Below, piece by piece: positions 1 to 64,000 of a stretch of 64,000 nt of DNA. The notes beneath the pieces are model-generated. The model ran no database searches. It had not been told where the DNA came from and was given only the letters and a program-made list of their open reading frames with translations. Origin of the DNA: Actinomycetes bacterium (GTDB lineage: Bacteria > Actinomycetota > Thermoleophilia > RBG-16-64-13); NCBI GenBank assembly GCA_024637035.1, contig JAGXFW010000016.1, positions 62,001 through 126,000 of the forward strand, read 5' to 3'. The translations under genes and the position numbers were made by a program. Each line of letters starts with the position of its first letter. Within the stretch, counting starts at the first letter, position 1.

Positions 1-81
1 CGGAGTGCCGGCGGGCCGTGTCTTCCCTTCCGGCCCATCCGGGGCTCCAGAAGAACTCGCTGTATGCGTATCGTTTCCCAT
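1..81 (-). CDS. Possible 5' end of a gene running off the window
   Basis: An open frame starts at an ATG on the minus strand at position 81 and stays open to the window edge (27 codons, hydrophilic, rich in Gly, Pro, Ser and Thr). A weak GGGG lies about nine bases upstream. It would be the next gene after pilC, beyond the hairpin at 96-126. There is too little sequence to assign a family, and chance openness in GC-rich DNA is quite possible. Confidence 0.25.
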   Translation of the reverse strand, partial: MGNDTHTASSSGAPDGPEGKTRPAGTP

Positions 82-95
82 GATGAAGGCCCCAC

Positions 96-126
96 ACAAG
101 GCACGCCCTCTGGGAGCGTGCCTTGT
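96..126 (-). terminator. Hairpin after the pil genes
   Basis: An 11-bp perfect inverted repeat (arms 96-106 and 116-126, 9-nt loop) begins 19 bp past the pilC stop codon. The tail after the stem on the minus strand is not T-rich, so it may be a weak or factor-assisted terminator, or an RNA-stabilising hairpin. Confidence 0.5.
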
Positions 127-145
127 AGGTTGCTGAACGGCCTAG

Positions 146-1360
146 TTACTCGACCAGCTGGAACAGGTTGAAGATCGGGAGGTACATCGAGACGACCACA
201 AGGCCGACGATACTCCCAATGAAGATCATCATGATCGGCTCGATGATCGACGTGAGCGACTTCACCGCGGAATCCACCTCGTCTTCGTAGAAGTCGGCGA
301 TCTTGTGAAGCATGGTGTCGAGGGCGCCCGTTTCTTCCCCGATGGCGATCATCTGGGTGACCATCGGCGGAAACACCTTCACCTTCTCAAGAGGTCGCGA
401 GATCGAATCACCGCTCTTGATGTTCTCCCTCACGGCTTCCATAGCGTACTCGATGACCGTGTTGCCTGAGGTCTTTCCGGTGATGTCGATGGCTTGCAGG
501 ATCGGTACACCGGAGCTCACCAGGGTCGCCAGCGTGCGGCTGAAGCGCGAAACGGCGATCTTCTGGACAATGGGCCCCAACTTCATAGGTAGACGAAGCT
601 TGATCTTGTCCCAAGTCTCGGTGCCTTGCTTCGTATTCTTGAGCCTCTTGGCACCGTAGAACAGTAGGAAGAGCGCCGGGAAGACAATGAACCAGAAGGA
701 GCGCAGGAAGTCGCTTGCCCCCACCATGATCCTGGTGAGCAACGGCAATTGCCCGCCCAATCCATCGTACATCCCAGCGAACACCGGTATCACGAACAGG
801 ATGAGGCCGAATAGCACAAGGATCGCAAAGACGAAGATCAGGATCGGGTAGGTCATGGCTGACTTGACCGATCTTCGGAGACTGTCGTCTTTCTCGAGCT
901 GGGTCGCCAGGCGTTCGAGGGTCAAATCGAGCACGCCGCCGATCTCGCCGGCCCGGACCATGCTGACGTAGAGCCTGTCGAACGCGATCGGGTGCTTCTC
1001 GAAGGAGTCGGAGAGGGGCATACCTGCCTCGACATCCATGCGAACGGCCTGGATGATCTTCTTGAGGCGTGGGTTCTCGGTCTGCTCCTCCAGGATGTAG
1101 AGCGCCCGGAGCAACGCCAGCCCCGCGTTGATCATCGTGGCGAACTGACGAGAGAAGATGACCTTGTCGCGGAGCTTGACACTCGTCATCCCCTCGAGCA
1201 GTTCGCCGATGTTGGGCAGCCCCTTCTTCTCCTCGAGGGACATCACGGTAAGGCCGCGCCGTCGGAGTTCAGCCGCCACCGAGGCCTTTGACACCCCTTG
1301 TATCTCGCCGCCCATAATGTTGCCGCCCGACGGCTTGGCTGTGTATGTGAAGTTGGCCAT
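146..1360 (-). CDS. pilC: Type IV pilus inner-membrane platform protein PilC
   Basis: Integral membrane platform protein of the type IV pilus/type II secretion machine (GspF family), which couples the cytoplasmic ATPases to pilin assembly. The 404 aa match the family length. Two T2SSF repeats are seen, roughly residues 70-190 and 275-395, each ending in hydrophobic segments (about 165-195, 218-238 and 374-396). ATG start with an AAGGA site upstream. It is the last gene of a pilB-pilT-pilC run; no pilin or prepilin peptidase is in the window, so the rest of the pilus locus probably lies beyond the left edge. Confidence 0.95.
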   Translation of the reverse strand: MANFTYTAKPSGGNIMGGEIQGVSKASVAAELRRRGLTVMSLEEKKGLPNIGELLEGMTSVKLRDKVIFSRQFATMINAGLALLRALYILEEQTENPRLKKIIQAVRMDVEAGMPLSDSFEKHPIAFDRLYVSMVRAGEIGGVLDLTLERLATQLEKDDSLRRSVKSAMTYPILIFVFAILVLFGLILFVIPVFAGMYDGLGGQLPLLTRIMVGASDFLRSFWFIVFPALFLLFYGAKRLKNTKQGTETWDKIKLRLPMKLGPIVQKIAVSRFSRTLATLVSSGVPILQAIDITGKTSGNTVIEYAMEAVRENIKSGDSISRPLEKVKVFPPMVTQMIAIGEETGALDTMLHKIADFYEDEVDSAVKSLTSIIEPIMMIFIGSIVGLVVVSMYLPIFNLFQLVE

Positions 1361-1413
1361 AGTGGTCCTTCCTTTCGCGCAGCGCTACCCGCGAACGCGC
1401 CTCGATCTGTGCG

Positions 1414-2478
1414 TCACGCAGCCCCGGATACGAGGAGTCGCCTGAGGTCTTCTGGATTCGACGATCGACGATCGGCCAGTTCCTTCGTGATCAGGCCTCG
1501 CCTCACGAGGTCGGCCAGCGTTGAGTCCATCGTCTGCATGCCGTGCTTCGTGCCCGTCTGCATGGTGGTGTAGATCTGGTGGGTCTTGCCTTCCCTGATG
1601 AGGTTCCGAACCGCGGGCGTCGGGACCAGGACCTCGACCGCGACGATCCGGCCCTTGCCGTCTCGTCGTTCGAGCAACTGCTGCGTCACGATGCCCTGGA
1701 TGGTCGCGGCGATCTGTACGCGGATCTGTTCCTGCTGATGCGGCGGGAAGACGTCGATGAGACGATCGATTGTCTGCGGCGCGTCTTGTGTATGAAGCGT
1801 TGCGAAGACCAGATGGCCGGTCTCCGCAGCCGTCAGAGCGGTTGTGATCGTCTCGAGATCACGGAGCTCCCCGACAAGTATGATGTCGGGGTCCTGCCGG
1901 AGGACGGACTTCAGGGCCTTGGCGAACGACTTGGTATCGGTTCCCACCTCACGCTGATTCACTATGCAGCCCTGATGGCGGTGGAGGAACTCGATCGGAT
2001 CCTCGATCGTCATGATGTGATCGGTACGCTGTTTGTTGATGCTGTCGATCATGGCCGCGAGGGTCGTGGACTTGCCAGAACCGGTGGGACCGGTGACGAG
2101 CACGAAGCCCCGAGGTTTTCCCGCCAACTCGTGAAGTACCTGCGGCAGGCCCAACTCGTCAATAGATTTGATGTCCACCGGGATGAGACGGAAGGCGGCT
2201 CCGAGGCTGTTGCGCTGGAAATAGGCGTTCACTCGGAATCGAGCCCGACCGGGCACTGAGTAGGAGAAATCAAGCTCCCACTCGTTCTCGAGTTTCTGCC
2301 GTTGATCCTGGGTGAGGATGCTGTAGATGAGAGAGCGCGCGTCGTTATTGGTCACCCTCGGCGCATCGAGGTGCACGAGTTTGCCGTCGACTCGCAGAGT
2401 CGGAGGCACCCCTACTGAGATGTGCAGGTCGGAAGCTCCCCTTTCGAGTACCTCCTTCAGAACCTCAACTAGTTCCAC
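1414..2478 (-). CDS. pilT: Twitching-motility/retraction ATPase PilT
   Basis: Hexameric ATPase that powers pilus retraction. Walker A GPTGSGKST is at about residues 130-138, the Walker B region has the DIILVGELRD signature, and the PilT-specific motif AVRNLIREGK is present near the C terminus. I place the start at the GTG at 2478, four bases after GGAGGT, which gives an N terminus (ELVEVLKEVLERGASDLHIS) like other PilT proteins. An in-frame ATG 12 bases upstream (2490) overlaps the ribosome-binding site and would give 358 aa. It lies between pilB and pilC and is likely cotranscribed with them. Confidence 0.95.
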   Translation of the reverse strand: MELVEVLKEVLERGASDLHISVGVPPTLRVDGKLVHLDAPRVTNNDARSLIYSILTQDQRQKLENEWELDFSYSVPGRARFRVNAYFQRNSLGAAFRLIPVDIKSIDELGLPQVLHELAGKPRGFVLVTGPTGSGKSTTLAAMIDSINKQRTDHIMTIEDPIEFLHRHQGCIVNQREVGTDTKSFAKALKSVLRQDPDIILVGELRDLETITTALTAAETGHLVFATLHTQDAPQTIDRLIDVFPPHQQEQIRVQIAATIQGIVTQQLLERRDGKGRIVAVEVLVPTPAVRNLIREGKTHQIYTTMQTGTKHGMQTMDSTLADLVRRGLITKELADRRSSNPEDLRRLLVSGAA

Positions 2479-2551
2479 AACTACCTCCATGACGCTGGGA
2501 CAAGCGGATCATGCACGGTCCTTACCCGAGTGCCCGCAGGCACGGTTCTTC

Positions 2552-4273
2552 TTACACGATGACCCGTGCGATCTCCTCGATCGCCGTACGACCCTGCAAC
2601 ACCTTGTCGATTCCGTCCTCGCGGAGGCTCTTCATGCCTTCGGCTTGGGCGACACGGCTGATCTCGTCCGCGCTCTTGCGCTCCACGGTGAGTCTCTCGA
2701 TGGCCTCGGTCACCAGCATGACCTCATAGATGCCGAGACGTCCCTTGTAGCCGGTTCCGTTGCAGCGAGGACATCCTACCGGTTTGTACAGGGTGACGTT
2801 CTCCCAGTCTTCGCAGGCCTCCATCGGGAAGTCGTTCCGGCGGAGCATCTCCTGCGTGGGCTTGTACTGCTCTTTGCATCCCTCGCACAGTTTGCGGGCA
2901 AGCCGCTGAGCGAGAACACAATCGACGGCTGAGGCGGTGAGGAAGGGCTCGATGCCCATCTCGGTGAGCCGCGACAAGGCGCCCGGAGCGTCGTTGGTGT
3001 GCAGAGTCGAAAGCACCAAGTGACCGGTGAGCGCGGATTCAACCGCGATCTGAGCCGTCTCCTTGTCGCGGATCTCGCCGATCATCACGATGTCCGGGTC
3101 GCAGCGGAGGATCGATTTGAGGGCCGCCGGGAAGGTCAGCCCCGCACGCACGTTCGCTTGTACCTGATTGATGCCCGTCAATCTGTACTCCACCGGGTCC
3201 TCGACCGTGATGATGTTCTTCTCGGAGGTGTTCAGTATGTTCAACGTGGCATATAGGGTCGTGGATTTGCCCGAGCCCGTCGGGCCCGTGACCAACATAG
3301 CCCCGTACGGCTTCGTGAACGATTTACGGTATCGGGCGAGGCTCTTGTCTGAGAAGCCGAGGTCCTCCAGCCGGAGCATGACGTTCGACCTGTCCAAGAG
3401 GCGCATCACGATCTTTTCCCCGTACACGGTCGGCAGCGATGCCACCCGCATATCGATGGGCTTCCCTCCCACCATCAAACCGATACGGCCGTCCTGGGGC
3501 ACCCGGCGTTCGGCGATGTCGAGGTCTGCCATGATCTTGATGCGCGAGAGGACTCCGGATTGCATGCGACGCGGCACCGACATGACCTCGTGCAGTACTC
3601 CGTCGTTCCGGAAGCGGATGATCATCTCTTTGGCCTGCGGTTCGAAGTGTATGTCGGACGCGCCGTCCTCCGCCGCCTGAGCCATGATGCTGTTGACCAA
3701 CTTGACGATCGGAGCCTCGTCGACTTGCTCCCTGATGTCCCGCACTTCGTCGGGACTCATTTCCGTGGAATCGAGCTGCTCCTCGAGGTTCTGGCCGACC
3801 TTGTCTTCGAGTCGACGCAGTTTGCTGATCTGCCCGAAGATGTCTTCCTCGGTTGCTATGGCCGGCTCGACGTCGCACCCGGTGAGGATGCGCAGGTCGT
3901 CTATCGCGAAGATATTGGCCGGATCGACCATGGCTACCAGCAAGGTGTGATCGTTGAGGTAGGTCACGGGGATGGCCGCATAGCGTCTCGCGTCCTTCTC
4001 CGTGATCAAGTTCGCGGCGGCGTGATCCACCTTGGTGACCGAGAGATCGAGATATCGCACGCCCAATCGGCGCGCCAGGGCCTCAGTCAACTCGTTGTGC
4101 TTGACCCACCCCTTCGCGACGAGTACCTCGCCGATGCGCATGTGCGAGGTCTTCTGTTCCTCGAGAGCCTCTTCGAGTTGTTGGGGCGTCAGGAGCCCCA
4201 TCTCGACGAGGATCTCGCCGGTCCGTTTCTTCCCAGGCTTGCGTAGGGGGATCTCTTCGCTCGGCAACTGCAT
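2552..4273 (-). CDS. pilB: Type IV pilus assembly ATPase PilB
   Basis: Cytoplasmic extension ATPase of the type IV pilus (GspE/PilB family). Seen: N-terminal MshEN/T2SSE-N domain (about 15-150), ATPase domain with Walker A GPTGSGKST (330-338), and a C-terminal zinc-binding pair (CEGC, then CPRC) typical of PilB/GspE. The chosen ATG overlaps the aroE stop as TGATG, implying translational coupling; 573 aa fits the family. An upstream in-frame GTG at 4330 would overlap aroE by 58 bp and is less likely. With pilT next, the locus encodes both pilus extension and retraction. Confidence 0.95.
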   Translation of the reverse strand: MQLPSEEIPLRKPGKKRTGEILVEMGLLTPQQLEEALEEQKTSHMRIGEVLVAKGWVKHNELTEALARRLGVRYLDLSVTKVDHAAANLITEKDARRYAAIPVTYLNDHTLLVAMVDPANIFAIDDLRILTGCDVEPAIATEEDIFGQISKLRRLEDKVGQNLEEQLDSTEMSPDEVRDIREQVDEAPIVKLVNSIMAQAAEDGASDIHFEPQAKEMIIRFRNDGVLHEVMSVPRRMQSGVLSRIKIMADLDIAERRVPQDGRIGLMVGGKPIDMRVASLPTVYGEKIVMRLLDRSNVMLRLEDLGFSDKSLARYRKSFTKPYGAMLVTGPTGSGKSTTLYATLNILNTSEKNIITVEDPVEYRLTGINQVQANVRAGLTFPAALKSILRCDPDIVMIGEIRDKETAQIAVESALTGHLVLSTLHTNDAPGALSRLTEMGIEPFLTASAVDCVLAQRLARKLCEGCKEQYKPTQEMLRRNDFPMEACEDWENVTLYKPVGCPRCNGTGYKGRLGIYEVMLVTEAIERLTVERKSADEISRVAQAEGMKSLREDGIDKVLQGRTAIEEIARVIV

Positions 4274-5118
4274 CAGTCGCTGGAAGCCCTGTTTCGGAAC
4301 AACTCCACGGGGGCGTCCCTCCCGGTCCACAATCCATACGCGATGCAGGCCTGCTGCACAAGCATCTCTGTGCCCTCGATCACCGTCGCACCCCTCCCGT
4401 GGGCTGCCTTCAACAGCGGCGTCATCGAATCAGAATACACGACATCCATCACCGCATGACCTTCCCTCACCATATCGACAGGAAGTGGTATTGCCTTGAA
4501 CGTACCAGCGAGGCCGATGGACGTCGCATTCACGATCAAATCGACTTGAGCGGTGACGCGGCCGAGTTCTCGCGTCTCGATTGCCTGGACGGGGACGGTG
4601 GACCACGCCGAAGCGTCGGAGCAGAGTCTTTGGGCTCGCGCACTGGTGCGGTTATGCACCGCGACCTCGGCCGCTCCGGCGTGTACGAGCGCCGCAACGA
4701 CGGCGCGAGCCGCGCCTCCGGCTCCCAGCACAAGGCAGCGAGCGCCCGCCGGACTCCTCCCCCACCCTCGCTCCAGGGCGCGGAGGAAGCCTTCGGCGTC
4801 TGTGTTGTGGCCCCGGAGACGACCGTGGTCGGCCACAATCGTGTTCACCGCCCCGATCTTGGTGGCCAGATCGTCGGTCTCGTCAAGAAGAGCGACCACG
4901 GCCTCCTTGTGCGGAGCTGTGACGTTGGCGCCTACGAACCCTAGGCTGCGAAGCCCCTCGACGGCCGAGGGCAAGTGCACCTCTGCGACATCGAACGCCA
5001 CGTACACCAGGTCTAGACCCTGATCCACGAAGGCGGCGTTGTGCATCGCCGGTGAACGTGAATGGCGCACAGGATGGCCCAGAATGCAGATCACCCCCGT
5101 GCCGGCCCCTACTTCCAT
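4273..5118 (-). CDS. aroE: Shikimate dehydrogenase
   Basis: Reduces 3-dehydroshikimate to shikimate with NADPH in aromatic amino acid synthesis. Seen: shikimate-binding serines in HSRSPAMHN (20 and 22), catalytic Lys71 in the APHK motif, catalytic Asp107 in NTDAEG, and the Rossmann motif GAGGAARAV. The 281 aa are normal for the family. GGAG precedes the ATG by nine bases. It sits between mltG and pilB, and its stop overlaps the pilB ATG by one base. The order alaS-ruvX-mltG-aroE is a common chromosomal string in monoderms. Confidence 0.95.
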   Translation of the reverse strand: MEVGAGTGVICILGHPVRHSRSPAMHNAAFVDQGLDLVYVAFDVAEVHLPSAVEGLRSLGFVGANVTAPHKEAVVALLDETDDLATKIGAVNTIVADHGRLRGHNTDAEGFLRALERGWGRSPAGARCLVLGAGGAARAVVAALVHAGAAEVAVHNRTSARAQRLCSDASAWSTVPVQAIETRELGRVTAQVDLIVNATSIGLAGTFKAIPLPVDMVREGHAVMDVVYSDSMTPLLKAAHGRGATVIEGTEMLVQQACIAYGLWTGRDAPVELFRNRASSD

Positions 5119-5236
5119 TCGATCAACTCCAGGATTCGCCCTTGCCGTCGCCCTTCAGAGATTCCGGACACCACAGTACAAGGTTCGCTCCGGGGCCACA
5201 CTCCTCCTTTGGTCGCACAATGGCGACCTCGAGGCT

Positions 5237-6295
5237 TCATTCTCCGGGAGCTTGGGCTTTGGCCTTGAGGAAGTCGTCGTATGAGGCAGTGAAGAAGTGG
5301 TGTCCCTCGGTATCGATGAGCACGTAGTACAGGAAATCCACATCCGCAGGGGCAAGAGCAGCCCCCAGCGCCTGAATACCAGGGCTCGCGATCGGGCCGG
5401 GCGGAAGTCCCGTGACCACCCGGGTGTTGTAGGGGGAATCGCTGGCGAGGTCGCTCTTGGTGAGCGGCTCGGTCCACTTCTTCAAGGCGAAACGAGTCGT
5501 GGCGTCGATGCCGAGTGGCATGTTGCGCTCAAGTCGGTTGTAGATGACGGCGGCCACCCGTGCGCGCTCTTCAGGCACCCGGGCTTCCTTCTCGATCATA
5601 GACGCGACGATGATTACCTCATATGGTTCGACACCGAGTGCGTTCGCGTTTGCCCAGTCCAGCTCTCTCGTCTTGCTCTCGAACGTGTTCAGCTGCAGTT
5701 GGATCAGTTCCTGGGAGTCGACACCGAGTTCGACGAAATACGTGCTGGGGAAGAGCAGTCCTTCGAGGTCGGCCGGAGCCACCTCGGCGTCCCCGACCTT
5801 CGGAAGAATGAACCGGTCGGGATCCCCCGCGTATTTCTGGTAGTCGTCCGCAGAGATGGCTTCAAACCCATCCATGCGCGCCGCTGCTTGGTCAATCGAC
5901 AATCCCTCGGGCAGGGTGAGCCGTACGTCGGGGGGAGACGATCCGGTTTCGAGGAGTGCTATCACCGAACCGATGTCCTGACCGGTCACGAAACTATACG
6001 TGCCCGGCTGGATCCGCTCAGCCGCTCCTTTGAGACGAAGCTCCACAAGGAAGGTGGTGGCCGAGGCGATGACACCTTCGCGCTCGAGGATCGTGGCGAC
6101 GTCCGAGGCCGTCAAGCCGGTTGGTATGATGATGGTTCGTGCCTCTGACGGTGCGACGGTGGGGGTAGGTCCGCCGAACCGCTCCAGGAAGTCAGAGGCG
6201 ACGACGACAGCTCCGCCGCCCAGCACCAGCAGGAGAAAGGCAAAAGCTACCAGGAGTCGACGGCGACGACGGGTGGTACGGTCGTTCGCTCTCAC
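5237..6295 (-). CDS. mltG: Endolytic murein transglycosylase MltG (YceG family)
   Basis: Membrane-anchored enzyme that cleaves nascent peptidoglycan strands to end glycan polymerisation. Seen: a basic N terminus (several Arg), one transmembrane helix at about residues 13-33, a LysM-like region, and the catalytic signature ASMIEKEA carrying the YceG glutamate. The start is the GTG at 6295, which overlaps the ruvX stop as GTGA; a GGA lies just upstream. An earlier in-frame start at 6355 would run 60 bp into ruvX. 352 aa is a usual length. Confidence 0.93.
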   Translation of the reverse strand: MRANDRTTRRRRRLLVAFAFLLLVLGGGAVVVASDFLERFGGPTPTVAPSEARTIIIPTGLTASDVATILEREGVIASATTFLVELRLKGAAERIQPGTYSFVTGQDIGSVIALLETGSSPPDVRLTLPEGLSIDQAAARMDGFEAISADDYQKYAGDPDRFILPKVGDAEVAPADLEGLLFPSTYFVELGVDSQELIQLQLNTFESKTRELDWANANALGVEPYEVIIVASMIEKEARVPEERARVAAVIYNRLERNMPLGIDATTRFALKKWTEPLTKSDLASDSPYNTRVVTGLPPGPIASPGIQALGAALAPADVDFLYYVLIDTEGHHFFTASYDDFLKAKAQAPGE

Positions 6296-6702
6296 TCCGA
6301 AGGCCTTGATCGAACCAGGGCCGCGTGGTCCAGGTAGCCCTGAAGAAGGTGGCAAGCAGCCACATCGTCAACCAACTCCCCGGGCCTGCGATTCTGCTTA
6401 GCCAGCTTCGATGTGAAACGCTCATCCCAGGTGAACACCGGCCTCGCAGTGGCGGACCTCAATCGGTCGATGAAGGCGACGACTGTACGCATCTGTTGGT
6501 TCTCTCTGCCGGAAAGAGGTCGGGGCAGGCCGACGACTATGGCGGACGCATCCTCCCGCTCGGCCACATCAGCGACGGCAGCGGCGAGTTCCTGTCGGTC
6601 CTTGAGCTTCAGGATCCCGAGGGGTCTGCACGTGATCCCGAGGGGATCGGAGAGGGCGAGTCCTGTTCGGGCCCCGCCCACATCCACGCCCAGCGTGCGC
6701 AA
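6292..6702 (-). CDS. ruvX: RuvX/YqgF Holliday-junction-resolvase-like nuclease
   Basis: RNase H-fold protein. In E. coli YqgF acts in 16S rRNA 5'-end maturation and has been proposed as an alternative resolvase. Seen: metal-binding Asp in GVDVGGARTG, the DERFTSKLA segment with the conserved Glu, and the C-terminal DDVAACHLLQ Asp pair. 136 aa is typical. Translation starts at TTG, with GGGAG about nine bases upstream inside the alaS 3' end. It is coupled to mltG through GTGA. Confidence 0.92.
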   Translation of the reverse strand: MRTLGVDVGGARTGLALSDPLGITCRPLGILKLKDRQELAAAVADVAEREDASAIVVGLPRPLSGRENQQMRTVVAFIDRLRSATARPVFTWDERFTSKLAKQNRRPGELVDDVAACHLLQGYLDHAALVRSRPSE

Positions 6703-6707
6703 TTCGG

Positions 6708-9326
6708 TCAGGCTCCCAGACGGGCCAGTAGGGAGTCCTGGATAGTCTCCAGACCCGCATCGAGGCGACTCGGATCACCGCCTCCGCCACGACCCAGACT
6801 TGGGCTACCCCCGCCCCCGCCCCCGATCAGGGCACCGAGTTCCTTGATCAGATCACCGGCGTGGAACCCAGTCAACTCGGGAGAGACCCCGGCCACCGCA
6901 ACGACCTTGTCATCGGAGATGGCCGCGAGAACGACGACAGCCGGTCCGAGCCGGCCGCGGACTTGATCGAGTAGGGACAGCAGGTGCTCTGTGTCCCGGG
7001 CCGCCACGTGCGCCACGGCCACGCGAGTCTCCCCCGCCGTCACTGAACCATCGAGGATACCGGAGGTCAGATCCGCGGTGGTGCCGGCCATCAGTTCTTT
7101 GTTGTCACGTTCGAGGCTACCCAGTCTGGTCTCGAGCTTGCGTATGGCCGGTACGAGAGCGTCTTCCTGCACCGAGAGCAGCCGGGCCGCTTCGGAGACC
7201 GAAGTATCGCGGTCACGATAGAACTCAACGGCTTTTCGGCCGGTTAGCGCCTCGATCCGTCGTACGTTCGCTCCAACACTGCCTTCGGAGACGATCTTGA
7301 AGATCCCGATCTCACTGGTCGCGTGCACATGCGTGCCGCCGCACAGTTCCCGACTGAAATCATCGACCTCGACTACCCGGACGAAGTCGCCGTACTTCTC
7401 GCCAAAGAGCGCGACAGCGCCGAGGTCTTTGGCGTGGTCAAGACTCGTCGTGAACGCGCGCACCGGGTGGTTCTCTACGATCTTGCGGTTGACGATCGCC
7501 TCCAGTTCGCGTAGGCGTTCCGCCCCGAGGGGCTCGTGATACGCGAAGTCGAAACGGAACTTGTCGGCCCGGACGGCGGACCCCGCTTGGGTCACGTCCT
7601 TCCCGAGCATGGTGCGCAAACCGTAGTGCAGAAGATGGGTGCCAGTGTGGTTGGCCGCAACGGAGTGCCGGTGCACGGAAGAGATGACCGCTTTGGCTCG
7701 CACCCCCGGCTGGAGTTCTCCCTCGACGACGTTCGCGAGCACGATCTGCACCGAGCCGTGTTGTTGCACGTCGCGGACTTCCGCACGGCCCGAGTCTGTC
7801 TCGATCCAACCGATGTCCGCCGTCTGCCCCCCGCTTTCGGCATAGAACGGGCTTTCTCGGAGGCTGAGGATCACGTGCCCGTCTTCGAGTCTCTGCAGGC
7901 GCTCGATGACGGTGAAGACCTCGTCCTGGGCATAGCCGACGAATTCCGTCGGGTGTCCATCCGCCCTGGCCAAGGTGAGAACGGCTTCCTGCACTGTGTC
8001 CGAGCCCCGACTTGAGGCCCGAGCGCGCTCACGCTGTGCGCCCATGGCACTATCGAAGCCCACTCGATCGAGATGCATGCCGCGCTCTTCCACGATCTCT
8101 CTGGTCACCTCGATCGGAAAGCCGTACGTGTCGTGCAGCACGAACGCCGCCCTGCCGGGGAAGACTTCCGTTCCCTCGTCCTCGGCCCTGCGGATCTCTT
8201 CGTCGAGGAGTATCAAGCCCTGGTCCAGGGTGCGATTGAAGCGCTCCTCCTCCGCACCGACGATGCGGAGGATGGTGTCCTGCCGAGCGCGCAGCTCCGG
8301 GTACGCCTCCGACATGAGATCGATGGTGCGCTCCGCGAAACGTGCGAGGAACGGCGGAGTCATGTCGAGGCTCCGGCTGAATCGGGCTGCACGCCTGATC
8401 ACGCGCCTCAAGACGTAGCCCCTGCCCTCGTTCCCGGGAAGAACGCCATCGCCGATAAGGAAGGCCATGGCCCTGGAGTGGTCCGCGAGAACCCGCAAGA
8501 CCACGTCCGCGCTCTCCGAGCTGCCGAAACTCACGCCCGATATCTCTTCACCCAGTTCGATGAGAGGGCGGAACGAGTCGGTGAGGAAGACCGAATCGAC
8601 ATCTTGCATGAGGGCGGCGATGCGCTCCAACCCCATTCCGGTGTCGATATTCTTGGCGGGTAGCGGCGTGAGCCGTCCTTGTTCATCTTGGTTGTACTGC
8701 ATGAACACCAGGTTCCAGTACTCGAGGAAGCGTTCGCAGTCACATCCGGGCTTGCAGTCATCGCTCCCACAGCCGACCTCGACACCACGGTCGTAGTAGA
8801 GCTCCGAGCAGGGGCCGCACGGGCCGGTGGGGCCAGGTGGCCCCCAGAAGTTCTCGCTGCGAGGCAGAGCGACCATCCGTGCTCGTGGGATGCCGACCGC
8901 CTCCCAGTACCCCATGGCTTCCTCGTCGGCTCCGACACGTTCGTCGCCTTCGAAGACCGAGACCCAGATACGGTCGGGCGAGAGGCCCAACTCGGCGGTG
9001 GAGAGCTCGTAGCCGAAGCGGATGGCGTCTTCCTTGAAGTAGTCGCCCACCGAGAAGTTCCCCAGCATCTCGAAGAACGTGCAGTGCCTGGCCGTAAGAC
9101 CGACGCGATCGATGTCCGTAGTGCGAAAGCACTTCTGCACGCTGGTGAGACGAGGCGCGGGCGGATCGGCCATGCCCAGGAAGTACGGCTTGAACGGTTG
9201 CATGCCCGCAGTAGTAAGCAACACGGACGGATCTCGGTACGGTACCAGTGACGCACTGGGAACCAGCAGGTGACCGTTCCTGGTGAAGTAGTCCAGGAAA
9301 AGTCTGCGAAGTTCACTCGTCTTCAC
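6708..9326 (-). CDS. alaS: Alanyl-tRNA synthetase
   Basis: Charges tRNA-Ala in the cytoplasm. All parts are seen: class II catalytic core with GMQPFKPYFLG, the editing domain with the HTGTHLLHYG zinc-site histidines, the later CGGTHVHATSEIG editing motif, and a C-terminal oligomerisation (C-Ala/DHHA1) region ending in a Gly-rich stretch. A cysteine-rich insertion (CGSDDCKPGCDC) near residue 195 sits where other bacterial AlaS carry variable loops. GTG start with GGGAG upstream. 872 aa is full length. Confidence 0.97.
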   Translation of the reverse strand: MKTSELRRLFLDYFTRNGHLLVPSASLVPYRDPSVLLTTAGMQPFKPYFLGMADPPAPRLTSVQKCFRTTDIDRVGLTARHCTFFEMLGNFSVGDYFKEDAIRFGYELSTAELGLSPDRIWVSVFEGDERVGADEEAMGYWEAVGIPRARMVALPRSENFWGPPGPTGPCGPCSELYYDRGVEVGCGSDDCKPGCDCERFLEYWNLVFMQYNQDEQGRLTPLPAKNIDTGMGLERIAALMQDVDSVFLTDSFRPLIELGEEISGVSFGSSESADVVLRVLADHSRAMAFLIGDGVLPGNEGRGYVLRRVIRRAARFSRSLDMTPPFLARFAERTIDLMSEAYPELRARQDTILRIVGAEEERFNRTLDQGLILLDEEIRRAEDEGTEVFPGRAAFVLHDTYGFPIEVTREIVEERGMHLDRVGFDSAMGAQRERARASSRGSDTVQEAVLTLARADGHPTEFVGYAQDEVFTVIERLQRLEDGHVILSLRESPFYAESGGQTADIGWIETDSGRAEVRDVQQHGSVQIVLANVVEGELQPGVRAKAVISSVHRHSVAANHTGTHLLHYGLRTMLGKDVTQAGSAVRADKFRFDFAYHEPLGAERLRELEAIVNRKIVENHPVRAFTTSLDHAKDLGAVALFGEKYGDFVRVVEVDDFSRELCGGTHVHATSEIGIFKIVSEGSVGANVRRIEALTGRKAVEFYRDRDTSVSEAARLLSVQEDALVPAIRKLETRLGSLERDNKELMAGTTADLTSGILDGSVTAGETRVAVAHVAARDTEHLLSLLDQVRGRLGPAVVVLAAISDDKVVAVAGVSPELTGFHAGDLIKELGALIGGGGGGSPSLGRGGGGDPSRLDAGLETIQDSLLARLGA

Positions 9327-9378
9327 GCGTGTCTCCCACGTTCTTGTTTTCCCGAGGACGATGCACGATCGGTCTCTC

Positions 9379-10200
9379 TCAGCGAGAGGGATCTGGCGGG
9401 ATGCCGTCCTGATCGACCATGTTCTGTCTCAGGACTTCGATCGACTTACGGATCAGTCTGGACACGTGCATCTGCGAGATCCCCACGCGGGCGGCGATCT
9501 GGGTCTGGGTCATCCCTTCGAAGAACCGCAGATGGAGGATGAGACGTTCACGTTCGTCGAGACGAGCCATCGCGGGCGCCAGATATCTCCGTTGCTCGAC
9601 CAACTTGTACTCGTCGTCCTCACGCCCGAGGTAGTCGAGCAGCTCGAGTGAATCCTCATCGTCTGGCGATCCGCTCGAGAAAAGGGACAGAGAGTTGTAG
9701 GCTCTGCCGCTTTCGAGAGCCTCAAGTACCTCTTCTTCCGAAACGGCGCACGCTTCAGCGAGTTCGGCGATGGTTGGAGACCGGTTGAGTTCCACCGTGA
9801 GCTGCTCGATGATCCGGTTGAGGCGGATGTTCAGGTCCTGGAGGGCACGTGGCACCTTGACCGCCCAGCCCTTGTCTCGGAAGTAGCGCTTGATCTCACC
9901 CAGGATGGTGGGAGTCGCGTAGGTGGAAAGTTCGACGCCTCGTTCGATATCGAAGCGATCGATCGCCTTGATCAAGCCTATGGACCCCACTTGTATGAGG
10001 TCTTCCACCGGCTGCCCACGCGAAGAGAAGCGGCGCGCGAGACTGCGAACGAGTGGCAGGTAGCGCGTGATCAACTCCGCTCGCGCGGCACCGTCTGCCT
10101 CACGATGGATGCGGCGAAGCAGTTCCTTCTCCGGGGCGTTCGCGGTGCGCGCCTGGAGGGGCAGCTGTGTGGTGTTCGAGTGTGCTGAGCCGATGTCCAC
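9379..10200 (-). CDS. SigB/SigF-type alternative RNA polymerase sigma factor
   Basis: Sigma-70 family protein of group 3 (stress/sporulation type). Seen: region 2 with the DLIQVGSIGLIKAIDRFD core-binding helix, the region 3 segment, and the region 4 helix-turn-helix (MTQTQIAARVGISQMHVSRL). No region 1.1, so it is not the primary sigma factor. I choose the GTG at 10200, eight bases after the stop of the anti-sigma gene, with AGGGG between them, giving 273 aa. An open frame continues upstream inside the anti-sigma gene. Context (DUF948, YtxH, RsbW-like) argues for general stress control; target promoters cannot be read here. Confidence 0.92.
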   Translation of the reverse strand: MDIGSAHSNTTQLPLQARTANAPEKELLRRIHREADGAARAELITRYLPLVRSLARRFSSRGQPVEDLIQVGSIGLIKAIDRFDIERGVELSTYATPTILGEIKRYFRDKGWAVKVPRALQDLNIRLNRIIEQLTVELNRSPTIAELAEACAVSEEEVLEALESGRAYNSLSLFSSGSPDDEDSLELLDYLGREDDEYKLVEQRRYLAPAMARLDERERLILHLRFFEGMTQTQIAARVGISQMHVSRLIRKSIEVLRQNMVDQDGIPPDPSR

Positions 10201-10208
10201 GGGCGCCC

Positions 10209-10613
10209 CTACCGGAGGAGCTTCCGCAACTCGAGAGCGAAGCCGCCCGAGTCGAGATCCCGCACCACATACCGATCGACGAGTGGGCTCAGAAACAAGC
10301 AGATATCCAGGCATCGATCAGCAGCGTCGGCCGAAACCGAGCCCTCGACCAAGGTATGGTAGAGATCGGGATCGGAGAGCGGCGATATGACTATCTCCAG
10401 CGCATCCTCCTGGAGAGTCACCGTCAGCGAAAGATCGCCAGTGGAGTGGCGGTCTTCCAGGATCACGTTATCGACTGCGAGCTGCAGATCGTCAAGTGCT
10501 TCCAGCGAGAGGTCGCGCCGAGTCGCTATGCCGCCGAGCAGCATGTTGAACAGGGGATAGTACTCCGGGGCACGCGGCGTGGTGAGAGAAACCGTGTCTG
10601 AGAGAGTTGGCAT
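10209..10613 (-). CDS. RsbW/SpoIIAB-like anti-sigma factor (ATP-binding fold)
   Basis: A 134-aa protein with the size and overall pattern of a GHKL ATPase-fold anti-sigma factor. It has a SLEALDDLQLAVDNVI helix like the N-box helix of RsbW, followed by alternating strands (DLSLTVTLQEDALEIVISP). The N and G boxes look degenerate, so ATP binding and kinase activity are uncertain. Its position directly before the SigB-like gene supports the assignment as its cognate inhibitor. No anti-anti-sigma (RsbV) gene is in the window. ATG start; the upstream site is weak. Confidence 0.75.
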   Translation of the reverse strand: MPTLSDTVSLTTPRAPEYYPLFNMLLGGIATRRDLSLEALDDLQLAVDNVILEDRHSTGDLSLTVTLQEDALEIVISPLSDPDLYHTLVEGSVSADAADRCLDICLFLSPLVDRYVVRDLDSGGFALELRKLLR

Positions 10614-10620
10614 GGCGGCA

Positions 10621-10636
10621 GACCGGGATCCCGGTC
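10621..10636. promoter_or_regulatory. Perfect 16-bp palindrome before the anti-sigma gene
   Basis: GACCGGGATCCCGGTC reads the same on both strands and lies between the end of the anti-sigma gene's start region (ATG at 10613) and the stop of the YtxH-like gene. It could be an operator or an RNA hairpin limiting anti-sigma translation. There is no independent support. Confidence 0.3.
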
Positions 10637-10637
10637 T

Positions 10638-10886
10638 TCAGGCCCGCTCGTTGAGACGCTTCTCGATCTCCGTCTGCTTCTCGGCAGCCGCGCTACGCCC
10701 CGCGTCGAGTGCCTCACGGCCGCGGGTGACGATCTCTTCGAGGTAACGCTCTGCTTCAGCGGGGACCTCGGCAAGCGCCTCCGTGAGACTCTTGCCGGTT
10801 TCGCGAGAGATGCGATAGGCGAGGGCAGCCGCAGCTCCTGCAGCTGCGGTCAACGCGATAGTGAACCCGAAGGAGATCCTGCCCAT
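10638..10886 (-). CDS. YtxH-like small membrane protein
   Basis: 82 aa. The N-terminal hydrophobic helix (about residues 5-23, Ala/Gly-rich) is followed by a charged, probably coiled-coil tail (ETGKSLTEALAEVPAEAERY onward), the layout of YtxH proteins. I choose the ATG at 10886, which overlaps the DUF948 stop as TGATG and sits five bases after AAGGAG; a GTG three bases earlier is possible. In Bacillus, ytxG (DUF948) and ytxH belong to the SigB general-stress regulon; here the pair lies beside the sigma/anti-sigma genes. Molecular function unknown. Confidence 0.8.
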   Translation of the reverse strand: MGRISFGFTIALTAAAGAAAALAYRISRETGKSLTEALAEVPAEAERYLEEIVTRGREALDAGRSAAAEKQTEIEKRLNERA

Positions 10887-11260
10887 CACGACTCCTTTCG
10901 TCGTCCGGCGACGAAGGACGACATTGCTTCACCGAGACCGGCAGTGAAGCCGGCCATCTTCTTCACCGGGGTCGCGATCGCGCTCTGGAGCGCGGAGGTC
11001 GTGCTCTCGATCGTGCCCGTCAAGTGGGCGACCGAACCCGTGATCTCGTCTATCTTCCCGATCTCGGAGTTGATGCCGTCCACGGTCGTCTGAAAGCGGG
11101 TGATGATCGGCACGAACTCTCTCGCGGAATCTGTAAGGATGACAGTCAACTCCTTGAGGACCCCGGCCAAGCGAACGAGTGCGAACGTGAGTCCCCCCGC
11201 GAAGGCGAGGAAGAAGATGCCGATGGCGATCTTCATGAACGCGGACGCATCCCACTCCAT
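10886..11260 (-). CDS. DUF948 (YtxG-like) membrane-anchored coiled-coil protein
   Basis: 124 aa with one N-terminal transmembrane helix (about 9-31) and a long amphipathic helix in the DUF948 pattern (repeated hydrophobic residues in TRFQTTVDGINSEIGKIDEI). ATG start with GAGGAG seven bases upstream. First gene of the probable unit DUF948-YtxH-anti-sigma-sigma, so its promoter should lie in 11261-11415. Exact role unknown; known relatives are general-stress proteins. Confidence 0.82.
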   Translation of the reverse strand: MEWDASAFMKIAIGIFFLAFAGGLTFALVRLAGVLKELTVILTDSAREFVPIITRFQTTVDGINSEIGKIDEITGSVAHLTGTIESTTSALQSAIATPVKKMAGFTAGLGEAMSSFVAGRRKES

Positions 11261-11415
11261 ATCAGTCTCCTCGATCGGTGCGTCAATGCCGGGCGGAAGT
11301 GCCCGGGAAAGCTCCTCAGTGCAGCTTCAACTATACCATAGGGCCCCGTACCACCCGCGTCACCCTGGTTCCATGACTCGCTAGGCCGCTGGTTCCCCGG
11401 GCTCCGTCTCGCGGG
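11261..11415 (-). promoter_or_regulatory. Intergenic region with candidate promoter for the stress/alaS unit
   Basis: A minus-strand pair GTGACG - 17 nt - TATGGT lies at about 11336-11364, overlapping a second -10-like TATAGT. A six-bp hairpin (CCGGGC...GCCCGG) follows in the leader. I do not see a SigB-type promoter (GTTT / GGGWAW). No gene is evident here. Confidence 0.35.
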
Positions 11416-12885
11416 CTAGTGCGTCTCCTCTATCGACCCCGCCCGCAGCACCGCGTCCCCCTCGTATACGACGCCGGTCTGCCCCAATGCTACGCCTGAT
11501 CCGTGAGTCTTGAGCTTCAAGACCGTGTCAGCGCCCGCGCCACTGACCTCGACGGCGACCACCCCCCCGCTGGAGCGGAATTGCGCGGTTAGCGGGCCCT
11601 TCTCAAGCTTCCCGTGCTCCACCACCTGCCCGAGGCGCACCTCGGTCACCTTGAGGTCATCGCGCGTGCCGACCACTACGGTGCCGTTCGCGGCACCGAT
11701 CGCCGTGACGTACAACGGCTCCGAAGAGGAGATACCAAGACCCTTACGCTGGCCCACAGTGAATCGGAACGTACCCTCATGCGAGCCAAGGACGCGACCC
11801 TCTCCATCGACGATCGTACCTGCCCGGCGACCGAGACGGTCCGTCAGGAATCGTCGGTAATCGTCGTCTGGGATGAAGCAGATCTCCTGGCTCTCTTCCG
11901 CATCGTGGGCTTCCAAACCAGCCTCACGTGCGAGTCGCCTCACCTCGGACTTGACCAGCCCACCCAACGGGAAGACCACTCTTTGCAGTACGACAGGATC
12001 GACTCGGGAGAGAACGTAGGACTGGTCCTTGGCAGGGTCCACCCCGCGGTGCAGGCGCGGAGGTCGACCCATCATGCGGGCGTAGTGTCCTGTGGCCACT
12101 TGGGTCGCCCCGAGGCGGTCGGCCAACCCGATCAGCGCTTCGAACCGCAGAGCTGAGTTGCAGCTGACGCATGGGTTGGGCGTTCGACCGACCGCGTACT
12201 CAGCTACGAAGTGCTCGACCACTTCCTCGAAGAACCGGTGTGTGAGATCCACTGTCAGATGAGGCAAGCCGAGGTGATGAGCCATTCGCCGAGCGGCGCG
12301 GACCGTCTCGGGGCTGCAGCACCCGCTCCCCATGCTACATGACGGGTCTGCCCAGAGACGGAACGTCACGCCGGCCACCGGTTCACCGGTCTGTCTCAAT
12401 AGAAGAGCGGCAGCGGAGCTATCGACCCCTCCGCTCATGGCTACGAGGAACCCACCGGCGGCTTCCTGATCGGGAGGCAGCATCGGGAGTCCCGATGTCA
12501 CCCAGTGTTCGAGAAGGTCGTGAAGGGCATCGGCAGCCACCTCCGAACAGCCTCTCTTGTGAGGCGGCAGGTCGAGGTGCTGGGCGATCGTTTCGTGTCC
12601 GATAGCGGCTGCCTCGAGTATCGTCATGGAGGGGAGACGCGCGACGATCTCGGCCGCGGAGGCGATGGTGGCAGGGCAGCCGAAGGCTTGGAAGCGGGCC
12701 TCGACGATCCGTCCCTGTTGCAGGCGCGCGTGCATCGCAACAAGGTCTCCGCACGTATGACTGCCGGCCGAGCCCGTCGCGTCGGGATACTCGAGGATCC
12801 CGACGCGACGTGGTTCGCGAAGGTGCTCGAGCACGAGTGGACCGTACGCTCGCGGGAAGGGGTCGTGGTCTTGTGCGTGTTCCAT
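11416..12885 (-). CDS. mnmA: Fusion of a NifU/IscU-type Fe-S scaffold domain to tRNA 2-thiouridylase MnmA
   Basis: The C-terminal part (about 145-489) is MnmA, which makes s2U34 in tRNAs: PP-loop SGGVDSS (151-157), the catalytic region NPCVSCN (Cys239, Cys242) and Cys336 in SQEICFIPDDD. The first ~130 residues are an IscU/NifU-N domain with all three scaffold cysteines: Cys45 in the TCGD motif with its Asp47, Cys70 in FGCPATIASA, and Cys113 in RGCSEVAADA. Standard MnmA starts near residue 145, so the front part is an added domain in one uninterrupted frame. No cysteine desulfurase gene is nearby. Inference: Fe-S or persulfide delivery is built into the enzyme. Confidence 0.93.
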   Translation of the reverse strand: MEHAQDHDPFPRAYGPLVLEHLREPRRVGILEYPDATGSAGSHTCGDLVAMHARLQQGRIVEARFQAFGCPATIASAAEIVARLPSMTILEAAAIGHETIAQHLDLPPHKRGCSEVAADALHDLLEHWVTSGLPMLPPDQEAAGGFLVAMSGGVDSSAAALLLRQTGEPVAGVTFRLWADPSCSMGSGCCSPETVRAARRMAHHLGLPHLTVDLTHRFFEEVVEHFVAEYAVGRTPNPCVSCNSALRFEALIGLADRLGATQVATGHYARMMGRPPRLHRGVDPAKDQSYVLSRVDPVVLQRVVFPLGGLVKSEVRRLAREAGLEAHDAEESQEICFIPDDDYRRFLTDRLGRRAGTIVDGEGRVLGSHEGTFRFTVGQRKGLGISSSEPLYVTAIGAANGTVVVGTRDDLKVTEVRLGQVVEHGKLEKGPLTAQFRSSGGVVAVEVSGAGADTVLKLKTHGSGVALGQTGVVYEGDAVLRAGSIEETH

Positions 12886-12904
12886 GCTCTACCCACCGAA
12901 CATG

Positions 12905-12926
12905 CGGGCCGGCAGGCGCCGGCCCG
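12905..12926 (-). terminator. GC-rich hairpin after the lipoprotein gene
   Basis: A nine-bp perfect stem (CGGGCCGGC / GCCGGCCCG, 4-nt loop) lies 33 bp past the stop of the lipoprotein gene and 20 bp before the mnmA start. No T-run follows, so it may be a weak terminator or a leader hairpin of mnmA. Confidence 0.45.
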
Positions 12927-12958
12927 TCACATCACGTGCGAGGATCCGCGAGAGGGGT

Positions 12959-13486
12959 CTAGCGGATATTTGTCAGGTTCTGATTGAGCGTGCCCTCATC
13001 GGCGTACCCGGAGGTCACGGCCTGGATGACCCCGCGGTCGTCCACGAACGTCACTTGCGGCGGATAGTCGATCTCCAAGAGCGCGCTCAGATCCCCGTAG
13101 TCGTCGGGGAGCTTGTAGTCGAATTCGTAGAAGTCGATGTCGGCGAAACGCACCGACAAGTCGTTGAGATGCTGAAGGACGACTGAGTCGTCGGTTCCGC
13201 CGGTGACGTAGAAGGCGATCACCATGGGTGTGTGTCGTTCGACGCTCGCGCGCACCTTCTCAGGGGTGTCATCAGTAACGGCAAGCGTTGTTCCGATGAG
13301 ATGCTTGAATGCCTTGGACGGGCCTGGGGCGACGGTCGTGGTCACTTCGACGACGACGCCCGCATCCGGCGGCTGGGTCTCCTCCGTCGTGGTATCGCCG
13401 CCCCCGCAACCGACAGCGAGTGAGAGGCTGACCAGCAGGAGCATCGCTATGAGCACTACCGGAACGGCCTTACGCATTCGCTGCAT
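12959..13486 (-). CDS. Thioredoxin-fold-like lipoprotein
   Basis: 175 aa. The N terminus is a lipoprotein signal: basic start, hydrophobic core (about 8-24) and lipobox ending at Cys27 (LAVGC), then a Thr/Glu/Pro linker. The rest resembles a thioredoxin-like fold (VIAFYVTGGTDDSVVLQHL, FYEFDYKL, PPQVTFVDDRG) but lacks a CxxC, so it is not an obvious thiol oxidoreductase. Of three clustered ATGs, 13486 is six bases after GGAGG and is preferred over 13489 and 13477. It has its own promoter and long structured leader. Substrate or partner unknown. Confidence 0.8.
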   Translation of the reverse strand: MQRMRKAVPVVLIAMLLLVSLSLAVGCGGGDTTTEETQPPDAGVVVEVTTTVAPGPSKAFKHLIGTTLAVTDDTPEKVRASVERHTPMVIAFYVTGGTDDSVVLQHLNDLSVRFADIDFYEFDYKLPDDYGDLSALLEIDYPPQVTFVDDRGVIQAVTSGYADEGTLNQNLTNIR

Positions 13487-13497
13487 CATGTTCCTCC

Positions 13498-13610
13498 GGA
13501 AAAAAGAAGTGCTCCACCTTGCCGTGTCCGCATCTCCCTTGAACCTGCGTATGCAGGTGGGCGACTGTCCCCGGCGAGCTGCGCCGGCCGGGAGAACGTG
13601 CCTCCCAAGG
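13498..13610 (-). promoter_or_regulatory. Structured leader RNA of the lipoprotein gene (candidate attenuator/riboswitch)
   Basis: The 5' UTR holds three successive hairpins: 13590-13606 (GGGAG/CTCCC), 13571-13587 (CCGGCG/CGCCGG) and 13543-13558 (ACCTGC/GCAGGT). CCACCT (13555-13560) can instead pair with AGGTGG (13514-13519), which is followed by a T-rich run (13500-13508) just before the GGAGG of the gene. The two pairings exclude each other, as in an on/off switch. It matches no riboswitch class I recognise (TPP, FMN, SAM, cobalamin and c-di-GMP-I hallmarks absent). Confidence 0.45.
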
Positions 13611-13662
13611 AAAATGTGTTGGCTCAAGTTTGAGCGGATCACGCACAAGGTCGAGCGCATTA

Positions 13663-13691
13663 ACAGTACCATAGGTGTCTGATTTCGACAA
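13663..13691 (-). promoter_or_regulatory. Candidate promoter of the lipoprotein gene
   Basis: Minus-strand TTGTCG (13686-13691), 17-nt spacer, TACTGT (13663-13668). It would give a leader of about 170 nt, which contains the hairpins at 13498-13610. Confidence 0.5.
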
Positions 13692-13715
13692 AGTCGACGA
13701 CCCCCCTTCACTCCG

Positions 13716-15470
13716 CTAGCCCACCCGTATCCCGAGTTCCTGCAGCTGTGCCCTTGCGACCTCCGATGGAGCGTCCGTGAGTGGACAAGACCCACTTTGA
13801 GTCTTCGGGAAGGCGATCACCTCCCTGATCGAAGATTCACCGGCCATGAGCATCACAGTCCTGTCGAGACCGATCCCCATCCCGCCGTGTGGGGGGACGC
13901 CGAAGTCCATCGCCTCCACCAGGAAACCGAACTTCGCACGTATCTCTTCCTCCTCGAGGCCGAGAACGCGGAACACCTCGTGCTGAAGCAGAGGGTTGGA
14001 TATGCGGATCGATCCGCTGCCCAGTTCCACGCCGTTCAGCACCAGGTCGTATGCCTCGGTCCCGATCTCGAGAGGGCGGTCTCGAAGGTCACTGATTGAA
14101 TCCACACGCGGCTTCGTGAAAGGGTGATGCTGGGCCTTCAGACGGCCTTCCCGCTCATCGAACTCGAACATGGGTGGATCTACCACCCACACGAACCGCC
14201 ACCCGTCACGGGGGATCTGGAGAAGGTCGGCAAGACGGGAGCGCAGGGCGCCGAGACTCGGCTCGACCACTTGAGCGCGATCAGCCACGAACAACAAGAG
14301 ATCGCCCGGCACGGCTTCGAGACGGGCCACGAGACCGGCCATCACCTCGTCGCCGAGGAACTTCGCGATGGGAGAGCGGAGCCCTGAGTCCTCGACCCAC
14401 ACGGGAGCAAGACCCCGGGCTCCGAAGACGGCGACCTCGCCCGAGAGGTCATCGACGTCCTTGCGGGAGAAGCGCGCGCCGCCGGGCGCACGGATGCCGC
14501 GCACAACGCCGCCCAGAGCTAGGGTCTCGGCGAACACCTTGAACTCGACCCCGGCCACCAAGTCGGAGACATCGACGATCTCCATGCCGAATCGCATGTC
14601 GGGCTTGTCCGAGCCGAAGCGGCGCATACTCTCGCGGTAGGTCAAGCGAGGGAAGGGACGCGGCAGTTCCATGCCCAGTACTTCGCTGAAGGCACGGCAC
14701 ATAAGGCCTTCGACTACTCGCTGAACGTCAGCCTCGTGCACGAAACTCAACTCCAGATCGATCTGAGTGTGCTCGAGCTGTCTATCGGCTCTGAGGTCTT
14801 CATCCCTGAATGCCCGCGCTATCTGGTAGTAGCGCTCGAACCCCGCGATCATCAACAGTTGCTTGAAGAGCTGCGGAGACTGCGGCAGGGCATAGAACTC
14901 GCCGCGGCGAAGCCGGCTCGGCACGAGGAAGTCGCGGGCGCCCTCGGGAGTCGATTTCGTGAGGATCGGGGTCTCGAACTCTATGAACCCCTCGTCGTCG
15001 AAGTAGCGACGCACCGATTGGACGACCTGACCCCTCAACCTCAGGTTGTCCTGCAGGCGCTTCCGGCGAAGATCGATGTACCTGTACTTCAGCCTGAGCG
15101 TCTCATCTAGGGCCGTAGTGTCGTCGGGGGAAAAGGGCGGAGTCTTGGCCGGCGTCACTAGGTCGAGAGACTCCACCATGACTTCCACTCGACCCGTGGG
15201 CAGCTTCGGGTTCACCTGGTCCTCACCGCGCGCGACTACAGTTCCCGAGGCGGAGATCACGAACTCGCCGCGAAGATCGTGGGCGCCGACGTGGGCGTCT
15301 GCGTGTTTCTCGGGGTCGAACACGAGTTGCAGCAGACCGCTGCGGTCCCGTAGGTCGATGAAGACCAAGCCGCCGTGATCCCGGCGGCGGTTCACCCAAC
15401 CCGCTACCGTGACCTGCTCGCCGACCGTCACCTCGGTGACATCGGCACACCAGTGCGTTCTATAGCTCAT
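13716..15470 (-). CDS. aspS: Aspartyl-tRNA synthetase
   Basis: Class II synthetase charging tRNA-Asp. Seen: N-terminal OB-fold anticodon domain (TVAGWVNRRRDHGGLVFIDL), motif 2 with FRDEDLRADRQ, a GAD insertion domain, and motif 3 with the GIGLDR ATP site. 584 aa is the bacterial-type length. ATG start overlaps the hisS stop by four bases (ATGA). Whether it is discriminating or also charges tRNA-Asn depends on gatCAB, which is not in the window. Confidence 0.97.
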   Translation of the reverse strand: MSYRTHWCADVTEVTVGEQVTVAGWVNRRRDHGGLVFIDLRDRSGLLQLVFDPEKHADAHVGAHDLRGEFVISASGTVVARGEDQVNPKLPTGRVEVMVESLDLVTPAKTPPFSPDDTTALDETLRLKYRYIDLRRKRLQDNLRLRGQVVQSVRRYFDDEGFIEFETPILTKSTPEGARDFLVPSRLRRGEFYALPQSPQLFKQLLMIAGFERYYQIARAFRDEDLRADRQLEHTQIDLELSFVHEADVQRVVEGLMCRAFSEVLGMELPRPFPRLTYRESMRRFGSDKPDMRFGMEIVDVSDLVAGVEFKVFAETLALGGVVRGIRAPGGARFSRKDVDDLSGEVAVFGARGLAPVWVEDSGLRSPIAKFLGDEVMAGLVARLEAVPGDLLLFVADRAQVVEPSLGALRSRLADLLQIPRDGWRFVWVVDPPMFEFDEREGRLKAQHHPFTKPRVDSISDLRDRPLEIGTEAYDLVLNGVELGSGSIRISNPLLQHEVFRVLGLEEEEIRAKFGFLVEAMDFGVPPHGGMGIGLDRTVMLMAGESSIREVIAFPKTQSGSCPLTDAPSEVARAQLQELGIRVG

Positions 15471-16744
15471 TCTGCGCTCACTTCTGCTTTAACGACGACC
15501 TCGGTCGCCTCGGTACGTGGCAGGCGACGCTCCTCACCGGTCGCCATGTCTTTGAGAGTCACCTCTCCGGCGGCTGTCTCCTCGTCCCCCAGGATCAGAG
15601 CGAAGCGGGCTCCTCCCTTTCCGGCCTGCTTCATCTGTCCCTTGAGGCTTCGAGAAGCGTAGTCGAGTTCGGCCGCCACCCCTCTTGAACGCAGCTCATG
15701 TACCAGAGCGAAGGCCTCTCGCCGGGCAGAGTCGTTGACGGCGACCACGTATGCCAGGGGTCCACGGGTGCCGGGTAGATCGTCCCGCGAGCGCGAGAGG
15801 GCAAGAAGGATGCGCTCAACGCCCGTGCCGAAGCCGACTCCAGGCGTGGGCGGCCCGCCGATGGATTCCACCAGGTCGTCGTAGCGTCCACCACCCCCCA
15901 CTCCCGATTGGGCGCCGAGGACGGCAGACTGGAACTCGAAGGTGGTGCGGGTGTAGTAGTCCATGCCTCGCACCAGCCGGTGGTCTTCGACGTACTCGAT
16001 GCCTTGGACCACCAGATGGTCCCGCACCACCGTGTGATGCCCCTCGCAGTTCTCGCACAGATACTCCGTGAAGCGCGGGGCCGACTCCATCACGCGCACG
16101 CATCCCGGCACCTTGCAGTCGAAGGTGCGAAGCGGGTTCAGGCGCGTACGCTCGTGGCACTCCGTACAGAGGTCGGCGCGGTGATCGATGAGGAAGGCGC
16201 GCAATTCGTCCGAGTAGGTGGGGCGGCATTGTCGGCAGCCCATCGAATTGATGCGAAGTTCCACTTGGGCCAGACCGATCTCCCGATACAGGGCCGCCAG
16301 GACGCCGATGGCCTCCGCATCCAGCGCGGGAGACGTGGAGCCGAAGGCCTCGACGCCGAACTGGTAGTGTTGACGATAGCGGCCCGATTGCGGGCTCTCA
16401 TAGCGGAACATCGGCCAGTGATACCAGAGCTTCACCGGTTGCGGAAGGGTGCGCATGCCGTGCTCGACGTAGGCGCGAGCCGCAGGCGCGGTCCCTTCCG
16501 GGCGCAGGGTCATGCTCCGTCCGCCGAGGTCCGTGAACGTGTACATCTCCTTGCGCACGATGTCGGTGGATTCGCCCACACCCCTGGCGAACAAGGCCGT
16601 CTCCTCGAAGATCGGCGTGTCCAGGCGCCCATAGCCGTAACGCTGGAAGACGTCCTCGGCACACGCGACCACCCAGCGGCGCACCGCCTGCTGGTCGGGC
16701 AGGATGTCGTAGGTTCCCTTGGGCGCTGTGATCTTCTCAGCCAC
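15467..16744 (-). CDS. hisS: Histidyl-tRNA synthetase
   Basis: Class II synthetase charging tRNA-His. Seen: N-terminal APKGTYDILP, motif 2 region FRYESPQSGRYRQHYQ, the His-binding LVRGMDYYTRTTFEF, and the C-terminal anticodon domain. The start is the GTG at 16744, just before the stop of the upstream hydrolase gene (overlap 8 bp), which gives the canonical N terminus and 425 aa; an earlier start at 16789 would overlap more and add an unrelated tail. Coupled to aspS, the usual monoderm pair. Confidence 0.96.
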   Translation of the reverse strand: MAEKITAPKGTYDILPDQQAVRRWVVACAEDVFQRYGYGRLDTPIFEETALFARGVGESTDIVRKEMYTFTDLGGRSMTLRPEGTAPAARAYVEHGMRTLPQPVKLWYHWPMFRYESPQSGRYRQHYQFGVEAFGSTSPALDAEAIGVLAALYREIGLAQVELRINSMGCRQCRPTYSDELRAFLIDHRADLCTECHERTRLNPLRTFDCKVPGCVRVMESAPRFTEYLCENCEGHHTVVRDHLVVQGIEYVEDHRLVRGMDYYTRTTFEFQSAVLGAQSGVGGGGRYDDLVESIGGPPTPGVGFGTGVERILLALSRSRDDLPGTRGPLAYVVAVNDSARREAFALVHELRSRGVAAELDYASRSLKGQMKQAGKGGARFALILGDEETAAGEVTLKDMATGEERRLPRTEATEVVVKAEVSAE

Positions 16745-17372
16745 GTGGAGTGAGGCTCGACAAGAAGGGGTTATGCAGCAGTTCGTCACCTAGCGTGGTG
16801 GCCTGCATGTGGCCGGGGAAGACCTCGGTCTCGGGGGGGAATCGGTCGACGAGCCGCCGCACCGAGGCGAGCAACGTGTCGAAGTCTCCCCCCGGGAAGT
16901 CCGTTCGACCCACAGACCTATAGAAAAGAAGGTCGCCGCAGAACAGCGCCGTGCCGGCCGCGAACGTCACGTCTCCCGGGGAGTGGCCGGGGGTGGAGAC
17001 CACTTCGATCCTCATGGAGCCCACCTGGACCACGTCTCCGTCGGAAAGCACAAGATCGGGATCGCGACCCGGGATCCCGCCGAAACCGGGGAATGGGATA
17101 TAGGCATCGGGGTCGCGCAGCATCGGGATGGTGTCTTGGGCGCATCCCACGAGAGCGCCGGTGGCTTCAGCCAGCTGCGCTGCTCCGGCGAGGTGGTCGA
17201 AGTGCCCGTGTGTGAGGAGGATGTGTGAGAGACGCAGCCCGCGCTCCGTCAGCAGGTCGCCGAGTCTCTGGTGATCTCCCCCCGGGTCGATGGCGCAGGT
17301 CACGCCGTCGTCATCAGAGAGCAGATAGCAGTTGGCTTGGAGCGGACCAACGGGCACACACAGAATATTCAT
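16737..17372 (-). CDS. Metallo-beta-lactamase-fold hydrolase (glyoxalase II-like, YcbL type)
   Basis: 211-aa cytoplasmic hydrolase. The dinuclear metal motif THGHFDH is clear, with downstream His in STPGHSPGD, Asp in FCGDLLF and His in PGHM completing the site. Length and the GDLLFYRSVGRTD stretch fit the YcbL/GloB2 family of thioester hydrolases rather than true GloB, which has a longer C-terminal domain. Often found beside rel and hisS in monoderms. Substrate not inferable from sequence. Confidence 0.88.
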   Translation of the reverse strand: MNILCVPVGPLQANCYLLSDDDGVTCAIDPGGDHQRLGDLLTERGLRLSHILLTHGHFDHLAGAAQLAEATGALVGCAQDTIPMLRDPDAYIPFPGFGGIPGRDPDLVLSDGDVVQVGSMRIEVVSTPGHSPGDVTFAAGTALFCGDLLFYRSVGRTDFPGGDFDTLLASVRRLVDRFPPETEVFPGHMQATTLGDELLHNPFLSSLTPRG

Positions 17373-17430
17373 GCGGTTTCAGACCTCGTAGTAGTGGCAG
17401 GATCGAGCGTCATGATAACAGAGCGCCCGG

Positions 17431-18396
17431 TCACTCCTGGCTCAGCATGCGCTCTATCAACTCATCGAGCTCTTCTGAGAGTTCGACGCCGGGGTCGACG
17501 ATCTGTACGAAAGGAACGGGCTCGCCTTCGTGCAGCGGCCGGCCCGCCATCAGCGCCTCGAACGCCTTCAGCTTCAAGCGATTGCGTATCTCGATCACCC
17601 GCGTTTCTAACTCCGCCCGGCCCGGCACGTTGGAACGGACACGGCATGAGCGTGAGGCGGCACGGGACAGTCCGCCTTCTTCTGAATCGTCCTCGTCCAT
17701 CCGACGAGCAGCCTCGAGCATCAGGCTCTCGATGGTGTTCTGAACGGTCCAGTGCTCCGCGCGGTTGGCCGAGTCGAACGCAAAGGCACCGTCCTCCCAG
17801 AGCGCGGCGAAGAAGAAGGCTTCCTCACCGTCGAGCGACTCCTCACCATCGACCTTCGCGGCCACCATTTCCCCTTGCTCCAACCAGATCCGAGCCCGAC
17901 CCGAGACGTCGGCGGTAACTACGGACAGACACCCGGAGGCCTTGCCGATGTGCAGCGTCTGCAGGACTTCGGTGACGCTCAGCTCCGAGAGATTACCCCT
18001 CAGGCCCTGGGTGGCTATCTGCGGAGGCAGAGACTCCGTACGCCGGAACACAGCCTTCAGCCGGGCGAGCAACTCGCGCTGCCGGAACGGTTTGACCAGG
18101 TAATCGTCGGCGCCCACGTCGAACCCGTTGACCGGATCGTCGACGCAGGTGAGAAAGAGAAGCGGGATATGGCGGGTCTGCGGGCTGTCCTTCAGCAAGG
18201 CGCAGAATTCGAGCCCGGTCATGCGCGGCATGAGCACGTCGGAGATGATGAGCTCCGGAGGTTCGTCGACAACCCGACGCAGAGCCTCGAGCCCATCTTC
18301 CGCCACAGTGACCTCATAGCCGTCTTCTTCAAGGAGACTCTGCAGCATCCCCCGCAGATCGGCGTCGTCTTCGACTACAAGGATGCGACGGCCCAT
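17431..18396 (-). CDS. Response regulator with C-terminal DUF4388 domain
   Basis: Receiver domain at about 1-122: acidic pocket VVEDDADL, phospho-acceptor Asp in ISDVLMPRMTG, and the conserved Lys in DYLVKPF. From about 140 a DUF4388 (PatA-like) domain follows (GNLSELSVTEVLQTLHIGKA), a module linked to motility and gliding regulators. No DNA-binding helix-turn-helix is seen, so it should act by protein contacts. Starts seven bases after the rel stop codon region. No histidine kinase is adjacent. A link to the pilus genes is possible but unsupported. Confidence 0.85.
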   Translation of the reverse strand: MGRRILVVEDDADLRGMLQSLLEEDGYEVTVAEDGLEALRRVVDEPPELIISDVLMPRMTGLEFCALLKDSPQTRHIPLLFLTCVDDPVNGFDVGADDYLVKPFRQRELLARLKAVFRRTESLPPQIATQGLRGNLSELSVTEVLQTLHIGKASGCLSVVTADVSGRARIWLEQGEMVAAKVDGEESLDGEEAFFFAALWEDGAFAFDSANRAEHWTVQNTIESLMLEAARRMDEDDSEEGGLSRAASRSCRVRSNVPGRAELETRVIEIRNRLKLKAFEALMAGRPLHEGEPVPFVQIVDPGVELSEELDELIERMLSQE

Positions 18397-18403
18397 GCCT
18401 GCC

Positions 18404-20629
18404 CTAGTGCGGGGTGACGCGATAGGCGTCGTAGACAGTATCGATCATCCGCATACGCTGCAGCACGGACTCGAGGTAGTCCACGCCGGGCACCTCGAAC
18501 ACGAACCTTCCCCTTACCGTGTTGTCGTCGGTGGTCTGGAGTTGTGCAGCCAGGATGTTCACGCCGCTCTCACTCAAGGTACGCGAGATATCCTCCAGGA
18601 GGCGGCTGCGATCGTAGGCTTCGATCTGGATTTCCACCCGGAACGGGGCCTTGGTGGCGGTGTCCCACGAAACCGCCGCGAACCTCTCCGGGTGCTTCTG
18701 GAGTGCTCTCACGTTGGGGCAGTCTTCGCGGTGCACCGTGATGCCCTTGCCCAGCGAGATGTAGCCCACGATCTCGTCACCGGGTACCGGTCGGCAGCAC
18801 TCCGGCATGCGGATCGCTACATCTTCCACTCCCTCCACCCGGATGCCAAGATCGCCGGACGACGGAAGGCGACGAGGTGTGATCTGGATGGCGGGCGGAA
18901 GGTCTTTGACGGTACCGAGGCTCTCGTCCAACTGCTGCATGATCTTTGTGAGCACATGCTGTGGACTCGTTTTTCCGGCGCCGATGCTTACGAAGAAGTC
19001 CTCGCGCTTCTGGAAGTTCATGTCCTTGGCAACCTGCGAGAGAGTCTCCGAACCCATGAGTCGCTGGGCCGGTAGACCATGCTTGCGCATGATCTCGAGC
19101 AGCGCCTCCTTGCCGAGGTGCTCGGAATCCTCACGCCGTTCGCGTTTGAACCACTGCCGGATCTTATTGCGAGCCCCGGAACTCCGCACGAAGTTCAGCC
19201 AGTCGCGCGACGGGCCGTGTGGGTTCTTGCTGGTGAGCACCTCGACGATATCGCCGGACTGTAGGTTATAGGTGAGGGGCACGATGCGACCGTTAGCCTT
19301 TGCCCCTATGCACCGATGTCCCACATCCGTATGGATGGCGTAGGCGAAGTCCACCGGCGTGGCGCCGGCTGGGAGGCTCTTCACCTCGCCCTTCGGAGTG
19401 AAGACGTACACCTCGTCCTGTAGCAGGTCGACGCGAAGCGATTCCATGAACTCAGAAGCGTCTTTGGTCTCCGACTGCCACTCCATCATCTGCCGAAGCC
19501 AGGTCAGGCGGTCGCTCTTGTCCCGGGCGCCGTCCCTGGCCTTGTCTTTGTCCTTGTACATCCAATGTGCTGCGATGCCGTATTCCGAGGTCTCGTGCAT
19601 CTCCGTCGTACGGATCTGGATCTCGAGTGGCTTTCCTTGCGGGCCGATGACGGTAGTATGTAGCGATTGGTACATATTGAACTTCGGCATAGCGATGTAG
19701 TCTTTGAAGCGGCCGGGAAGTGGCTTCCAGAGGGAGTGGATGATACCCACCGCCGCGTAGCAGTCGCGGACGCTGGCCACGAGCACGCGCATGGCGGTGA
19801 GATCGTAGATCTCGTTGAACTCCTTGCCCTTCCGCGTCATCTTGTCGTAGATGGAGTAGAAGTGCTTCGCTCTCCCGAGGATCTCGGCGTCGATCTTCAC
19901 CTTGTCGAGTTCACGTTTCAGATACGCCCTGGCCTCTTCGAGGTACGTCTCGCGATCGGCCCGACGCTGGGCCACCATCTGTTGGATCTCGGCGTACTTG
20001 CGCGGGTGTAGGGTCGCGAACGCGACATCCTCCAGCTCCCAGCGCACGGACTCGATGCCCAAGCGGTGCGCCAGCGGAGCGTAGATCTCGAGGGTCTCCT
20101 TGGCCTTCTGTATCTGCTTTTCCTTGCCCAGATAGCAGAGGGTGCGCATATTGTGCAGGCGATCGGCGAGCTTGATCAGGATCACCCTGATGTCTTTGGC
20201 CATCGCGATGATCATCTTGCGGAAGTTCTCTGCCTGCTCTTCTTCCACGCTGCGGAACGACATCTGGGTCAGCTTCGTGACGCCGTCGACCAGGAGTGCC
20301 ACTTCGTCTCCGAACTCGGCGCGCACCTCCTCGACCGAGAATTCAGTGTCTTCCACCACGTCGTGGAGCAGAGCGGCGGCGATTGTGGCGGAGTCGAGCC
20401 GGAGATCGGCACAGATGGCGGCGGTGCCGACGGGATGAAGGATGTAGTCTTCACCGCTGGCACGCCGTTGCTCACGATGATGCGTGACTGCTATCTCGAA
20501 AGCTCGGCGGACCAGATCTCGGTCGAAGGTAGGATTGTATCGTACGATCTGCCGAAACAGGTCGTCGAGCAACTCGCGGTGGGGCAACTCGAGCTCTAGG
20601 ACTTCCGAGCTCTCAGGCGGCCGTGTCAC
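18404..20629 (-). CDS. relA: Bifunctional (p)ppGpp synthetase/hydrolase Rel
   Basis: Stringent-response enzyme. Seen in order: HD hydrolase domain with intact HDVVEDT, synthetase domain (GRAKHFYSIYDKM, RFKDYIAMPK, YQSLHTTV), TGS domain (VFTPKGEVKSLP), zinc-finger domain with a CC pair (ECCRPVPGD), and C-terminal ACT. Both catalytic halves look complete, so it should make and destroy (p)ppGpp. The GTG at 20629 overlaps the recJ stop as GTGA; a TTG at 20641 is an alternative. 741 aa, full length. Coupled to recJ, a common pairing. Confidence 0.96.
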   Translation of the reverse strand: MTRPPESSEVLELELPHRELLDDLFRQIVRYNPTFDRDLVRRAFEIAVTHHREQRRASGEDYILHPVGTAAICADLRLDSATIAAALLHDVVEDTEFSVEEVRAEFGDEVALLVDGVTKLTQMSFRSVEEEQAENFRKMIIAMAKDIRVILIKLADRLHNMRTLCYLGKEKQIQKAKETLEIYAPLAHRLGIESVRWELEDVAFATLHPRKYAEIQQMVAQRRADRETYLEEARAYLKRELDKVKIDAEILGRAKHFYSIYDKMTRKGKEFNEIYDLTAMRVLVASVRDCYAAVGIIHSLWKPLPGRFKDYIAMPKFNMYQSLHTTVIGPQGKPLEIQIRTTEMHETSEYGIAAHWMYKDKDKARDGARDKSDRLTWLRQMMEWQSETKDASEFMESLRVDLLQDEVYVFTPKGEVKSLPAGATPVDFAYAIHTDVGHRCIGAKANGRIVPLTYNLQSGDIVEVLTSKNPHGPSRDWLNFVRSSGARNKIRQWFKRERREDSEHLGKEALLEIMRKHGLPAQRLMGSETLSQVAKDMNFQKREDFFVSIGAGKTSPQHVLTKIMQQLDESLGTVKDLPPAIQITPRRLPSSGDLGIRVEGVEDVAIRMPECCRPVPGDEIVGYISLGKGITVHREDCPNVRALQKHPERFAAVSWDTATKAPFRVEIQIEAYDRSRLLEDISRTLSESGVNILAAQLQTTDDNTVRGRFVFEVPGVDYLESVLQRMRMIDTVYDAYRVTPH

Positions 20630-23130
20630 ATCCTCCGGCAAAAGGTGATGGCCTCCGTGTAGGCGGCTTCAGCCGCTAGGTACGCAGGGTGGTCCGTGGC
20701 CTTCATTGTAGCGTTTTCGGTCGATCCGGGGCCATGGCCGAGTGCCTCCAAGAGCTGCGCCGCAGCATGGAAGTCTTCGCCCGACGCGAGCACCCCGTCC
20801 TTTTCCCAGGCTGCACGATCAGCGCGGGCGAACAGCTCGAGGCGCTCCGCCCCCGCAGATCGCCACTCCCTGTAGAGAGCGACCATCCAGTATCTGGGGT
20901 GCACCGTCTGGCGAAGCCCCCGCGACACGCGGTCTCGTTCTTCTTCACCGTACATCAAGTGGATCCTAGCGCCGGAAGCAGCGAGGTGGGCGACCAGCCT
21001 GGTGTGCGAAGGGCGGAAGGGTGGGTCGGCGAGGATGATATGGCGTCGGGAGCTCAGAAGTTCTGCTCGACGCTCGGCGCCCCACCAGTCCGAGAACAGC
21101 AGGGCATCCGGGCGCAAACCGGCTCCCCTGGTGCGCCAGCAGTACCGGCTCACGCAATCGATCCCAGTGACGCTCAGCTCTCTGAGCGGCAAGGCGCCGC
21201 ATACCGCAGTGAGGTGATGGCTCGTCGAGGAACCCACGATCGCTACCGACTCTCCCGACGACAAGACCTCGGCGATACGGGGCAGAGCCCCGCGACGATC
21301 GCGCAGATCACGCCCCTTCAGCGGCACTTCTTCGCCCGCGAACGGGTCCGCACAGCCAGCGCACGCGACGGGAGCATCCAGGGGATCTCGGTAAGGACAA
21401 TCCGGCGCACATCCAAGAGCGGCCTGACCATGGTCGTCGGCTCGATACAGACTGTGCAGGTGGGCTTCGGCGCGACTCGTGCCTTGCCATTCGCTCACTT
21501 CCAGGCGCAGCCCCGCGTGTCCCCTCCCGCCGTTACCGACGAGCGCCGGGATCTTGGGTGCGAGCCCGAAGCCGATCGCCTTGGTGCGGATTTCGTCGAT
21601 CACCACGCTGCAACGCAGGTGATCGCCCTTGCGCGTGGTCTCCGGGTACTCGAAGCGGGCACCGATGGCGATGAGGTTCACGCGGGGATTGCCCATGCCG
21701 AAAGGCGCGAGACGGGCGAAGGCGTCCGCGGTCTCCAATGTGAGGTCTTCGCCGTGTATGACCGCGTCGGGAACGTAAGTGGGGATCATGTCTTCTTCGG
21801 TGAGAGTCGCGTCGGCATGCGCGGCCATCCGAGACCGGAACTCCTCCAAGGAGGCCTCGGGAAGGGTCATTCCGGCGGCCTGACGATGGCCGCCGAAATC
21901 GGTGAACAACTCGGAACACGCCGTGAGGCCGGCCATGATGTCGTATGCAGGGATACTGCGGGCCGAGCCCCTCGCCACGCCCTCGTTGATGGAGAGCACA
22001 GCGGTGGGACGTTGATAGCGTTCAACGATCCGCGAGGCGACGATGCCGAGCACACCCTCATGCCAGCCGGCGCCCGCGACCACCAGGACCGTAGGGAGCG
22101 TGGCGATGTCTTCCACTTGCTGTAGGGCTTCCAGCAAGACGCCGGCCTCTACTTCCTGGCGCCTGCGGTTCAGGGCATCCAGTTCCTCGCTTATGGCGGC
22201 GCCTTCTCGGGGGTCGTCGGTGAGAAGCAATCGGAGAGGCGATTGGGGGTCCTTCATCCGTCCCGCCGCGTTCAGCCGCGGGGCCACTCGGAACCCGATG
22301 GTCTGGGCGTCGACCCTCCCCTCACCCATCATGCTGAGCAAGGCTTGCAGGCCGGGCTTGTCGGAGGTCGCGAGGCGCACTACTCCCTCGGTGACGTAGT
22401 AGCGGTTCTCGCCCACGAGCGGCACGAGATCCGCGACCGTGCCGAGCGCGACCAAGTCGAGCTGTTTGAGGAGCGCTTCGGGCAGACGATGCTCTTCCGC
22501 CCCATCGACCCGCACGTGAAGGGCGTGGAGCACCTTGAGGGCCACACCTACGCCGCATAGATGGGGGTGCGGGTACTCGCCGTTGGACACGTGTATCAAG
22601 GGGCAGGCGGGAAGTACCGGGCCAGGGCTGTGATGATCGGTCACGATGACATCGAGACCAAGAGACATCGCCAAAGCGACTTGCTCCGGATAGTTGATGC
22701 CGCAGTCGACTGTGATCAGCAGGCCTTCGCCCCCGGCCGCGATCGTGCGGACACCTGATTCCGAGAGGCCGTAGCCTTCGACAAATCGACTGGGGAGGAA
22801 CGTCTCCGCGTGGATACCGAACTGCCGCAAGCCCCGCACAAGAAGCGCCGTCGCCGAGATGCCGTCGACGTCGTAGTCACCATAGACCACGACCCGCCGG
22901 CCCCCGGCCGCTGCGGCAAGGATCGTCTCGACCGCGATCTCCATGTCGGAGAAGAGGAACGGGCTCGGGACTTCGCTCGACACCTCGAGGAAGTCACGCG
23001 CCTCCCGTGAGGATTCGAACCCGCGGCGAGCCAGGACCACTCCGGCCACGAGCGGCAGGCTTAGGTCGTGGGCGATGCGCTCCGCGACATCCCATTCGAA
23101 GGGCGTGCAGTTCCAAGCGTAAGAATCCAT
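20626..23130 (-). CDS. recJ: Single-stranded-DNA-specific exonuclease RecJ with long C-terminal extension
   Basis: 5'-3' ssDNA exonuclease of recombination and repair. Catalytic DHH region is intact: GDYDVDG (84-90), DCG (142-144), DHH (165-167); the DHHA1 domain with GGHRQAAG (413-420) follows, then an OB fold. Residues about 560-834 form an extension seen in Gram-positive-type RecJ; here it opens with a cysteine cluster Cys574, Cys578, Cys590, Cys593 that looks like a zinc site. ATG start lacks a Shine-Dalgarno; a -10-like TATACT ends eight bases upstream, so the mRNA may be leaderless. Confidence 0.93.
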   Translation of the reverse strand: MDSYAWNCTPFEWDVAERIAHDLSLPLVAGVVLARRGFESSREARDFLEVSSEVPSPFLFSDMEIAVETILAAAAGGRRVVVYGDYDVDGISATALLVRGLRQFGIHAETFLPSRFVEGYGLSESGVRTIAAGGEGLLITVDCGINYPEQVALAMSLGLDVIVTDHHSPGPVLPACPLIHVSNGEYPHPHLCGVGVALKVLHALHVRVDGAEEHRLPEALLKQLDLVALGTVADLVPLVGENRYYVTEGVVRLATSDKPGLQALLSMMGEGRVDAQTIGFRVAPRLNAAGRMKDPQSPLRLLLTDDPREGAAISEELDALNRRRQEVEAGVLLEALQQVEDIATLPTVLVVAGAGWHEGVLGIVASRIVERYQRPTAVLSINEGVARGSARSIPAYDIMAGLTACSELFTDFGGHRQAAGMTLPEASLEEFRSRMAAHADATLTEEDMIPTYVPDAVIHGEDLTLETADAFARLAPFGMGNPRVNLIAIGARFEYPETTRKGDHLRCSVVIDEIRTKAIGFGLAPKIPALVGNGGRGHAGLRLEVSEWQGTSRAEAHLHSLYRADDHGQAALGCAPDCPYRDPLDAPVACAGCADPFAGEEVPLKGRDLRDRRGALPRIAEVLSSGESVAIVGSSTSHHLTAVCGALPLRELSVTGIDCVSRYCWRTRGAGLRPDALLFSDWWGAERRAELLSSRRHIILADPPFRPSHTRLVAHLAASGARIHLMYGEEERDRVSRGLRQTVHPRYWMVALYREWRSAGAERLELFARADRAAWEKDGVLASGEDFHAAAQLLEALGHGPGSTENATMKATDHPAYLAAEAAYTEAITFCRRM

Positions 23131-23138
23131 GTTGGCAC

Positions 23139-23144
23139 AGTATA
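23139..23144 (-). promoter_or_regulatory. -10-like element immediately before recJ
   Basis: Minus-strand TATACT separated from the recJ ATG by only eight bases. If used, transcription would begin at or within two bases of the start codon. No convincing -35 element is seen 16-18 bp upstream. Confidence 0.35.
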
Positions 23145-23195
23145 GCCGTGGGGACGGACGACGGTCGCTAGCCTACCACCGAGGAGAGAGGCGCC

Positions 23196-24887
23196 TTACA
23201 TCCTGCCGGAGCGGACGATCGCCCACATGAGCCACACGCCGAAGACGAACGAGCCGAAGAAACCGGGGATCCCCCATACGGAGAGTCCGAGGATGTGGGG
23301 CCCTCCGGTGACGAACACAGCGACGATTGAGCTGGCCAGCCCGAGGGTTGCGGTGATCAGACCGATCACCACACGATTGGTGAGCACGTCGAGCTTGTGT
23401 CCGAAGTCATCCAGCCCCATGTGCACGAACTTGATCTCCAGCTCGCCGTCACGCAACTCCTCGAGCAGGTCGTGCAGCTGGAACGGATACTCCTGGATGA
23501 CTCTCGCATAGGCCTCGAGTGAGCGACCCGCACCGGCGATCACCGAGTCGGGGCGATAGCGACGAGCCAGCAAGCTGCGCGCGTATGGCCTCGCGAGATG
23601 AAACACGTCGAGGTCCGGATAGACAGTGGTCGCCACGCCCTCCAGAGTCAGCAATGACTTCTCTAGAAGGAGAAAGCGGGACGGCAGGTTGAGATGCAGT
23701 TGATAGATGAGGTCGAAGACCTCGCGGATGAGCGCTCCGGCGTCGAGGTCTGCGAGCTTGAGGCCGAAGTAGCGGGCAAACCCAAGTTCCAGGGCTGCCG
23801 TGACCTCACGGTCTTTCTCTCGCGGCCAGCGTACTCCGAGGCGCGCCAGCCTGCGCTTGACGCCCTCGATATCGCGACTCATCACATCGAGGAAGAGGAG
23901 CGTGCCTTGTTCGAGGTCTTCCCGCGAGAGGGCGCCCGCCATACCGAAATCAAGGAGGGCGATACGGCCGGGTTCCAGGTACATGATGTTCGCGGGGTGC
24001 GGGTCGGCGTGGAAGAACCCGTCCTCGAGGATCTGCTTGAACCATGCGTCGGCGATGGACTCGGCGAGGCGGGAACGTTGTTCAAAGCCGAGCTCTTCAA
24101 GGTCAAGGAGGTTCAGTGTGGTGCCGCCCATGTGTTCGAGGGTGAGCACCCGGCGGCGCGAGTGAGTCCAATAGACTCTCGGGATACTCACCGATTCCGA
24201 TCCCGAGAAGTGCGACGCGAAACGCTCAGCGTTCCGCCCCTCAAGGGTGTAGTCGAGCTCAGCGGAGATCGACCGCGCGAACTCCTGAACCACCGCGACC
24301 GGGTCGGCGAACAGCCGTTCGCCCAGGTGGTCTCTCATCAAGGACGCCGCTTGCTCGAGTAGCTCGATATCCCGCTGGATCTGGTGGGCGGCATCGGGGC
24401 GTTGCACCTTCACGACGACTTCGATACCACCGGGAAGAACCGCGCGGTGCACCTGTCCGATGGACGCGGCGGCGATAGGGACGGGATCGAAGCTCGTGAA
24501 CAGGCGCTCGAGGGTGAGGCCGAGCTCTTCTTCGACAACGGCTCGCACCCTCTCGAATGGGAATGGGGACACGTTGTCCTGAAGCCGCACCAGTTGCTGC
24601 AGCACCTCATGGGGCACGAGATCCGGTCTCGTGCTCAGCAGCTGGCCGAACTTCACGAAGGTGGGGCCGAGCTCTTCCAGGAACTCGCGGACGTGCCGTC
24701 CCAAGTGCGGGGGCGCCGGGGGCACCTCCCGCTTGCTCAGCGCGAGTACCGTCCACAGGTTGTGCCGCTCGAACAGGTACCCGAAACCGTGGCGTACCGC
24801 TACCTCGGAGATCTGACGCAGGCGATCGAGGTTGCGACCTTGGCTGACGAGTCCTTTGGGCGCCTGCCTCACTCGCATGTCAGCCAC
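23196..24887 (-). CDS. ABC1/AarF/UbiB-family atypical kinase-like membrane protein
   Basis: 563 aa. Hallmarks: FVKFGQLLSTRPD (KxGQ motif), the Ala-rich ASIGQVHRA loop replacing the Gly-rich loop, the invariant Lys in VVKVQRP, and LDFGMAG. Two hydrophobic helices at the C terminus (about 500-525 and 530-555) anchor it. Family members support quinone or isoprenoid lipid metabolism by ATPase activity; a quinone link is not shown in this window. GTG start at 24887 or the ATG nine bases in. It is followed on the same transcript side by a coiled-coil protein often paired with it. Confidence 0.87.
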   Translation of the reverse strand: MADMRVRQAPKGLVSQGRNLDRLRQISEVAVRHGFGYLFERHNLWTVLALSKREVPPAPPHLGRHVREFLEELGPTFVKFGQLLSTRPDLVPHEVLQQLVRLQDNVSPFPFERVRAVVEEELGLTLERLFTSFDPVPIAAASIGQVHRAVLPGGIEVVVKVQRPDAAHQIQRDIELLEQAASLMRDHLGERLFADPVAVVQEFARSISAELDYTLEGRNAERFASHFSGSESVSIPRVYWTHSRRRVLTLEHMGGTTLNLLDLEELGFEQRSRLAESIADAWFKQILEDGFFHADPHPANIMYLEPGRIALLDFGMAGALSREDLEQGTLLFLDVMSRDIEGVKRRLARLGVRWPREKDREVTAALELGFARYFGLKLADLDAGALIREVFDLIYQLHLNLPSRFLLLEKSLLTLEGVATTVYPDLDVFHLARPYARSLLARRYRPDSVIAGAGRSLEAYARVIQEYPFQLHDLLEELRDGELEIKFVHMGLDDFGHKLDVLTNRVVIGLITATLGLASSIVAVFVTGGPHILGLSVWGIPGFFGSFVFGVWLMWAIVRSGRM

Positions 24888-24928
24888 CGCTGATCACCGT
24901 CCTCGTGCCGCACGTGCCGTGGAACGAG

Positions 24929-25321
24929 TCACTCATCCGCCCGGGAAAGGCCGTCGACCTGCTTCTCGAGAAGGGCGAGGCGATGCTCCAATTGCTGCAC
25001 CCGGAACTCGACATCTTCGACCGAATGCTGCGTGGCGACCCCGAGTTGCCCCATCACGCTTTGGATCGACGAGTCGGCGCCCCGAAGGGCCGAGCGCGCC
25101 TCGTCACGACTACGGATCGCCAGACCCTCGACCAGGTCCTTGCCTTCGTCTGCTGAAAGCTGGCCCCGACGGATGAACTCGTCGGCCACGGCCTGTACTC
25201 GATCCTTGGTGAGCGCGGCCGCTCCGAGGCCAACAAGCAGGGCCCGTTCGAGGATATCGCGCACGGTGGGGGGGCTTTCCGGTGTAGTGCTGTCGGCGGT
25301 GGTGTCGGCGTCTTCGCTCAT
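24929..25321 (-). CDS. Phasin/PhaF-like coiled-coil protein
   Basis: 130 aa: acidic low-complexity N terminus, a hydrophobic helix (about 25-40, ILERALLVGLGAAALT), then charged helices ending in a heptad stretch (VEFRVQQLEHRLALLEKQVD) predicted as coiled coil. This matches the poly(3-hydroxyalkanoate) synthesis regulator-like family that commonly neighbours aarF genes. ATG start, GGGAGAGG just upstream. It probably binds the AarF protein or a lipid surface; there is no PHA synthase nearby, so a PHA role is not supported. Confidence 0.7.
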   Translation of the reverse strand: MSEDADTTADSTTPESPPTVRDILERALLVGLGAAALTKDRVQAVADEFIRRGQLSADEGKDLVEGLAIRSRDEARSALRGADSSIQSVMGQLGVATQHSVEDVEFRVQQLEHRLALLEKQVDGLSRADE

Positions 25322-25433
25322 GGCCTCTCCCTTACTGGACGGAGTTCGCAGTCACTCTTCCCGTCTCTGAGGAGCACTGAAACGGGTCGGCTCGAATCAC
25401 GCCGCAGCAGGTGCGCGAGGTGCCGAGAGGCTC

Positions 25434-26330
25434 CTACCGTGCAGCCTTCTCGGCCACGGCCCGCTTACGGAACCGAGGCTCCCGTTCCTTCCACAGAGTG
25501 AGGATGGGCGACGCGACGAACATGGACGAGTAGCCGCCCGCGGCGATGCCGATGAACAGGGCGAAGGCGAAGTCCTTCAGTGTGGCTCCGCCCAGAAGCA
25601 AGATGGTGCCGATGGGCATCAGGGTCGTGAGCGCTGTGTTGATCGATCGCGCCAGGGTCTGGCGGATGCTCAAGTCGACCATGGAGCCGTAGGACTCCTT
25701 CTTGATGAGGATCTGGTTCTCGCGGATGCGATCGAACACGATGATCGTGTCGTTGATGGAGTACCCGAGGATGGTCAGCACCGCGGCCACCGTGGCCGCC
25801 GTCACCAATCGGCCCGTCAGTGCGTACACGCCAAGGGTGAGAGCAACGTCATGCACGAGCGCGACAATCGCCGGTAGAGCGAACTTGTACTCGAAACGCC
25901 ACGTGATGTAGAGGACGATGATGGCGATTGCGAAGATCACTGCGATCAAGGCCTTCTGGCCGGTCTCGGCTCCAAAACTCGGCCCGACACGCTCGAGGCC
26001 CGCGGAAGCCTGCTCGGCTCCGAAGTCCACAGCGAGGGCGGCGATCAACTCGTCGAACTGACTGTCCGACAATTCGGACGCGGTGATCACGAAGCCGTTG
26101 TCGCCGACGGGTTGGACCACGCTATCTCCCACCCCGACCGCGTCGACCGCGTCACGCACCTGCGTCACGGTAGCGGCCTGCGCCAGTTTGACCTCGACTC
26201 GCACACCGCCGTTGAACTCGATGCCGAGGCGAAGCCCGAAGACCAGCATGGACACAACGGCGAGCAAGGTGACCACGCCCACGAGCGAGATGAAGTACCG
26301 CTTGTAGCGCATAAAGGGATAGACCGTCAT
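25434..26330 (-). CDS. secF: Preprotein translocase subunit SecF
   Basis: Membrane subunit that uses the proton gradient to complete Sec export. Six transmembrane helices, the periplasmic first loop, and the SecF signature FDRIRENQ with the preceding GYSINDTIIV are visible. ATG at 26330 overlaps the secD stop (ATGA), giving 298 aa. Partner of SecD directly upstream. Confidence 0.96.
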   Translation of the reverse strand: MTVYPFMRYKRYFISLVGVVTLLAVVSMLVFGLRLGIEFNGGVRVEVKLAQAATVTQVRDAVDAVGVGDSVVQPVGDNGFVITASELSDSQFDELIAALAVDFGAEQASAGLERVGPSFGAETGQKALIAVIFAIAIIVLYITWRFEYKFALPAIVALVHDVALTLGVYALTGRLVTAATVAAVLTILGYSINDTIIVFDRIRENQILIKKESYGSMVDLSIRQTLARSINTALTTLMPIGTILLLGGATLKDFAFALFIGIAAGGYSSMFVASPILTLWKEREPRFRKRAVAEKAAR

Positions 26331-27724
26331 GCCTTCTTCTCCCCTCTCACCCGGAGGCCGGTGAGCGATGGGTTCCTGAACGGCTTCCACTCCGCCAGCA
26401 GGCCCAGGAGTGCGCGAGTGATCACGATCGCCGTGAACATGGACAACGCCACACCGATTCCAAGGGTGAGCGCGAACCCACGGACGCCTCCGGTGGCCGC
26501 CCAGAAGAGCACCGCCGCGGTTATCAATGTGGTGATGTTGGCGTCGAAGATGGCGCTGAGCGCCTTCCTGAAGCCCGCGTCTACCGCGGTACGCACCGTC
26601 TTACCGGCCTCGACCTCTTCCCTCACGCGAGCGAAGATGATGACATTCGCGTCGACCGCCATGCCCAGCGTCAGGATGATGCCCGCCACCCCAGGAAGGG
26701 TGAGCGTCGCGTCGATCGCATTCAGGATCCCCCAGAAGAGTAGTCCGTAGATCGCAAGTGCCAGGTTGGCCACCAAGCCGAGGAGGCGGTAGTAGGCCAC
26801 CATGAATACTGCCACGAGCGCCAACCCCACGAGGCCCGCGTAGAGCGCCTGCTGAAGTGAGGCCTTGCCCAAGGTGGCCCCGATGCTCCGCTGGTCGATC
26901 ACCCTCAACTCCACTGGCAGCGCCCCTGTTTGCAGGACCAACGCGAGATTCTTGGCTTCGTCGATGGTGAAGCGTCCGCTGATCTCCGCACGACCGCCCG
27001 CGATGCGCTCTGAGACTCGCGGTGAAGACTCCACCACGCCGTCCAGAACGATCACGAGAAGCTGGTCCTTCCCGGTTACCTGGTTCCTCTGCGCCAGCCT
27101 CTCGGTGACGTCGGCGAAGGCCGCGGCGCCTTCGTCGTTGAACTGCATGTCGACCTTGGGCTGGTTCGTGCTGTCGAATCCCACCTGCGCGCCGGTAAGG
27201 GCTCCTCCGGTCAGGGCCGGCGCACTCTCCACCAGGTAGTAGCGCGTCTGCGGGGGATCGCCTGCGGGCCAGCGGATGAGGCGTTTCTCGGCGGGCAGCT
27301 CCGTCTCCTTGCCCACGCCAGCGGCCTGGAGCGCTTCTTCTATAGTGGCGAAAGGCGGACCGAACTCATCGACATCGTAGAACTCGAGCACCGCGGTCTT
27401 TCCGATGATCGCAAGGGCGTCGTCGGTGTTGTCTATGCCCGGTAGTTGAACGCTGATTTTCCACTCACCCTGCCGTTGCACCTCCGACTCACTCACCCCC
27501 AACCGGTTGATCCGGTCGTTGATGATCTCCATGGACTGATCCATGCCTTCATCGGTGCGGGGAGCGCGAGGGCTGTCTTCGGCCTCGAGGATGACAGCCA
27601 GCCCGCCCTGTAGGTCGAGGCCGAGCCGCGTGCTCGAACCAAGCGGATAGACGAAATAGCCGGCAACAGCCAGCAGGACGGCAACGGCCGCCAGAGTCAG
27701 CACGTTGCGTCGCATCGTGGACAC
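26327..27724 (-). CDS. secD: Preprotein translocase subunit SecD
   Basis: Forms the SecDF complex with the next gene. Seen: N-terminal transmembrane helix, GLDLQGGLAVILE motif, large extracytoplasmic domain (about 40-290), and five further helices with the GMAVDANVIIFARVREE signature. GTG start at 27724, seven bases after an AGGATGG site; an ATG lies nine bases in. 465 aa is short-to-normal for monoderm SecD. A near-consensus promoter precedes it, so secDF is its own transcription unit. Confidence 0.96.
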   Translation of the reverse strand: MSTMRRNVLTLAAVAVLLAVAGYFVYPLGSSTRLGLDLQGGLAVILEAEDSPRAPRTDEGMDQSMEIINDRINRLGVSESEVQRQGEWKISVQLPGIDNTDDALAIIGKTAVLEFYDVDEFGPPFATIEEALQAAGVGKETELPAEKRLIRWPAGDPPQTRYYLVESAPALTGGALTGAQVGFDSTNQPKVDMQFNDEGAAAFADVTERLAQRNQVTGKDQLLVIVLDGVVESSPRVSERIAGGRAEISGRFTIDEAKNLALVLQTGALPVELRVIDQRSIGATLGKASLQQALYAGLVGLALVAVFMVAYYRLLGLVANLALAIYGLLFWGILNAIDATLTLPGVAGIILTLGMAVDANVIIFARVREEVEAGKTVRTAVDAGFRKALSAIFDANITTLITAAVLFWAATGGVRGFALTLGIGVALSMFTAIVITRALLGLLAEWKPFRNPSLTGLRVRGEKKA

Positions 27725-27759
27725 GCTCGTACCATCCTAGGATCGTCGGGTTCCGGGTG

Positions 27760-27792
27760 CTCGGAGGGGAAGAAGAACCGACTTCCTCCGAG
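27760..27792 (-). promoter_or_regulatory. Leader hairpin upstream of secD
   Basis: Eight-bp perfect stem CTCGGAGG/CCTCCGAG with a 17-nt loop, inside the ~75-nt secD 5' UTR. It sequesters a GGAGG sequence, but one not placed to serve secD. Could stabilise or regulate the message. Confidence 0.4.
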
Positions 27793-27804
27793 CCACAACG
27801 GCGC

Positions 27805-27833
27805 AGGATATGCCAAGGGGGGGACTATGTCAA
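27805..27833 (-). promoter_or_regulatory. Strong sigma-70-type promoter for secDF
   Basis: Minus-strand TTGACA (27828-27833, perfect consensus), 17-nt spacer, TATCCT (27805-27810). The best promoter in the window by consensus; it starts transcription about 75 nt before secD. Confidence 0.8.
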
Positions 27834-27898
27834 TGCGGGCACCGAGAGGGCTGCCGTACGCGTGGGTGGTCCGGGTGCCGCCCCCCGTTCAACGTCTC

Positions 27899-28222
27899 TC
27901 AGTCTTCGGAAGCGCCTTCGTCGGCGGAGTCGATCTGACCGAACGTGGAGGTGGTCTCCGCTGTGGTCACGACTTCAGAGATGGCGCGACGACCCATCCG
28001 CACATCGACGTTCTTGGCGATCTCGACCACTACCATGTCATCCTCAGTGCGCTTGATCTTTCCATGAAGGCCCCCGATGGTAACCACCCGATCGCCGCGC
28101 TTCAGGCCGGAGACAAGAAGGTCGTGTGCTTTCCTCTGCCGCTGCTGCGGGCGGATGGCGAGGAAATAGAAGATGGCGATGAAGCCCAGAACGTACAGTG
28201 CCAAAAGTCCGAAATTGCCCAA
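27899..28222 (-). CDS. yajC: Preprotein translocase accessory subunit YajC
   Basis: Small membrane protein associated with SecDF. One N-terminal transmembrane helix (about 5-22) followed by the conserved RPQQRQRK stretch and a soluble domain (GDRVVTIGGLHGKI). TTG start with GGAGG five bases upstream. 107 aa. It lies at the end of the ruvC-ruvA-ruvB-queH-queA-tgt run, with a separate promoter between it and secD. Confidence 0.95.
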   Translation of the reverse strand: MGNFGLLALYVLGFIAIFYFLAIRPQQRQRKAHDLLVSGLKRGDRVVTIGGLHGKIKRTEDDMVVVEIAKNVDVRMGRRAISEVVTTAETTSTFGQIDSADEGASED

Positions 28223-28288
28223 CGCTTCCTCCTTGATTTCCAGAGCCGCGCAGCCTAGGTGCGCTATCGACGGTTATGTTACCACGAC

Positions 28289-29443
28289 CTACTGCGCCGA
28301 CCCGGGTTCTCCGAGGGACCCGAAGGCGCGCTTGAACTCGGCGAAGCGACCGCGGATGATGGCGTCTCGCGCCCCCTCCACGAGTCGGAAGACATGCACG
28401 AGGTTGTGCTCAGTGAGGAGTTGGAGGCCGAGTATCTCCTTCTGCATCACGAAATGACGCAGGGCTCCCCTCGAGAACGTCGTGCATGCTTGGCAGGGGC
28501 ATCCCGATTCCAGCGGCTCGCCGGACCTGGCATGTTCGGCGTTCCTGAGGTTGAGCCTACCTCCGGGGACGAAAGCGGTGCCCATCCGAGCGACGCGGGT
28601 GGGCAACACGCAATCGAACATGTCGATGCCCCGCTCGATGACCTCGAGCAGGCCCGCCGGGTCTCCGATGCCCATGAAGTATCGGGGCCGCTCGGGGGGC
28701 AGCATGGCGGCCGTCGCCTCGGTCGTATCGAGCATCGCGACCCGCTCCTCCCCCACCGAGAGACCACCGATGGCATATCCCGGGAAGTCCAGTTCCAGCA
28801 GTCCATCCGCGCTCTCCCGCCGGAGGTCCAGATGGGTTCCCCCTTGGACGATACCGAACAGCATCTGGGGACCATCGTGGCCCCGGCTCTCGGCCAGAAG
28901 GTGGGCGTCTCGGCAGCGGCGCGCCCAGGCCTGCGTCCGTCGCACCGCGGTCGCTACTGCCTCCCGAGTGGAGCCGCCCGGAGGACACTCGTCGAAACAC
29001 ATCACGAGATCAGCCCCGAGACGCTGCTGCTCGAGCATCGCGCGCTCCGGTGTGAAGGTGTGCGTGGACCCGTCGTACACCGAGCGGAAGACCACTCCTT
29101 CGTCGCGGATCGTGGCGGTCCCCTTGAGACTGAACACCTGGAAGCCGCCGCTATCGGTGAGGATCGGGCCTTCCCACCCCATGAACCTGTGTAACCCGCC
29201 CAACTCTGCGACCACCTCGCTCCCCGGGCGGAGCGCGAGGTGGTAGGTGTTGGCGAGGACGATCTGCGCCCCTATCGCGCGAAGTCGCTCCGGAGAGACA
29301 GCCTTCACCGTGCCCTTCGTACCGACCGGCATGAAGCATGGAGTGCGCACCACTCCCCGTGGGGTGTGGAGGGTCCCGGCTCGAGCCCCCTGGCTCAAAG
29401 CCTCGACTTCGAAGCGGAATGACGACAAGGTCTCAGAGGTCAC
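28289..29443 (-). CDS. tgt: tRNA-guanine transglycosylase (Tgt)
   Basis: Swaps guanine-34 for preQ1 in tRNAs with GUN anticodons, the entry step of queuosine formation in tRNA. Seen: GTKGTVKAVSPE, the active-site Asp in LTDSGGFQVFSL, and the zinc site CPCQAC...H near the C terminus. 384 aa. The GTG start overlaps the queA stop (GTGA). Upstream neighbours QueA and QueH complete the later steps. PreQ1 synthesis genes (queCDEF) are not in the window. Confidence 0.96.
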   Translation of the reverse strand: MTSETLSSFRFEVEALSQGARAGTLHTPRGVVRTPCFMPVGTKGTVKAVSPERLRAIGAQIVLANTYHLALRPGSEVVAELGGLHRFMGWEGPILTDSGGFQVFSLKGTATIRDEGVVFRSVYDGSTHTFTPERAMLEQQRLGADLVMCFDECPPGGSTREAVATAVRRTQAWARRCRDAHLLAESRGHDGPQMLFGIVQGGTHLDLRRESADGLLELDFPGYAIGGLSVGEERVAMLDTTEATAAMLPPERPRYFMGIGDPAGLLEVIERGIDMFDCVLPTRVARMGTAFVPGGRLNLRNAEHARSGEPLESGCPCQACTTFSRGALRHFVMQKEILGLQLLTEHNLVHVFRLVEGARDAIIRGRFAEFKRAFGSLGEPGSAQ

Positions 29444-30552
29444 GAGGGGCCTTTCTCGGGAACGTTCCCACTCGTGATCAGCATGGCGTCTCCGAAGCTG
29501 AAGAATCGGTAGCGCCGCTCGACCGCTTCCTGATATGCCCTGCGCACGATCTCCACTCCCCCAAAGGCCATCACCAGCGCCAGCAGGCTGGTGCGGGGAA
29601 GATGGAAGTTCGTGATCAGCGCATCCACCGCGCGGAACCGGTAGCCCGGAGTGATGAACACGTCCGTGGCACCGGTTCGTGGCTCCTTCGCCTTGCCACC
29701 CCCCTCTGAGTTCCGGTAGATCGTCTCGAGGACCCTGACCGCCGTCGTGCCTACGGCCACCAAGCGACGGCCCTCGGCTCGCGCCTGATCGAGCCGTTCC
29801 ACGACCTCGCGTTCAACGTGGTAGGTCTCGGTGTGGATCTGGTGCTCCTCCACCCGTTCCGCGTTGACGGGGCGGAACGTGTCTACGCCGACGTGCAGCG
29901 AGACCCTCTCTACCTGCACGCCGATAGCACCAAGGTGCGACAGAAGATCCGAGGTGAAATGCAGACCCGCTGTGGGTGCCGCGGCGGAGCCGGGCACCGT
30001 CGCGTACACGGTCTGATACTCCCCGGGGTCTTCGAGCGGCGTCTGGATGTAGGGCGGAAGGGGCATCGCGCCGTGTTGTTCGAGCATCCCCAGAACGTCG
30101 GAGGGCCCTTGCTGCGAGACCTCCCAGCGGCCGTCCCCCAGCGGTTCCTCGAGCGTCACACCGGCGTCATCAGCGATAGAGAGGCGCATACCGGCTCGCA
30201 GCCGGGATGATGGGCGCGCCAACACCTCCCACACCTCGGCGGTGTCGTTCCGCGAGGCGACGTCCCCGCGCCCGTGGGAGCCGGCCGGAGGGGTCGCATT
30301 TCGCAGGAAAAGCAACTCGACCCGCCCACCGGTGTCCTTCCGTGCCCACACCCGTGCGGGCAGGACACGCGATTCGTTGATCACGAGCACGTCTCCCGGC
30401 CTGAGCAGGGTGTCGAGGTCGCGGAACACACGGTGCGAGAACGCACCGCTGCCCGTCTCGACGACAAGAAGTCTGCAGGCATCCCGCGGTTCTGCGGGGC
30501 GCTGCGCGATGAGTTCCTCCGGAAAGGCGAAGTCGAGCTCGTCGAGGCGCAT
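29440..30552 (-). CDS. queA: S-adenosylmethionine:tRNA ribosyltransferase-isomerase (QueA)
   Basis: Transfers the ribose moiety of SAM to preQ1-34 to make epoxyqueuosine. Seen: N-terminal FAFPEELIAQRPAEPRDACR, the central PPYIQTPLEDPGEYQTVYA, and AAPTAGLHFTSDLL, all family signatures. 370 aa, ATG start two bases after the queH stop region. Coupled to tgt. Confidence 0.96.
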   Translation of the reverse strand: MRLDELDFAFPEELIAQRPAEPRDACRLLVVETGSGAFSHRVFRDLDTLLRPGDVLVINESRVLPARVWARKDTGGRVELLFLRNATPPAGSHGRGDVASRNDTAEVWEVLARPSSRLRAGMRLSIADDAGVTLEEPLGDGRWEVSQQGPSDVLGMLEQHGAMPLPPYIQTPLEDPGEYQTVYATVPGSAAAPTAGLHFTSDLLSHLGAIGVQVERVSLHVGVDTFRPVNAERVEEHQIHTETYHVEREVVERLDQARAEGRRLVAVGTTAVRVLETIYRNSEGGGKAKEPRTGATDVFITPGYRFRAVDALITNFHLPRTSLLALVMAFGGVEIVRRAYQEAVERRYRFFSFGDAMLITSGNVPEKGPS

Positions 30553-30554
30553 GC

Positions 30555-31103
30555 CTAGCCCGTATCGGTTTCGGAGCGTTCACGATAGCGTTCCCACTCC
30601 GAAACGAGGCATCCGCAGTACTTCTGCCTGTAGAGGGCGAGTTCGCGAGCCACGCGTCGTGAGTCGGCGTAGAGGTGACGGAGGTCCTCGTACACGAACT
30701 CCACGCCCGTGGCGTGCGCGGCAAGCGCACCTTCCTCTTCTATCGCCTCATGGTCTTGCCACGGGCTCACGGCCAAAGTGGTGGCGAACGCATCGGAGCC
30801 CGTGACAGATGCTTCCTCTGCGGTCCTTCGCAGGCGAAACGCGATGCAGCGCCGGCAGCGCTCGTCGGCATCGCCCCGCACTGTCTCGAACCAGTGCTCG
30901 GGATCGTACCCAAGGTCCTCACGCACCAGAAGATGGCGGGCGGTCGCGAACTCGCGCACTCCCGTCAGACGCCTCTGGTGCTCCATGAAGGGGTGGATAT
31001 TGGGATTGTAGAAGAAGCCCACAACGTCCGAGGCGCCCGCCCTGTGATGATCGAGGGTGCCCGCGGCACACGGTCCGCAACACACGTGAAGCATCAGTCT
31101 CAC
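30555..31103 (-). CDS. queH: Epoxyqueuosine reductase QueH
   Basis: Non-orthologous replacement for QueG that reduces epoxyqueuosine to queuosine (DUF208 family). Cysteine pairs expected for its Fe-S cluster are present: HVCCGPC at the N terminus, CRRC in the middle and YCGC near the C terminus. I choose the GTG at 31103, overlapping the ruvB stop as GTGA; an ATG three codons in is possible. 182 aa. Using QueH without cobalamin-dependent QueG is frequent in anaerobes. Confidence 0.92.
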
Positions 31104-32152
31104 AGCGGTTCGAACAGTGTGCCGGGCGCCTTGGGAGGAGTGGCGCCGCAATGCAGGTAGCCGAGTCGGGTGAGCACGCGCCCTCGGGGAGTGCGCATGA
31201 GGAAGCCTCGTTGCAGGAGATATGGTTCGTAGACGTCCTCGATAGTGTCGGCCTCTTCCCCGATAGCGACTGCCAGGGTCGAAAGGCCCACCGGGCCCCC
31301 GTCGAACTTCTCCAGGATAAGGGTGAGGATCTCTCGGTCGACTCGATCCAGGCCCTCGTCATCCACCTGGAAGAGGCGGAGCGCCTCCGACGCGACCTCC
31401 TCGGTGATGTGCCCCTGGTGGCGCACCTGTGCGTAGTCTCGGACGCGCTTGAGGAGGCGGTTAGCGATGCGTGGAGTCCCTCGTGAGCGGAGAGCGAGCA
31501 TGTGCGCTCCGCCCGGTTCGATACTCACGCCGAGGATGACGGCAGACCGCTCGATGATGGTGCCGAGGTCGTCCTCCGAGTAGTAGTCCAACCGGTGGGA
31601 GAACCCGAAGCGGTCGCGGAGTGGCGTCGTGATCAGCCCTGAGCGCGTGGTCGCACCGATCAGGGTGAAGCGTGGCACTTCGAGTCTGATGCTGCGGGCG
31701 CTCGGGCCTTGGCCGATCACGATGTCGATCTCGAAGTCCTCCATCGCGGGGTACATGATCTCTTCGATAGCTCGATTCAGGCGATGGATCTCGTCGATGA
31801 ACAGCACGTCGCCTTCCTCGAGATTGGTGAGGATGGCCGCCATGTCGGCCTTGCGCTCGAGCGCCGGGCCTGAGGTGGTGACGATGTGCACGCCCATCTC
31901 GAACGCGATGATGTTCGCGAGCGTGGTCTTCCCGAGACCGGGCGGGCCGGCGAGCAGTACGTGGTCGAGCGGCTCCCCCCGATTGCGGGCGGCCTCGATG
32001 AAGATAGACAGCTGCTCCCTGAGGACCGGCTGCCCCGTGAACGACCCAAGCGCCCGAGGGCGAAGCGACCCGTCCAGATCCTGGTCGCCCCTGAGCTCCT
32101 CGGGATCGGCGAGTCGTTCGTCGTCGTCCATATGTGAGTCGTCGCCGTTCAC
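31100..32152 (-). CDS. ruvB: Holliday junction branch-migration helicase RuvB
   Basis: AAA+ motor of the RuvAB complex. Seen: Walker [10 protein letters not shown], Walker B DEIHRL, sensor 1 in GATTRSG, arginine finger region PLRDRFG, and a winged-helix C terminus (RTPRGRVLT). Start chosen at the GTG at 32152, 20 bases after the ruvA stop with a G-rich site between; ATG at 32131 is a good alternative. 350 aa. Fully coupled run ruvC-ruvA-ruvB-queH. Confidence 0.96.
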
Positions 32153-32171
32153 AATGTCGCCGCCCCCACGC

Positions 32172-32756
32172 CTAGCGTCGCTTCCGAAGCGCACTGCGGA
32201 CAAGGTCATCCGCTGCGGCGCTCGGGTCCGCGTCGCGCAACAGGTGCTCGATTTCGGCCGCCGTCATCCCCAACTCAGCTAGTGCGGATCTGGCGAGTTG
32301 GAGCTCGCTCTCGTCATCATCGCCGGAGGAAAGGCCGGCGATCGACCCTTCCAGCGCGGTCATAGTCTCGCGAAGCTCGAGGATGAGCCGTTCGGCCGTC
32401 TTCTTGCCGATGCCGGGCACCGACTGGAAGAAGGCGACGTCACCGGCCGCTATCGCCCTCCGCACCTCGCGAGGTCGGCGAACGGAGAGGGCTGCCAGGG
32501 CCAGCTTCGGCCCGATCTTGCTCACCGAGATCAGTCGCAGGAAGAGCTCACGCTCCTCCTCGCTGGAGAAGCCGAACAGCTGGAGGGCCTCGTCCCGCAC
32601 GTGCAGGTGAGTGAGGGCGACCGCCGACTCGCCGATCGAGGGTAGATCGCGCAGTGTGGTACGGGACATCTCGAGCCGGAAGCCGACTCCGCCCACGTCA
32701 AGCACAGCGCCATCCGCGTTGACGGCCACCACCGTGCCGCTCACCCGTTCGATCAC
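32172..32756 (-). CDS. ruvA: Holliday junction-binding protein RuvA
   Basis: Tetrameric junction-binding partner of RuvB. OB-fold N terminus ([19 protein letters not shown]), two helix-hairpin-helix motifs ([17 protein letters not shown] and [16 protein letters not shown]), and a C-terminal domain III for RuvB. 194 aa. GTG start overlaps the ruvC stop (GTGA). Confidence 0.96.
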
Positions 32757-33340
32757 GTACTCTCCCCTCGGCGGGTTGAAAGGCTCGGGGAACCTACGCC
32801 ACCCCGCGCGACACGATTCGCCGCGCGACCGGGTGTGCGCTCGATCCTCGCTCGAAGGCCACGGCCGTGGGCGTGGCAGATGGCTACGGCGAGAGCGTCC
32901 GATGCATGGTCCGGCTGGGGACGTTCCGTCAGGCGCAGAAGGACCCGCACCATCTCCTGGACTTGAGCCTTGTCTGCCTTGCCATATCCCACTACCGCTT
33001 GCTTGACCTCTTGAGGGGTGTACTCGTGCACCTCACAGCCAGACTGCGCGCACGCGAGGAGGGCCACCCCCCGGGCCTGGCCAACCGCGAACGCCGTGCG
33101 CGCGTTCACGTTGAAGAACAGCGACTCGACGGCGGCTTCCACGGCGTGGTGCTGCCGTAGGATCTCGCCGACAGCTGCGAAGATCTCCTCGAGGCGCGAG
33201 CTGAGTTCCCGGCCTGCCTCGGTGCGGACCACCCCGTATTCCACCAGTTCCAAGCGGTTGCCGCTCTGAGCGATCACGCCATAGCCGGTGGACGCGGTGC
33301 CCGGATCGATGCCTAGGATGATACGGCTCGGTGCTGACAT
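32753..33340 (-). CDS. ruvC: Crossover junction endodeoxyribonuclease RuvC
   Basis: Resolvase nuclease cutting Holliday junctions. Catalytic acidic residues are visible: Asp in GIDPGTAS, Glu in VESLFFNVN, and Asp pair in PDHASDALAVAICH. 195 aa, slightly extended at the C terminus by an Arg/Ser-rich tail. ATG start. First gene of the ruvC-ruvA-ruvB-queH-queA-tgt-yajC series; yebC lies 42 bp upstream. Confidence 0.96.
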   Translation of the reverse strand: MSAPSRIILGIDPGTASTGYGVIAQSGNRLELVEYGVVRTEAGRELSSRLEEIFAAVGEILRQHHAVEAAVESLFFNVNARTAFAVGQARGVALLACAQSGCEVHEYTPQEVKQAVVGYGKADKAQVQEMVRVLLRLTERPQPDHASDALAVAICHAHGRGLRARIERTPGRAANRVARGGVGSPSLSTRRGEST

Positions 33341-33382
33341 ACCTGATGGACGCCTACCGGCGTGGGTCAGCCTGAGGCGACC

Positions 33383-34135
33383 CTAGCCGGTGAGCGCCTC
33401 CATCACCTCGTCGGATACGTCAAAATTGGCGAAGACCTCCTGTACGTCGTCATTGTCCTCGAGGGCGTCGAGCAGGCGGAAGGTCTTCTTGGCATCTGAT
33501 TCGTCCAGCGCAACCGTGTTCTTGGGGAACATGGTCAACTGGGCGGAGGCGATCTCGATGCCGGCTTCGCGCAGGGCTTCACGAACCTGCATGAAGTCCG
33601 AGGGATCGGTACGGATCTCGTAGGTGGTCTCGTCGGACAGCAGATCCTCGGCTCCAGCTTCGATGACCACGCTCATCACATCGTCTTCAGCGTACCTGGC
33701 CGCATCCACACTGATCACGCCTTTGCGCTCGAAGATCCAGCCGACCGAGCCGTCCGTGCCCAACTTGCCGCCGCACCGATCGAAGATGTGACGCACGTCG
33801 GCAGCCGCCCGGTTCTTGTTGTCGGTAAGGAGGAAGACGTATACCGCGACTCCGTTCGGCCCGTACCCCTCGTAGGTCATATACATGAACGACGCAGCGT
33901 CCGAGCCTTCCCCCGTGCCCTTCTTGATGGCCCGTTCGATGTTGTCGCCGGGCATGTTGGCGTCCTTCGCCTTCTGGATCGCCTGCGCCAAGCTGGCGCT
34001 GGTCTCCGGGTCGCCCCCGCCCTCCTTCGCCGCGACAGTGATGGCGCGCGAAAGCTTCGCGAACTCCTTGCCGCGCTTGGCGTCAACGGACGCCTTCTTG
34101 TGTTTGATGCTCGCCCACTTCGAATGCCCTGACAT
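33383..34135 (-). CDS. yebC: YebC/PmpR-family protein (TACO1-like)
   Basis: 250 aa with the canonical start SGHSKWASIKHKK and the three-domain fold; acidic interior and FDRCGGKLGTDGSVGWIF. Family members act as DNA-binding regulators or, for YebC2, ease ribosome stalling at proline stretches; which role applies cannot be told here. The second of two adjacent ATGs is five bases from GGAGGT and is preferred. Its own promoter lies at 34257-34285. Confidence 0.95.
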   Translation of the reverse strand: MSGHSKWASIKHKKASVDAKRGKEFAKLSRAITVAAKEGGGDPETSASLAQAIQKAKDANMPGDNIERAIKKGTGEGSDAASFMYMTYEGYGPNGVAVYVFLLTDNKNRAAADVRHIFDRCGGKLGTDGSVGWIFERKGVISVDAARYAEDDVMSVVIEAGAEDLLSDETTYEIRTDPSDFMQVREALREAGIEIASAQLTMFPKNTVALDESDAKKTFRLLDALEDNDDVQEVFANFDVSDEVMEALTG

Positions 34136-34256
34136 CATCGACCTCCGGCTAGCTCCACCCCGGGGCGGTGCGCCTGTCGTCCCGCCCGGTCGTTCCCGGC
34201 CCGCCCCGATGTGCTCGACCCTTGAAGATCGCGACGAGCGGAGCGGCCGGAGCTAG

Positions 34257-34285
34257 AGTCTACCCGACCCCTCGGACGCCATCAA
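34257..34285 (-). promoter_or_regulatory. Candidate promoter for the yebC-ruvC operon
   Basis: Minus-strand TTGATG (34280-34285), 17-nt spacer, TAGACT (34257-34262), giving a leader of about 115 nt that is GC-rich with GGGGCGG/CCGCCCC arms. The -35 reaches close to the end of the RpiR gene. Confidence 0.6.
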
Positions 34286-34301
34286 CGGGTCGCCCGGTCT
34301 C

Positions 34302-35195
34302 CTACCTCAGCCATCCGGACTCTCCCACGTGCTCGCGCACCGCCTTCACGCGGGCGTCGTAGGTATCCCGGTCGCGGGCATATGTGGCCGCAGCGAGCGC
34401 AGCGACCATGCTCAGGGGGCCCACCAAGGAGTGGGCGAAGAAGGTGGAGTCGATATCAGCATACAACGTGACCGCCGCTTTCCCCGCGATCTCCGACAAC
34501 GAGTTGTCTGTGATAGCGATGGTGGGCACACCGGCGGCTGTCGCCTTCTGGAGGAACGCGATAGTCTGTGGGTGCGCGCGGCGGAACCCTATCGCGAGGA
34601 GCGCGTCAGCGGAGCCGAGGTGGAGGAGTCTTGCCACATTCGCCTCGGATGTGTCGACTACCGCATACGTAGGGAAGCCGAGCAACTCGAACACGTACGC
34701 AGCATGTTTCGCGACGATGGCGGCTTCGTGCATGCCGACGATCATCAGCGTTCCCGCGGTCGACACCGCCTCGACGGCTTGGTTGAAACGGGACAGCGTG
34801 TTCTTGGCCAGAGTCTCTTCGAGACTCAGGATGTCGGTGCGCAGGGCACGGGTGAGGTAGTCTTCTTCCACGAGGAAGAGCAGCTGGTCTTCATGGACGA
34901 TCGCCCTCGCAGAGGCCCCAAGGCGGAACTCGTCGCGCGCCGCCTTCTGGAGGTCGGGATATCCGCTGAAACCCAAGGATTGCGCGAACCGCACGACCGT
35001 GGAACTCGACGTGTTCCCCTTGCGCGCCAATTCGTCGGCGCTCAGATAGGCGGTCTCCCCGAGATGATCGATGATGTATCGCGCGATGGCCTTCTGAGAG
35101 CGCGAGAACGACTCGAACCCGTCGCGCAGCAACTCGGTCACGCGCCTCAGTTTCGGGTCTTCCACCACATCCCCTTGACTACCCTTGGATTGCAT
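34302..35195 (-). CDS. RpiR/MurR-family transcriptional regulator (HTH + SIS)
   Basis: Single-gene regulator of sugar-phosphate or amino-sugar metabolism by family. N-terminal HTH_6 domain (LSADELARKGNTSSSTVVRF is the recognition region) and C-terminal SIS sugar-phosphate-binding domain (about 130-260, with LLAIGFRRAHPQTIAFLQKA). Start chosen at the ATG at 35195: it is seven bases after a -10-like TACTAT, so a leaderless message is likely. Upstream ATG (35204) and GTG (35234) in frame overlap the promoter/operator. No sugar-catabolism genes adjoin, so its regulon lies elsewhere. Confidence 0.88.
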   Translation of the reverse strand: MQSKGSQGDVVEDPKLRRVTELLRDGFESFSRSQKAIARYIIDHLGETAYLSADELARKGNTSSSTVVRFAQSLGFSGYPDLQKAARDEFRLGASARAIVHEDQLLFLVEEDYLTRALRTDILSLEETLAKNTLSRFNQAVEAVSTAGTLMIVGMHEAAIVAKHAAYVFELLGFPTYAVVDTSEANVARLLHLGSADALLAIGFRRAHPQTIAFLQKATAAGVPTIAITDNSLSEIAGKAAVTLYADIDSTFFAHSLVGPLSMVAALAAATYARDRDTYDARVKAVREHVGESGWLR

Positions 35196-35201
35196 ACCTC
35201 T

Positions 35202-35222
35202 CATAGTACAACAATCGTTGCA
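35202..35222 (-). promoter_or_regulatory. -10-like TACTAT and inverted repeat before the RpiR gene
   Basis: Minus-strand TACTAT (35202-35207) is overlapped by an inverted repeat GTGCAAC-GATT-GTTGTAC (6 of 7 pairs). It looks like an autoregulatory operator covering the promoter. No good -35 is seen. Confidence 0.4.
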
Positions 35223-35287
35223 CGAGTCCTTCACAACAAGTGAGGTATCGAGAGATGCTACTCGGGCCGGCGGACGTCAAGAACGGG

Positions 35288-35322
35288 ACCACGCCCCCCT
35301 GATGGCCCGTGGGGGGCGTGGT
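35288..35322 (-). terminator. Terminator hairpin after the EF-G paralogue gene
   Basis: A 12-bp perfect stem (arms 35288-35299 and 35311-35322; six consecutive G-C pairs) with an 11-nt loop, 74 bp past the stop. The following minus-strand tail CCCGTTCTTG is only weakly T-rich. It separates this gene from the RpiR gene; the rest of 35196-35395 holds the RpiR promoter and no gene. Confidence 0.7.
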
Positions 35323-35395
35323 GTGTCAGCGGTGAGACTCGTTCGTCACGGCCGATGCCGTGAGCGTGTGACCGGCTGAGGCCTCGGTTGCGGTC

Positions 35396-37477
35396 CTACT
35401 CTTCCTTTGCCGCCTTGGCTTCCTCCACGATCTTGTCCGTGAGATGCGCCGGCACTTCCTCGTAGTGATCCATCTCCATGGTGTAGGAGCCACGCCCTCC
35501 GGTCATCGAGCGGAGTTGGGGCGCGTACACCAACATCTCCGCCAACGGGACCTGCGCGCGGATGACATGCATCTCCCCCAGGCTCTCGCTGCCCTGCGGA
35601 CGTCCCCGGCGGCTGGAGAGATCGCCCATGATGTCACCCATGTTCTCCTCTGGAGCGATGACTTCCACGTTCATCACCGGCTCGAGGAGAGCAGGCGCAG
35701 CGCCCTCCATCGCCTTGTGGAAGGCCAGGCTGCCCGCGATCTTGAACGCCATCTCCGACGAATCGACGTTGTGGTAGGACCCGTCGAAGAGGCGCACCTT
35801 GACCCCGACCACAGGATATCCGGCGACCACGCCGCGTTCCATCGTCTCGACGATGCCCTTTTCCACGGCGGGTATGAAGCCGCGAGGGATGGATCCGCCC
35901 ACGATCGCGTCCTCGAAGATGAAGCCCTCGCCGCCGGGGAGCGGTTCCATCTCGATCCAGCAGTCGCCGAACTGGCCCCGCCCGCCCGTCTGCTTCTTGT
36001 GACGGCCCTGCGCCTTGGACGCCTTTCGGATGGTCTCCCGGTAGGGGACCCTGGGAGGATGTAGATCCACCTCGACTCCGAAACGGCGCTTCATCTTGTC
36101 GAGTACCACCTCCACATGCATCTGACTCGTGCCCGCCATGATCATCTCGTGCGTCTGCGGGTCGAACCGGAACTGCATGGCCGGGTCTTCCTCGATGAGA
36201 CGCTTGAGCGATGAGGAGACCTTCTCCTCCTCACCCTTCACCTTGGCAGTGATGGCGAACGAGATCGCCGGTGGCGGATACTCCACCGCTGGGAAGGCGA
36301 CGGCATGTACCGGATCGGTCAGGGTATCGCCGGTGGCGGTGTCCTTCAGCTTGGCAAGAGCCACTATGTCGCCCGCGCCGGCCTCGTCGATACCCTTGGA
36401 GTCCTTTCCGACCATCGTGAGGATGTTTCCGGTGCGTTCCCGTTCCCCTGTGCGGGGATTCAGGAGCACGGAGTCGCTGGCTATGTGCCCCGAGAAGATC
36501 TTCGCGAGGTTGATGCGGCCCGAGAACTGGTCGGATATGGTCTTGAAGATAACGATCGCCGTGGGTGCCTCGAGGTCCGCAGAGACATCCGCCTCCCCCG
36601 AGCCATCTACGAGCGGCACTGTCCGTATCCCCGCACGTGCGGGCGATGGGAGCCCGAATTCCACCATTTCGAGGAGTCGGTCTGTACCGATGTTCTTCGT
36701 CGCCGCGATGGGCAGCACAGGCGCAAGGCGTCCTTCGGCGACACTGTTCTTCAGCGCCGCCAACAGCTCCTCGTGCGTGAGTTCCTCGCCCTCGAGGTAC
36801 TTCTCGATCAGGCCGTCGTCGGATTCAGCGATGCGTTCGACAAGGGTGAGTCGTGCGGAGTCGACCGCATCGGCCATCTCGTCGGGGATGCTCGTCTCCT
36901 GACCTTTGCCCGTCGTGTCGGAGTACGTATATGCCTTTCTATCCAGGAGGTCGACCAGCCCGTTGAACTCGGCCTCGGTGCCGATGGGCAGGGCCACCGC
37001 CACCGGGGCGGCTCCGAAGCGCTCTCCCAACGCGAGAAGCACGTCGTCGAAGTCGGCACGCTCGCGATCGAGCATGTTGACCGCAACCAGCCGCGCCACT
37101 CCCAGTTGTTCGCACCTGCGCCACAGGCGTTCGGTCTGGACCTCGACCTTGCTCACGGCATTGACCACCAGCAGTGCGCCCTCGACGACGGACAAGGTGA
37201 CGGTTGCTTCACTGATGAACGAGGCTTCTCCGGGAGTATCGACCAGGTTGAACTTGCGCTTGTCCCAGTCGACATGAGCCAGGGATGCTGAGATCGTCAT
37301 CTGCCGTTTGATCTCGTCCTCGTCATGGTCCATGGCCGTTGTGCCATCGACGACGTTCCCCAGCCGGTTCTTGACACCCGCCGTGTGCAGGATCGCCTCG
37401 ACGAGCGACGTCTTCCCACAGCCGCGATGACCAACGATCGCGACGTTGCGAATCTTGGCCGGATCTACCAGAGACAT
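35396..37477 (-). CDS. Elongation factor G-like GTPase (EF-G2/FusA2 type)
   Basis: 693-aa translational GTPase with the five EF-G domains (domain IV region RETIRKASKAQGRHKKQTGG is recognisable). The G motifs are unusual: P-loop GHRGCGKT in place of GHxDxGKT, switch I RQMTIS in place of RGITI, G3 DTPGEASF where canonical EF-G has DTPGHVDF (the catalytic His is Glu), and G4 NMLD for NKxD. These mark the EF-G2-like paralogue, not the housekeeping fusA, which would sit with rpsL/rpsG/tuf. ATG start after GAGGAGG. Role in this group is unknown. Confidence 0.9.
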   Translation of the reverse strand: MSLVDPAKIRNVAIVGHRGCGKTSLVEAILHTAGVKNRLGNVVDGTTAMDHDEDEIKRQMTISASLAHVDWDKRKFNLVDTPGEASFISEATVTLSVVEGALLVVNAVSKVEVQTERLWRRCEQLGVARLVAVNMLDRERADFDDVLLALGERFGAAPVAVALPIGTEAEFNGLVDLLDRKAYTYSDTTGKGQETSIPDEMADAVDSARLTLVERIAESDDGLIEKYLEGEELTHEELLAALKNSVAEGRLAPVLPIAATKNIGTDRLLEMVEFGLPSPARAGIRTVPLVDGSGEADVSADLEAPTAIVIFKTISDQFSGRINLAKIFSGHIASDSVLLNPRTGERERTGNILTMVGKDSKGIDEAGAGDIVALAKLKDTATGDTLTDPVHAVAFPAVEYPPPAISFAITAKVKGEEEKVSSSLKRLIEEDPAMQFRFDPQTHEMIMAGTSQMHVEVVLDKMKRRFGVEVDLHPPRVPYRETIRKASKAQGRHKKQTGGRGQFGDCWIEMEPLPGGEGFIFEDAIVGGSIPRGFIPAVEKGIVETMERGVVAGYPVVGVKVRLFDGSYHNVDSSEMAFKIAGSLAFHKAMEGAAPALLEPVMNVEVIAPEENMGDIMGDLSSRRGRPQGSESLGEMHVIRAQVPLAEMLVYAPQLRSMTGGRGSYTMEMDHYEEVPAHLTDKIVEEAKAAKEE

Positions 37478-37557
37478 CGGTCCTCCTCACTCGTTCCCTG
37501 CGGAACACGGGGACCGACCGCTCCGATCCACGCTCGCGCTGGGCCTGAACAAGACAA

Positions 37558-37585
37558 GGGACGCCGCCCCAAGAGGCCGCGTCCC
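37558..37585 (-). terminator. Terminator-like hairpin in the EF-G paralogue leader
   Basis: Stem GGGACGC/GCGTCCC plus three inner pairs, followed on the minus strand by TTGTCTTGTTC. It lies 81 bp before the EF-G-like start and ~160 bp past the small gene at 37744-37989. Either it ends the upstream transcript or it attenuates the EF-G-like gene. The rest of 37478-37743 carries a -10-like TAGAAT (about 37705-37710) and no gene. Confidence 0.5.
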
Positions 37586-37743
37586 AGAAGAGCCACGCTC
37601 ACACAATCACATTCCCGACACTGGTGCGGCCCATAGGCCGGATCACCTCGCTTTCGTGTCCGCTTGTCCGAGCGCGGCCGCCGAACTGATCTTCAAGACG
37701 CGTATTCTATCGGACCCTGTCCGTTCGCGAAAGCAGCAGCCTG

Positions 37744-37989
37744 TTAGGCGCTCGCCTTAAGCTGGTATCGGCGACCCTTCTCGACCCAGAACACCCCTGC
37801 CACGGCGCCAGGGAGCAGTTCGATGTTGCCGTCGCGGGCCTCGATACGAATGATCTCAAAGTCGCGGTAGTAGACCTTGACCTCTTCCGAGAACTCATGG
37901 ATGGTGGTCGAACGTAGTGCTTCGTCGTGCACCTGGATCGAGGTGATCAGACTCAGGATGGCCCTGCCTTCTTGCACGATTGTCTGCAT
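37744..37989 (-). CDS. Small protein of unknown function
   Basis: 81 aa, no signal peptide or membrane segment. Mixed beta-like pattern (VKVYYRDFEIIRIEARDGNI, then a hydrophobic VAGVFWVE and a basic end). I do not recognise the family. ATG start with GGGAGGG ten bases upstream, normal codon use, and position 80 bp after a zinc-ribbon gene support a real gene. It may be cotranscribed with that gene. Confidence 0.6.
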   Translation of the reverse strand: MQTIVQEGRAILSLITSIQVHDEALRSTTIHEFSEEVKVYYRDFEIIRIEARDGNIELLPGAVAGVFWVEKGRRYQLKASA

Positions 37990-38069
37990 GCCGGAACTTC
38001 CCTCCCGTGGTCTTGTTTCGGTCTAAGGCTGGATCGTGCCGCGACGAACGTCGCCCTCGGAGTCCTGGC

Positions 38070-38357
38070 TCACCAGTATGCGGGGCCCTGGCGAAGGTGG
38101 AGACCGGGGGTCGAGCACCTGGGACAGTGGTAGGAGTCTCCCCGATCCACGAAGAAGACCTCCGCCGAGCAGTGTGGGCAGGTGAACTCGTCGACGAGGA
38201 TGTCGGCTCCGGTGAGGTCGACCTCGACCAAGCTCTTGCACTGAAGGCACAGCGCCGGCATGAAGCGCCGACGGGGGTCGACCACGCTGACGCCCCAACG
38301 GATCTGCCGCGACTCGTAGTTGCACGAATCGCAATGGAATGTGGTCGACTCACCCAT
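38070..38357 (-). CDS. Small zinc-ribbon protein
   Basis: 95 aa with three CxxC pairs (CDSC, CLQC, CPHC) and a fourth (CPRC) near the C terminus, so two zinc ribbons are likely. The pattern resembles rubredoxin/rubrerythrin-type ribbons used in nucleic-acid or protein binding, but no named family is recognised. ATG start; the ribosome-binding site is weak. Lies between rpmF and the unknown 81-aa gene. Confidence 0.7.
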   Translation of the reverse strand: MGESTTFHCDSCNYESRQIRWGVSVVDPRRRFMPALCLQCKSLVEVDLTGADILVDEFTCPHCSAEVFFVDRGDSYHCPRCSTPGLHLRQGPAYW

Positions 38358-38484
38358 AGAGGCCTGCCTCGTCTGAGAACCGGAATCGAAGTGACGATGC
38401 CCGAGCGCAGTCAGCGATCGGACTGAGGTTGCATCGGGGGAGCAAGGACTCGCCGGCCGGTGTCAGTCGGCCAGCCTTCTTTTA

Positions 38485-38664
38485 CTAGTCTTCTACTTGC
38501 ACGACCTGCCGGCCGCCATACGACCCGCACGTCGGGCACACCCGATGCGAGAGCCGAGGACTGTGGCACTGCGGGCATTCGGCCACCGAGGGACCCGGGA
38601 TCTGATGGGTGGCGCGACGCTTGTCACGACGGGACTTCGAGGTCTTTTTCTTTGGAACGGCCAC
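38485..38664 (-). CDS. rpmF: Ribosomal protein L32
   Basis: 59 aa; basic start AVPKKKTSKSRRDKRRATH and the zinc ribbon CPQC...CPTC show bL32 of the cysteine-containing (C+) type. GTG start with an AAGG site about nine bases upstream. Downstream of yceD, the classic yceD-rpmF order, yet a consensus-like promoter sits between the two, so L32 can be made independently. Confidence 0.96.
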   Translation of the reverse strand: MAVPKKKTSKSRRDKRRATHQIPGPSVAECPQCHSPRLSHRVCPTCGSYGGRQVVQVED

Positions 38665-38702
38665 TGGGCGAGCCTTTCTCTTCCTTTGGGCGAAGCCGTG
38701 AA

Positions 38703-38731
38703 TTATTACCGCACATGCGGTTCGATTTCAA
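38703..38731 (-). promoter_or_regulatory. rpmF promoter with palindrome in the spacer
   Basis: Minus-strand TTGAAA (38726-38731), 17-nt spacer, TAATAA (38703-38708). The spacer contains CCGCA-TG-TGCGG, a perfect dyad placed where a bound repressor would block polymerase. The predicted leader is about 30 nt. Confidence 0.7.
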
Positions 38732-38747
38732 GGCTGAGAGCAGGCTC

Positions 38748-39320
38748 TCACTCCGACTCGATAGCTCCACTGGAGTCCGATGCCCCCTCGCCAACGGCTT
38801 CGCCGAGGTCGATAGAGGCGAGTGCGGACCACCTGGGATCCAGCGCCACGGCACCACACGAGCACTCGACGGATGCCAACGGATTCCCGCAGCCGGGGCA
38901 CAGGCCTCGACATGAAGGGTCGCACAGGAGTCTCAAAGGGAGCGCGAGCACGAGGGCTTCACGAGCGAGCGCGGCTACATCGACCACGAAGTCGTCGATG
39001 AAAATGGAGACATCGGCCTCCTCCCACTCCTCGACCCGCTGCGGGACGTACTCCTCCTGAGTGGCCTCCACCTCGAAGACAGCCTCCTCGAGGCAACGGT
39101 AGCAGGGGCCGTACACAGTGGCCTGGAGAGAGATATCGATGAGGTAGCCGCCCACGATCCGCCGGACCCGCACGTGGACGCCTTCGCCCTTCATGACAAC
39201 ATCGAACGTGAGCCCACCGAGAGCCACCGGCGCGATGCCCACGGCGAACACCCGCTCGATCGAGGCGCCGGGCTTGAGGGTGAGCTCGCGCAGATCCAGG
39301 GTGTCGGGCAGTTGGGTCAC
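38748..39320 (-). CDS. YceD/DUF177 family protein
   Basis: 190 aa. The DUF177 core is seen: YGPCYRCLEEAVFEVEATQEEY and a C-terminal metal-like pair CDPSCRGLCPGCG. The family accompanies rpmF in most bacteria and has been linked to 23S rRNA and ribosome assembly. GTG start with no clear ribosome-binding site. The last 20 residues are acidic and Ser-rich. Confidence 0.9.
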   Translation of the reverse strand: MTQLPDTLDLRELTLKPGASIERVFAVGIAPVALGGLTFDVVMKGEGVHVRVRRIVGGYLIDISLQATVYGPCYRCLEEAVFEVEATQEEYVPQRVEEWEEADVSIFIDDFVVDVAALAREALVLALPLRLLCDPSCRGLCPGCGNPLASVECSCGAVALDPRWSALASIDLGEAVGEGASDSSGAIESE

Positions 39321-39347
39321 GATGATGATGGCCTGGACAGCGCCAAC

Positions 39348-39806
39348 CTACTGCTCCCTCTGCGACCGCCCCTGAAGCCGTTCGCGGCCTCGCTGGACCG
39401 CGGCGGTGAACTTGTCGAGGCTGGTTTCGAGAGTGCCAAGCACTTCGTCGGCGTAGTCTTCGGCGCCGTAGCGGATCTCCCGGTTGCGCGCTTCGGCATC
39501 CTTGACGATGTCCTCGGCTTGCCGCTCTGCGCGGCGAACCACTTCTTGCTCGCTCGCCAGCCGCGCGGCTTCTTGTTGAGCCTCACTGAGCAGACGCTCC
39601 GACTCTTCCTTCGCCTCTGAGAGCATCTCTTGGCGCTCTTTCACGATCCACCGCGCCTGCTTTATCTCTTCGGGGATCGTCGCCCGCATCTGATCGAGCA
39701 GATCGTAGATCTGATCACGGTCGATCATGACCTTGTCGGTCATCGGGAGGGTACTCGCGCTGTGGACTAGATCGTCCAGTTTGTCGATGAGAACCAGCAC
39801 GTCCAT
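39348..39806 (-). CDS. Coiled-coil protein (ATP synthase subunit B/DivIVA-like helices)
   Basis: 152 aa, almost all helical: a long charged coiled coil (EIKQARWIVKERQEMLSEAK onward) with Ala/Glu/Arg heptads and no membrane segment. Genes of this type often lie between coaD and yceD in actinobacteria and clostridia and get annotated as ATPase or cell-division initiation proteins. Homology to either family cannot be settled from helices alone. ATG start, three bases downstream of coaD. Confidence 0.7.
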   Translation of the reverse strand: MDVLVLIDKLDDLVHSASTLPMTDKVMIDRDQIYDLLDQMRATIPEEIKQARWIVKERQEMLSEAKEESERLLSEAQQEAARLASEQEVVRRAERQAEDIVKDAEARNREIRYGAEDYADEVLGTLETSLDKFTAAVQRGRERLQGRSQREQ

Positions 39807-39809
39807 ATC

Positions 39810-40301
39810 TTAGGCCTCCAGGGACGAGTACACTTGCTTGAGTCTGCCAGCAACCAATGGGGGTACGAGGTCGTCGACGCATCCCCCGAAACGAGCGATC
39901 TCCTTGACGCCGCTCGAACTCAAGAAACTGTACTCCGGAGAGGCCATCAGATACACGGTCTCAAGACCAGGGTCGAGCTTCTTGTTGAGCTGTGCCATTT
40001 GGAACTCGTATTCGAAATCTGTGACGGCTCGCAAGCCCTTCACCAGAGAATCGGCGCCGACCTCTCGAGCCTTTTCCACAACCAGACCTTCGAGCACCAC
40101 TACTGATACGTTCTCCAGGTGCCTGGTCGACTCCTCCAGGAAATGCACGCGCTCCTCAACACTGAACAAAGGTTGCTTGCGGAACGCGTCGTTCACAACC
40201 GCCACCACGACCTTCTCGAAGGTATGGGCGCAGCGCGTGATGATGTCTATGTGACCTACGGTGACGGGATCATACGTCCCCGGGCACAGCGCTGTGTTCA
40301 C
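39810..40301 (-). CDS. coaD: Phosphopantetheine adenylyltransferase
   Basis: Penultimate step of coenzyme A synthesis. Nucleotidyltransferase motifs: PGTYDPVTVGHIDII at the N terminus (TxGH variant) and SFLSSSGVKEIARFGG near the C terminus. The GTG at 40301 gives the usual 163 aa and lies downstream of GGAGGAG; an in-frame ATG at 40322 overlaps that site and is unlikely. It overlaps rsmD by 32 bp. Confidence 0.95.
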   Translation of the reverse strand: MNTALCPGTYDPVTVGHIDIITRCAHTFEKVVVAVVNDAFRKQPLFSVEERVHFLEESTRHLENVSVVVLEGLVVEKAREVGADSLVKGLRAVTDFEYEFQMAQLNKKLDPGLETVYLMASPEYSFLSSSGVKEIARFGGCVDDLVPPLVAGRLKQVYSSLEA

Positions 40302-40869
40302 CCCGGTCAGACTCCTCCACATAGATGGTGACGAGCGTCGTGCCGTAGCGACGACGGAATACGACCGGCAGCGCGAGCGTCGATTCGGCCGCCGCCGGCC
40401 CCTCTACGACAACGAGACCTCCGGACCCGAGCAATCGTGGCAGCGCGGTCGCGGCGGCCTCTTCGACCTGCGCCAGCATTTTATAGGGAGGGTCGACAAA
40501 GAGCAAATCGAAGCGCTCCTCCTTGAACAGAAGCGTGCGGAGAGCGGAGCGATAGTCCGTGTGAAGCACGGTCGTGGCGGTAGCGAAGTCGAGCGAGACG
40601 ATATTCTCGCGGAGCACACCGGCGACTCGAAAGTCGCTCTCCACGAACGTGCACGAGGCGGCTCCGCGCGAAAGCGCTTCCAAGCCAAGGGCTCCTGAGC
40701 CGGCGAACAGATCGAGCACCCGCACCCGACCCAGTGGGCCGAGGGCCGAGAAGATCGCCTCGCGCACGCGATCGGACGTGGGACGGACCGCCGGCCCCGG
40801 CATGACCCGCATGCGTCTGCCGCGCCGCGTACCTGCGACGATCCGAAGGTATCCCGAGCCTCTAGACAT
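40270..40869 (-). CDS. rsmD: 16S rRNA (guanine966-N2)-methyltransferase RsmD
   Basis: SAM-dependent methyltransferase of the 30S subunit. Seen: RPTSDRVREAIFSAL, the SAM-binding DLFAGSGALGLEALSRGA and the catalytic DPPY motif (FVDPPYKM). 199 aa. Overlaps recG at its start by eight bases and coaD at its end, in the common recG-rsmD-coaD order. Confidence 0.95.
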   Translation of the reverse strand: MSRGSGYLRIVAGTRRGRRMRVMPGPAVRPTSDRVREAIFSALGPLGRVRVLDLFAGSGALGLEALSRGAASCTFVESDFRVAGVLRENIVSLDFATATTVLHTDYRSALRTLLFKEERFDLLFVDPPYKMLAQVEEAAATALPRLLGSGGLVVVEGPAAAESTLALPVVFRRRYGTTLVTIYVEESDRGEHSAVPGDV

Positions 40870-43048
40870 TGTCCAACCAAGAAGTCAGACCACCGAAACG
40901 AGCCTGAGCCGCGTCCGCCAGCAGGCGATTCTGGGGTGATGACATCTCGGGGTCCTTCTCCAACATCGAGGCCGCCGTCTGTCGTGCCAAGCCAAGGATC
41001 TTCCGATCGCGGAGCACACGGGCGACCCTCAGGTCGCCCCATCCTGTCTGACGCTCTCCGAACACCTGGCCCTCGCCTCGCGCCCGGAGGTCCGCCTCGG
41101 CCAACGCGAAACCGTCATCGGTGCGTGCGAACGTCTCTAGACGCTCGCGTGCTTCGTCGTCGGCCTCGCTCGCTCCTACCAAGCAGTAGCCTCGCGCGGC
41201 GCCCCGTCCCACCCTCCCACGCAGCTGGTGGAGTTGTGACAAGCCGAAGCGATGCGCGTCCTCCACCACCATCACGGTGGCGTTCGGTACGTCGACCCCC
41301 ACCTCGATCACGGTCGTGGTGACGAGCGCATCCAGTTCCCCGGCAGCGAACGCGGCCATGACCCTGCTCTTACGATCGCTCTTCAGCCGACCGTGCACGA
41401 GGCCGACACGGTACGAGGCGAGAGGTCCGCTGGTGAGGTATCGGAAGGTCTCCGACGCCGACGCCGCCGTGACTGCTACGTTGTCGTCGATGAGAGGACA
41501 GACGACGAACGCCTGGCGGCCCTCGTCGATGCGCGTGCGCACGAAATCCCACACATCGTCCCTGTTGGCGTCGTAGAAGAGGCGGGTGAGCACCGGCGTG
41601 CGGCCGGGCGGCAACTCGTCGATCACGCTCACGTCCAGATCACCGTAGAGGGTCAGGCACAGGGTCCGTGGGATGGGCGTGGCCGTCATGTGAAGTGCGT
41701 GCGGCCAGGAATCGTCGCCCGAGGGAGTGACCAACGCGGCCCGCTGCCTGACCCCGAAGCGATGCTGCTCGTCCACCACCACGACCCGCAGAGCTCCGAA
41801 CGTGACCTCTTCTTGGATCAGAGAATGAGTACCCACCACGACCATGGGCTCGCCCGCATTCAGACGCGTCATCGTGTCCCGACGGTCCGCAGCCCGCGTC
41901 GATCCTTTCAACAGGGCTACACGGATGCCCAGTGCGCCGAGCTGCTCTCCGAGCCGCGTCGCGTGCTGGTCGGCCAGGACCTCGGTGGGCACCATGACAG
42001 CCCCTTGACCACCCGCCTCGACAGCCCGCACCAGACCGTAGGCTGCCACTGCGGTCTTTCCCGAACCGACGTCTCCCTGAAGCAGACGACGCATCGGTGT
42101 GGCCCGGGCAAGGTCGGAGTCGAGTTCACCGATGACCCGCGTCTGCGCTCCGGTGGGAGCGAACGGCAGGGCGCGAAGGAATCGCTCCGCGAGCCGGCCC
42201 GGAGCGGGAAGGGCAGCCGCCGGACGTTCCGCCTCCTCTTTGCGGCGATGCCTCTGAAGAGCGAGCTGAAGTAGCAGCAGTTCCTCGAAAGCAAGTCGTT
42301 TACGGGAAGCCCGCGCCTCCGAGATGCTTACGGGGAAGTGGGAGGAGAGTAGCGAGTCTCTGCGTCCCGGGAAACGCTGGGAGGCGACGAGGTGGGAGGG
42401 CAGCGGGTCGACGACGTGCTCCAACTCGTCTCGACACGAGCCGAGCAGAGTCCGGATGAAACGCACACTCACGTCTCCCGAGGCGGGATACACGGGGATC
42501 AGGCCCAAGGTGTGGATGCCTTCGGACACGTCGCCTGAGCTGAGTAGCTCGTGGCTCGTGACCACAAACGAAAGCAGCGCCCCGTAACGCCGCAGGCTGC
42601 CCTTGAGAAGCATCTCCGGTCCATTGGACAGAGCATCCGCGAGATACGCCTGGTTGTACCAGACGGCGCGCACGGCGCCGCTCTCATCGGCGACCAACGC
42701 CTCGAGGACCTTCAGACCTCGCCGTCGAGTCGGCCGGACCGCGACGGTCCGCACGGTGGCGCGAACCGTGACCTCCTCACCGATGCGCAGGTCGGATACC
42801 TTGGCCAGGCGGGCGGGGTTCTCGTGCCGGGATGGGATCCGCTCGAGCAGGTCGGCGATGCTTCGGAGGCCGAGCGCCGCGAGCGCAGCCGACCGGGTTC
42901 GGCCGACTCCGCGCACCGAGTCGAGCGGTCTCTCCAGGCGACTGGGATCGATGCGCCTCTTCGAAGTGGGCGGGAGCGCCGGCGCCTCCCCGTCGGGAGA
43001 GGCCGGCTGTCCTAGGGGGAAGTGGATGCCACCCCCCCGTTCGCTCAT
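40862..43048 (-). CDS. recG: ATP-dependent DNA helicase RecG
   Basis: Branched-DNA translocase that remodels stalled forks. Seen: N-terminal wedge/OB domain (about 60-160), Walker A GDVGSGKT, DExH motif VDEQHRFG, motif III MTATPIPRTL, and the C-terminal QLRGRVGRG motif. 728 aa. An N-terminal 35-residue low-complexity extension precedes the fold. ATG overlaps the DegV gene stop by four bases (ATGA). Confidence 0.96.
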   Translation of the reverse strand: MSERGGGIHFPLGQPASPDGEAPALPPTSKRRIDPSRLERPLDSVRGVGRTRSAALAALGLRSIADLLERIPSRHENPARLAKVSDLRIGEEVTVRATVRTVAVRPTRRRGLKVLEALVADESGAVRAVWYNQAYLADALSNGPEMLLKGSLRRYGALLSFVVTSHELLSSGDVSEGIHTLGLIPVYPASGDVSVRFIRTLLGSCRDELEHVVDPLPSHLVASQRFPGRRDSLLSSHFPVSISEARASRKRLAFEELLLLQLALQRHRRKEEAERPAAALPAPGRLAERFLRALPFAPTGAQTRVIGELDSDLARATPMRRLLQGDVGSGKTAVAAYGLVRAVEAGGQGAVMVPTEVLADQHATRLGEQLGALGIRVALLKGSTRAADRRDTMTRLNAGEPMVVVGTHSLIQEEVTFGALRVVVVDEQHRFGVRQRAALVTPSGDDSWPHALHMTATPIPRTLCLTLYGDLDVSVIDELPPGRTPVLTRLFYDANRDDVWDFVRTRIDEGRQAFVVCPLIDDNVAVTAASASETFRYLTSGPLASYRVGLVHGRLKSDRKSRVMAAFAAGELDALVTTTVIEVGVDVPNATVMVVEDAHRFGLSQLHQLRGRVGRGAARGYCLVGASEADDEARERLETFARTDDGFALAEADLRARGEGQVFGERQTGWGDLRVARVLRDRKILGLARQTAASMLEKDPEMSSPQNRLLADAAQARFGGLTSWLDNV

Positions 43049-43911
43049 TCCTCTATGAAGAAGAGGGCCACCGCGTCGGGTCCCGCGTAGGTTCCGATAA
43101 CAGAGCCGACTTCACCGCGGAGCACGAGGTGGACGTCGCGGTCTGTCTGCTTCAGGAGTTCGAGCACCTCGTCGATCTTGTGCGGGGCGGCGGCGTGAGC
43201 GATGGCCACCGCGACCCGGGCGCCGGGCGTCGTCTTCTCGAGGAAGTACTCCTGCATGGCGGCCATAGCCTTGCGCCCACCACGCACCTTCTTGTACGTG
43301 TCCACGATGCCATCATTGAAGGTGAGCAACGGCTTCATGTGGAGCATGCTGCCCACAAGACCGGCCGCCTTGCCTATGCGGCCGCCCTTCTGGAGGTATT
43401 CGAGCGTGTCCAAGATGAACACGATGCCCGACTCCCTGCGGAAGCGATCGACGTAGGTCATGATCTCGTCATGCGATGTGCCGGCATCGAGCATCTCGAG
43501 CAGTTGGCGTGCCAGCAGCGCTCCCGACTGACTCACCAATCCTGTGTCGATGACTGTGATGCCCGTCATGTCTTTCGAAGCGGCAGTCGCACTCTCGAAC
43601 GTACCGCTGAGCTTGGAGGTCAGGTGGATCGAGTAGATGCGTTCGAACTGGGTGCGAAGCTTCTTGTACTCCTCCAGGAACTTGGCCGGCGACGGCTGAG
43701 ACGTGGTGGGCAACGAATCGGCGGCCTTCAACCGTTCGTAGAACTCGCCCGGTTGCATGTCCACCCAATCGCAGTAGGACGCCTCACCGAAGTGCACGTT
43801 CAGCGGGACCATCGAGAGGTTCGGATCGGCGGCGAGCCCGGCGCTGAGATCCGCCGTGGAATCCACCACGATGGCAGTGTTCGTTCTGTCCAATCTGAGC
43901 TCGTCTACCAT
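43045..43911 (-). CDS. DegV/FakB family fatty-acid-binding protein
   Basis: 288 aa. DegV fold with the lipid-binding signatures VVDSTADL, TSKLSGTFESA and LHMKPLLTFNDG. By family it presents fatty acids to FakA for phosphorylation, feeding acyl-phosphates into phospholipid synthesis. The ATG at 43911 is about nine bases from AAGGGGG; an ATG three codons earlier has no room for that site. Its neighbour upstream is a FakA-type gene, a strong functional pairing. Confidence 0.88.
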   Translation of the reverse strand: MVDELRLDRTNTAIVVDSTADLSAGLAADPNLSMVPLNVHFGEASYCDWVDMQPGEFYERLKAADSLPTTSQPSPAKFLEEYKKLRTQFERIYSIHLTSKLSGTFESATAASKDMTGITVIDTGLVSQSGALLARQLLEMLDAGTSHDEIMTYVDRFRRESGIVFILDTLEYLQKGGRIGKAAGLVGSMLHMKPLLTFNDGIVDTYKKVRGGRKAMAAMQEYFLEKTTPGARVAVAIAHAAAPHKIDEVLELLKQTDRDVHLVLRGEVGSVIGTYAGPDAVALFFIEE

Positions 43912-43967
43912 GCCGATCATCCCCCTTGACTGGTTTCGATACCTGCTACCGGACCACCGCGGTACGC

Positions 43968-45602
43968 CTACTCGGCCGCCAACAGCAGCGGATACAGAGG
44001 CTGGCCACCCTCGTGGACCTCGAACTCGGCGTCACCGAACTTCTCGCGCAGCCGTTCGATCACCTCGCGGGCGGATTCGGCCTCGTCACCTTCCCCGATG
44101 AGCGCAGTGACCAGTTCCCTCTCCCCCACGAGAAGCCGAGCTGTCACCTCGCGCGCCACCTCGAAGAAATCGTCACCGCTCGCGACGAGTTTGCCTTCCG
44201 CCAGACCGATGAACGCTCCCTCACGCACGTCGACATCGTCCACCACGCAGTCCCGTACGGCCCGGGTCACCTCGCCGCTCAGCACCTCATCGACGATACC
44301 GCTCATCTCGGCCACGTTGTCATCGAGCGATCTCTCCGGATCGAAACCGACCATGGCGGAGAGCCCCACCTGCATCGAGTGCGTGCGCAGCACGGCGACC
44401 GGTTTCTTGGCGAGGGAGGCCACCTGTTCGGCCGCCATGACGATGTTCTTGTTGTTGGGAAGGATCACAACCTCGGGAGCCTCCGCCGAGCACACGGCAT
44501 TCATGATCTCCTCCGCGGAGGGATTCATCGACTGGCCGCCCTCCACGAGTGGCCCAGCGCCGAGACTCCGGAAGAGCTTGCGCACGCCGGCACCCGCGAC
44601 GACCGCCACCACCTGCGTGCGCCCGACCGGTGCAGGGGACGTCGAGGGCGATGCGAGTCGTGCGTCTCTCTCCGCGGTCTGCGTCTTCATGTTGTCGATG
44701 GCCACGTGCAGCAACACTCCACGCGCAGTCGCCAACCCAAGTACCACGCCGGGCTCATCCGTGTGCACGTGGACCTTGAGCTGCCTGTCTGTGCCGACAA
44801 CGAGTAGGCTGTCCCCAAGCGGTTCGAGCACTTGTTCCATGTCGGGCCCGTCGAGGCCGACTCCTTCGAGGAGGAACGTGGTGCAGTAGGTGTAGATGCT
44901 CTCCCCGTGCTCGTCGGGCACGCTCTCGGTGATGCCGGGGATGCTGAAGAGCTCGTCCGCGGAAGCGCTCGCCCCTCCCACGTCGCCGCCTAGCATGCCC
45001 TCGAGCATGACCATCAGGCCATACCCGCCAGCGTCCACGACCCCGGCGTCCGCCAGCACCTTGAGCAGCGTGGGAGTGTGCTCCACACTCTTCCAACCAG
45101 CGCGCACGATCAGTGCCAGCAGTTCCGAGAGTTCGACAGTCTCCGGTGCGGATTCGGCCGCCTCGGTCATCTCCCGCAAAACCGTGAGGATAGTGCCTTC
45201 CACAGGCTTCCTCACCGCCCGGTAGGCGGTGTCGGTGGAGCGCCTGAGGATCTTGACGACGCCGGCGGACGAGACGACGTCCATCTCCGCCAGTACCTCC
45301 ATCGCGCCGCGGACGATCTGCGAAAGGATCACGCCGCTGTTGCCTCGGGCTCCCATCAGCGCGGCATTCGAGACCAAGTCGGACACCGCGCGGGTGTCGA
45401 GGTTGTCGTCAGCCTTCGCCAACTCTGCGGCCACGCTCCGCACGGTGAGCAAGAGGTTCGTGCCGGTGTCGCCGTCTGGGACGGGGTACACGTTCAGGTC
45501 GTTGACCTGCTGCTTGCGGCCTTCGAGGGCTCGATGAGAAGCGCCCACTAGAGTGCGGGCGTTGGAGGTGGTGACCGTCCTCAGCCTCGCGTCAGCTTCC
45601 AA
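43968..45602 (-). CDS. fakA: DAK-phosphatase-domain protein, FakA-type fatty acid kinase
   Basis: 544 aa: N-terminal DhaL-like ATP domain (DLNVYPVPDGDTGTNL, GARGNSGVILSQI), a central domain with the conserved Cys (YTYCTTFLLEG), and a C-terminal DegV-like part ending in the HEGGQPLYPLLL motif. This is the YloV/FakA layout. TTG start at 45602, seven bases after GGGAG and overlapping the asp23 stop by 11 bp; an ATG at 45620 is in frame but overlaps that site. Works with the DegV protein just downstream. Confidence 0.9.
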   Translation of the reverse strand: MEADARLRTVTTSNARTLVGASHRALEGRKQQVNDLNVYPVPDGDTGTNLLLTVRSVAAELAKADDNLDTRAVSDLVSNAALMGARGNSGVILSQIVRGAMEVLAEMDVVSSAGVVKILRRSTDTAYRAVRKPVEGTILTVLREMTEAAESAPETVELSELLALIVRAGWKSVEHTPTLLKVLADAGVVDAGGYGLMVMLEGMLGGDVGGASASADELFSIPGITESVPDEHGESIYTYCTTFLLEGVGLDGPDMEQVLEPLGDSLLVVGTDRQLKVHVHTDEPGVVLGLATARGVLLHVAIDNMKTQTAERDARLASPSTSPAPVGRTQVVAVVAGAGVRKLFRSLGAGPLVEGGQSMNPSAEEIMNAVCSAEAPEVVILPNNKNIVMAAEQVASLAKKPVAVLRTHSMQVGLSAMVGFDPERSLDDNVAEMSGIVDEVLSGEVTRAVRDCVVDDVDVREGAFIGLAEGKLVASGDDFFEVAREVTARLLVGERELVTALIGEGDEAESAREVIERLREKFGDAEFEVHEGGQPLYPLLLAAE

Positions 45603-45969
45603 CCTTGACTCCCTGCACATGGATGTGGAGGTCGGTCACCGGACGGCCGGTCGCTCTCCTGACGTTGTAGGCCACCATCGATCGGACGTTCCCCGCAACC
45701 TCCGCGACGTTCAGCCCGTACTCCACGATGACGTAGAGATCGATGTGGATGCGAGCATCATCCTGAGTGACACGGATGCCCTGATGGAGCTTGTCCCTGG
45801 TGAGAAGGGATCCGACTCCCCGAGCGAGGTTCGGCGCGGCCATCCCGACGATGCCATAGCACTCAAGCACGGTCCACCCGACGATGTCGGCGATCGCCTT
45901 TTCGGTCACCACCACCTGTCCCTGGACCTTCGTGGGCCCGCTTCCGGCAACCACTTCCCGCTCATCCAT
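45592..45969 (-). CDS. Asp23/Gls24 family envelope-stress protein
   Basis: 125 aa; VTEKAIADIVGWTVLECYGI and the VRRATGRPVTDLHIHVQGV end are family hallmarks. Members are membrane-associated stress or lipid-linked proteins; beside fakA they occur in many Gram-positives (yloU-yloV). ATG start with AGGAGG seven bases upstream; longer in-frame frames upstream overlap the DUF1858 gene and are not used. Confidence 0.92.
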   Translation of the reverse strand: MDEREVVAGSGPTKVQGQVVVTEKAIADIVGWTVLECYGIVGMAAPNLARGVGSLLTRDKLHQGIRVTQDDARIHIDLYVIVEYGLNVAEVAGNVRSMVAYNVRRATGRPVTDLHIHVQGVKVGS

Positions 45970-45980
45970 ATGGTCGCCTC

Positions 45981-46196
45981 CTAGTCCGTCGAAACCGAGA
46001 GGGGCGCCAAGGCGTTCAGTTCGCGAAGGATCGACTGTGGGTCGAGACCGTGCATGCGTGCACCGTCTTCGATCGACTCCATCATCGCCCCCATGCAGCC
46101 GATGCAAGCCAGGCCGTGGGCGGTGAAGATGTCCCTCGCCCGCGGGTCGGCCTGCAGTGCGTCGAGAATCGACATGTCTTTGGTGAAGGTCGCCAT
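45981..46196 (-). CDS. DUF1858-domain small protein
   Basis: 71 aa matching the N-terminal module of ScdA/YtfE-like proteins ([20 protein letters not shown], then CIGCMGA). The CxxC motif suggests metal or redox function. A stand-alone copy without the di-iron hemerythrin domain is common in anaerobes; its partner is unknown. ATG start six bases after GAGG. First minus-strand gene of the asp23-fakA unit, divergent from rpmB. Confidence 0.85.
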
Positions 46197-46288
46197 ACCC
46201 TCCCTCGATGGTCGTGCTCAGTGGTCTTCCGGTATTGTATATCACGACGAGCGGACGCCTGCGGGGTTGTCAACTAGGGCTCCGCCGG

Positions 46289-46301
46289 GGCATACTATGC
46301 C
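46289..46301 (+). promoter_or_regulatory. rpmB promoter -10 region inside a palindrome
   Basis: Plus-strand GGCATA-C-TATGCC is a perfect dyad whose centre contains TACTAT, a -10-like hexamer about 45 bp before the rpmB ATG. TTGTCA at 46267-46272 is a poorly spaced -35 candidate. A minus-strand -10-like TACAAT is also present in this divergent region for the DUF1858 gene. Confidence 0.45.
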
Positions 46302-46342
46302 GTTCCAGTGAGCGCGCTACCCCGGAGAAGGGTGAGGATACG

Positions 46343-46534
46343 ATGTCGAGGATCTGTGCAGTGTGCGGCAAGACCCCAGGTTTCGGTAACAACCGGAGCC
46401 ATTCCATGCGCGCGACGAAGCGCCGTTGGAATGTGAACGTGCAGCGGGTGCACGTGCTGCTCAAGGGCAAGCCGACCCGCGCCTACGTGTGTACGAAGTG
46501 CCTCAAGGCGCACAAGGTGCAGAAGGTCCTCTGA
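46343..46534 (+). CDS. rpmB: Ribosomal protein L28
   Basis: 63 aa, the only plus-strand gene recognised. [19 protein letters not shown] and the second pair CTKC show bL28 of the zinc-binding (C+) type. ATG start with GAGG six bases upstream. The head-to-head arrangement with asp23-fakA-recG is conserved in Gram-positive bacteria. It ends in a strong intrinsic terminator. Confidence 0.97.
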
Positions 46535-46560
46535 GTCACTGATTCATCGAGTCGCTGACG

Positions 46561-46590
46561 GCGGCCGGGGGACCTCGGTCCCCCGGCCGC
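46561..46590 (+). terminator. Intrinsic terminator of rpmB
   Basis: A 13-bp perfect GC-rich stem (46561-46573 / 46578-46590) with CTCG tetraloop, followed by TTCTCTTG, 26 bp past the rpmB stop. Confidence 0.9.
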
Positions 46591-46641
46591 TTCTCTTGCC
46601 GTCCCCCGGGCGGCGCGGCACCCGGGGTCGTCCGGAGTCGC

Positions 46642-46808
46642 TTAGCAGGCGGTTGAAGAATGGACGCTTCGCCGCCAGGGCGTGATGGGCACGCGTGAGG
46701 CAAGGACGAGAGGGAGCGCTCGTAGCAGCGCTACGTGCGCGACCGAGGACGCCGCATCGCGCCGTCCAGTGCGTTCTGGCGGCCAAGGCTTCGATCTTCA
46801 ACAGCCTC

Positions 46809-46815
<7 letters not shown>
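46642..46815. repeat. Long imperfect inverted-repeat element between rpmB and ribH
   Basis: Two arms of about 80 bp, roughly 70% alike by eye, face each other around a perfect inner hairpin CGTAGC-AGC-GCTACG (46722-46736). Outer ends are CTTAGCAGGCGGTTGAAGA on the left and the reverse complement CTAAGAGGCTGTTGAAGA on the right. The right end contains the ribH stop codon. It lacks a transposase and could be a MITE-like or REP-like dispersed element, or a bidirectional transcription barrier between the convergent genes. Confidence 0.7.
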
Positions 46816-47298
<483 letters not shown>

Positions 47299-47306
<8 letters not shown>

Positions 47307-48558
47307 CTGTCTCTCCCTCCACGTGGATATCTTCCATCCGTAGCCCCTGGTGATGGAGTATGTGGCCCATCTTGTCGGCCTTGGCCTGCAGGTAGGCGAG
47401 GTTCTCGTCGCGCGGAGGTATCTCGAGAGGCACTCTCCCGACGATGGTCAGACCATAGCCTTCGAGACCGACGAGCTTGCGCGGGTTGTTGGTCATGAGG
47501 CGGATCGTCGTCAAACCCAGGTCGACCAGGATCTGGGCACCGATGCCGTAGTCGCGCAGGTCGGCGGCGAAACCGAGTTCAACGTTCGCCTCTACCGTAT
47601 CTCGCCCCTGCTCCTGCAGCCGGTACGCGCGAAGCTTGTTCAGGAGACCGATGCCGCGACCCTCCTGGGCCATATAGACCAGAACGCCGGATCCCTCGTG
47701 CTCGATAGCCTCCATGGCCGCCGCAAGCTGTTCCCCGCAATCACAACGGAGAGAACCGAGCACGTCGCCGGTGAGACACTCGGAGTGAACGCGCACCAGG
47801 ACGTTCTCTTTGCCCGCGACCTCACCCTTCACGACCGCCAGATGCTGCTCGTTGTCGAGAAGACTCTCGTACCCATAGGCGGTGAAAGTGCCCCACCGGG
47901 TAGGAAGTTTGGCGATGGCCCCGCGCACCACGAGTTGTTCGGTGCGTCTGCGGTACTCGATGAGGTCGGCTACGGTCACGAGTTTGATGCCATGACGCTT
48001 GCAGTAGGGGATCAGATCGGGCACGCGCGCCATCGTGCCGTCATCGTTCATGATCTCGCATATGACTCCGGCCGGATTGAGACCCGCCATGCGTGACAGG
48101 TCGACCGCAGCCTCCGTCTGACCTGACCGCTCGAGGACCCCTCCCGCCCGGGCGCGCAGCGGGAAGACGTGTCCGGGCTGAACCAGGTCCTCAGGCCCGC
48201 TGCGCGGATCTATGGCCACCTGCACCGTGCGTGCGCGGTCGGCAGCCGAGATACCCGTTGTGACCCCCTCTCGCGCCTCGATGGACACGGTGAAGGCCGT
48301 CTCGAAGCGAGATTGGTTCTGCCGGGTCATGGGGTGGAGATTGAGCTTGTCGGCTCTCTGGGCAGTCATTGCAAGGCAGATCAGGCCACGGCCATGGGTC
48401 GCCATGAAGTTGATGGCCTCCGGCGTCACGAACTGGGCGGCCATCGTGAGGTCGCCCTCGTTCTCGCGATCCTCGTCGTCGACCACCACGACCATGCGAC
48501 CCGACTTGATATCGTCGAGCGCCTCTTCGATCGTGGCGAACGGGTTTTCTTCTGTCAT
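47299..48558 (-). CDS. ribBA: Bifunctional DHBP synthase / GTP cyclohydrolase II
   Basis: Makes both riboflavin precursors. Residues about 1-200 are RibB ([14 protein letters not shown] acidic site, HVFPLRAR); residues about 205-400 are RibA with the zinc cysteines in [18 protein letters not shown] and [11 protein letters not shown]. 419 aa. ATG start. Third gene of the rib operon. Confidence 0.96.
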
Positions 48559-48606
48559 GTCAGCTCTCCTTCCGTAGCGGGCGGGATGTCCACCCGCGGT
48601 TCCGTT

Positions 48607-49266
48607 TCAGTCAAGGAATCCCGCCTCCCTGAGCGCTTCGAAGCCCATACCGCCGGGGTGGGCCTTCCTGTGCCGGCCGCCTCCGAACATAGCCTGCCGC
48701 ACGTATCTCGCGAGCACGTCGGCCTCGAGATTGACCCGCCGGCCCACCCGAACTTCACGCAGAGTGGTCTCCTTCAACGTGTGCGGGATCACGCCGACGC
48801 TGAACTCGGACCCTTCCACTTCGATCACGGTGAGCGAGATCCCGTGGATCGCGACCGAACCTTTGGCGGCCAGGAATGCCCCCAACTGCTCAGGGAAGGC
48901 CACCCGCACGTGCCGAGCGATACCCTGTTCGCGCACGGAGACGATCTCCCCCACCCCATCGACGTGACCAAGGACGAGATGACCGCCAAGGCGGTCGCCC
49001 AGGGCCATTGCACGCTCGAGATTGACCGCGGCACCGGGCCGCAACTCACCGAGAGTCGTCGTGGCCAGCGTCTCGGCCATGCAATCGACCGCGAACTGGT
49101 TCGCGGCGGCGTGCACCACGGTCAAACACGCACCATCGACCGCTATGGAATCGCCGAGCTTCGTGCCGTGCGTTATCTTCTGCGCCCCGATGTAGAGGTG
49201 CGAGCCTTGGGCCCTCTTCTCGACACGGAGTACGGTCCCCACTTCTTCGATAAGTCCGGTGAACAT
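48607..49266 (-). CDS. ribE: Riboflavin synthase alpha subunit
   Basis: Dismutates two lumazines to riboflavin. Two tandem lumazine-binding halves: N half starts MFTGLIEEVGTV and has DGACLTV; C half has GHLVLGHVDGVG and HGISLTVIEV. 219 aa. ATG overlaps the ribD stop by one base (TGATG). The C-terminal tail (GGGRHRKAHPGGMGFEALRE) is slightly extended. Confidence 0.96.
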   Translation of the reverse strand: MFTGLIEEVGTVLRVEKRAQGSHLYIGAQKITHGTKLGDSIAVDGACLTVVHAAANQFAVDCMAETLATTTLGELRPGAAVNLERAMALGDRLGGHLVLGHVDGVGEIVSVREQGIARHVRVAFPEQLGAFLAAKGSVAIHGISLTVIEVEGSEFSVGVIPHTLKETTLREVRVGRRVNLEADVLARYVRQAMFGGGRHRKAHPGGMGFEALREAGFLD

Positions 49267-50414
49267 CAGTACGGCTCCCTGACATACCCGGTGACGCAGA
49301 CGTCGGCGCCGCTGGGTCGGATCTCCACATCCCGAAGCCGTAGGGCGGCGTCCATGTGCGGGTATCCCCCCGAAGGCAGAGGCCCTGGAGCCGTTACCCC
49401 GCCGGCGAGGACGGGAGCCACGAACGCCATGACCTTGTCGACCAGTCCCTCGTCCCACCAAGCCGCGGCGAGGCTGGGGCCCCCCTCCATCAACACACTC
49501 TGCACGTCACGGCCGGCCAGGAGACGGGCCACCTCGCGTGGTAGCGGCCTGCCATCGGGTCCAGATGCCACCGCCTCCACTTCGGCTCCCCATCGTGCGA
49601 CTTCAAGGCGACGGGCGGTCTCGACCCCCTCACCGCACACGAGCAGCACCGGTCCCTGATCAATGGTGCGAAGCAGCGCGGACCCGCGCTCGATCCGAAG
49701 GTTCGAGTCGATGACCACTCGCAGCGGCTGAGAGTGCACCGCCACCTCCCGGGCGGTGAGCTGCGGGTCGTCGCGGCGCAACGTTCCCGCCCCCACGAGG
49801 ACCGCGTCTGACTCGGCCCTCAACTCGTGCACGCGGCGTCTGCTGGCCTCGCCCGAGATCCATCGAGAGTCCCCGCTCTCCGTGGCGACCCTCCCATCGA
49901 GCGTCATCGCGTACTTGTAGGTGACGAATGGTAGTCCCTCGGTGACGTGCTTTCGAAACGGGTCGTTCTGGCGACGCGCGCGATAGTTCAAGTCACCGGC
50001 GGCCACATCGACCGTCAGCCCGGCGTCACGCAACCGGGCAAAACCTTGGCCATGGACCCAAACAGAAGGATCGTCTGCCGCCACCACGACCCGAGCGACG
50101 CCGGCCTCGATCAATGCCTCGGCACAGGGCGGTGTGCGTCCATGGTGCGAACACGGCTCGAGTGTGACGTAGACCGTAGCTCCCGTCAGGGCACCCGGCA
50201 AGAGCGACCCGGCCGCGTCCTTCATTGCCACGATCTCGGCGTGGTCCTGCCCCGCGCCGGCGTGAAAACCGGTCCCCACGACACGGCCCTCGCGCACTAC
50301 GACGGCTCCGACGATCGGGTTAGGAGAGGTGAGACCGCGCCCGCGTTCGGCCAACGCGATAGCGCGTTCGAGAAAATGCCTGTCACTCTTGTTCAGAGTC
50401 AAGAAGAACCCCAT
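49266..50414 (-). CDS. ribD: Bifunctional pyrimidine deaminase/reductase RibD
   Basis: Two successive steps of riboflavin synthesis. Deaminase half with zinc motif HAEIVAM and EPCSHHGRTPPC; reductase half from about 150 (YKYAMTLDGRVA, LMEGGPSLAAAWW). First gene of the FMN-riboswitch-controlled operon ribD-ribE-ribBA-ribH. The start is uncertain: ATG at 50414 (382 aa), GTG two codons before, or TTG at 50402 six bases after GGGG. All fall in or beside the hairpin at 50408-50425. Confidence 0.95.
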   Translation of the reverse strand: MGFFLTLNKSDRHFLERAIALAERGRGLTSPNPIVGAVVVREGRVVGTGFHAGAGQDHAEIVAMKDAAGSLLPGALTGATVYVTLEPCSHHGRTPPCAEALIEAGVARVVVAADDPSVWVHGQGFARLRDAGLTVDVAAGDLNYRARRQNDPFRKHVTEGLPFVTYKYAMTLDGRVATESGDSRWISGEASRRRVHELRAESDAVLVGAGTLRRDDPQLTAREVAVHSQPLRVVIDSNLRIERGSALLRTIDQGPVLLVCGEGVETARRLEVARWGAEVEAVASGPDGRPLPREVARLLAGRDVQSVLMEGGPSLAAAWWDEGLVDKVMAFVAPVLAGGVTAPGPLPSGGYPHMDAALRLRDVEIRPSGADVCVTGYVREPY

Positions 50415-50425
50415 GCGCACGGGGT
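50408..50425 (-). promoter_or_regulatory. Hairpin over the ribD start, followed by a T-rich run
   Basis: Minus-strand ACCCC-N8-GGGGT with TTCTTCTT right after. The loop carries the GTG and ATG codons. It could act as the riboswitch terminator or sequester the start. Confidence 0.55.
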
Positions 50426-50459
50426 CTCAGGGGGTGGGTGACGCGTTGAAGCGCGCCGG

Positions 50460-50568
50460 CCTTCTTCCATCCAGACTTTCACTGTCGGCCCAGGAATCGC
50501 ACCTGGTCTGCCCCGTGGGGCTCGCGGGCTGTACCGCCGGTAGGGAATCTCACCCGTCCCTGAAGACC
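50460..50568 (-). promoter_or_regulatory. FMN riboswitch (RFN element)
   Basis: Reading the minus strand, the conserved blocks are all present: GGGACGGGTGAGATTCCC, CCGGCGGTACAGCCCGCGAG, GGTGCGATTCCTGGGCCGACAGT and GAAAGTCTGGATGGAAGAAG. The element ends 46 bases before the ribD ATG. By family, FMN binding should reduce rib expression. The last GAAGAA can pair with the closing stem or with TTCTTC in the first ribD codons. Confidence 0.96.
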
Positions 50569-50598
50569 GTTTTTTGATCTGCTCGCGCAGACACCGGG

Positions 50599-50628
50599 AA
50601 TGTACCACAGCGTGCCTACGAGCGGCAA
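50599..50628 (-). promoter_or_regulatory. Promoter of the riboflavin operon
   Basis: Minus-strand TTGCCG (50623-50628), 18-nt spacer, TACATT (50599-50604), placing the start about 20 bp before the riboswitch. The DNA from here to the rpe stop (50629-50709) is GC-rich with no gene seen. Confidence 0.6.
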
Positions 50629-50709
50629 CAGAACCGGGTGCCGACGAGGGCAACAGGCGCCGGTGCCGCGGCGGCGGACATCCGGGCGGACGGGGGACCG
50701 AGCAGCCTG

Positions 50710-51414
50710 CTAGCGGCGGTCCGGCCCCACGCTTTCCGAGATCATCCCTTGCAGGACTCCGGCGGCCACGCCGGGGTCTCCTCCCCCGAAGACCGCAGAT
50801 CCGGCGACCAGCCAATCCGCTCCGGCGCCTATCAGGCGTGCCGCGTTCTCACGTCCCACTCCGCCGTCGACCTGGATCGCCACTCGCGGAGGTAGCATCT
50901 CTCTGAGCCGCCTCACCTTGTCGACGGCCTCCGGGATGAACTCCTGGCCACCGAATCCCGGGTTGACGCTCATGACCAGCACGTAGTCCACGAACAACAT
51001 GGCTTCCTCTATCGAGGCCAAGGGAGTCGCCGGGTTGACCACCACGCCGGGAGACGCCCCCAACTCCCTGATGCGGGCGAGGGTCCGGTGTAGGTTGGCA
51101 CCCGTCTCCACGTGCACGCTCACGGAATCCGCTCCCGCAGCCACGAAGGACTCGATGAACGAGTCTGGCCGTTCTACCATGAGGTGCGTGTCAACATACG
51201 CACCTGAACCGTGCACCATCGGCGCCAACGATCGCACTATGGCCGGGCCGATGGTGAGGTTCGGGACGAAGTGACCGTCCATGACGTCAAAGTGTACAAG
51301 GCGCACCCCGGCATCAAGCACTGCTCGTACGTCAACTCCGAGTGCGGCGAAATCAGCCGACAGGATCGACGGGGCCAGTGAGCCGGCTCGTAGCAAGGAC
51401 TCAGGTATCGCCAT
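50710..51414 (-). CDS. rpe: Ribulose-phosphate 3-epimerase
   Basis: TIM-barrel enzyme interconverting ribulose-5-P and xylulose-5-P. Seen: SILSADFAAL, the metal/active-site stretch HFDVMDGHFVPNL, SVNPGFGGQ and the VDGGV phosphate loop. 234 aa. ATG at 51414 with GGAG upstream overlaps the fmt 3' end by 14 bp. It ends the metK-priA-def-fmt-rpe series; ribulose-5-P is also the substrate for RibBA nearby. Confidence 0.95.
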   Translation of the reverse strand: MAIPESLLRAGSLAPSILSADFAALGVDVRAVLDAGVRLVHFDVMDGHFVPNLTIGPAIVRSLAPMVHGSGAYVDTHLMVERPDSFIESFVAAGADSVSVHVETGANLHRTLARIRELGASPGVVVNPATPLASIEEAMLFVDYVLVMSVNPGFGGQEFIPEAVDKVRRLREMLPPRVAIQVDGGVGRENAARLIGAGADWLVAGSAVFGGGDPGVAAGVLQGMISESVGPDRR

Positions 51415-52399
51415 GGTCTCCGTCTCCTCGTCCCTCGCCAAGCCCTTCTTGGCTGTCCGACGCGCCTTCCCCGTCCGATGCGACGTCCAAGAGCCGGAGG
51501 CCATAGCCTCGCAAGAACCCCACCGCCGCCATCCTCTTCTTCCCACTCGCTTGGAGTTCCAATACCTCCAAGCAGCCCGAGCCGCAACCCACCAAGAGCC
51601 GGCCGCCCGCGGTGTCGATCACGCCCGGTCGGTCGCACACGGATACTCCCGCGGCGGCCTCCCGAGGCCAGGTGCGCCAGATCTTCAGGTCGAGTCCGCC
51701 CGATCGGAGCACGGCGCCTGGGCCGGGATGGAGCGCCCGGACTCGATCATGCACGACCCGTGCGGAGGCGGTCAAGTCTAGTTCCCGGTCGGCGGCCGTA
51801 AGCTTCGCCGCGTAGTCCGTATGTCCCCGTTGCTCGAACCAGGTCTGGTCACCACGGGACATCGCATCGAGCACGTGCGCCACCGCCTGCGCGCCCCGCA
51901 GGGCCAGGGTCCGGCCCACCGTGCCCGCATCGTCCCACAACCCCACAGATATCGTCGCGGCGGCGCCTATGGGCCCTTCGTCAAGTGCCTCTGTCATCTT
52001 GATGATGCACACGCCTGTCTGTTCGGCGCCATCGATGAGCGCGCGTTGGATCGGCGCGGCGCCCCGATACCGGGGCAAGAGAGAGGCGTGGACGTTGATG
52101 CATTCCAGGGATCCAAGAAGTTGGGGTCTAAGCATCTGACCGAAGGCCGCCACCACCAAAGCTTCGGCCCCCGAGTTCATGATCGCTTCGATCGATCCTG
52201 GGTGATTGATGTCCGGAGTCTCCAGCAGCGGTAATTGGCTCGCGCGAGCCAGGGTGGAGACCGCGGACGAGGTGGGCTTCCGCCCTCGCCCCGCAGGTCG
52301 AGCTGGTTGAGAGACCACGAGTGTCGGGCTCGCCCACGGCAAGAGGTCTTTCAAGACCAGAGCTCCGAAGTCCGGAGTGCCGGCGAACGCGTACCTCAA
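51401..52399 (-). CDS. fmt: Methionyl-tRNA formyltransferase
   Basis: Formylates initiator Met-tRNA. Seen: N-terminal AGTPDFGA, the catalytic NVHASLLPRYRGAAPIQRA motif, and a C-terminal OB domain. TTG start at 52399 overlaps the def stop as TTGA, giving 332 aa. The C terminus ends in an acidic, Gly-rich tail that runs into rpe. Adjacent def removes the formyl group it adds. Confidence 0.95.
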   Translation of the reverse strand: MRYAFAGTPDFGALVLKDLLPWASPTLVVSQPARPAGRGRKPTSSAVSTLARASQLPLLETPDINHPGSIEAIMNSGAEALVVAAFGQMLRPQLLGSLECINVHASLLPRYRGAAPIQRALIDGAEQTGVCIIKMTEALDEGPIGAAATISVGLWDDAGTVGRTLALRGAQAVAHVLDAMSRGDQTWFEQRGHTDYAAKLTAADRELDLTASARVVHDRVRALHPGPGAVLRSGGLDLKIWRTWPREAAAGVSVCDRPGVIDTAGGRLLVGCGSGCLEVLELQASGKKRMAAVGFLRGYGLRLLDVASDGEGASDSQEGLGEGRGDGDHGDT

Positions 52400-52911
52400 C
52401 TGTCGAGCGTCTGACGGATGTCCTTGAGGACGCGGCGACGCTCGTCCGGAGAAGTCCGATCGAGGATCAGATGGCCCTCCAGGTGATCGATCTCGTGCTG
52501 CATGATCCGCGCCAGCAGGCCGGTCGCCTGCACCGAGACCGCCCGGCCGTCCATATCGACCCCATGCACGACCACATACGCGGCCCTCGTGACCTCCATC
52601 ATGTGGCCGGGCACGGAAAGGCACCCCTCCTCGGCTGTCACCGTGTCGTCGGATCGTTCGACGATGCGAGGATTGATGAGCACGTGGCGCTCTTCAGTAT
52701 CGGGGTCTCGCCACACCATGATCTTCTTCTGTACGCCGATCTGCGGAGCGGCCAGGCCGATTCCTTCTTCCCGGTCCATCACCTGGAACATCTTCTCGAC
52801 GAGCGGAGTGAGATCCCCAGCGTGTCCGACGAAATCGGGCGCACCTTGTTTGAGGACGGGGTCCCCGAAAGTCCTCACTCGTTGATCGGGTGCAAAATCC
52901 GCGGCCATCAT
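52396..52911 (-). CDS. def: Peptide deformylase
   Basis: Removes the N-formyl group from nascent proteins. The three family motifs are intact: GIGLAAPQIG, EEGCLS and the metal site QHEIDH. 171 aa from the ATG at 52911; a second ATG follows immediately, and longer frames overlap priA. Coupled to fmt. Confidence 0.95.
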   Translation of the reverse strand: MMAADFAPDQRVRTFGDPVLKQGAPDFVGHAGDLTPLVEKMFQVMDREEGIGLAAPQIGVQKKIMVWRDPDTEERHVLINPRIVERSDDTVTAEEGCLSVPGHMMEVTRAAYVVVHGVDMDGRAVSVQATGLLARIMQHEIDHLEGHLILDRTSPDERRRVLKDIRQTLDS

Positions 52912-52922
52912 ACCAACCCAGG

Positions 52923-55199
52923 TCAGGCGAACCACAGCGGGTCCACATCAACGAGAATATCGAGTCCGCGGCTTACGTACGGGCCGCGATACTTCTCCAA
53001 AGCTCTTGCTACCACGCGATGCGCCCTCTCAGAGCGAGGGTCGGCCACGACGATCTGTCGCCTCTCCCTGCCTCGCACACGGGGCACCCGGGCGGGACCT
53101 CGCACATCTTCCAGCTTCGAACGGAGCTTCTCGGCGAGATACTCACCGCCCGCTTCGACTTTGCCTTCCGCCGAGCCACTCACGACGAGTCGGATGAGAT
53201 CGCGATACGGCGGGTATCCCAATGCCTCACGCGCGAGGAGTTCCTCGCGATAGAATCCGTGCCTGTCCCGAGCGATGGACATTCTAATACAGGGCACATC
53301 CGGATTCCAGGTTTGCACGAGCACCCGTCCCGGGTGCTCTGCTCGACCAGCCCGCCCGGCCACTTGGGTCAGGAGTTGATAGGTCCGTTCCCCGGCACGG
53401 AAGTCCGGCAGGTACAACCCGGTGTCCGCATCAACCACCACGACGAGGGTCACGAGCGGGAAGTCGTGGCCCTTGGCTACCATCTGTGTGCCCACGAGCA
53501 CCGCGGGCGTCGTGGACGCGAACCGGTCGAGTATCTGAGACACCCTGGTACCGCTGGTGACCACGTCGGAATCCAGTCGGAACAGATTCTCGCGGGGAGT
53601 CACACGCATCAACTCGTCCACCACGCGTTCGGTGCCGGGTGCTCCCCTCCTCAAAGCTGCCGAGTCGCAGGCCGGACAGATACCCGGAACCGGGGTGCGC
53701 AAGCCGCATGAGTGGCACATGAGGGCCCTCGTCGAGCGGTGGTACGTGAGCGACACCTCGCACTGCGGGCACATCACCACGTGACCGCACCCCTCGCATA
53801 GAAGGTACGAGGCGTATCCACGGCGGTTGAGCAGAACCACAGCCTGCCGACCGGCCTGGAGGGTCTGGCGCAAGGCCGCCGCGGCCAGTGGCGCCAGAAC
53901 CGAGCTGCCGCTCTGTCTGCGCATGTCGATCACTTCCACGTCCGGCAAGACGACCCCCGCAGGGCGCCGCGTCAGCTCGAGAGGAGTCCCGGAACGGTGC
54001 AGGATCTCGCATCCGGGAGTGGCGGTTCCTTCAACGAGCAGCCCGTTGCAGCGTTCGACCAGGCGTCGGGCCACCCAGCGGGCGTCGTACCGGGGTTCGT
54101 CGTCCTGTTTGTAGGACGAGTCGTGTGCTTCGTCGATGACGACGAGTCGGAGCCGAGGCACCGGAGTGAAGACGGCCGAACGCGCCCCCACGACCACCTG
54201 CGCTTCGCCGCGTGCCGCCCGATCGTACTCCCGCGCTCGACGCGCGGGCGACAACCCGCTGTGCAGCACGGCCACACGATCTCCGAAACGGGCGCGCAGT
54301 CGGCTTGCGAGTCGCACCGTGAGCGCTATCTCAGGCACTAGGACGATCGCACCGTCCCCATCCGCCAGAACGTCGTCCAGCAGGCGCAGGTATACCTCGG
54401 TCTTCCCGCTGCCTGTGACGCCCCAGAGCAGACGCTCGCCGCAGCGACGACTCCCCAGGGCCCGTCTGAGAGCACTCAAGGCCTCGTCTTGCTCTTCGGA
54501 AAGCTGAAGCGGTGGATCCTCAGGCCCCTCCGCGAGCTCGGCACTGGAGTTTTCGGGAACCGGATTCTCAGCGGCCTCGAGCGACAGACGAGCTTCTTTC
54601 TCGAGGAGGCCCCGGGCCACGAGGGTGTTGACCACACTCCTGCTCACACCTGCGAGTCCGCACAGCTTCGTGACCGGTAGCCCCTCGGGCGGAACCCGAT
54701 CAAGGGTTCCGCGCTGAAGGGCGGTTAGGGTCGGGGCGTCCCGAGGGCCGGGTGAGAGAGCCACGCGCGCGCCGGGTTTCGAGCCGCCCGCCTGGGGTCC
54801 TTTCGGGGGCACGACCCATGCTACCGTCGGCGCCGGCCGGAGTTCCCGAGGCGCCAGGTGATGGGCGGGGATGACTGCCTGAAGACAGGCCCCCAAAGGC
54901 GCCAGGTAATGGTCCGACATGGTGCGCGCCAGGATCAGAGACGACTCATCGAGGTGGTGTGGTGCCGGAACGGCGAATCGCAACTTCGAGGCGGCTACCT
55001 CACCGCTGCCTCCTACGGCGACGACGACCCCGTTGACGCTACGACGTCCGAAGGGCATGCGCACGATGGTTCCCACGTGCGCGCCCGGGGCGTGTTCGGC
55101 GGCGATGAGGTAGTCGAAGGCCTCTCGCCCCAAGGAGCGCACCTTGAGAAGTGGTACGACTTGTACGACGAGTGGGTCTGTGCCTGCCGCCGGTGTCAC
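52923..55199 (-). CDS. priA: Primosomal replication restart helicase PriA
   Basis: Restarts collapsed forks. Seen: N-terminal DNA-binding domains, a winged helix (about 200-240), Walker A GVTGSGKTE, DEAH in VIDEAHDSS, and the zinc domain with eight cysteines (CEGC, CPQC, CHSC, CPAC). GTG at 55199 just after AGGAGAA gives 758 aa; an earlier start at 55340 would overlap metK by 107 bp. First in the priA-def-fmt-rpe order common in bacteria. Confidence 0.95.
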   Translation of the reverse strand: MTPAAGTDPLVVQVVPLLKVRSLGREAFDYLIAAEHAPGAHVGTIVRMPFGRRSVNGVVVAVGGSGEVAASKLRFAVPAPHHLDESSLILARTMSDHYLAPLGACLQAVIPAHHLAPRELRPAPTVAWVVPPKGPQAGGSKPGARVALSPGPRDAPTLTALQRGTLDRVPPEGLPVTKLCGLAGVSRSVVNTLVARGLLEKEARLSLEAAENPVPENSSAELAEGPEDPPLQLSEEQDEALSALRRALGSRRCGERLLWGVTGSGKTEVYLRLLDDVLADGDGAIVLVPEIALTVRLASRLRARFGDRVAVLHSGLSPARRAREYDRAARGEAQVVVGARSAVFTPVPRLRLVVIDEAHDSSYKQDDEPRYDARWVARRLVERCNGLLVEGTATPGCEILHRSGTPLELTRRPAGVVLPDVEVIDMRRQSGSSVLAPLAAAALRQTLQAGRQAVVLLNRRGYASYLLCEGCGHVVMCPQCEVSLTYHRSTRALMCHSCGLRTPVPGICPACDSAALRRGAPGTERVVDELMRVTPRENLFRLDSDVVTSGTRVSQILDRFASTTPAVLVGTQMVAKGHDFPLVTLVVVVDADTGLYLPDFRAGERTYQLLTQVAGRAGRAEHPGRVLVQTWNPDVPCIRMSIARDRHGFYREELLAREALGYPPYRDLIRLVVSGSAEGKVEAGGEYLAEKLRSKLEDVRGPARVPRVRGRERRQIVVADPRSERAHRVVARALEKYRGPYVSRGLDILVDVDPLWFA

Positions 55200-55233
55200 T
55201 TCTCCTCGGCCTCCGGCCGGCCCGCCGGCAGGA

Positions 55234-56445
55234 TTATCCGATGCCGGCCTCACTCCGCAGAACCGCGGCCTTGTCGGTACGCTCCCACGTGAAGTCGTGA
55301 TCCTCACGTCCGAAATGGCCGTACGCCGCCGTTTTCTCATAGATCGGGCGGAGCAGGTCGAGGTCGCGGATTATCGCGGCCGGGCGGAGATCGAAGTGCG
55401 CACGCACGAGCTCGGCGATCGTTCCGGTGTCCACCGACTCAGTGCCGAAGCACTCAACGGTGACGCTCACCGGATGAGCCACGCCGATAGCGTAGGCGAG
55501 CTCTATCTCACACCGATCAGCCAGGCCGGCAGCCACGACGTTCTTCGCGACGTAGCGCGCAGCGTACGCCGCCGAGCGATCGACCTTCGAGGGGTCCTTG
55601 CCAGAGAACGCCCCACCGCCGTGACGACCGAAACCGCCGTAGGTGTCCACGATGATCTTCCGGCCGGTGAGACCGGTGTCACCCATGGGACCACCCACCA
55701 CGAACTTGCCCGTCGGATTGACATACAGTGCGGTCTCCCTGAACGAAGGATCGTACAGACCTTCGGGCAGCACAGGCCGGATCACGTGCTCGATCAGGTC
55801 CGGACGCATGAGGGTGTCGATGTCGATGCCGTCCTTGTGCTGGCTCGAGATGACGATAGCCGTGATGAACTCCGGGCGGCCGTCACGGTACCGCACGGTG
55901 ACCTGACTCTTCGCATCGGGGCGCAGATAGGGCATCAGCTCTCCGCGTCGCACCTCGCTGGCTCGGCGCACGAGCTTATGCGCAAGATGGATGGGCAGCG
56001 GCATCAAGGCCTCGGTGTCCCGACACGCATACCCGAACATCATGCCTTGATCGCCGGCACCCTGCGCGTCGAGCGCGTCGACATCGCCGGCGTCCGTGCG
56101 ATGCTCGAACGCGTCATTGACACCCTGGGCGATGTCGGGCGATTGCTCGTGGATGCTGGTGATGATCCCGCACGTTTCCGCGTCGAACCCGTATTTGGCC
56201 CTCGTATACCCGATACGCGCGATGGTCTTCCGGGCGATCGAAGGGATGTCCACGTAGGTCTCGGTGGTGATCTCGCCGGCGATGACGACCAAGCCGTTGG
56301 TGATCAGAGTCTCGCATGCTACGCGCCCTCTGGGATCATCGGCGAGTACGGCATCCAAGACCGCATCGGAGATCTGATCCGCCATCTTGTCGGGATGGCC
56401 TTCGCTCACCGATTCAGACGTGAAAAGGAACTCCCTACCGTTCAA
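55234..56445 (-). CDS. metK: S-adenosylmethionine synthetase
   Basis: Makes SAM from ATP and methionine. Seen: [25 protein letters not shown], and the P-loop-like [19 protein letters not shown] start at 56445, six bases after a perfect AGGAGG, gives 403 aa. In-frame sequence upstream of it is not MetK-like. It supplies the SAM used by QueA and RsmD elsewhere in the window. Confidence 0.97.
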
Positions 56446-56488
56446 CAGTAACCTCCTGAAGGCGCAGGACGGGCCTACGCGTAGATTC

Positions 56489-56797
56489 CTACCATTTCGC
56501 TGCCGTTTCGAGGTCGTCCTCTGAGCGGCTTCCGTGCTCTTGCTCGAAGGGGATGAGCAACTTGATATCTTCGATCCTGACCACCAGGCTCTCGCACATC
56601 TTCGCGGGCTCAGTGGGTGAATCAACCGGGCGGAACGTAGCCGCGGTCAGCACCAAGAATCTGACAGCGGCGTCGTTGATGATGTCCGAAACACGCTCCC
56701 TGTAGCCGCCCGGCTTCGTGTGGAGCAGTCCGCTGATGACGTATTCGTCGGTGTACAGCTTGACTCGCACCGGTACCGTCGTCACTCTGGTCGCCAC
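56489..56797 (-). CDS. Small protein of unknown function
   Basis: 102 aa; beta-rich N terminus ([20 protein letters not shown]), [21 protein letters not shown], and a segment that reads like an interface ([20 protein letters not shown]), then an acidic end. No signal peptide or membrane helix. Not assigned to a family; the layout suggests a small beta-barrel. GTG start with GGAGGT six bases upstream supports expression. Located between the thioesterase gene and metK. Confidence 0.75.
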
Positions 56798-56812
56798 GCG
56801 GAACCTCCGATC

Positions 56813-57214
56813 CTAGGTGCTCGACACGACTCGTTCGCGAAGCCGCTCCGCGAACCCGTCGAGCCGAACGATGTACCTCCCGTGTGTGCCCTCTCCGATC
56901 AGTCCTGCTGCATCATGCGCGGTCAACGTGAATAGCACCCGTCGGCCCTCGACCTCGCTCACCACTGCCCTCGCAACGACCTTCATGCCCACCGGCGTGG
57001 GCGCAAGATGGCGCACATCGACGTGGGTCCCTACACTCGCCTGGCCGTCGGGAAGATCGCCGAGGGCCCGGATCGCGGCCGCCTCCATGAGTGCGATCAT
57101 CGACGGAGTAGACAGGCCGTCGACCGCCCCCGACCCTATGGCCGCGGCCGTCATGGTCTGATCGACCTGCGCCTCAAGACTGCCCTCGCGCCCTATTTCG
57201 ATATCGTAGCTCAT
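56813..57214 (-). CDS. FlK-like hotdog thioesterase
   Basis: 133 aa resembling fluoroacetyl-CoA-thioesterase-type hotdog enzymes: LSTPSMIALMEAAAIRAL (Thr and Glu of the active-site helix) and VGTHVDVRHLAPTPVG with the conserved His. It should hydrolyse small acyl-CoA thioesters; physiological substrate unknown. Next to a phenylacetate-CoA-ligase-type gene, so it may act as a safety valve for its acyl-CoA product (inference). ATG start. Confidence 0.85.
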   Translation of the reverse strand: MSYDIEIGREGSLEAQVDQTMTAAAIGSGAVDGLSTPSMIALMEAAAIRALGDLPDGQASVGTHVDVRHLAPTPVGMKVVARAVVSEVEGRRVLFTLTAHDAAGLIGEGTHGRYIVRLDGFAERLRERVVSST

Positions 57215-57238
57215 TCGCCTGCCCTGGTCGGTGGCTCG

Positions 57239-58537
57239 TCAGCGTTTGTCGATCACCCGACGCGCCTTGCCTGTGTGTCGCGGAAGTGTCTTCGGCTCGA
57301 CCAGCTTCACCCTGGCACGCACACTGAGCTCTTCTTGAAGCCGATCCTCCACCTGCCTCTCGAACTCCACCAGACGCCGCATCGCGTCTGGGAAGAAGGA
57401 GGGCTCCACCTCGATCTGCACGACCATCTCGTCGAGTGCTCCCTTGCGATCGATCAGGATCTGGAAGTGTGGTTCTACGCCCTCGACCGCCATGAGGACT
57501 TCTTCCACCTGCGACGGGAAGACGTTCACACCACGCACGATCATCATGTCGTCTGTGCGGGCGTACACCTTGGTATGACGGGCGAACGTGCGGCCGCAGG
57601 CGCAGGGTCGATAGCTCAGACTTGCCAGATCGCCCGTGCGATAGCGTAATACAGGAACAGCTTCCTTCGTGAGCGAGGTGAACACCAACTCACCTTCCTT
57701 GCCTTCGGGAAGCTCCTCCCCCGTCTCCGGATCGACCACTTCGACGATGAAGTGATCCTCGTTGACGTGGAGTCCGTCCTTGAGGTGACACTCTCCGGAC
57801 ATGCCTGGACCCATGACTTCTGACAGCCCATAGTTGTCGGTGGCACTGATGCCCATCCTGCGTTCGAGTTCTTCGCGCACCGCATTCGTCCAGGGCTCCG
57901 CGCCGAACAGACCCACGCGTAGGTGGAGGTCGTCGAAGCTGAACCCCATGTCCACGGCGGCCTCGGCGATGTAGAGCGCGTACGAGGGTGTCGATACGAG
58001 CACCGTCGTGCCGTAGTCACGCATGATAGTCAGCTGTCGGCGGGTGTTCCCGGTCGAGGCCGGGATGACCATCGCGCCTATGCGTTCCAGGCCCGCATGC
58101 AGACCGAACGCTCCCGTCTGCATGCCGTAGCCGAAGGCCACCTGAGCCACGTCGTGGGGGCGGGCGCCTCCGGCGGTGACGCCCCTCGCGCACAGTTCGG
58201 CCCACGTGTTGAGATCGCCCCGCGTGTAACCGACAACGGTAGGACGACTGGTGGTGCCGGTGGAGGAATGAACGCGCACCACACGTTCGAGCGGCACGGC
58301 GAAGAGACCGTAGGGGTACGACTCCTTAAATGCGTCTTTGGTAGTGAACGGCACCTTGCCGAGATCGTCCAGCGAGCGGATGTCCTGCGGCTTCAAACCC
58401 GCCTTCTCCCATGAATCCCGGTAGAAGGGGACGTTCGTGACCGCCCAACGCAGCGACATGTGCAGCCGCTTCGTCTGGAGATCGCGAAGCTGATCGCGAT
58501 CCATGGTCTCGTACTCGCGGTTCCAGATCTGGTTCAT
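57239..58537 (-). CDS. Phenylacetate-CoA ligase-type adenylate-forming enzyme
   Basis: 432 aa. PaaK family: ATP motif [16 protein letters not shown]5-type [20 protein letters not shown], and the C-terminal [14 protein letters not shown]. Such enzymes activate arylacetates (phenylacetate, indoleacetate) to CoA thioesters. No aerobic paa pathway is present; in anaerobes these ligases partner with arylpyruvate ferredoxin oxidoreductases. The ATG overlaps the livF stop (ATGA), so it is cotranscribed with the ABC importer. Confidence 0.9.
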
Positions 58538-59283
58538 TCGGTCTCCGTCCTAGCTCCGCCGCCGCCCCCACGCTGCCCAAAGTAGATGGCCTGCAATTCG
58601 GGGTTGTCGAGGAGCGCTGAGGCGCTGTCCTCGAGGACGACCCTCCCCCGCTCCATCACCATGCCCCTATGGGCCAGTTTGAGGGCGATCATCGCGTCCT
58701 GCTCCACCAGAAGCATCCCAAGACCCCTCGAATTCAGCTCCCGGAGCGTCGTGAAGATCTCTTTCACGAGAAGGGGTGCAAGTCCCATCGAGGGCTCGTC
58801 TAAGAGTAGCATCTCGGGCTCAGCCATGAGGGCCCTGCCTATGGCGAGCATCTGTTGCTCGCCTCCCGATAGTGTTCCCGCCTGCTGGCGTCGTCGCTCC
58901 CCCAATCGCGGGAACATCGCGAACACCTCGTCGCGCTTCTCACGGAAGGGGCGACCACCTCTGCGACGCGAGTAGGCTCCGAGCTCCAAGTTCTCCTCCA
59001 CGTTCATCGGTCCGAAGAGTTGTCTCCCTTCAGGGATCTGCACCAAGCCGAGGCCAGCCCGCGCCTCGACACTCGATCGAGCCAGCGGGCTCCCTTTGAA
59101 CGTGACGGTTCCTCCCCAGAGCGGGATCAGGCCGGAGACCGCCTTCAACAGGGTGGTCTTGCCGGCTCCGTTCGCCCCGACGATGGTCACGATCTCGCCG
59201 TCGCCGACGGTGAGGTCGACATCGTGCAAGATCTGGATGCGACCGTATCCGGCGGATACTTGCGAGAGACTCAGCGCGCTCAT
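58534..59283 (-). CDS. livF: Branched-chain amino acid-type ABC transporter ATPase LivF
   Basis: 249 aa; Walker [10 protein letters not shown], signature LSGGEQQ, Walker [13 protein letters not shown], and the LivF-type [18 protein letters not shown] overlaps the livG stop as ATGA. C-terminal Gly-rich tail. Confidence 0.95.
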
Positions 59284-60041
59284 AGGTCTTCGCCCAGATA
59301 GGCTTTGATCACTTCCGGGTCGTTGCGGATCATGAGCGGCGGTCCCTCCGCGATCTTCTTGCCGTAGTCCAGCACCACCACCTCGTCCGAGATGTCCATC
59401 ACAAATCCCATGTCGTGCTCAACCAGGAGGATGGTGACACCATCATCCCGTACTCGGCGTACGATCTCGGCCAGTTGGGCCGTCTCCTCGTTGTTGAGAC
59501 CAGCGGCTGGCTCGTCAAGCAGTAGTATCGTCGGCTCCGAGGCCAGTGAGCGCGCGATCTCGAGTAGGTGCCGATCTCCCACCGGGAGATTGCCGGCCGA
59601 CTCGTGGGCCCTGTCGCCCAACCCGACGCGCCGCAGCGTGCGAAGCGAGGCATCGGCCACTGCTGTCTCCTCGCGGCGATGTCGCGGCATAGTCAAGAAC
59701 GCTGAAAAAATCCCGGCGTGACCGCGCGCATACCGCCCTACCTTGACGTTGTCCAACACCGACATGTCGTCGAACACCTTGCTGTGTTGGAAAGTGCGGC
59801 CCACGCCCAAGCGGCTCGCCACGTGCGGGGAAAGCCTTCCGAGGTCTTTGTCGCGGAAGAAGACATGCCCCGAGGTGGGTCGATCGATCCCCGAGATCAG
59901 GTTGAAAAGAGTGGTCTTGCCTGCGCCGTTCGGCCCGATCAACGCCTTCACCTGTCCCTCGTGAAGGCTGAAGGACACGTCCTTGAGCGCTTCGAGACCT
60001 CCGAAGTGCTTCGAGACACTCTCCACTCGGAGCAGAGCCAT
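59280..60041 (-). CDS. livG: Branched-chain amino acid-type ABC transporter ATPase LivG
   Basis: 253 aa; Walker A GPNGAGKTT, LivG-type RTFQHSKVFDDMSVLDNV, LLLDEPAAGLNNEE, and the C-terminal IRNDPEVIKAYLG. The signature reads LPVGDRHLLEIARS, a slight deviation from LSxGQ that is common in LivG. Overlaps the livM stop by one base. Confidence 0.95.
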   Translation of the reverse strand: MALLRVESVSKHFGGLEALKDVSFSLHEGQVKALIGPNGAGKTTLFNLISGIDRPTSGHVFFRDKDLGRLSPHVASRLGVGRTFQHSKVFDDMSVLDNVKVGRYARGHAGIFSAFLTMPRHRREETAVADASLRTLRRVGLGDRAHESAGNLPVGDRHLLEIARSLASEPTILLLDEPAAGLNNEETAQLAEIVRRVRDDGVTILLVEHDMGFVMDISDEVVVLDYGKKIAEGPPLMIRNDPEVIKAYLGEDL

Positions 60042-61048
60042 CAGGAGCCTCCCCTGGGCTCTGGTCCGGTCACAGGGCCCGCACGCGACCCCCGGAAGCG
60101 CTCGCGCACCTTGGCGACCAAGGTCCTGAAGCTCACCAACCCTCCCGGCAAGAAGATCATGGTCAGGATCAGCATGACTCCGAAGACGAGCTGTGTGTAG
60201 TCCTGGTTATAGCGTTTCAGGTATTCGGGGAGCAGAATCATGAGCGCCGATCCCCACACGGCGCCCCACACGTTGCCCAGCCCACCGATGACCACGGTCG
60301 TCACAAGGATGACCGAGAAGATGATGGTGTAGCTCACCGGACTCACGTAGTGAACGTAGTGCACGTAGAAGCTCCCGGCGATACTCGCGAACACAGCCGA
60401 GACCATGAGCACTTGGACCTTGCGGAACGAGGTGTTGACGCCAAGAGACATGGCGGCGATCTCCGCCCGATGAAGCCCTCTCAGCGAGCGGCCGACCCGT
60501 GAATCGACCAGGTTCAGCGAGATGCGAAGCATGAGGAGCGCCACTCCCCAGACCAGCCAATGGAACATCTGCGCATTGCCGAAGTCGATGCTCCCGATGG
60601 TCAGCGACGGGATGCCGCCGATACCGTCGGTGCCATTGGTCAGCCACTTGAGCTGCACGAGCAAAATGTAGACGATCTCGCCGAAGCCTAGCGTCGCCAT
60701 GGCCAAGTAGTGCCCCTTGAGCTTCAGGGTGGGCACTCCGATCAGCCCGGCGACGGCCGCGGCGAGCACTGCCGACAGGAGCATCGCCAGCCAGGGGTCC
60801 ATGCTCCAGCGAGTGGTCATGATGGCCGAGCCGTATGCCCCGATGCCGGCGAAGGCGGCATGGCCCAAGGAGATCTGGCCTGCCTGCCCCATGAGCAGGT
60901 TCAACCCAAGCACGATCATGAGACGCGTGGCCATGAAGGCGAGTATCGAAAGATAGTAGATGTTGCCCGTGAAGAGCGGCGCGGACAAGATGACGATGGA
61001 AAAGGCGATGTACCACACGTGACGTCGCAAGAAGGCCAAGATGGGCAT
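60041..61048 (-). CDS. livM: Branched-chain amino acid-type ABC transporter permease LivM
   Basis: 335 aa, about eight to nine transmembrane helices. Family motifs: GQAGQISLGHAAFAGIGAY and LKLKGHYLAMATLGFGEI, with VGRSLRGLHRAEIAAMSLGV as the ATPase-contact loop. ATG at 61048 after GAGG, six bases past livH; the frame upstream of it is not part of the protein. Confidence 0.95.
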   Translation of the reverse strand: MPILAFLRRHVWYIAFSIVILSAPLFTGNIYYLSILAFMATRLMIVLGLNLLMGQAGQISLGHAAFAGIGAYGSAIMTTRWSMDPWLAMLLSAVLAAAVAGLIGVPTLKLKGHYLAMATLGFGEIVYILLVQLKWLTNGTDGIGGIPSLTIGSIDFGNAQMFHWLVWGVALLMLRISLNLVDSRVGRSLRGLHRAEIAAMSLGVNTSFRKVQVLMVSAVFASIAGSFYVHYVHYVSPVSYTIIFSVILVTTVVIGGLGNVWGAVWGSALMILLPEYLKRYNQDYTQLVFGVMLILTMIFLPGGLVSFRTLVAKVRERFRGSRAGPVTGPEPRGGS

Positions 61049-61053
61049 GGTCC

Positions 61054-61944
61054 TCAGACCTTCTCGACCGAGCGGCCGCCGAACAGGCCTTGCGGCTTGA
61101 CGAACAACACGATCAGCAGGATCAGGAACGCCACGGCGTCCTTGTAGCCGGAAGCGCCCGACATGGGCAGGGCTCCGATGGTCAGGGTCTCGAGGATGCC
61201 CAAGGTGAGGCCGCCGAACACGGCCCCCGCGGGATTGCCAAGACCGCCGAGGATGGCGGCGGCGAAGCCTTTTAGACCAAGGATCGCGCCATAGCTGTAC
61301 CCCATGAAGCTCACCGGCGTGATCATGACCCCGCCGGCCGCCGATATAGCCGCGCTCATGCCGAACGACAGAAGCACCACCTTGGAGTACGAGATGCCCA
61401 TCAGGCGCGCGGCGCCCGCGTTCACCGAACAGGCCCTCACCGCTTTGCCCGTGAGCGTGCGACGGTAGAAGACCTGCAGAGCCACGACGATCACCAGGGT
61501 CAGGCCCAGCACCCACAATGTCTGGGGCAGGATCGTGGCCTCGGACACCTTGATCGGTGTATCCCCCGTGAAGGGGGGCAGAGGGAGGGACTCTCGTCCC
61601 CATATGATCATTGCGGCAGTCCTGAGCGCCAACGACGCTCCGACCGTCACGATGATCTGCGCCAAGATCCCAGCCGAGTGCAGCGGCCGGATCGCCAGCA
61701 GTTGGAATACGACCCCCACCACGGCCACGATAGCCACGGCTCCCAAGGCCGCAAGCACGAGGGGGGCCCCCGCGTCGTGCAAGCTGACTGCCGTGAGCCC
61801 TCCGAGCATCACGAACTCACCCTGAGCGAAGTTGATGACGTCGGTGGCGTTGTAGATGAGCGTGAAACCGAGCGCGGTGAGCGCGTAGATGCTTCCGGTC
61901 GTGACACCGCTGAAGACGTATTGCAGGAACTGATCGAAGGTCAC
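61054..61944 (-). CDS. livH: Branched-chain amino acid-type ABC transporter permease LivH
   Basis: 296 aa, about eight helices. Family motifs: GSIYALTALGFTLIYNATD, INFAQGEFVMLG and GGLGNPAGAVFGGLTLGILE. GTG start with AGGGG about six bases upstream. First gene downstream of the binding protein, separated from it by a hairpin. Confidence 0.95.
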   Translation of the reverse strand: MTFDQFLQYVFSGVTTGSIYALTALGFTLIYNATDVINFAQGEFVMLGGLTAVSLHDAGAPLVLAALGAVAIVAVVGVVFQLLAIRPLHSAGILAQIIVTVGASLALRTAAMIIWGRESLPLPPFTGDTPIKVSEATILPQTLWVLGLTLVIVVALQVFYRRTLTGKAVRACSVNAGAARLMGISYSKVVLLSFGMSAAISAAGGVMITPVSFMGYSYGAILGLKGFAAAILGGLGNPAGAVFGGLTLGILETLTIGALPMSGASGYKDAVAFLILLIVLFVKPQGLFGGRSVEKV

Positions 61945-61982
61945 GGCGCCCCTACAGGTTCAGGGTTGGACGGAAGGAAGAC

Positions 61983-62016
61983 AGACGGTGGCCGGCCAAG
62001 TGGCCGGCCACCGTCT
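61983..62016 (-). terminator. Intercistronic hairpin between binding-protein and permease genes
   Basis: A 16-bp perfect inverted repeat (61983-61998 / 62001-62016) starting 12 bp after the binding-protein stop, followed on the minus strand by CTGTCTTCCTTCC. A partial terminator or RNA-stabilising structure here would give more binding protein than permease. Confidence 0.75.
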
Positions 62017-62028
62017 CAGCAGCAGATG

Positions 62029-63240
62029 TTACTGAGGAGCGAGGACCCACGTCCCGCCTTCGATCATGACCACGGTAAGATCGTCCGGGGTCAGACCGTC
62101 ATGGTCGGTGGGTGAGTAGTTGTACACGCCGTCGGGAGTGATAACACCCTTGGTCTCGTTCAGGGCCTTCTGGATGTCGGCGGCCTCAGTGCTGCCGGCA
62201 CGGTTGATGGCCTCGAGCACGAGCGTCAGTCCTCCGAACGCATGTCCGGCGAAGGTGGGCGGCGGGTTGCCCGTCGCCGCGGTGAACGCCGCCACGAACT
62301 GGTCGACGATCGCCTTCTGGGCCGGATCCGTGAACGATGCGGGCACGAGGAGACGGCCGGCAGGGAAGATCACGCCTTCGCCCGCGTCACCGGCCAAGTC
62401 GATGAACGACTTGTTGGCGATGCCGTGGCTGCCGACGTACGGCTGCGTCATGCCGAGTTGCTTCATGTTCTTGGCGGCGATAGCGGGCCCTGGGTTGGTG
62501 CCCCAGACCACTACGACGTCCGGCGACGCGCCCTTGATCTTGGTGAGCTGAGCCGTGATGTCGGTGTCCTCGTTCTTGTACGACTCGGTGGCGACGATCT
62601 CGAGACCGAAGTCGGCCGCCCGGGCTGCGATGTCGGCCGAACCGGAGGCGCCGTAGGCGTTCTCATCATGGAGCACAGCGATCTTCGTGAGCTTCATGGT
62701 GTTCTGGATGTAGCCGAGAGCTGCGCCGACGGCCAAGAAGTCGCGCGGCGGTGCACGCCAGGTCCAGTCGACCGGAGGATCAGTGATCTTGTTGGATGCG
62801 GCGAGCGCCATCAGCGGCATGCCGGCTGCTTCGGTGATCGGCTTGATGGCCAGGGTGGAAGCCGAGATCGAGCTACCGAGGATCGCCACGACCTTGTCTT
62901 GCTGGATCAGCTTGTTGACAGCCGTGACGGCTTCGGTCGGGTTGCTCTGGTCGTCCTCGATGATGATCTTGACGGGCCGTCCCAGGATGCCGACCTTGTT
63001 GATCTCGGCTTCGAGCATCACAAGCGCTGCGCGCTCAGGCTCGCCGAGCGGAGACGCCGGGCCGGTTGCCGAGACTATGGCGCCTATGACGATAGGATCG
63101 CCACTCGGGCCCGCCACCTCGGTGGTCGTGGTCTCCGCGGCGACGGTGGTCGTGGTGGTCGTTTCGCCGCACCCCGCGACCAGAAGCATCGCGAAGGCCA
63201 CCACCAGAGCGACGACCAAGACTACGTGACTTCTTCTCAT
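62029..63240 (-). CDS. ABC transporter substrate-binding lipoprotein (LivK/BraC family)
   Basis: 403 aa. Signal peptide with lipobox ending at Cys24 (LVAGC), a Thr-rich linker, then a type I periplasmic-binding fold (PIVIGAIVSATGPASPLGE, VVAILGSSISASTLAI). It captures amino acids or small carboxylates for LivHMGF; specificity cannot be read. ATG start with AAGGGGGAG upstream. First transporter gene after promoter 63347-63376. Confidence 0.95.
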   Translation of the reverse strand: MRRSHVVLVVALVVAFAMLLVAGCGETTTTTTVAAETTTTEVAGPSGDPIVIGAIVSATGPASPLGEPERAALVMLEAEINKVGILGRPVKIIIEDDQSNPTEAVTAVNKLIQQDKVVAILGSSISASTLAIKPITEAAGMPLMALAASNKITDPPVDWTWRAPPRDFLAVGAALGYIQNTMKLTKIAVLHDENAYGASGSADIAARAADFGLEIVATESYKNEDTDITAQLTKIKGASPDVVVVWGTNPGPAIAAKNMKQLGMTQPYVGSHGIANKSFIDLAGDAGEGVIFPAGRLLVPASFTDPAQKAIVDQFVAAFTAATGNPPPTFAGHAFGGLTLVLEAINRAGSTEAADIQKALNETKGVITPDGVYNYSPTDHDGLTPDDLTVVMIEGGTWVLAPQ

Positions 63241-63346
63241 CTGTGCTCCCCCTTGTCGGCTTGCCCAATCGGGGGCCGAAGTCCACATCGCCTCGGCACC
63301 CCCGCGCACCTACCAGTGCGCCCCTCAAACAACTGCTACCAGCCCA

Positions 63347-63376
63347 ACTATAGACGAGAACTCCTCTCGCCTACAA
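63347..63376 (-). promoter_or_regulatory. Promoter of the liv-paaK operon with dyad in the spacer
   Basis: Minus-strand TTGTAG (63371-63376), 18-nt spacer, TATAGT (63347-63352). The spacer has CGAGA-GGAGT-TCTCG, a five-bp inverted repeat suited to an operator. The ~100-nt leader that follows contains a strong bulged hairpin (CGGGG.GCCGA / TCGGC.CCCCG). Confidence 0.55.
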
Positions 63377-63430
63377 CGCCGGAGCCGCCCTACAGAACAG
63401 CCACGAAGATTCGACGGCGCGACGGCGGTC

Positions 63431-63835
63431 CTACTGCAGGTCGGACAGGCACTCGAAGCCCCGCTCGACCAGGATGCCTTCGACGGCGTCGGGATCGTCT
63501 ACACGAAGAACCACCGATTGCCTGGTGGTCATGTACATATACTCGATGTTGACACCCGCATTCGACAGCACGCTCACCACGTTCGCCAGATCGCGGGTGC
63601 CGGCCTTGATGGAGGCGGACACCACCCTGTTCTCGACGACCGTGAAGCCGTGGCTTCGGAGCACATCGCATGCTTCCGCGCCCCGCGAACTCAAGATGCG
63701 CACGATGCCGTAGTCGCTCACATCGGCCACCGAGAAGCCGAAGACAGGGATGTCTTCCTGCGCGAGGGCGCTCAGGAGTTCAGCGATCCTCCCCTTCTTG
63801 TTCTCGAGGAACACGGACAGCTGTCCAACGGACAC
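63431..63835 (-). CDS. Tandem ACT-domain protein
   Basis: 134 aa with two ACT repeats (about 5-65 and 70-130; SVFLENKKGRIAELLSALAQ opens the first, VVSVLSNAGVNIEYMYMT the second). ACT domains bind amino acids, so this is a likely sensor. Proteins of this kind are often encoded with PaaK-type ligases and indolepyruvate oxidoreductases. GTG at 63835, seven bases after AGGGGGT, is preferred over the GTG at 63844. It lies upstream of the liv promoter; nothing gene-like is seen in 63836-64000. Confidence 0.9.
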   Translation of the reverse strand: MSVGQLSVFLENKKGRIAELLSALAQEDIPVFGFSVADVSDYGIVRILSSRGAEACDVLRSHGFTVVENRVVSASIKAGTRDLANVVSVLSNAGVNIEYMYMTTRQSVVLRVDDPDAVEGILVERGFECLSDLQ

Positions 63836-64000
63836 GCTCGTCACCCCCCTGCTGCGCCTCAGTGCTAGATCCGACCGCGATGATTCTACGCCCGAGGTCC
63901 TCGCACCGCAAACAGGTCGGGCGAGCACCCCTGTACGGCACTACAGGATTTTCGGTGGCGGGGTGTGCGCCATGCGGTACCATGGGACTCGGTCGCGGCG

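What the first reader, a model, noticed from the sequence alone, without database searches (positions are those of the whole stretch)
11416..12885. Fe-S scaffold (NifU/IscU) domain fused to tRNA thiolase MnmA
One continuous frame joins a complete three-cysteine IscU-like domain (Cys45, Cys70, Cys113 plus Asp47) to MnmA. The MnmA part has a CxxC (Cys239/Cys242) where E. coli MnmA has DxxC, plus Cys336, so it could hold a cluster itself. MnmA normally takes sulfur through a relay from IscS. A built-in scaffold suggests direct delivery of Fe-S or persulfide to an Fe-S-dependent thiolase, and could be a dedicated route in organisms lacking the Tus relay.
Basis: partly seen in the sequence, partly recalled or inferred. 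Interest (0 to 1): 0.72.

Follow-up and report, generated by a model that had tools for sequence, protein, structure and literature searches.

The report
IscU domain fused to tRNA thiolase
In a large group of soil and groundwater bacteria, a protein that normally helps build iron-sulfur clusters has become joined to the enzyme that puts sulfur on tRNA; nearly all copies keep one particular cysteine while losing the other two, which suggests the joined part now hands sulfur to the enzyme instead of building clusters.

Summary
One uninterrupted 489-residue frame (12885 to 11416, minus strand) joins a complete IscU/NifU_N domain (Cys45, Asp47, Cys70, Cys113) to a complete MnmA with CC (189/190), CxxC (239/242) and Cys336. 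It is not an assembly error: the fusion recurs across the whole class (Thermoleophilia, judged by named relatives) and in Rubrobacter-type and other deep Actinomycetota. The CC-CxxC-C set is the known 'C-type' MnmA, the type shown elsewhere to carry a [4Fe-4S] cluster, so that part is not new.

The reading as a built-in scaffold is only partly supported. Among 113 fused class members Cys45 is kept in 113, Cys70 in 92 and Cys113 in 19. One family keeps only a short cysteine-free remnant, and some members of the window's own family have lost the domain. Genomes with the fusion have a separate ISC or SUF system. Unfused relatives carry aspS-iscS-iscU-mnmA-alaS, and two fused families still have iscS directly upstream. 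I conclude that an operon partner became a dedicated in-cis domain that docks a cysteine desulfurase and relays persulfide through Cys45 to MnmA (about 0.5). Cluster assembly in cis and a purely structural role remain possible. No description of this fusion was found in the searched literature.

The parts
11416..12885 (-). Fused gene: IscU/NifU_N domain + C-type MnmA, 489 aa, ATG start at 12885
   Evidence: continuous in the sister species and some 100 class genomes
12493..12846 (-). IscU-like domain, residues 14-131
   Evidence: NifU_N 83.4 bits; Foldseek target-normalised TM 0.81-0.89 to most IscU/ISCU2 chains
12751..12753 (-). Cys45, equivalent to E. coli IscU Cys37 / B. subtilis SufU Cys41; the only strictly kept cysteine of the domain in the class
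   Evidence: 113 of 113
12745..12747 (-). Asp47 (equivalent to IscU Asp39)
   Evidence: 90 of 113
12676..12678 (-). Cys70 (second IscU cysteine)
   Evidence: 92 of 113; Ser/Ala in family f6 and Arg in f12
12547..12549 (-). Cys113 (third IscU cysteine), preceded by Gly112 where IscU has His
   Evidence: 19 of 113; alignment
12451..12492 (-). Linker of about 14 residues (132-145)
   Evidence: between the last helix and the first MnmA strand of the model; dN/dS 0.45
11431..12450 (-). MnmA, residues 146-485 (PP-loop SGGVDS 151-156)
   Evidence: NF001138 347 bits over cut-off 284; Foldseek target-normalised TM 0.88 to MnmA 2deu and 2hma
12316..12321 (-). CC motif Cys189-Cys190 of C-type MnmA
   Evidence: 144 of 148 class MnmAs
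12160..12171 (-). CxxC Cys239/Cys242 (E. coli Asp99/Cys102)
   Evidence: 148 of 148
11878..11880 (-). Cys336 (E. coli Cys199)
   Evidence: 148 of 148
13716..15470 (-). aspS, conserved upstream neighbour; in f3, f8 and f11 iscS (and in f3 also iscU) lies between it and mnmA
6708..9326 (-). alaS, conserved downstream neighbour

Best explanation
The N-terminal part is a former operon partner (IscU of an iscS-iscU-mnmA operon) that became covalently fused to a C-type, Fe-S-type MnmA and turned into a dedicated sulfur-delivery domain. An IscS-type cysteine desulfurase docks on the IscU-like domain and passes a persulfide to Cys45, the surface-exposed first cysteine. Cys45 then hands sulfur in cis to the MnmA active site (the cluster held by Cys239/Cys242/Cys336, or a persulfide on Cys336), which thiolates the adenylated U34. 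Shown here: the fusion, both folds, selection on the frame, operon ancestry, near-invariance of Cys45, and loss of Cys70 and Cys113 in many lineages. Inferred: IscS docking, persulfide on Cys45, transfer to MnmA, and a cluster in this protein. The window's protein keeps all three cysteines and Asp47, so it could also still bind a metal or a transient cluster.
For: Cys45 is 113/113 and, with Gly41, the most conserved residue of the domain; Cys70 is 92/113 and Cys113 19/113. On the MnmA tree Cys113 changed at least 5 times, Cys70 2 and Cys45 1. The first IscU cysteine is exposed and proposed as first sulfur acceptor in E. coli (PMC2854127), and it is the persulfide acceptor in SufU (PMC4934914, PMC11021402). 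Unfused relatives have aspS-iscS-iscU-mnmA-alaS, and fused families f8 (8 of 10 loci) and f11 (3 of 4) keep iscS directly upstream. Separate IscU/SufU proteins and, where tested, ISC or SUF systems are present, so the domain is not the general scaffold. Fused domains form one clade apart from all 15 standalone IscU sequences (support 98/93), with much longer branches, as expected for a changed role. C-type MnmA with bound [4Fe-4S] is known from T. thermophilus (PMC8584467).
Against: In mitochondrial ISCU2 the persulfide goes to the third cysteine, not the first (PMC11021402). Two fused proteins outside the class lack Cys45 but keep Cys70 (L283, L279). Family f4 keeps a conserved remnant without any of the three cysteines, and part of f1 has lost the domain, so MnmA can work without the relay. 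In the window's family iscS is not next to the gene. The distance from Cys45 to the MnmA active site is unknown.
Confidence: 0.5

Rival explanations
1. In-cis cluster assembly: the domain still builds or holds an Fe-S cluster and loads or repairs the [4Fe-4S] of its own MnmA half.
For: The window's protein and families f8 and f11 and part of f1 keep three cysteines plus Asp. MnmA is C-type in nearly all 148 class sequences and T. thermophilus C-type MnmA needs [4Fe-4S]. f8 and f11 keep iscS next door.
Against: Most fused proteins (94 of 113) lack the third cysteine and 21 also lack the second, while their MnmA cluster cysteines stay invariant. IscU's His before the third cysteine and its LPPVK motif are changed to Gly112 and LPPHK in the window. 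Separate ISC or SUF scaffolds are present.
Confidence: 0.2
2. Cysteine-independent role: the domain is an operon leftover kept as a docking, folding or tRNA-contacting extension, with no sulfur chemistry of its own.
For: The Cys-free remnant in f4 is still translated (start codon at -80 in most members, G040/G131 dN/dS 0.12) and conserved, and is homologous to the fused domain (hhalign probability 96). Seven sampled f1 MnmAs lack the domain. The domain evolves faster than MnmA in several pairs.
Against: Cys45 is 113/113 in otherwise divergent domains, including f6 and f12, where it is the only cysteine left of the three. Gly38, Gly41 and Cys45 of the IscU site loop are kept while much else varies.
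Confidence: 0.24
3. Bifunctional general scaffold: the fused protein supplies Fe-S clusters to other proteins as well as thiolating tRNA.
For: Complete triad in the window.
Against: The genome has two other iscS-iscU pairs. Far below IscU and SufU equivalog cut-offs (73.9 vs 192.4; 33.3 vs 92.5).
Confidence: 0.04
4. Artefact: two genes joined by an assembly or sequencing error.
For: Adjacent separate iscU and mnmA do exist in relatives.
Against: Same frame in many independent genomes and across the junction in the sister species.
Confidence: 0.01

Closest known systems
C-type (CC-CxxC-C) MnmA, e.g. Thermus thermophilus MnmA
   Same: PP-loop, CC, CxxC and the second-half cysteine all present; tRNA_Me_trans HUP, PRC-barrel and C-terminal domains
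   Different: Carries an extra N-terminal IscU-like domain of about 130 residues
IscU / NifU_N scaffold (ISC system)
   Same: Fold (Foldseek target-normalised TM up to 0.89 to ISCU2); Cys45/Asp47/Cys70/Cys113 at the scaffold positions
   Different: Fused; the triad is not conserved in relatives; Gly for His before the third cysteine; LPPHK for LPPVK; separate clade with long branches
SufU zinc-dependent sulfurtransferase (SufS-SufU)
   Same: IscU fold used to accept persulfide on the first cysteine (PMC4934914, PMC11021402); the working model for this domain
   Different: Low sequence similarity (33 bits, cut-off 92.5); fused to the sulfur consumer; third ligand usually lost
iscS-iscU-mnmA operons (Clostridium and others) and the B. 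subtilis yrvO-mnmA pair
   Same: Dedicated cysteine desulfurase next to MnmA; unfused form of the same arrangement (L134, L068, L153-L159, L284; YrvO)
   Different: There IscU is a separate full-length scaffold or absent
E. coli TusA-TusBCD-TusE relay to MnmA
   Same: Brings persulfide sulfur from IscS to MnmA
   Different: Unrelated carrier proteins acting in trans; D-type MnmA

Membership tests
C-type MnmA (tRNA 2-thiouridine(34) synthase) | Equivalog profile above cut-off | tested here: met
   NF001138 347.2 over 284; TIGR00420 281 over 237
C-type MnmA (tRNA 2-thiouridine(34) synthase) | PP-loop SGGVDS, CC, CxxC and third-position cysteine | tested here: met
   Residues 151-156, 189-190, 239/242, 336; CxxC and Cys336 in 148 of 148 class members
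C-type MnmA (tRNA 2-thiouridine(34) synthase) | [4Fe-4S] cluster and s2U34 activity | not testable with these tools
   Needs anaerobic purification, EPR and an s2U assay
IscU scaffold | IscU fold | tested here: met
   PF01592 83 bits; target-normalised TM up to 0.89 to IscU/ISCU2
IscU scaffold | Three cysteines plus Asp, in the protein itself | tested here: met
   Cys45, Asp47, Cys70, Cys113
IscU scaffold | Three cysteines conserved among orthologues | tested here: not met
   113, 92 and 19 of 113
IscU scaffold | Equivalog cut-off of TIGR01999, conserved His before third Cys, LPPVK motif | tested here: not met
   73.9 bits against 192.4; Gly112 and LPPHK
IscU scaffold | Assembles a cluster | not testable with these tools
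   Biochemistry needed
SufU sulfurtransferase | Equivalog cut-off of TIGR01994 | tested here: not met
   33.3 bits against 92.5
SufU sulfurtransferase | First cysteine present and conserved as persulfide acceptor position | tested here: met
   Cys45 in 113 of 113; acceptor role not tested
SufU sulfurtransferase | Zinc bound by Cys/Asp/Cys/Cys | tested here: inconclusive
   All four residues in the window's protein, but the third cysteine is lost in most relatives; metal not tested

The most novel reading that the evidence does not exclude
A scaffold protein turned in-cis sulfur carrier: in Thermoleophilia, Rubrobacter-type and other deep Actinomycetota, IscU was fused to an Fe-S-type MnmA and re-used as a single-cysteine persulfide shuttle that replaces the Tus relay, a previously undescribed way of feeding a tRNA thiolase.
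Probability: 0.42. Interest if true: 0.72.

Novelty: new variant of a known kind. Interest (0 to 1): 0.56.

Why it matters
How Fe-S-type MnmA receives its sulfur is unsettled, and even whether E. coli MnmA uses a cluster is disputed (PMC11784392). A donor domain fused to the thiolase, with natural three-cysteine, two-cysteine, one-cysteine and cysteine-free versions still attached to an MnmA with all cluster cysteines, is a ready-made mutant series to test which cysteine carries the sulfur. Standard annotation is likely to hide it, because the NCBIfam MnmA model alone names the protein.

Tried and rejected
Assembly-error reading: rejected. General scaffold: rejected because separate ISC or SUF scaffolds are present. 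'Complete triad is the functional point': rejected as a class-wide rule. Coupling of upstream iscS with Cys113: the pattern fits in f8 and f11, but only 1-2 independent pairs exist, so no statistical support. Foldseek of the f4 remnant: IscU structures top the list but no match is significant (E 0.5 or more); the homology claim rests on hhalign. Shigi et al. 2020, the key paper on C-type MnmA, is not held. Searches for a description of the fusion found none. A Bacillota-wide survey for independent fusions failed for want of a genome handle. The distance from Cys45 to Cys336 could not be read because model coordinates are not released. The MnmA tree does not settle whether fusion arose once: fused domains form one clade, but f3 and other unfused MnmAs fall among fused ones.

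Full report
CHECK OF THE OBSERVATION. The minus-strand frame 12885-11416 is open for 489 residues. Pfam finds NifU_N at 14-123 (83 bits) and the three MnmA domains at 147-485; NCBIfam names the protein MnmA well above its cut-off, while the IscU, NifU and SufU equivalog models match far below theirs. Cys45, Asp47, Cys70 and Cys113 align with the IscU scaffold residues, and Cys239/Cys242/Cys336 with E. coli MnmA Asp99/Cys102/Cys199. The model has mean pLDDT 94.9 and pTM 0.92, and Foldseek finds MnmA (target-normalised TM 0.88) and IscU/ISCU2 (up to 0.89) as separate halves.

THE MnmA HALF IS A KNOWN TYPE. MnmA homologues are divided into D-type (C-DxxC-C) and C-type (CC-CxxC-C) (review PMC11784392). 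C-type MnmA of T. thermophilus contains a [4Fe-4S] cluster and is active only without oxygen (PMC8584467). The window's MnmA has CC at 189/190, CxxC and Cys336, and CxxC plus Cys336 are invariant in all 148 class MnmAs examined. The CxxC is therefore expected and is not itself a discovery.

BREADTH OF THE FUSION. A survey of 399 genomes of the class found full-length matches in most families; the matches printed all begin near the start of the fused profile. Named relatives with 65-83% identical MnmA are labelled Thermoleophilia or Solirubrobacterales, so the class is most likely Thermoleophilia; family f23 is 94% identical to a record labelled Rubrobacter. Outside the class, fused forms occur in f23, f16, f55 and f73, and adjacent separate genes in f29, Clostridium and others.

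OPERON ANCESTRY. The locus order hisS-aspS-...-mnmA-DUF948-alaS is largely shared. In f3 the genes are aspS-iscS-iscU-mnmA-alaS, all separate (7 of 7 loci). In f8 (8 of 10) and f11 (3 of 4) iscS still lies directly upstream of the fused gene. In the other families iscS was not found at the locus. Fused domains form one clade against 15 standalone IscU sequences (98/93; all 200 bootstrap trees), with much longer branches. The MnmA tree puts unfused f3 among fused families without firm support, so fusion once with losses and several fusions both remain possible.

FATE OF THE CYSTEINES. In the 113 fused class proteins that keep the domain, Cys45 and Gly41 are kept in all, Cys70 in 92, Asp47 in 90 and Cys113 in 19 (selection not based on cysteines). 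By family: three cysteines in f8, f11 and six of nine f1; two in f2, f5, f7, f9, f10 and three f1; only Cys45 in f6 and f12. On the tree the third cysteine changed at least five times, the second twice, the first once. Family f4 has a remnant of about 75 residues without these cysteines, usually with a start codon at position -80, homologous by hhalign (probability 96, E 1e-9) and confidently modelled as three strands and two helices. Seven sampled f1 genomes have MnmA without the domain. Exceptions to Cys45 outside the class: L283 (f73) and L279 (f16).

SELECTION. In close pairs the domain has dN/dS 0.09-0.31, the linker 0.04-0.74 and MnmA 0.05-0.30. The domain is therefore translated and constrained, somewhat less than MnmA in most pairs. 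The f4 remnant gives 0.12 in one pair and 0.49 in another.

REST OF THE GENOME. The window's genome has no SufB/SufD but two further IscU-type proteins, each beside an iscS: contig C21 (iscS-iscU) and C27 (DsrE-like, TusA, iscS, NifU-like). It also has a TusE/DsrC-like protein beside DsrE2 and a sulfide:quinone-reductase-like gene. In 48 genomes checked, f1, f3 and f6 are ISC-based, with no SufBD or a weak match only, and the others have SUF; G194 showed neither a second NifU_N nor SufBD. The fused domain persists whichever system the cell uses, so it is tied to MnmA and is not the general scaffold.

MECHANISM. In E. coli IscU the first cysteine, Cys37, is surface-exposed and was proposed as the likeliest first acceptor from IscS (PMC2854127). 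In SufU the same position, Cys41, accepts the persulfide (PMC4934914, PMC11021402). In human ISCU2 it is the third cysteine instead. The pattern here, first cysteine kept and third lost most often, resembles SufU-like use. The proposal is that the desulfurase docks on the domain, loads Cys45, and Cys45 feeds the MnmA half in cis. Steps shown: fusion, ancestry, conservation, coexistence with other scaffolds. Steps inferred: docking, persulfide, transfer, cluster. The window's protein keeps the full set, so scaffold-like chemistry cannot be excluded for it in particular.

NOVELTY. Both halves are known families. The fusion, its class-wide spread and the single-cysteine pattern were not found in the open-access papers searched, but most subscription papers, including Shigi et al. 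2020, were not available. I rate it a new variant of a known kind.

Noticed in passing
L018-L020, L022, L025, L030, L033 (family f1 MnmAs without the domain): The CC pair of C-type MnmA is broken in 4 of 7 MnmAs that lost the N-domain but in none of 140 class MnmAs that are fused, carry the remnant or have iscU next door. The four lie near each other on the tree, so this is only a hint that CC and the domain work together.
   Followed up: partly
L144-L151 and others of family f4, residues -80 to -6 before the PP-loop: A conserved cysteine-free remnant of the IscU domain of about 75 residues remains at the MnmA N-terminus and is modelled with high confidence.
   Followed up: partly
window 12959-13795, minus strand: An open frame with a lipoprotein-like signal and a thioredoxin-like look lies between mnmA and aspS, where iscS sits in families f3, f8 and f11.
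   Followed up: no
G000 contig C27, locus L189: A cluster of DsrE-like, TusA, second IscS and a NifU-like protein with an extra C-terminal region: a second sulfur-trafficking unit in the same genome.
   Followed up: no
G000 contig C5, locus L289: A TusE/DsrC-like protein with only the C-terminal penultimate cysteine, next to DsrE2-like and DUF1641-like proteins and a sulfide:quinone-reductase-like gene.
   Followed up: no
G000 whole genome: No SufB/SufD core was found although the genome is listed as 100% complete; Fe-S assembly seems to rest on ISC/NIF-type pairs only.
   Followed up: partly
L010 (G006, family f1): The fused gene of this relative has an in-frame TAG in the matched region; pseudogene or sequencing error not resolved.
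   Followed up: no
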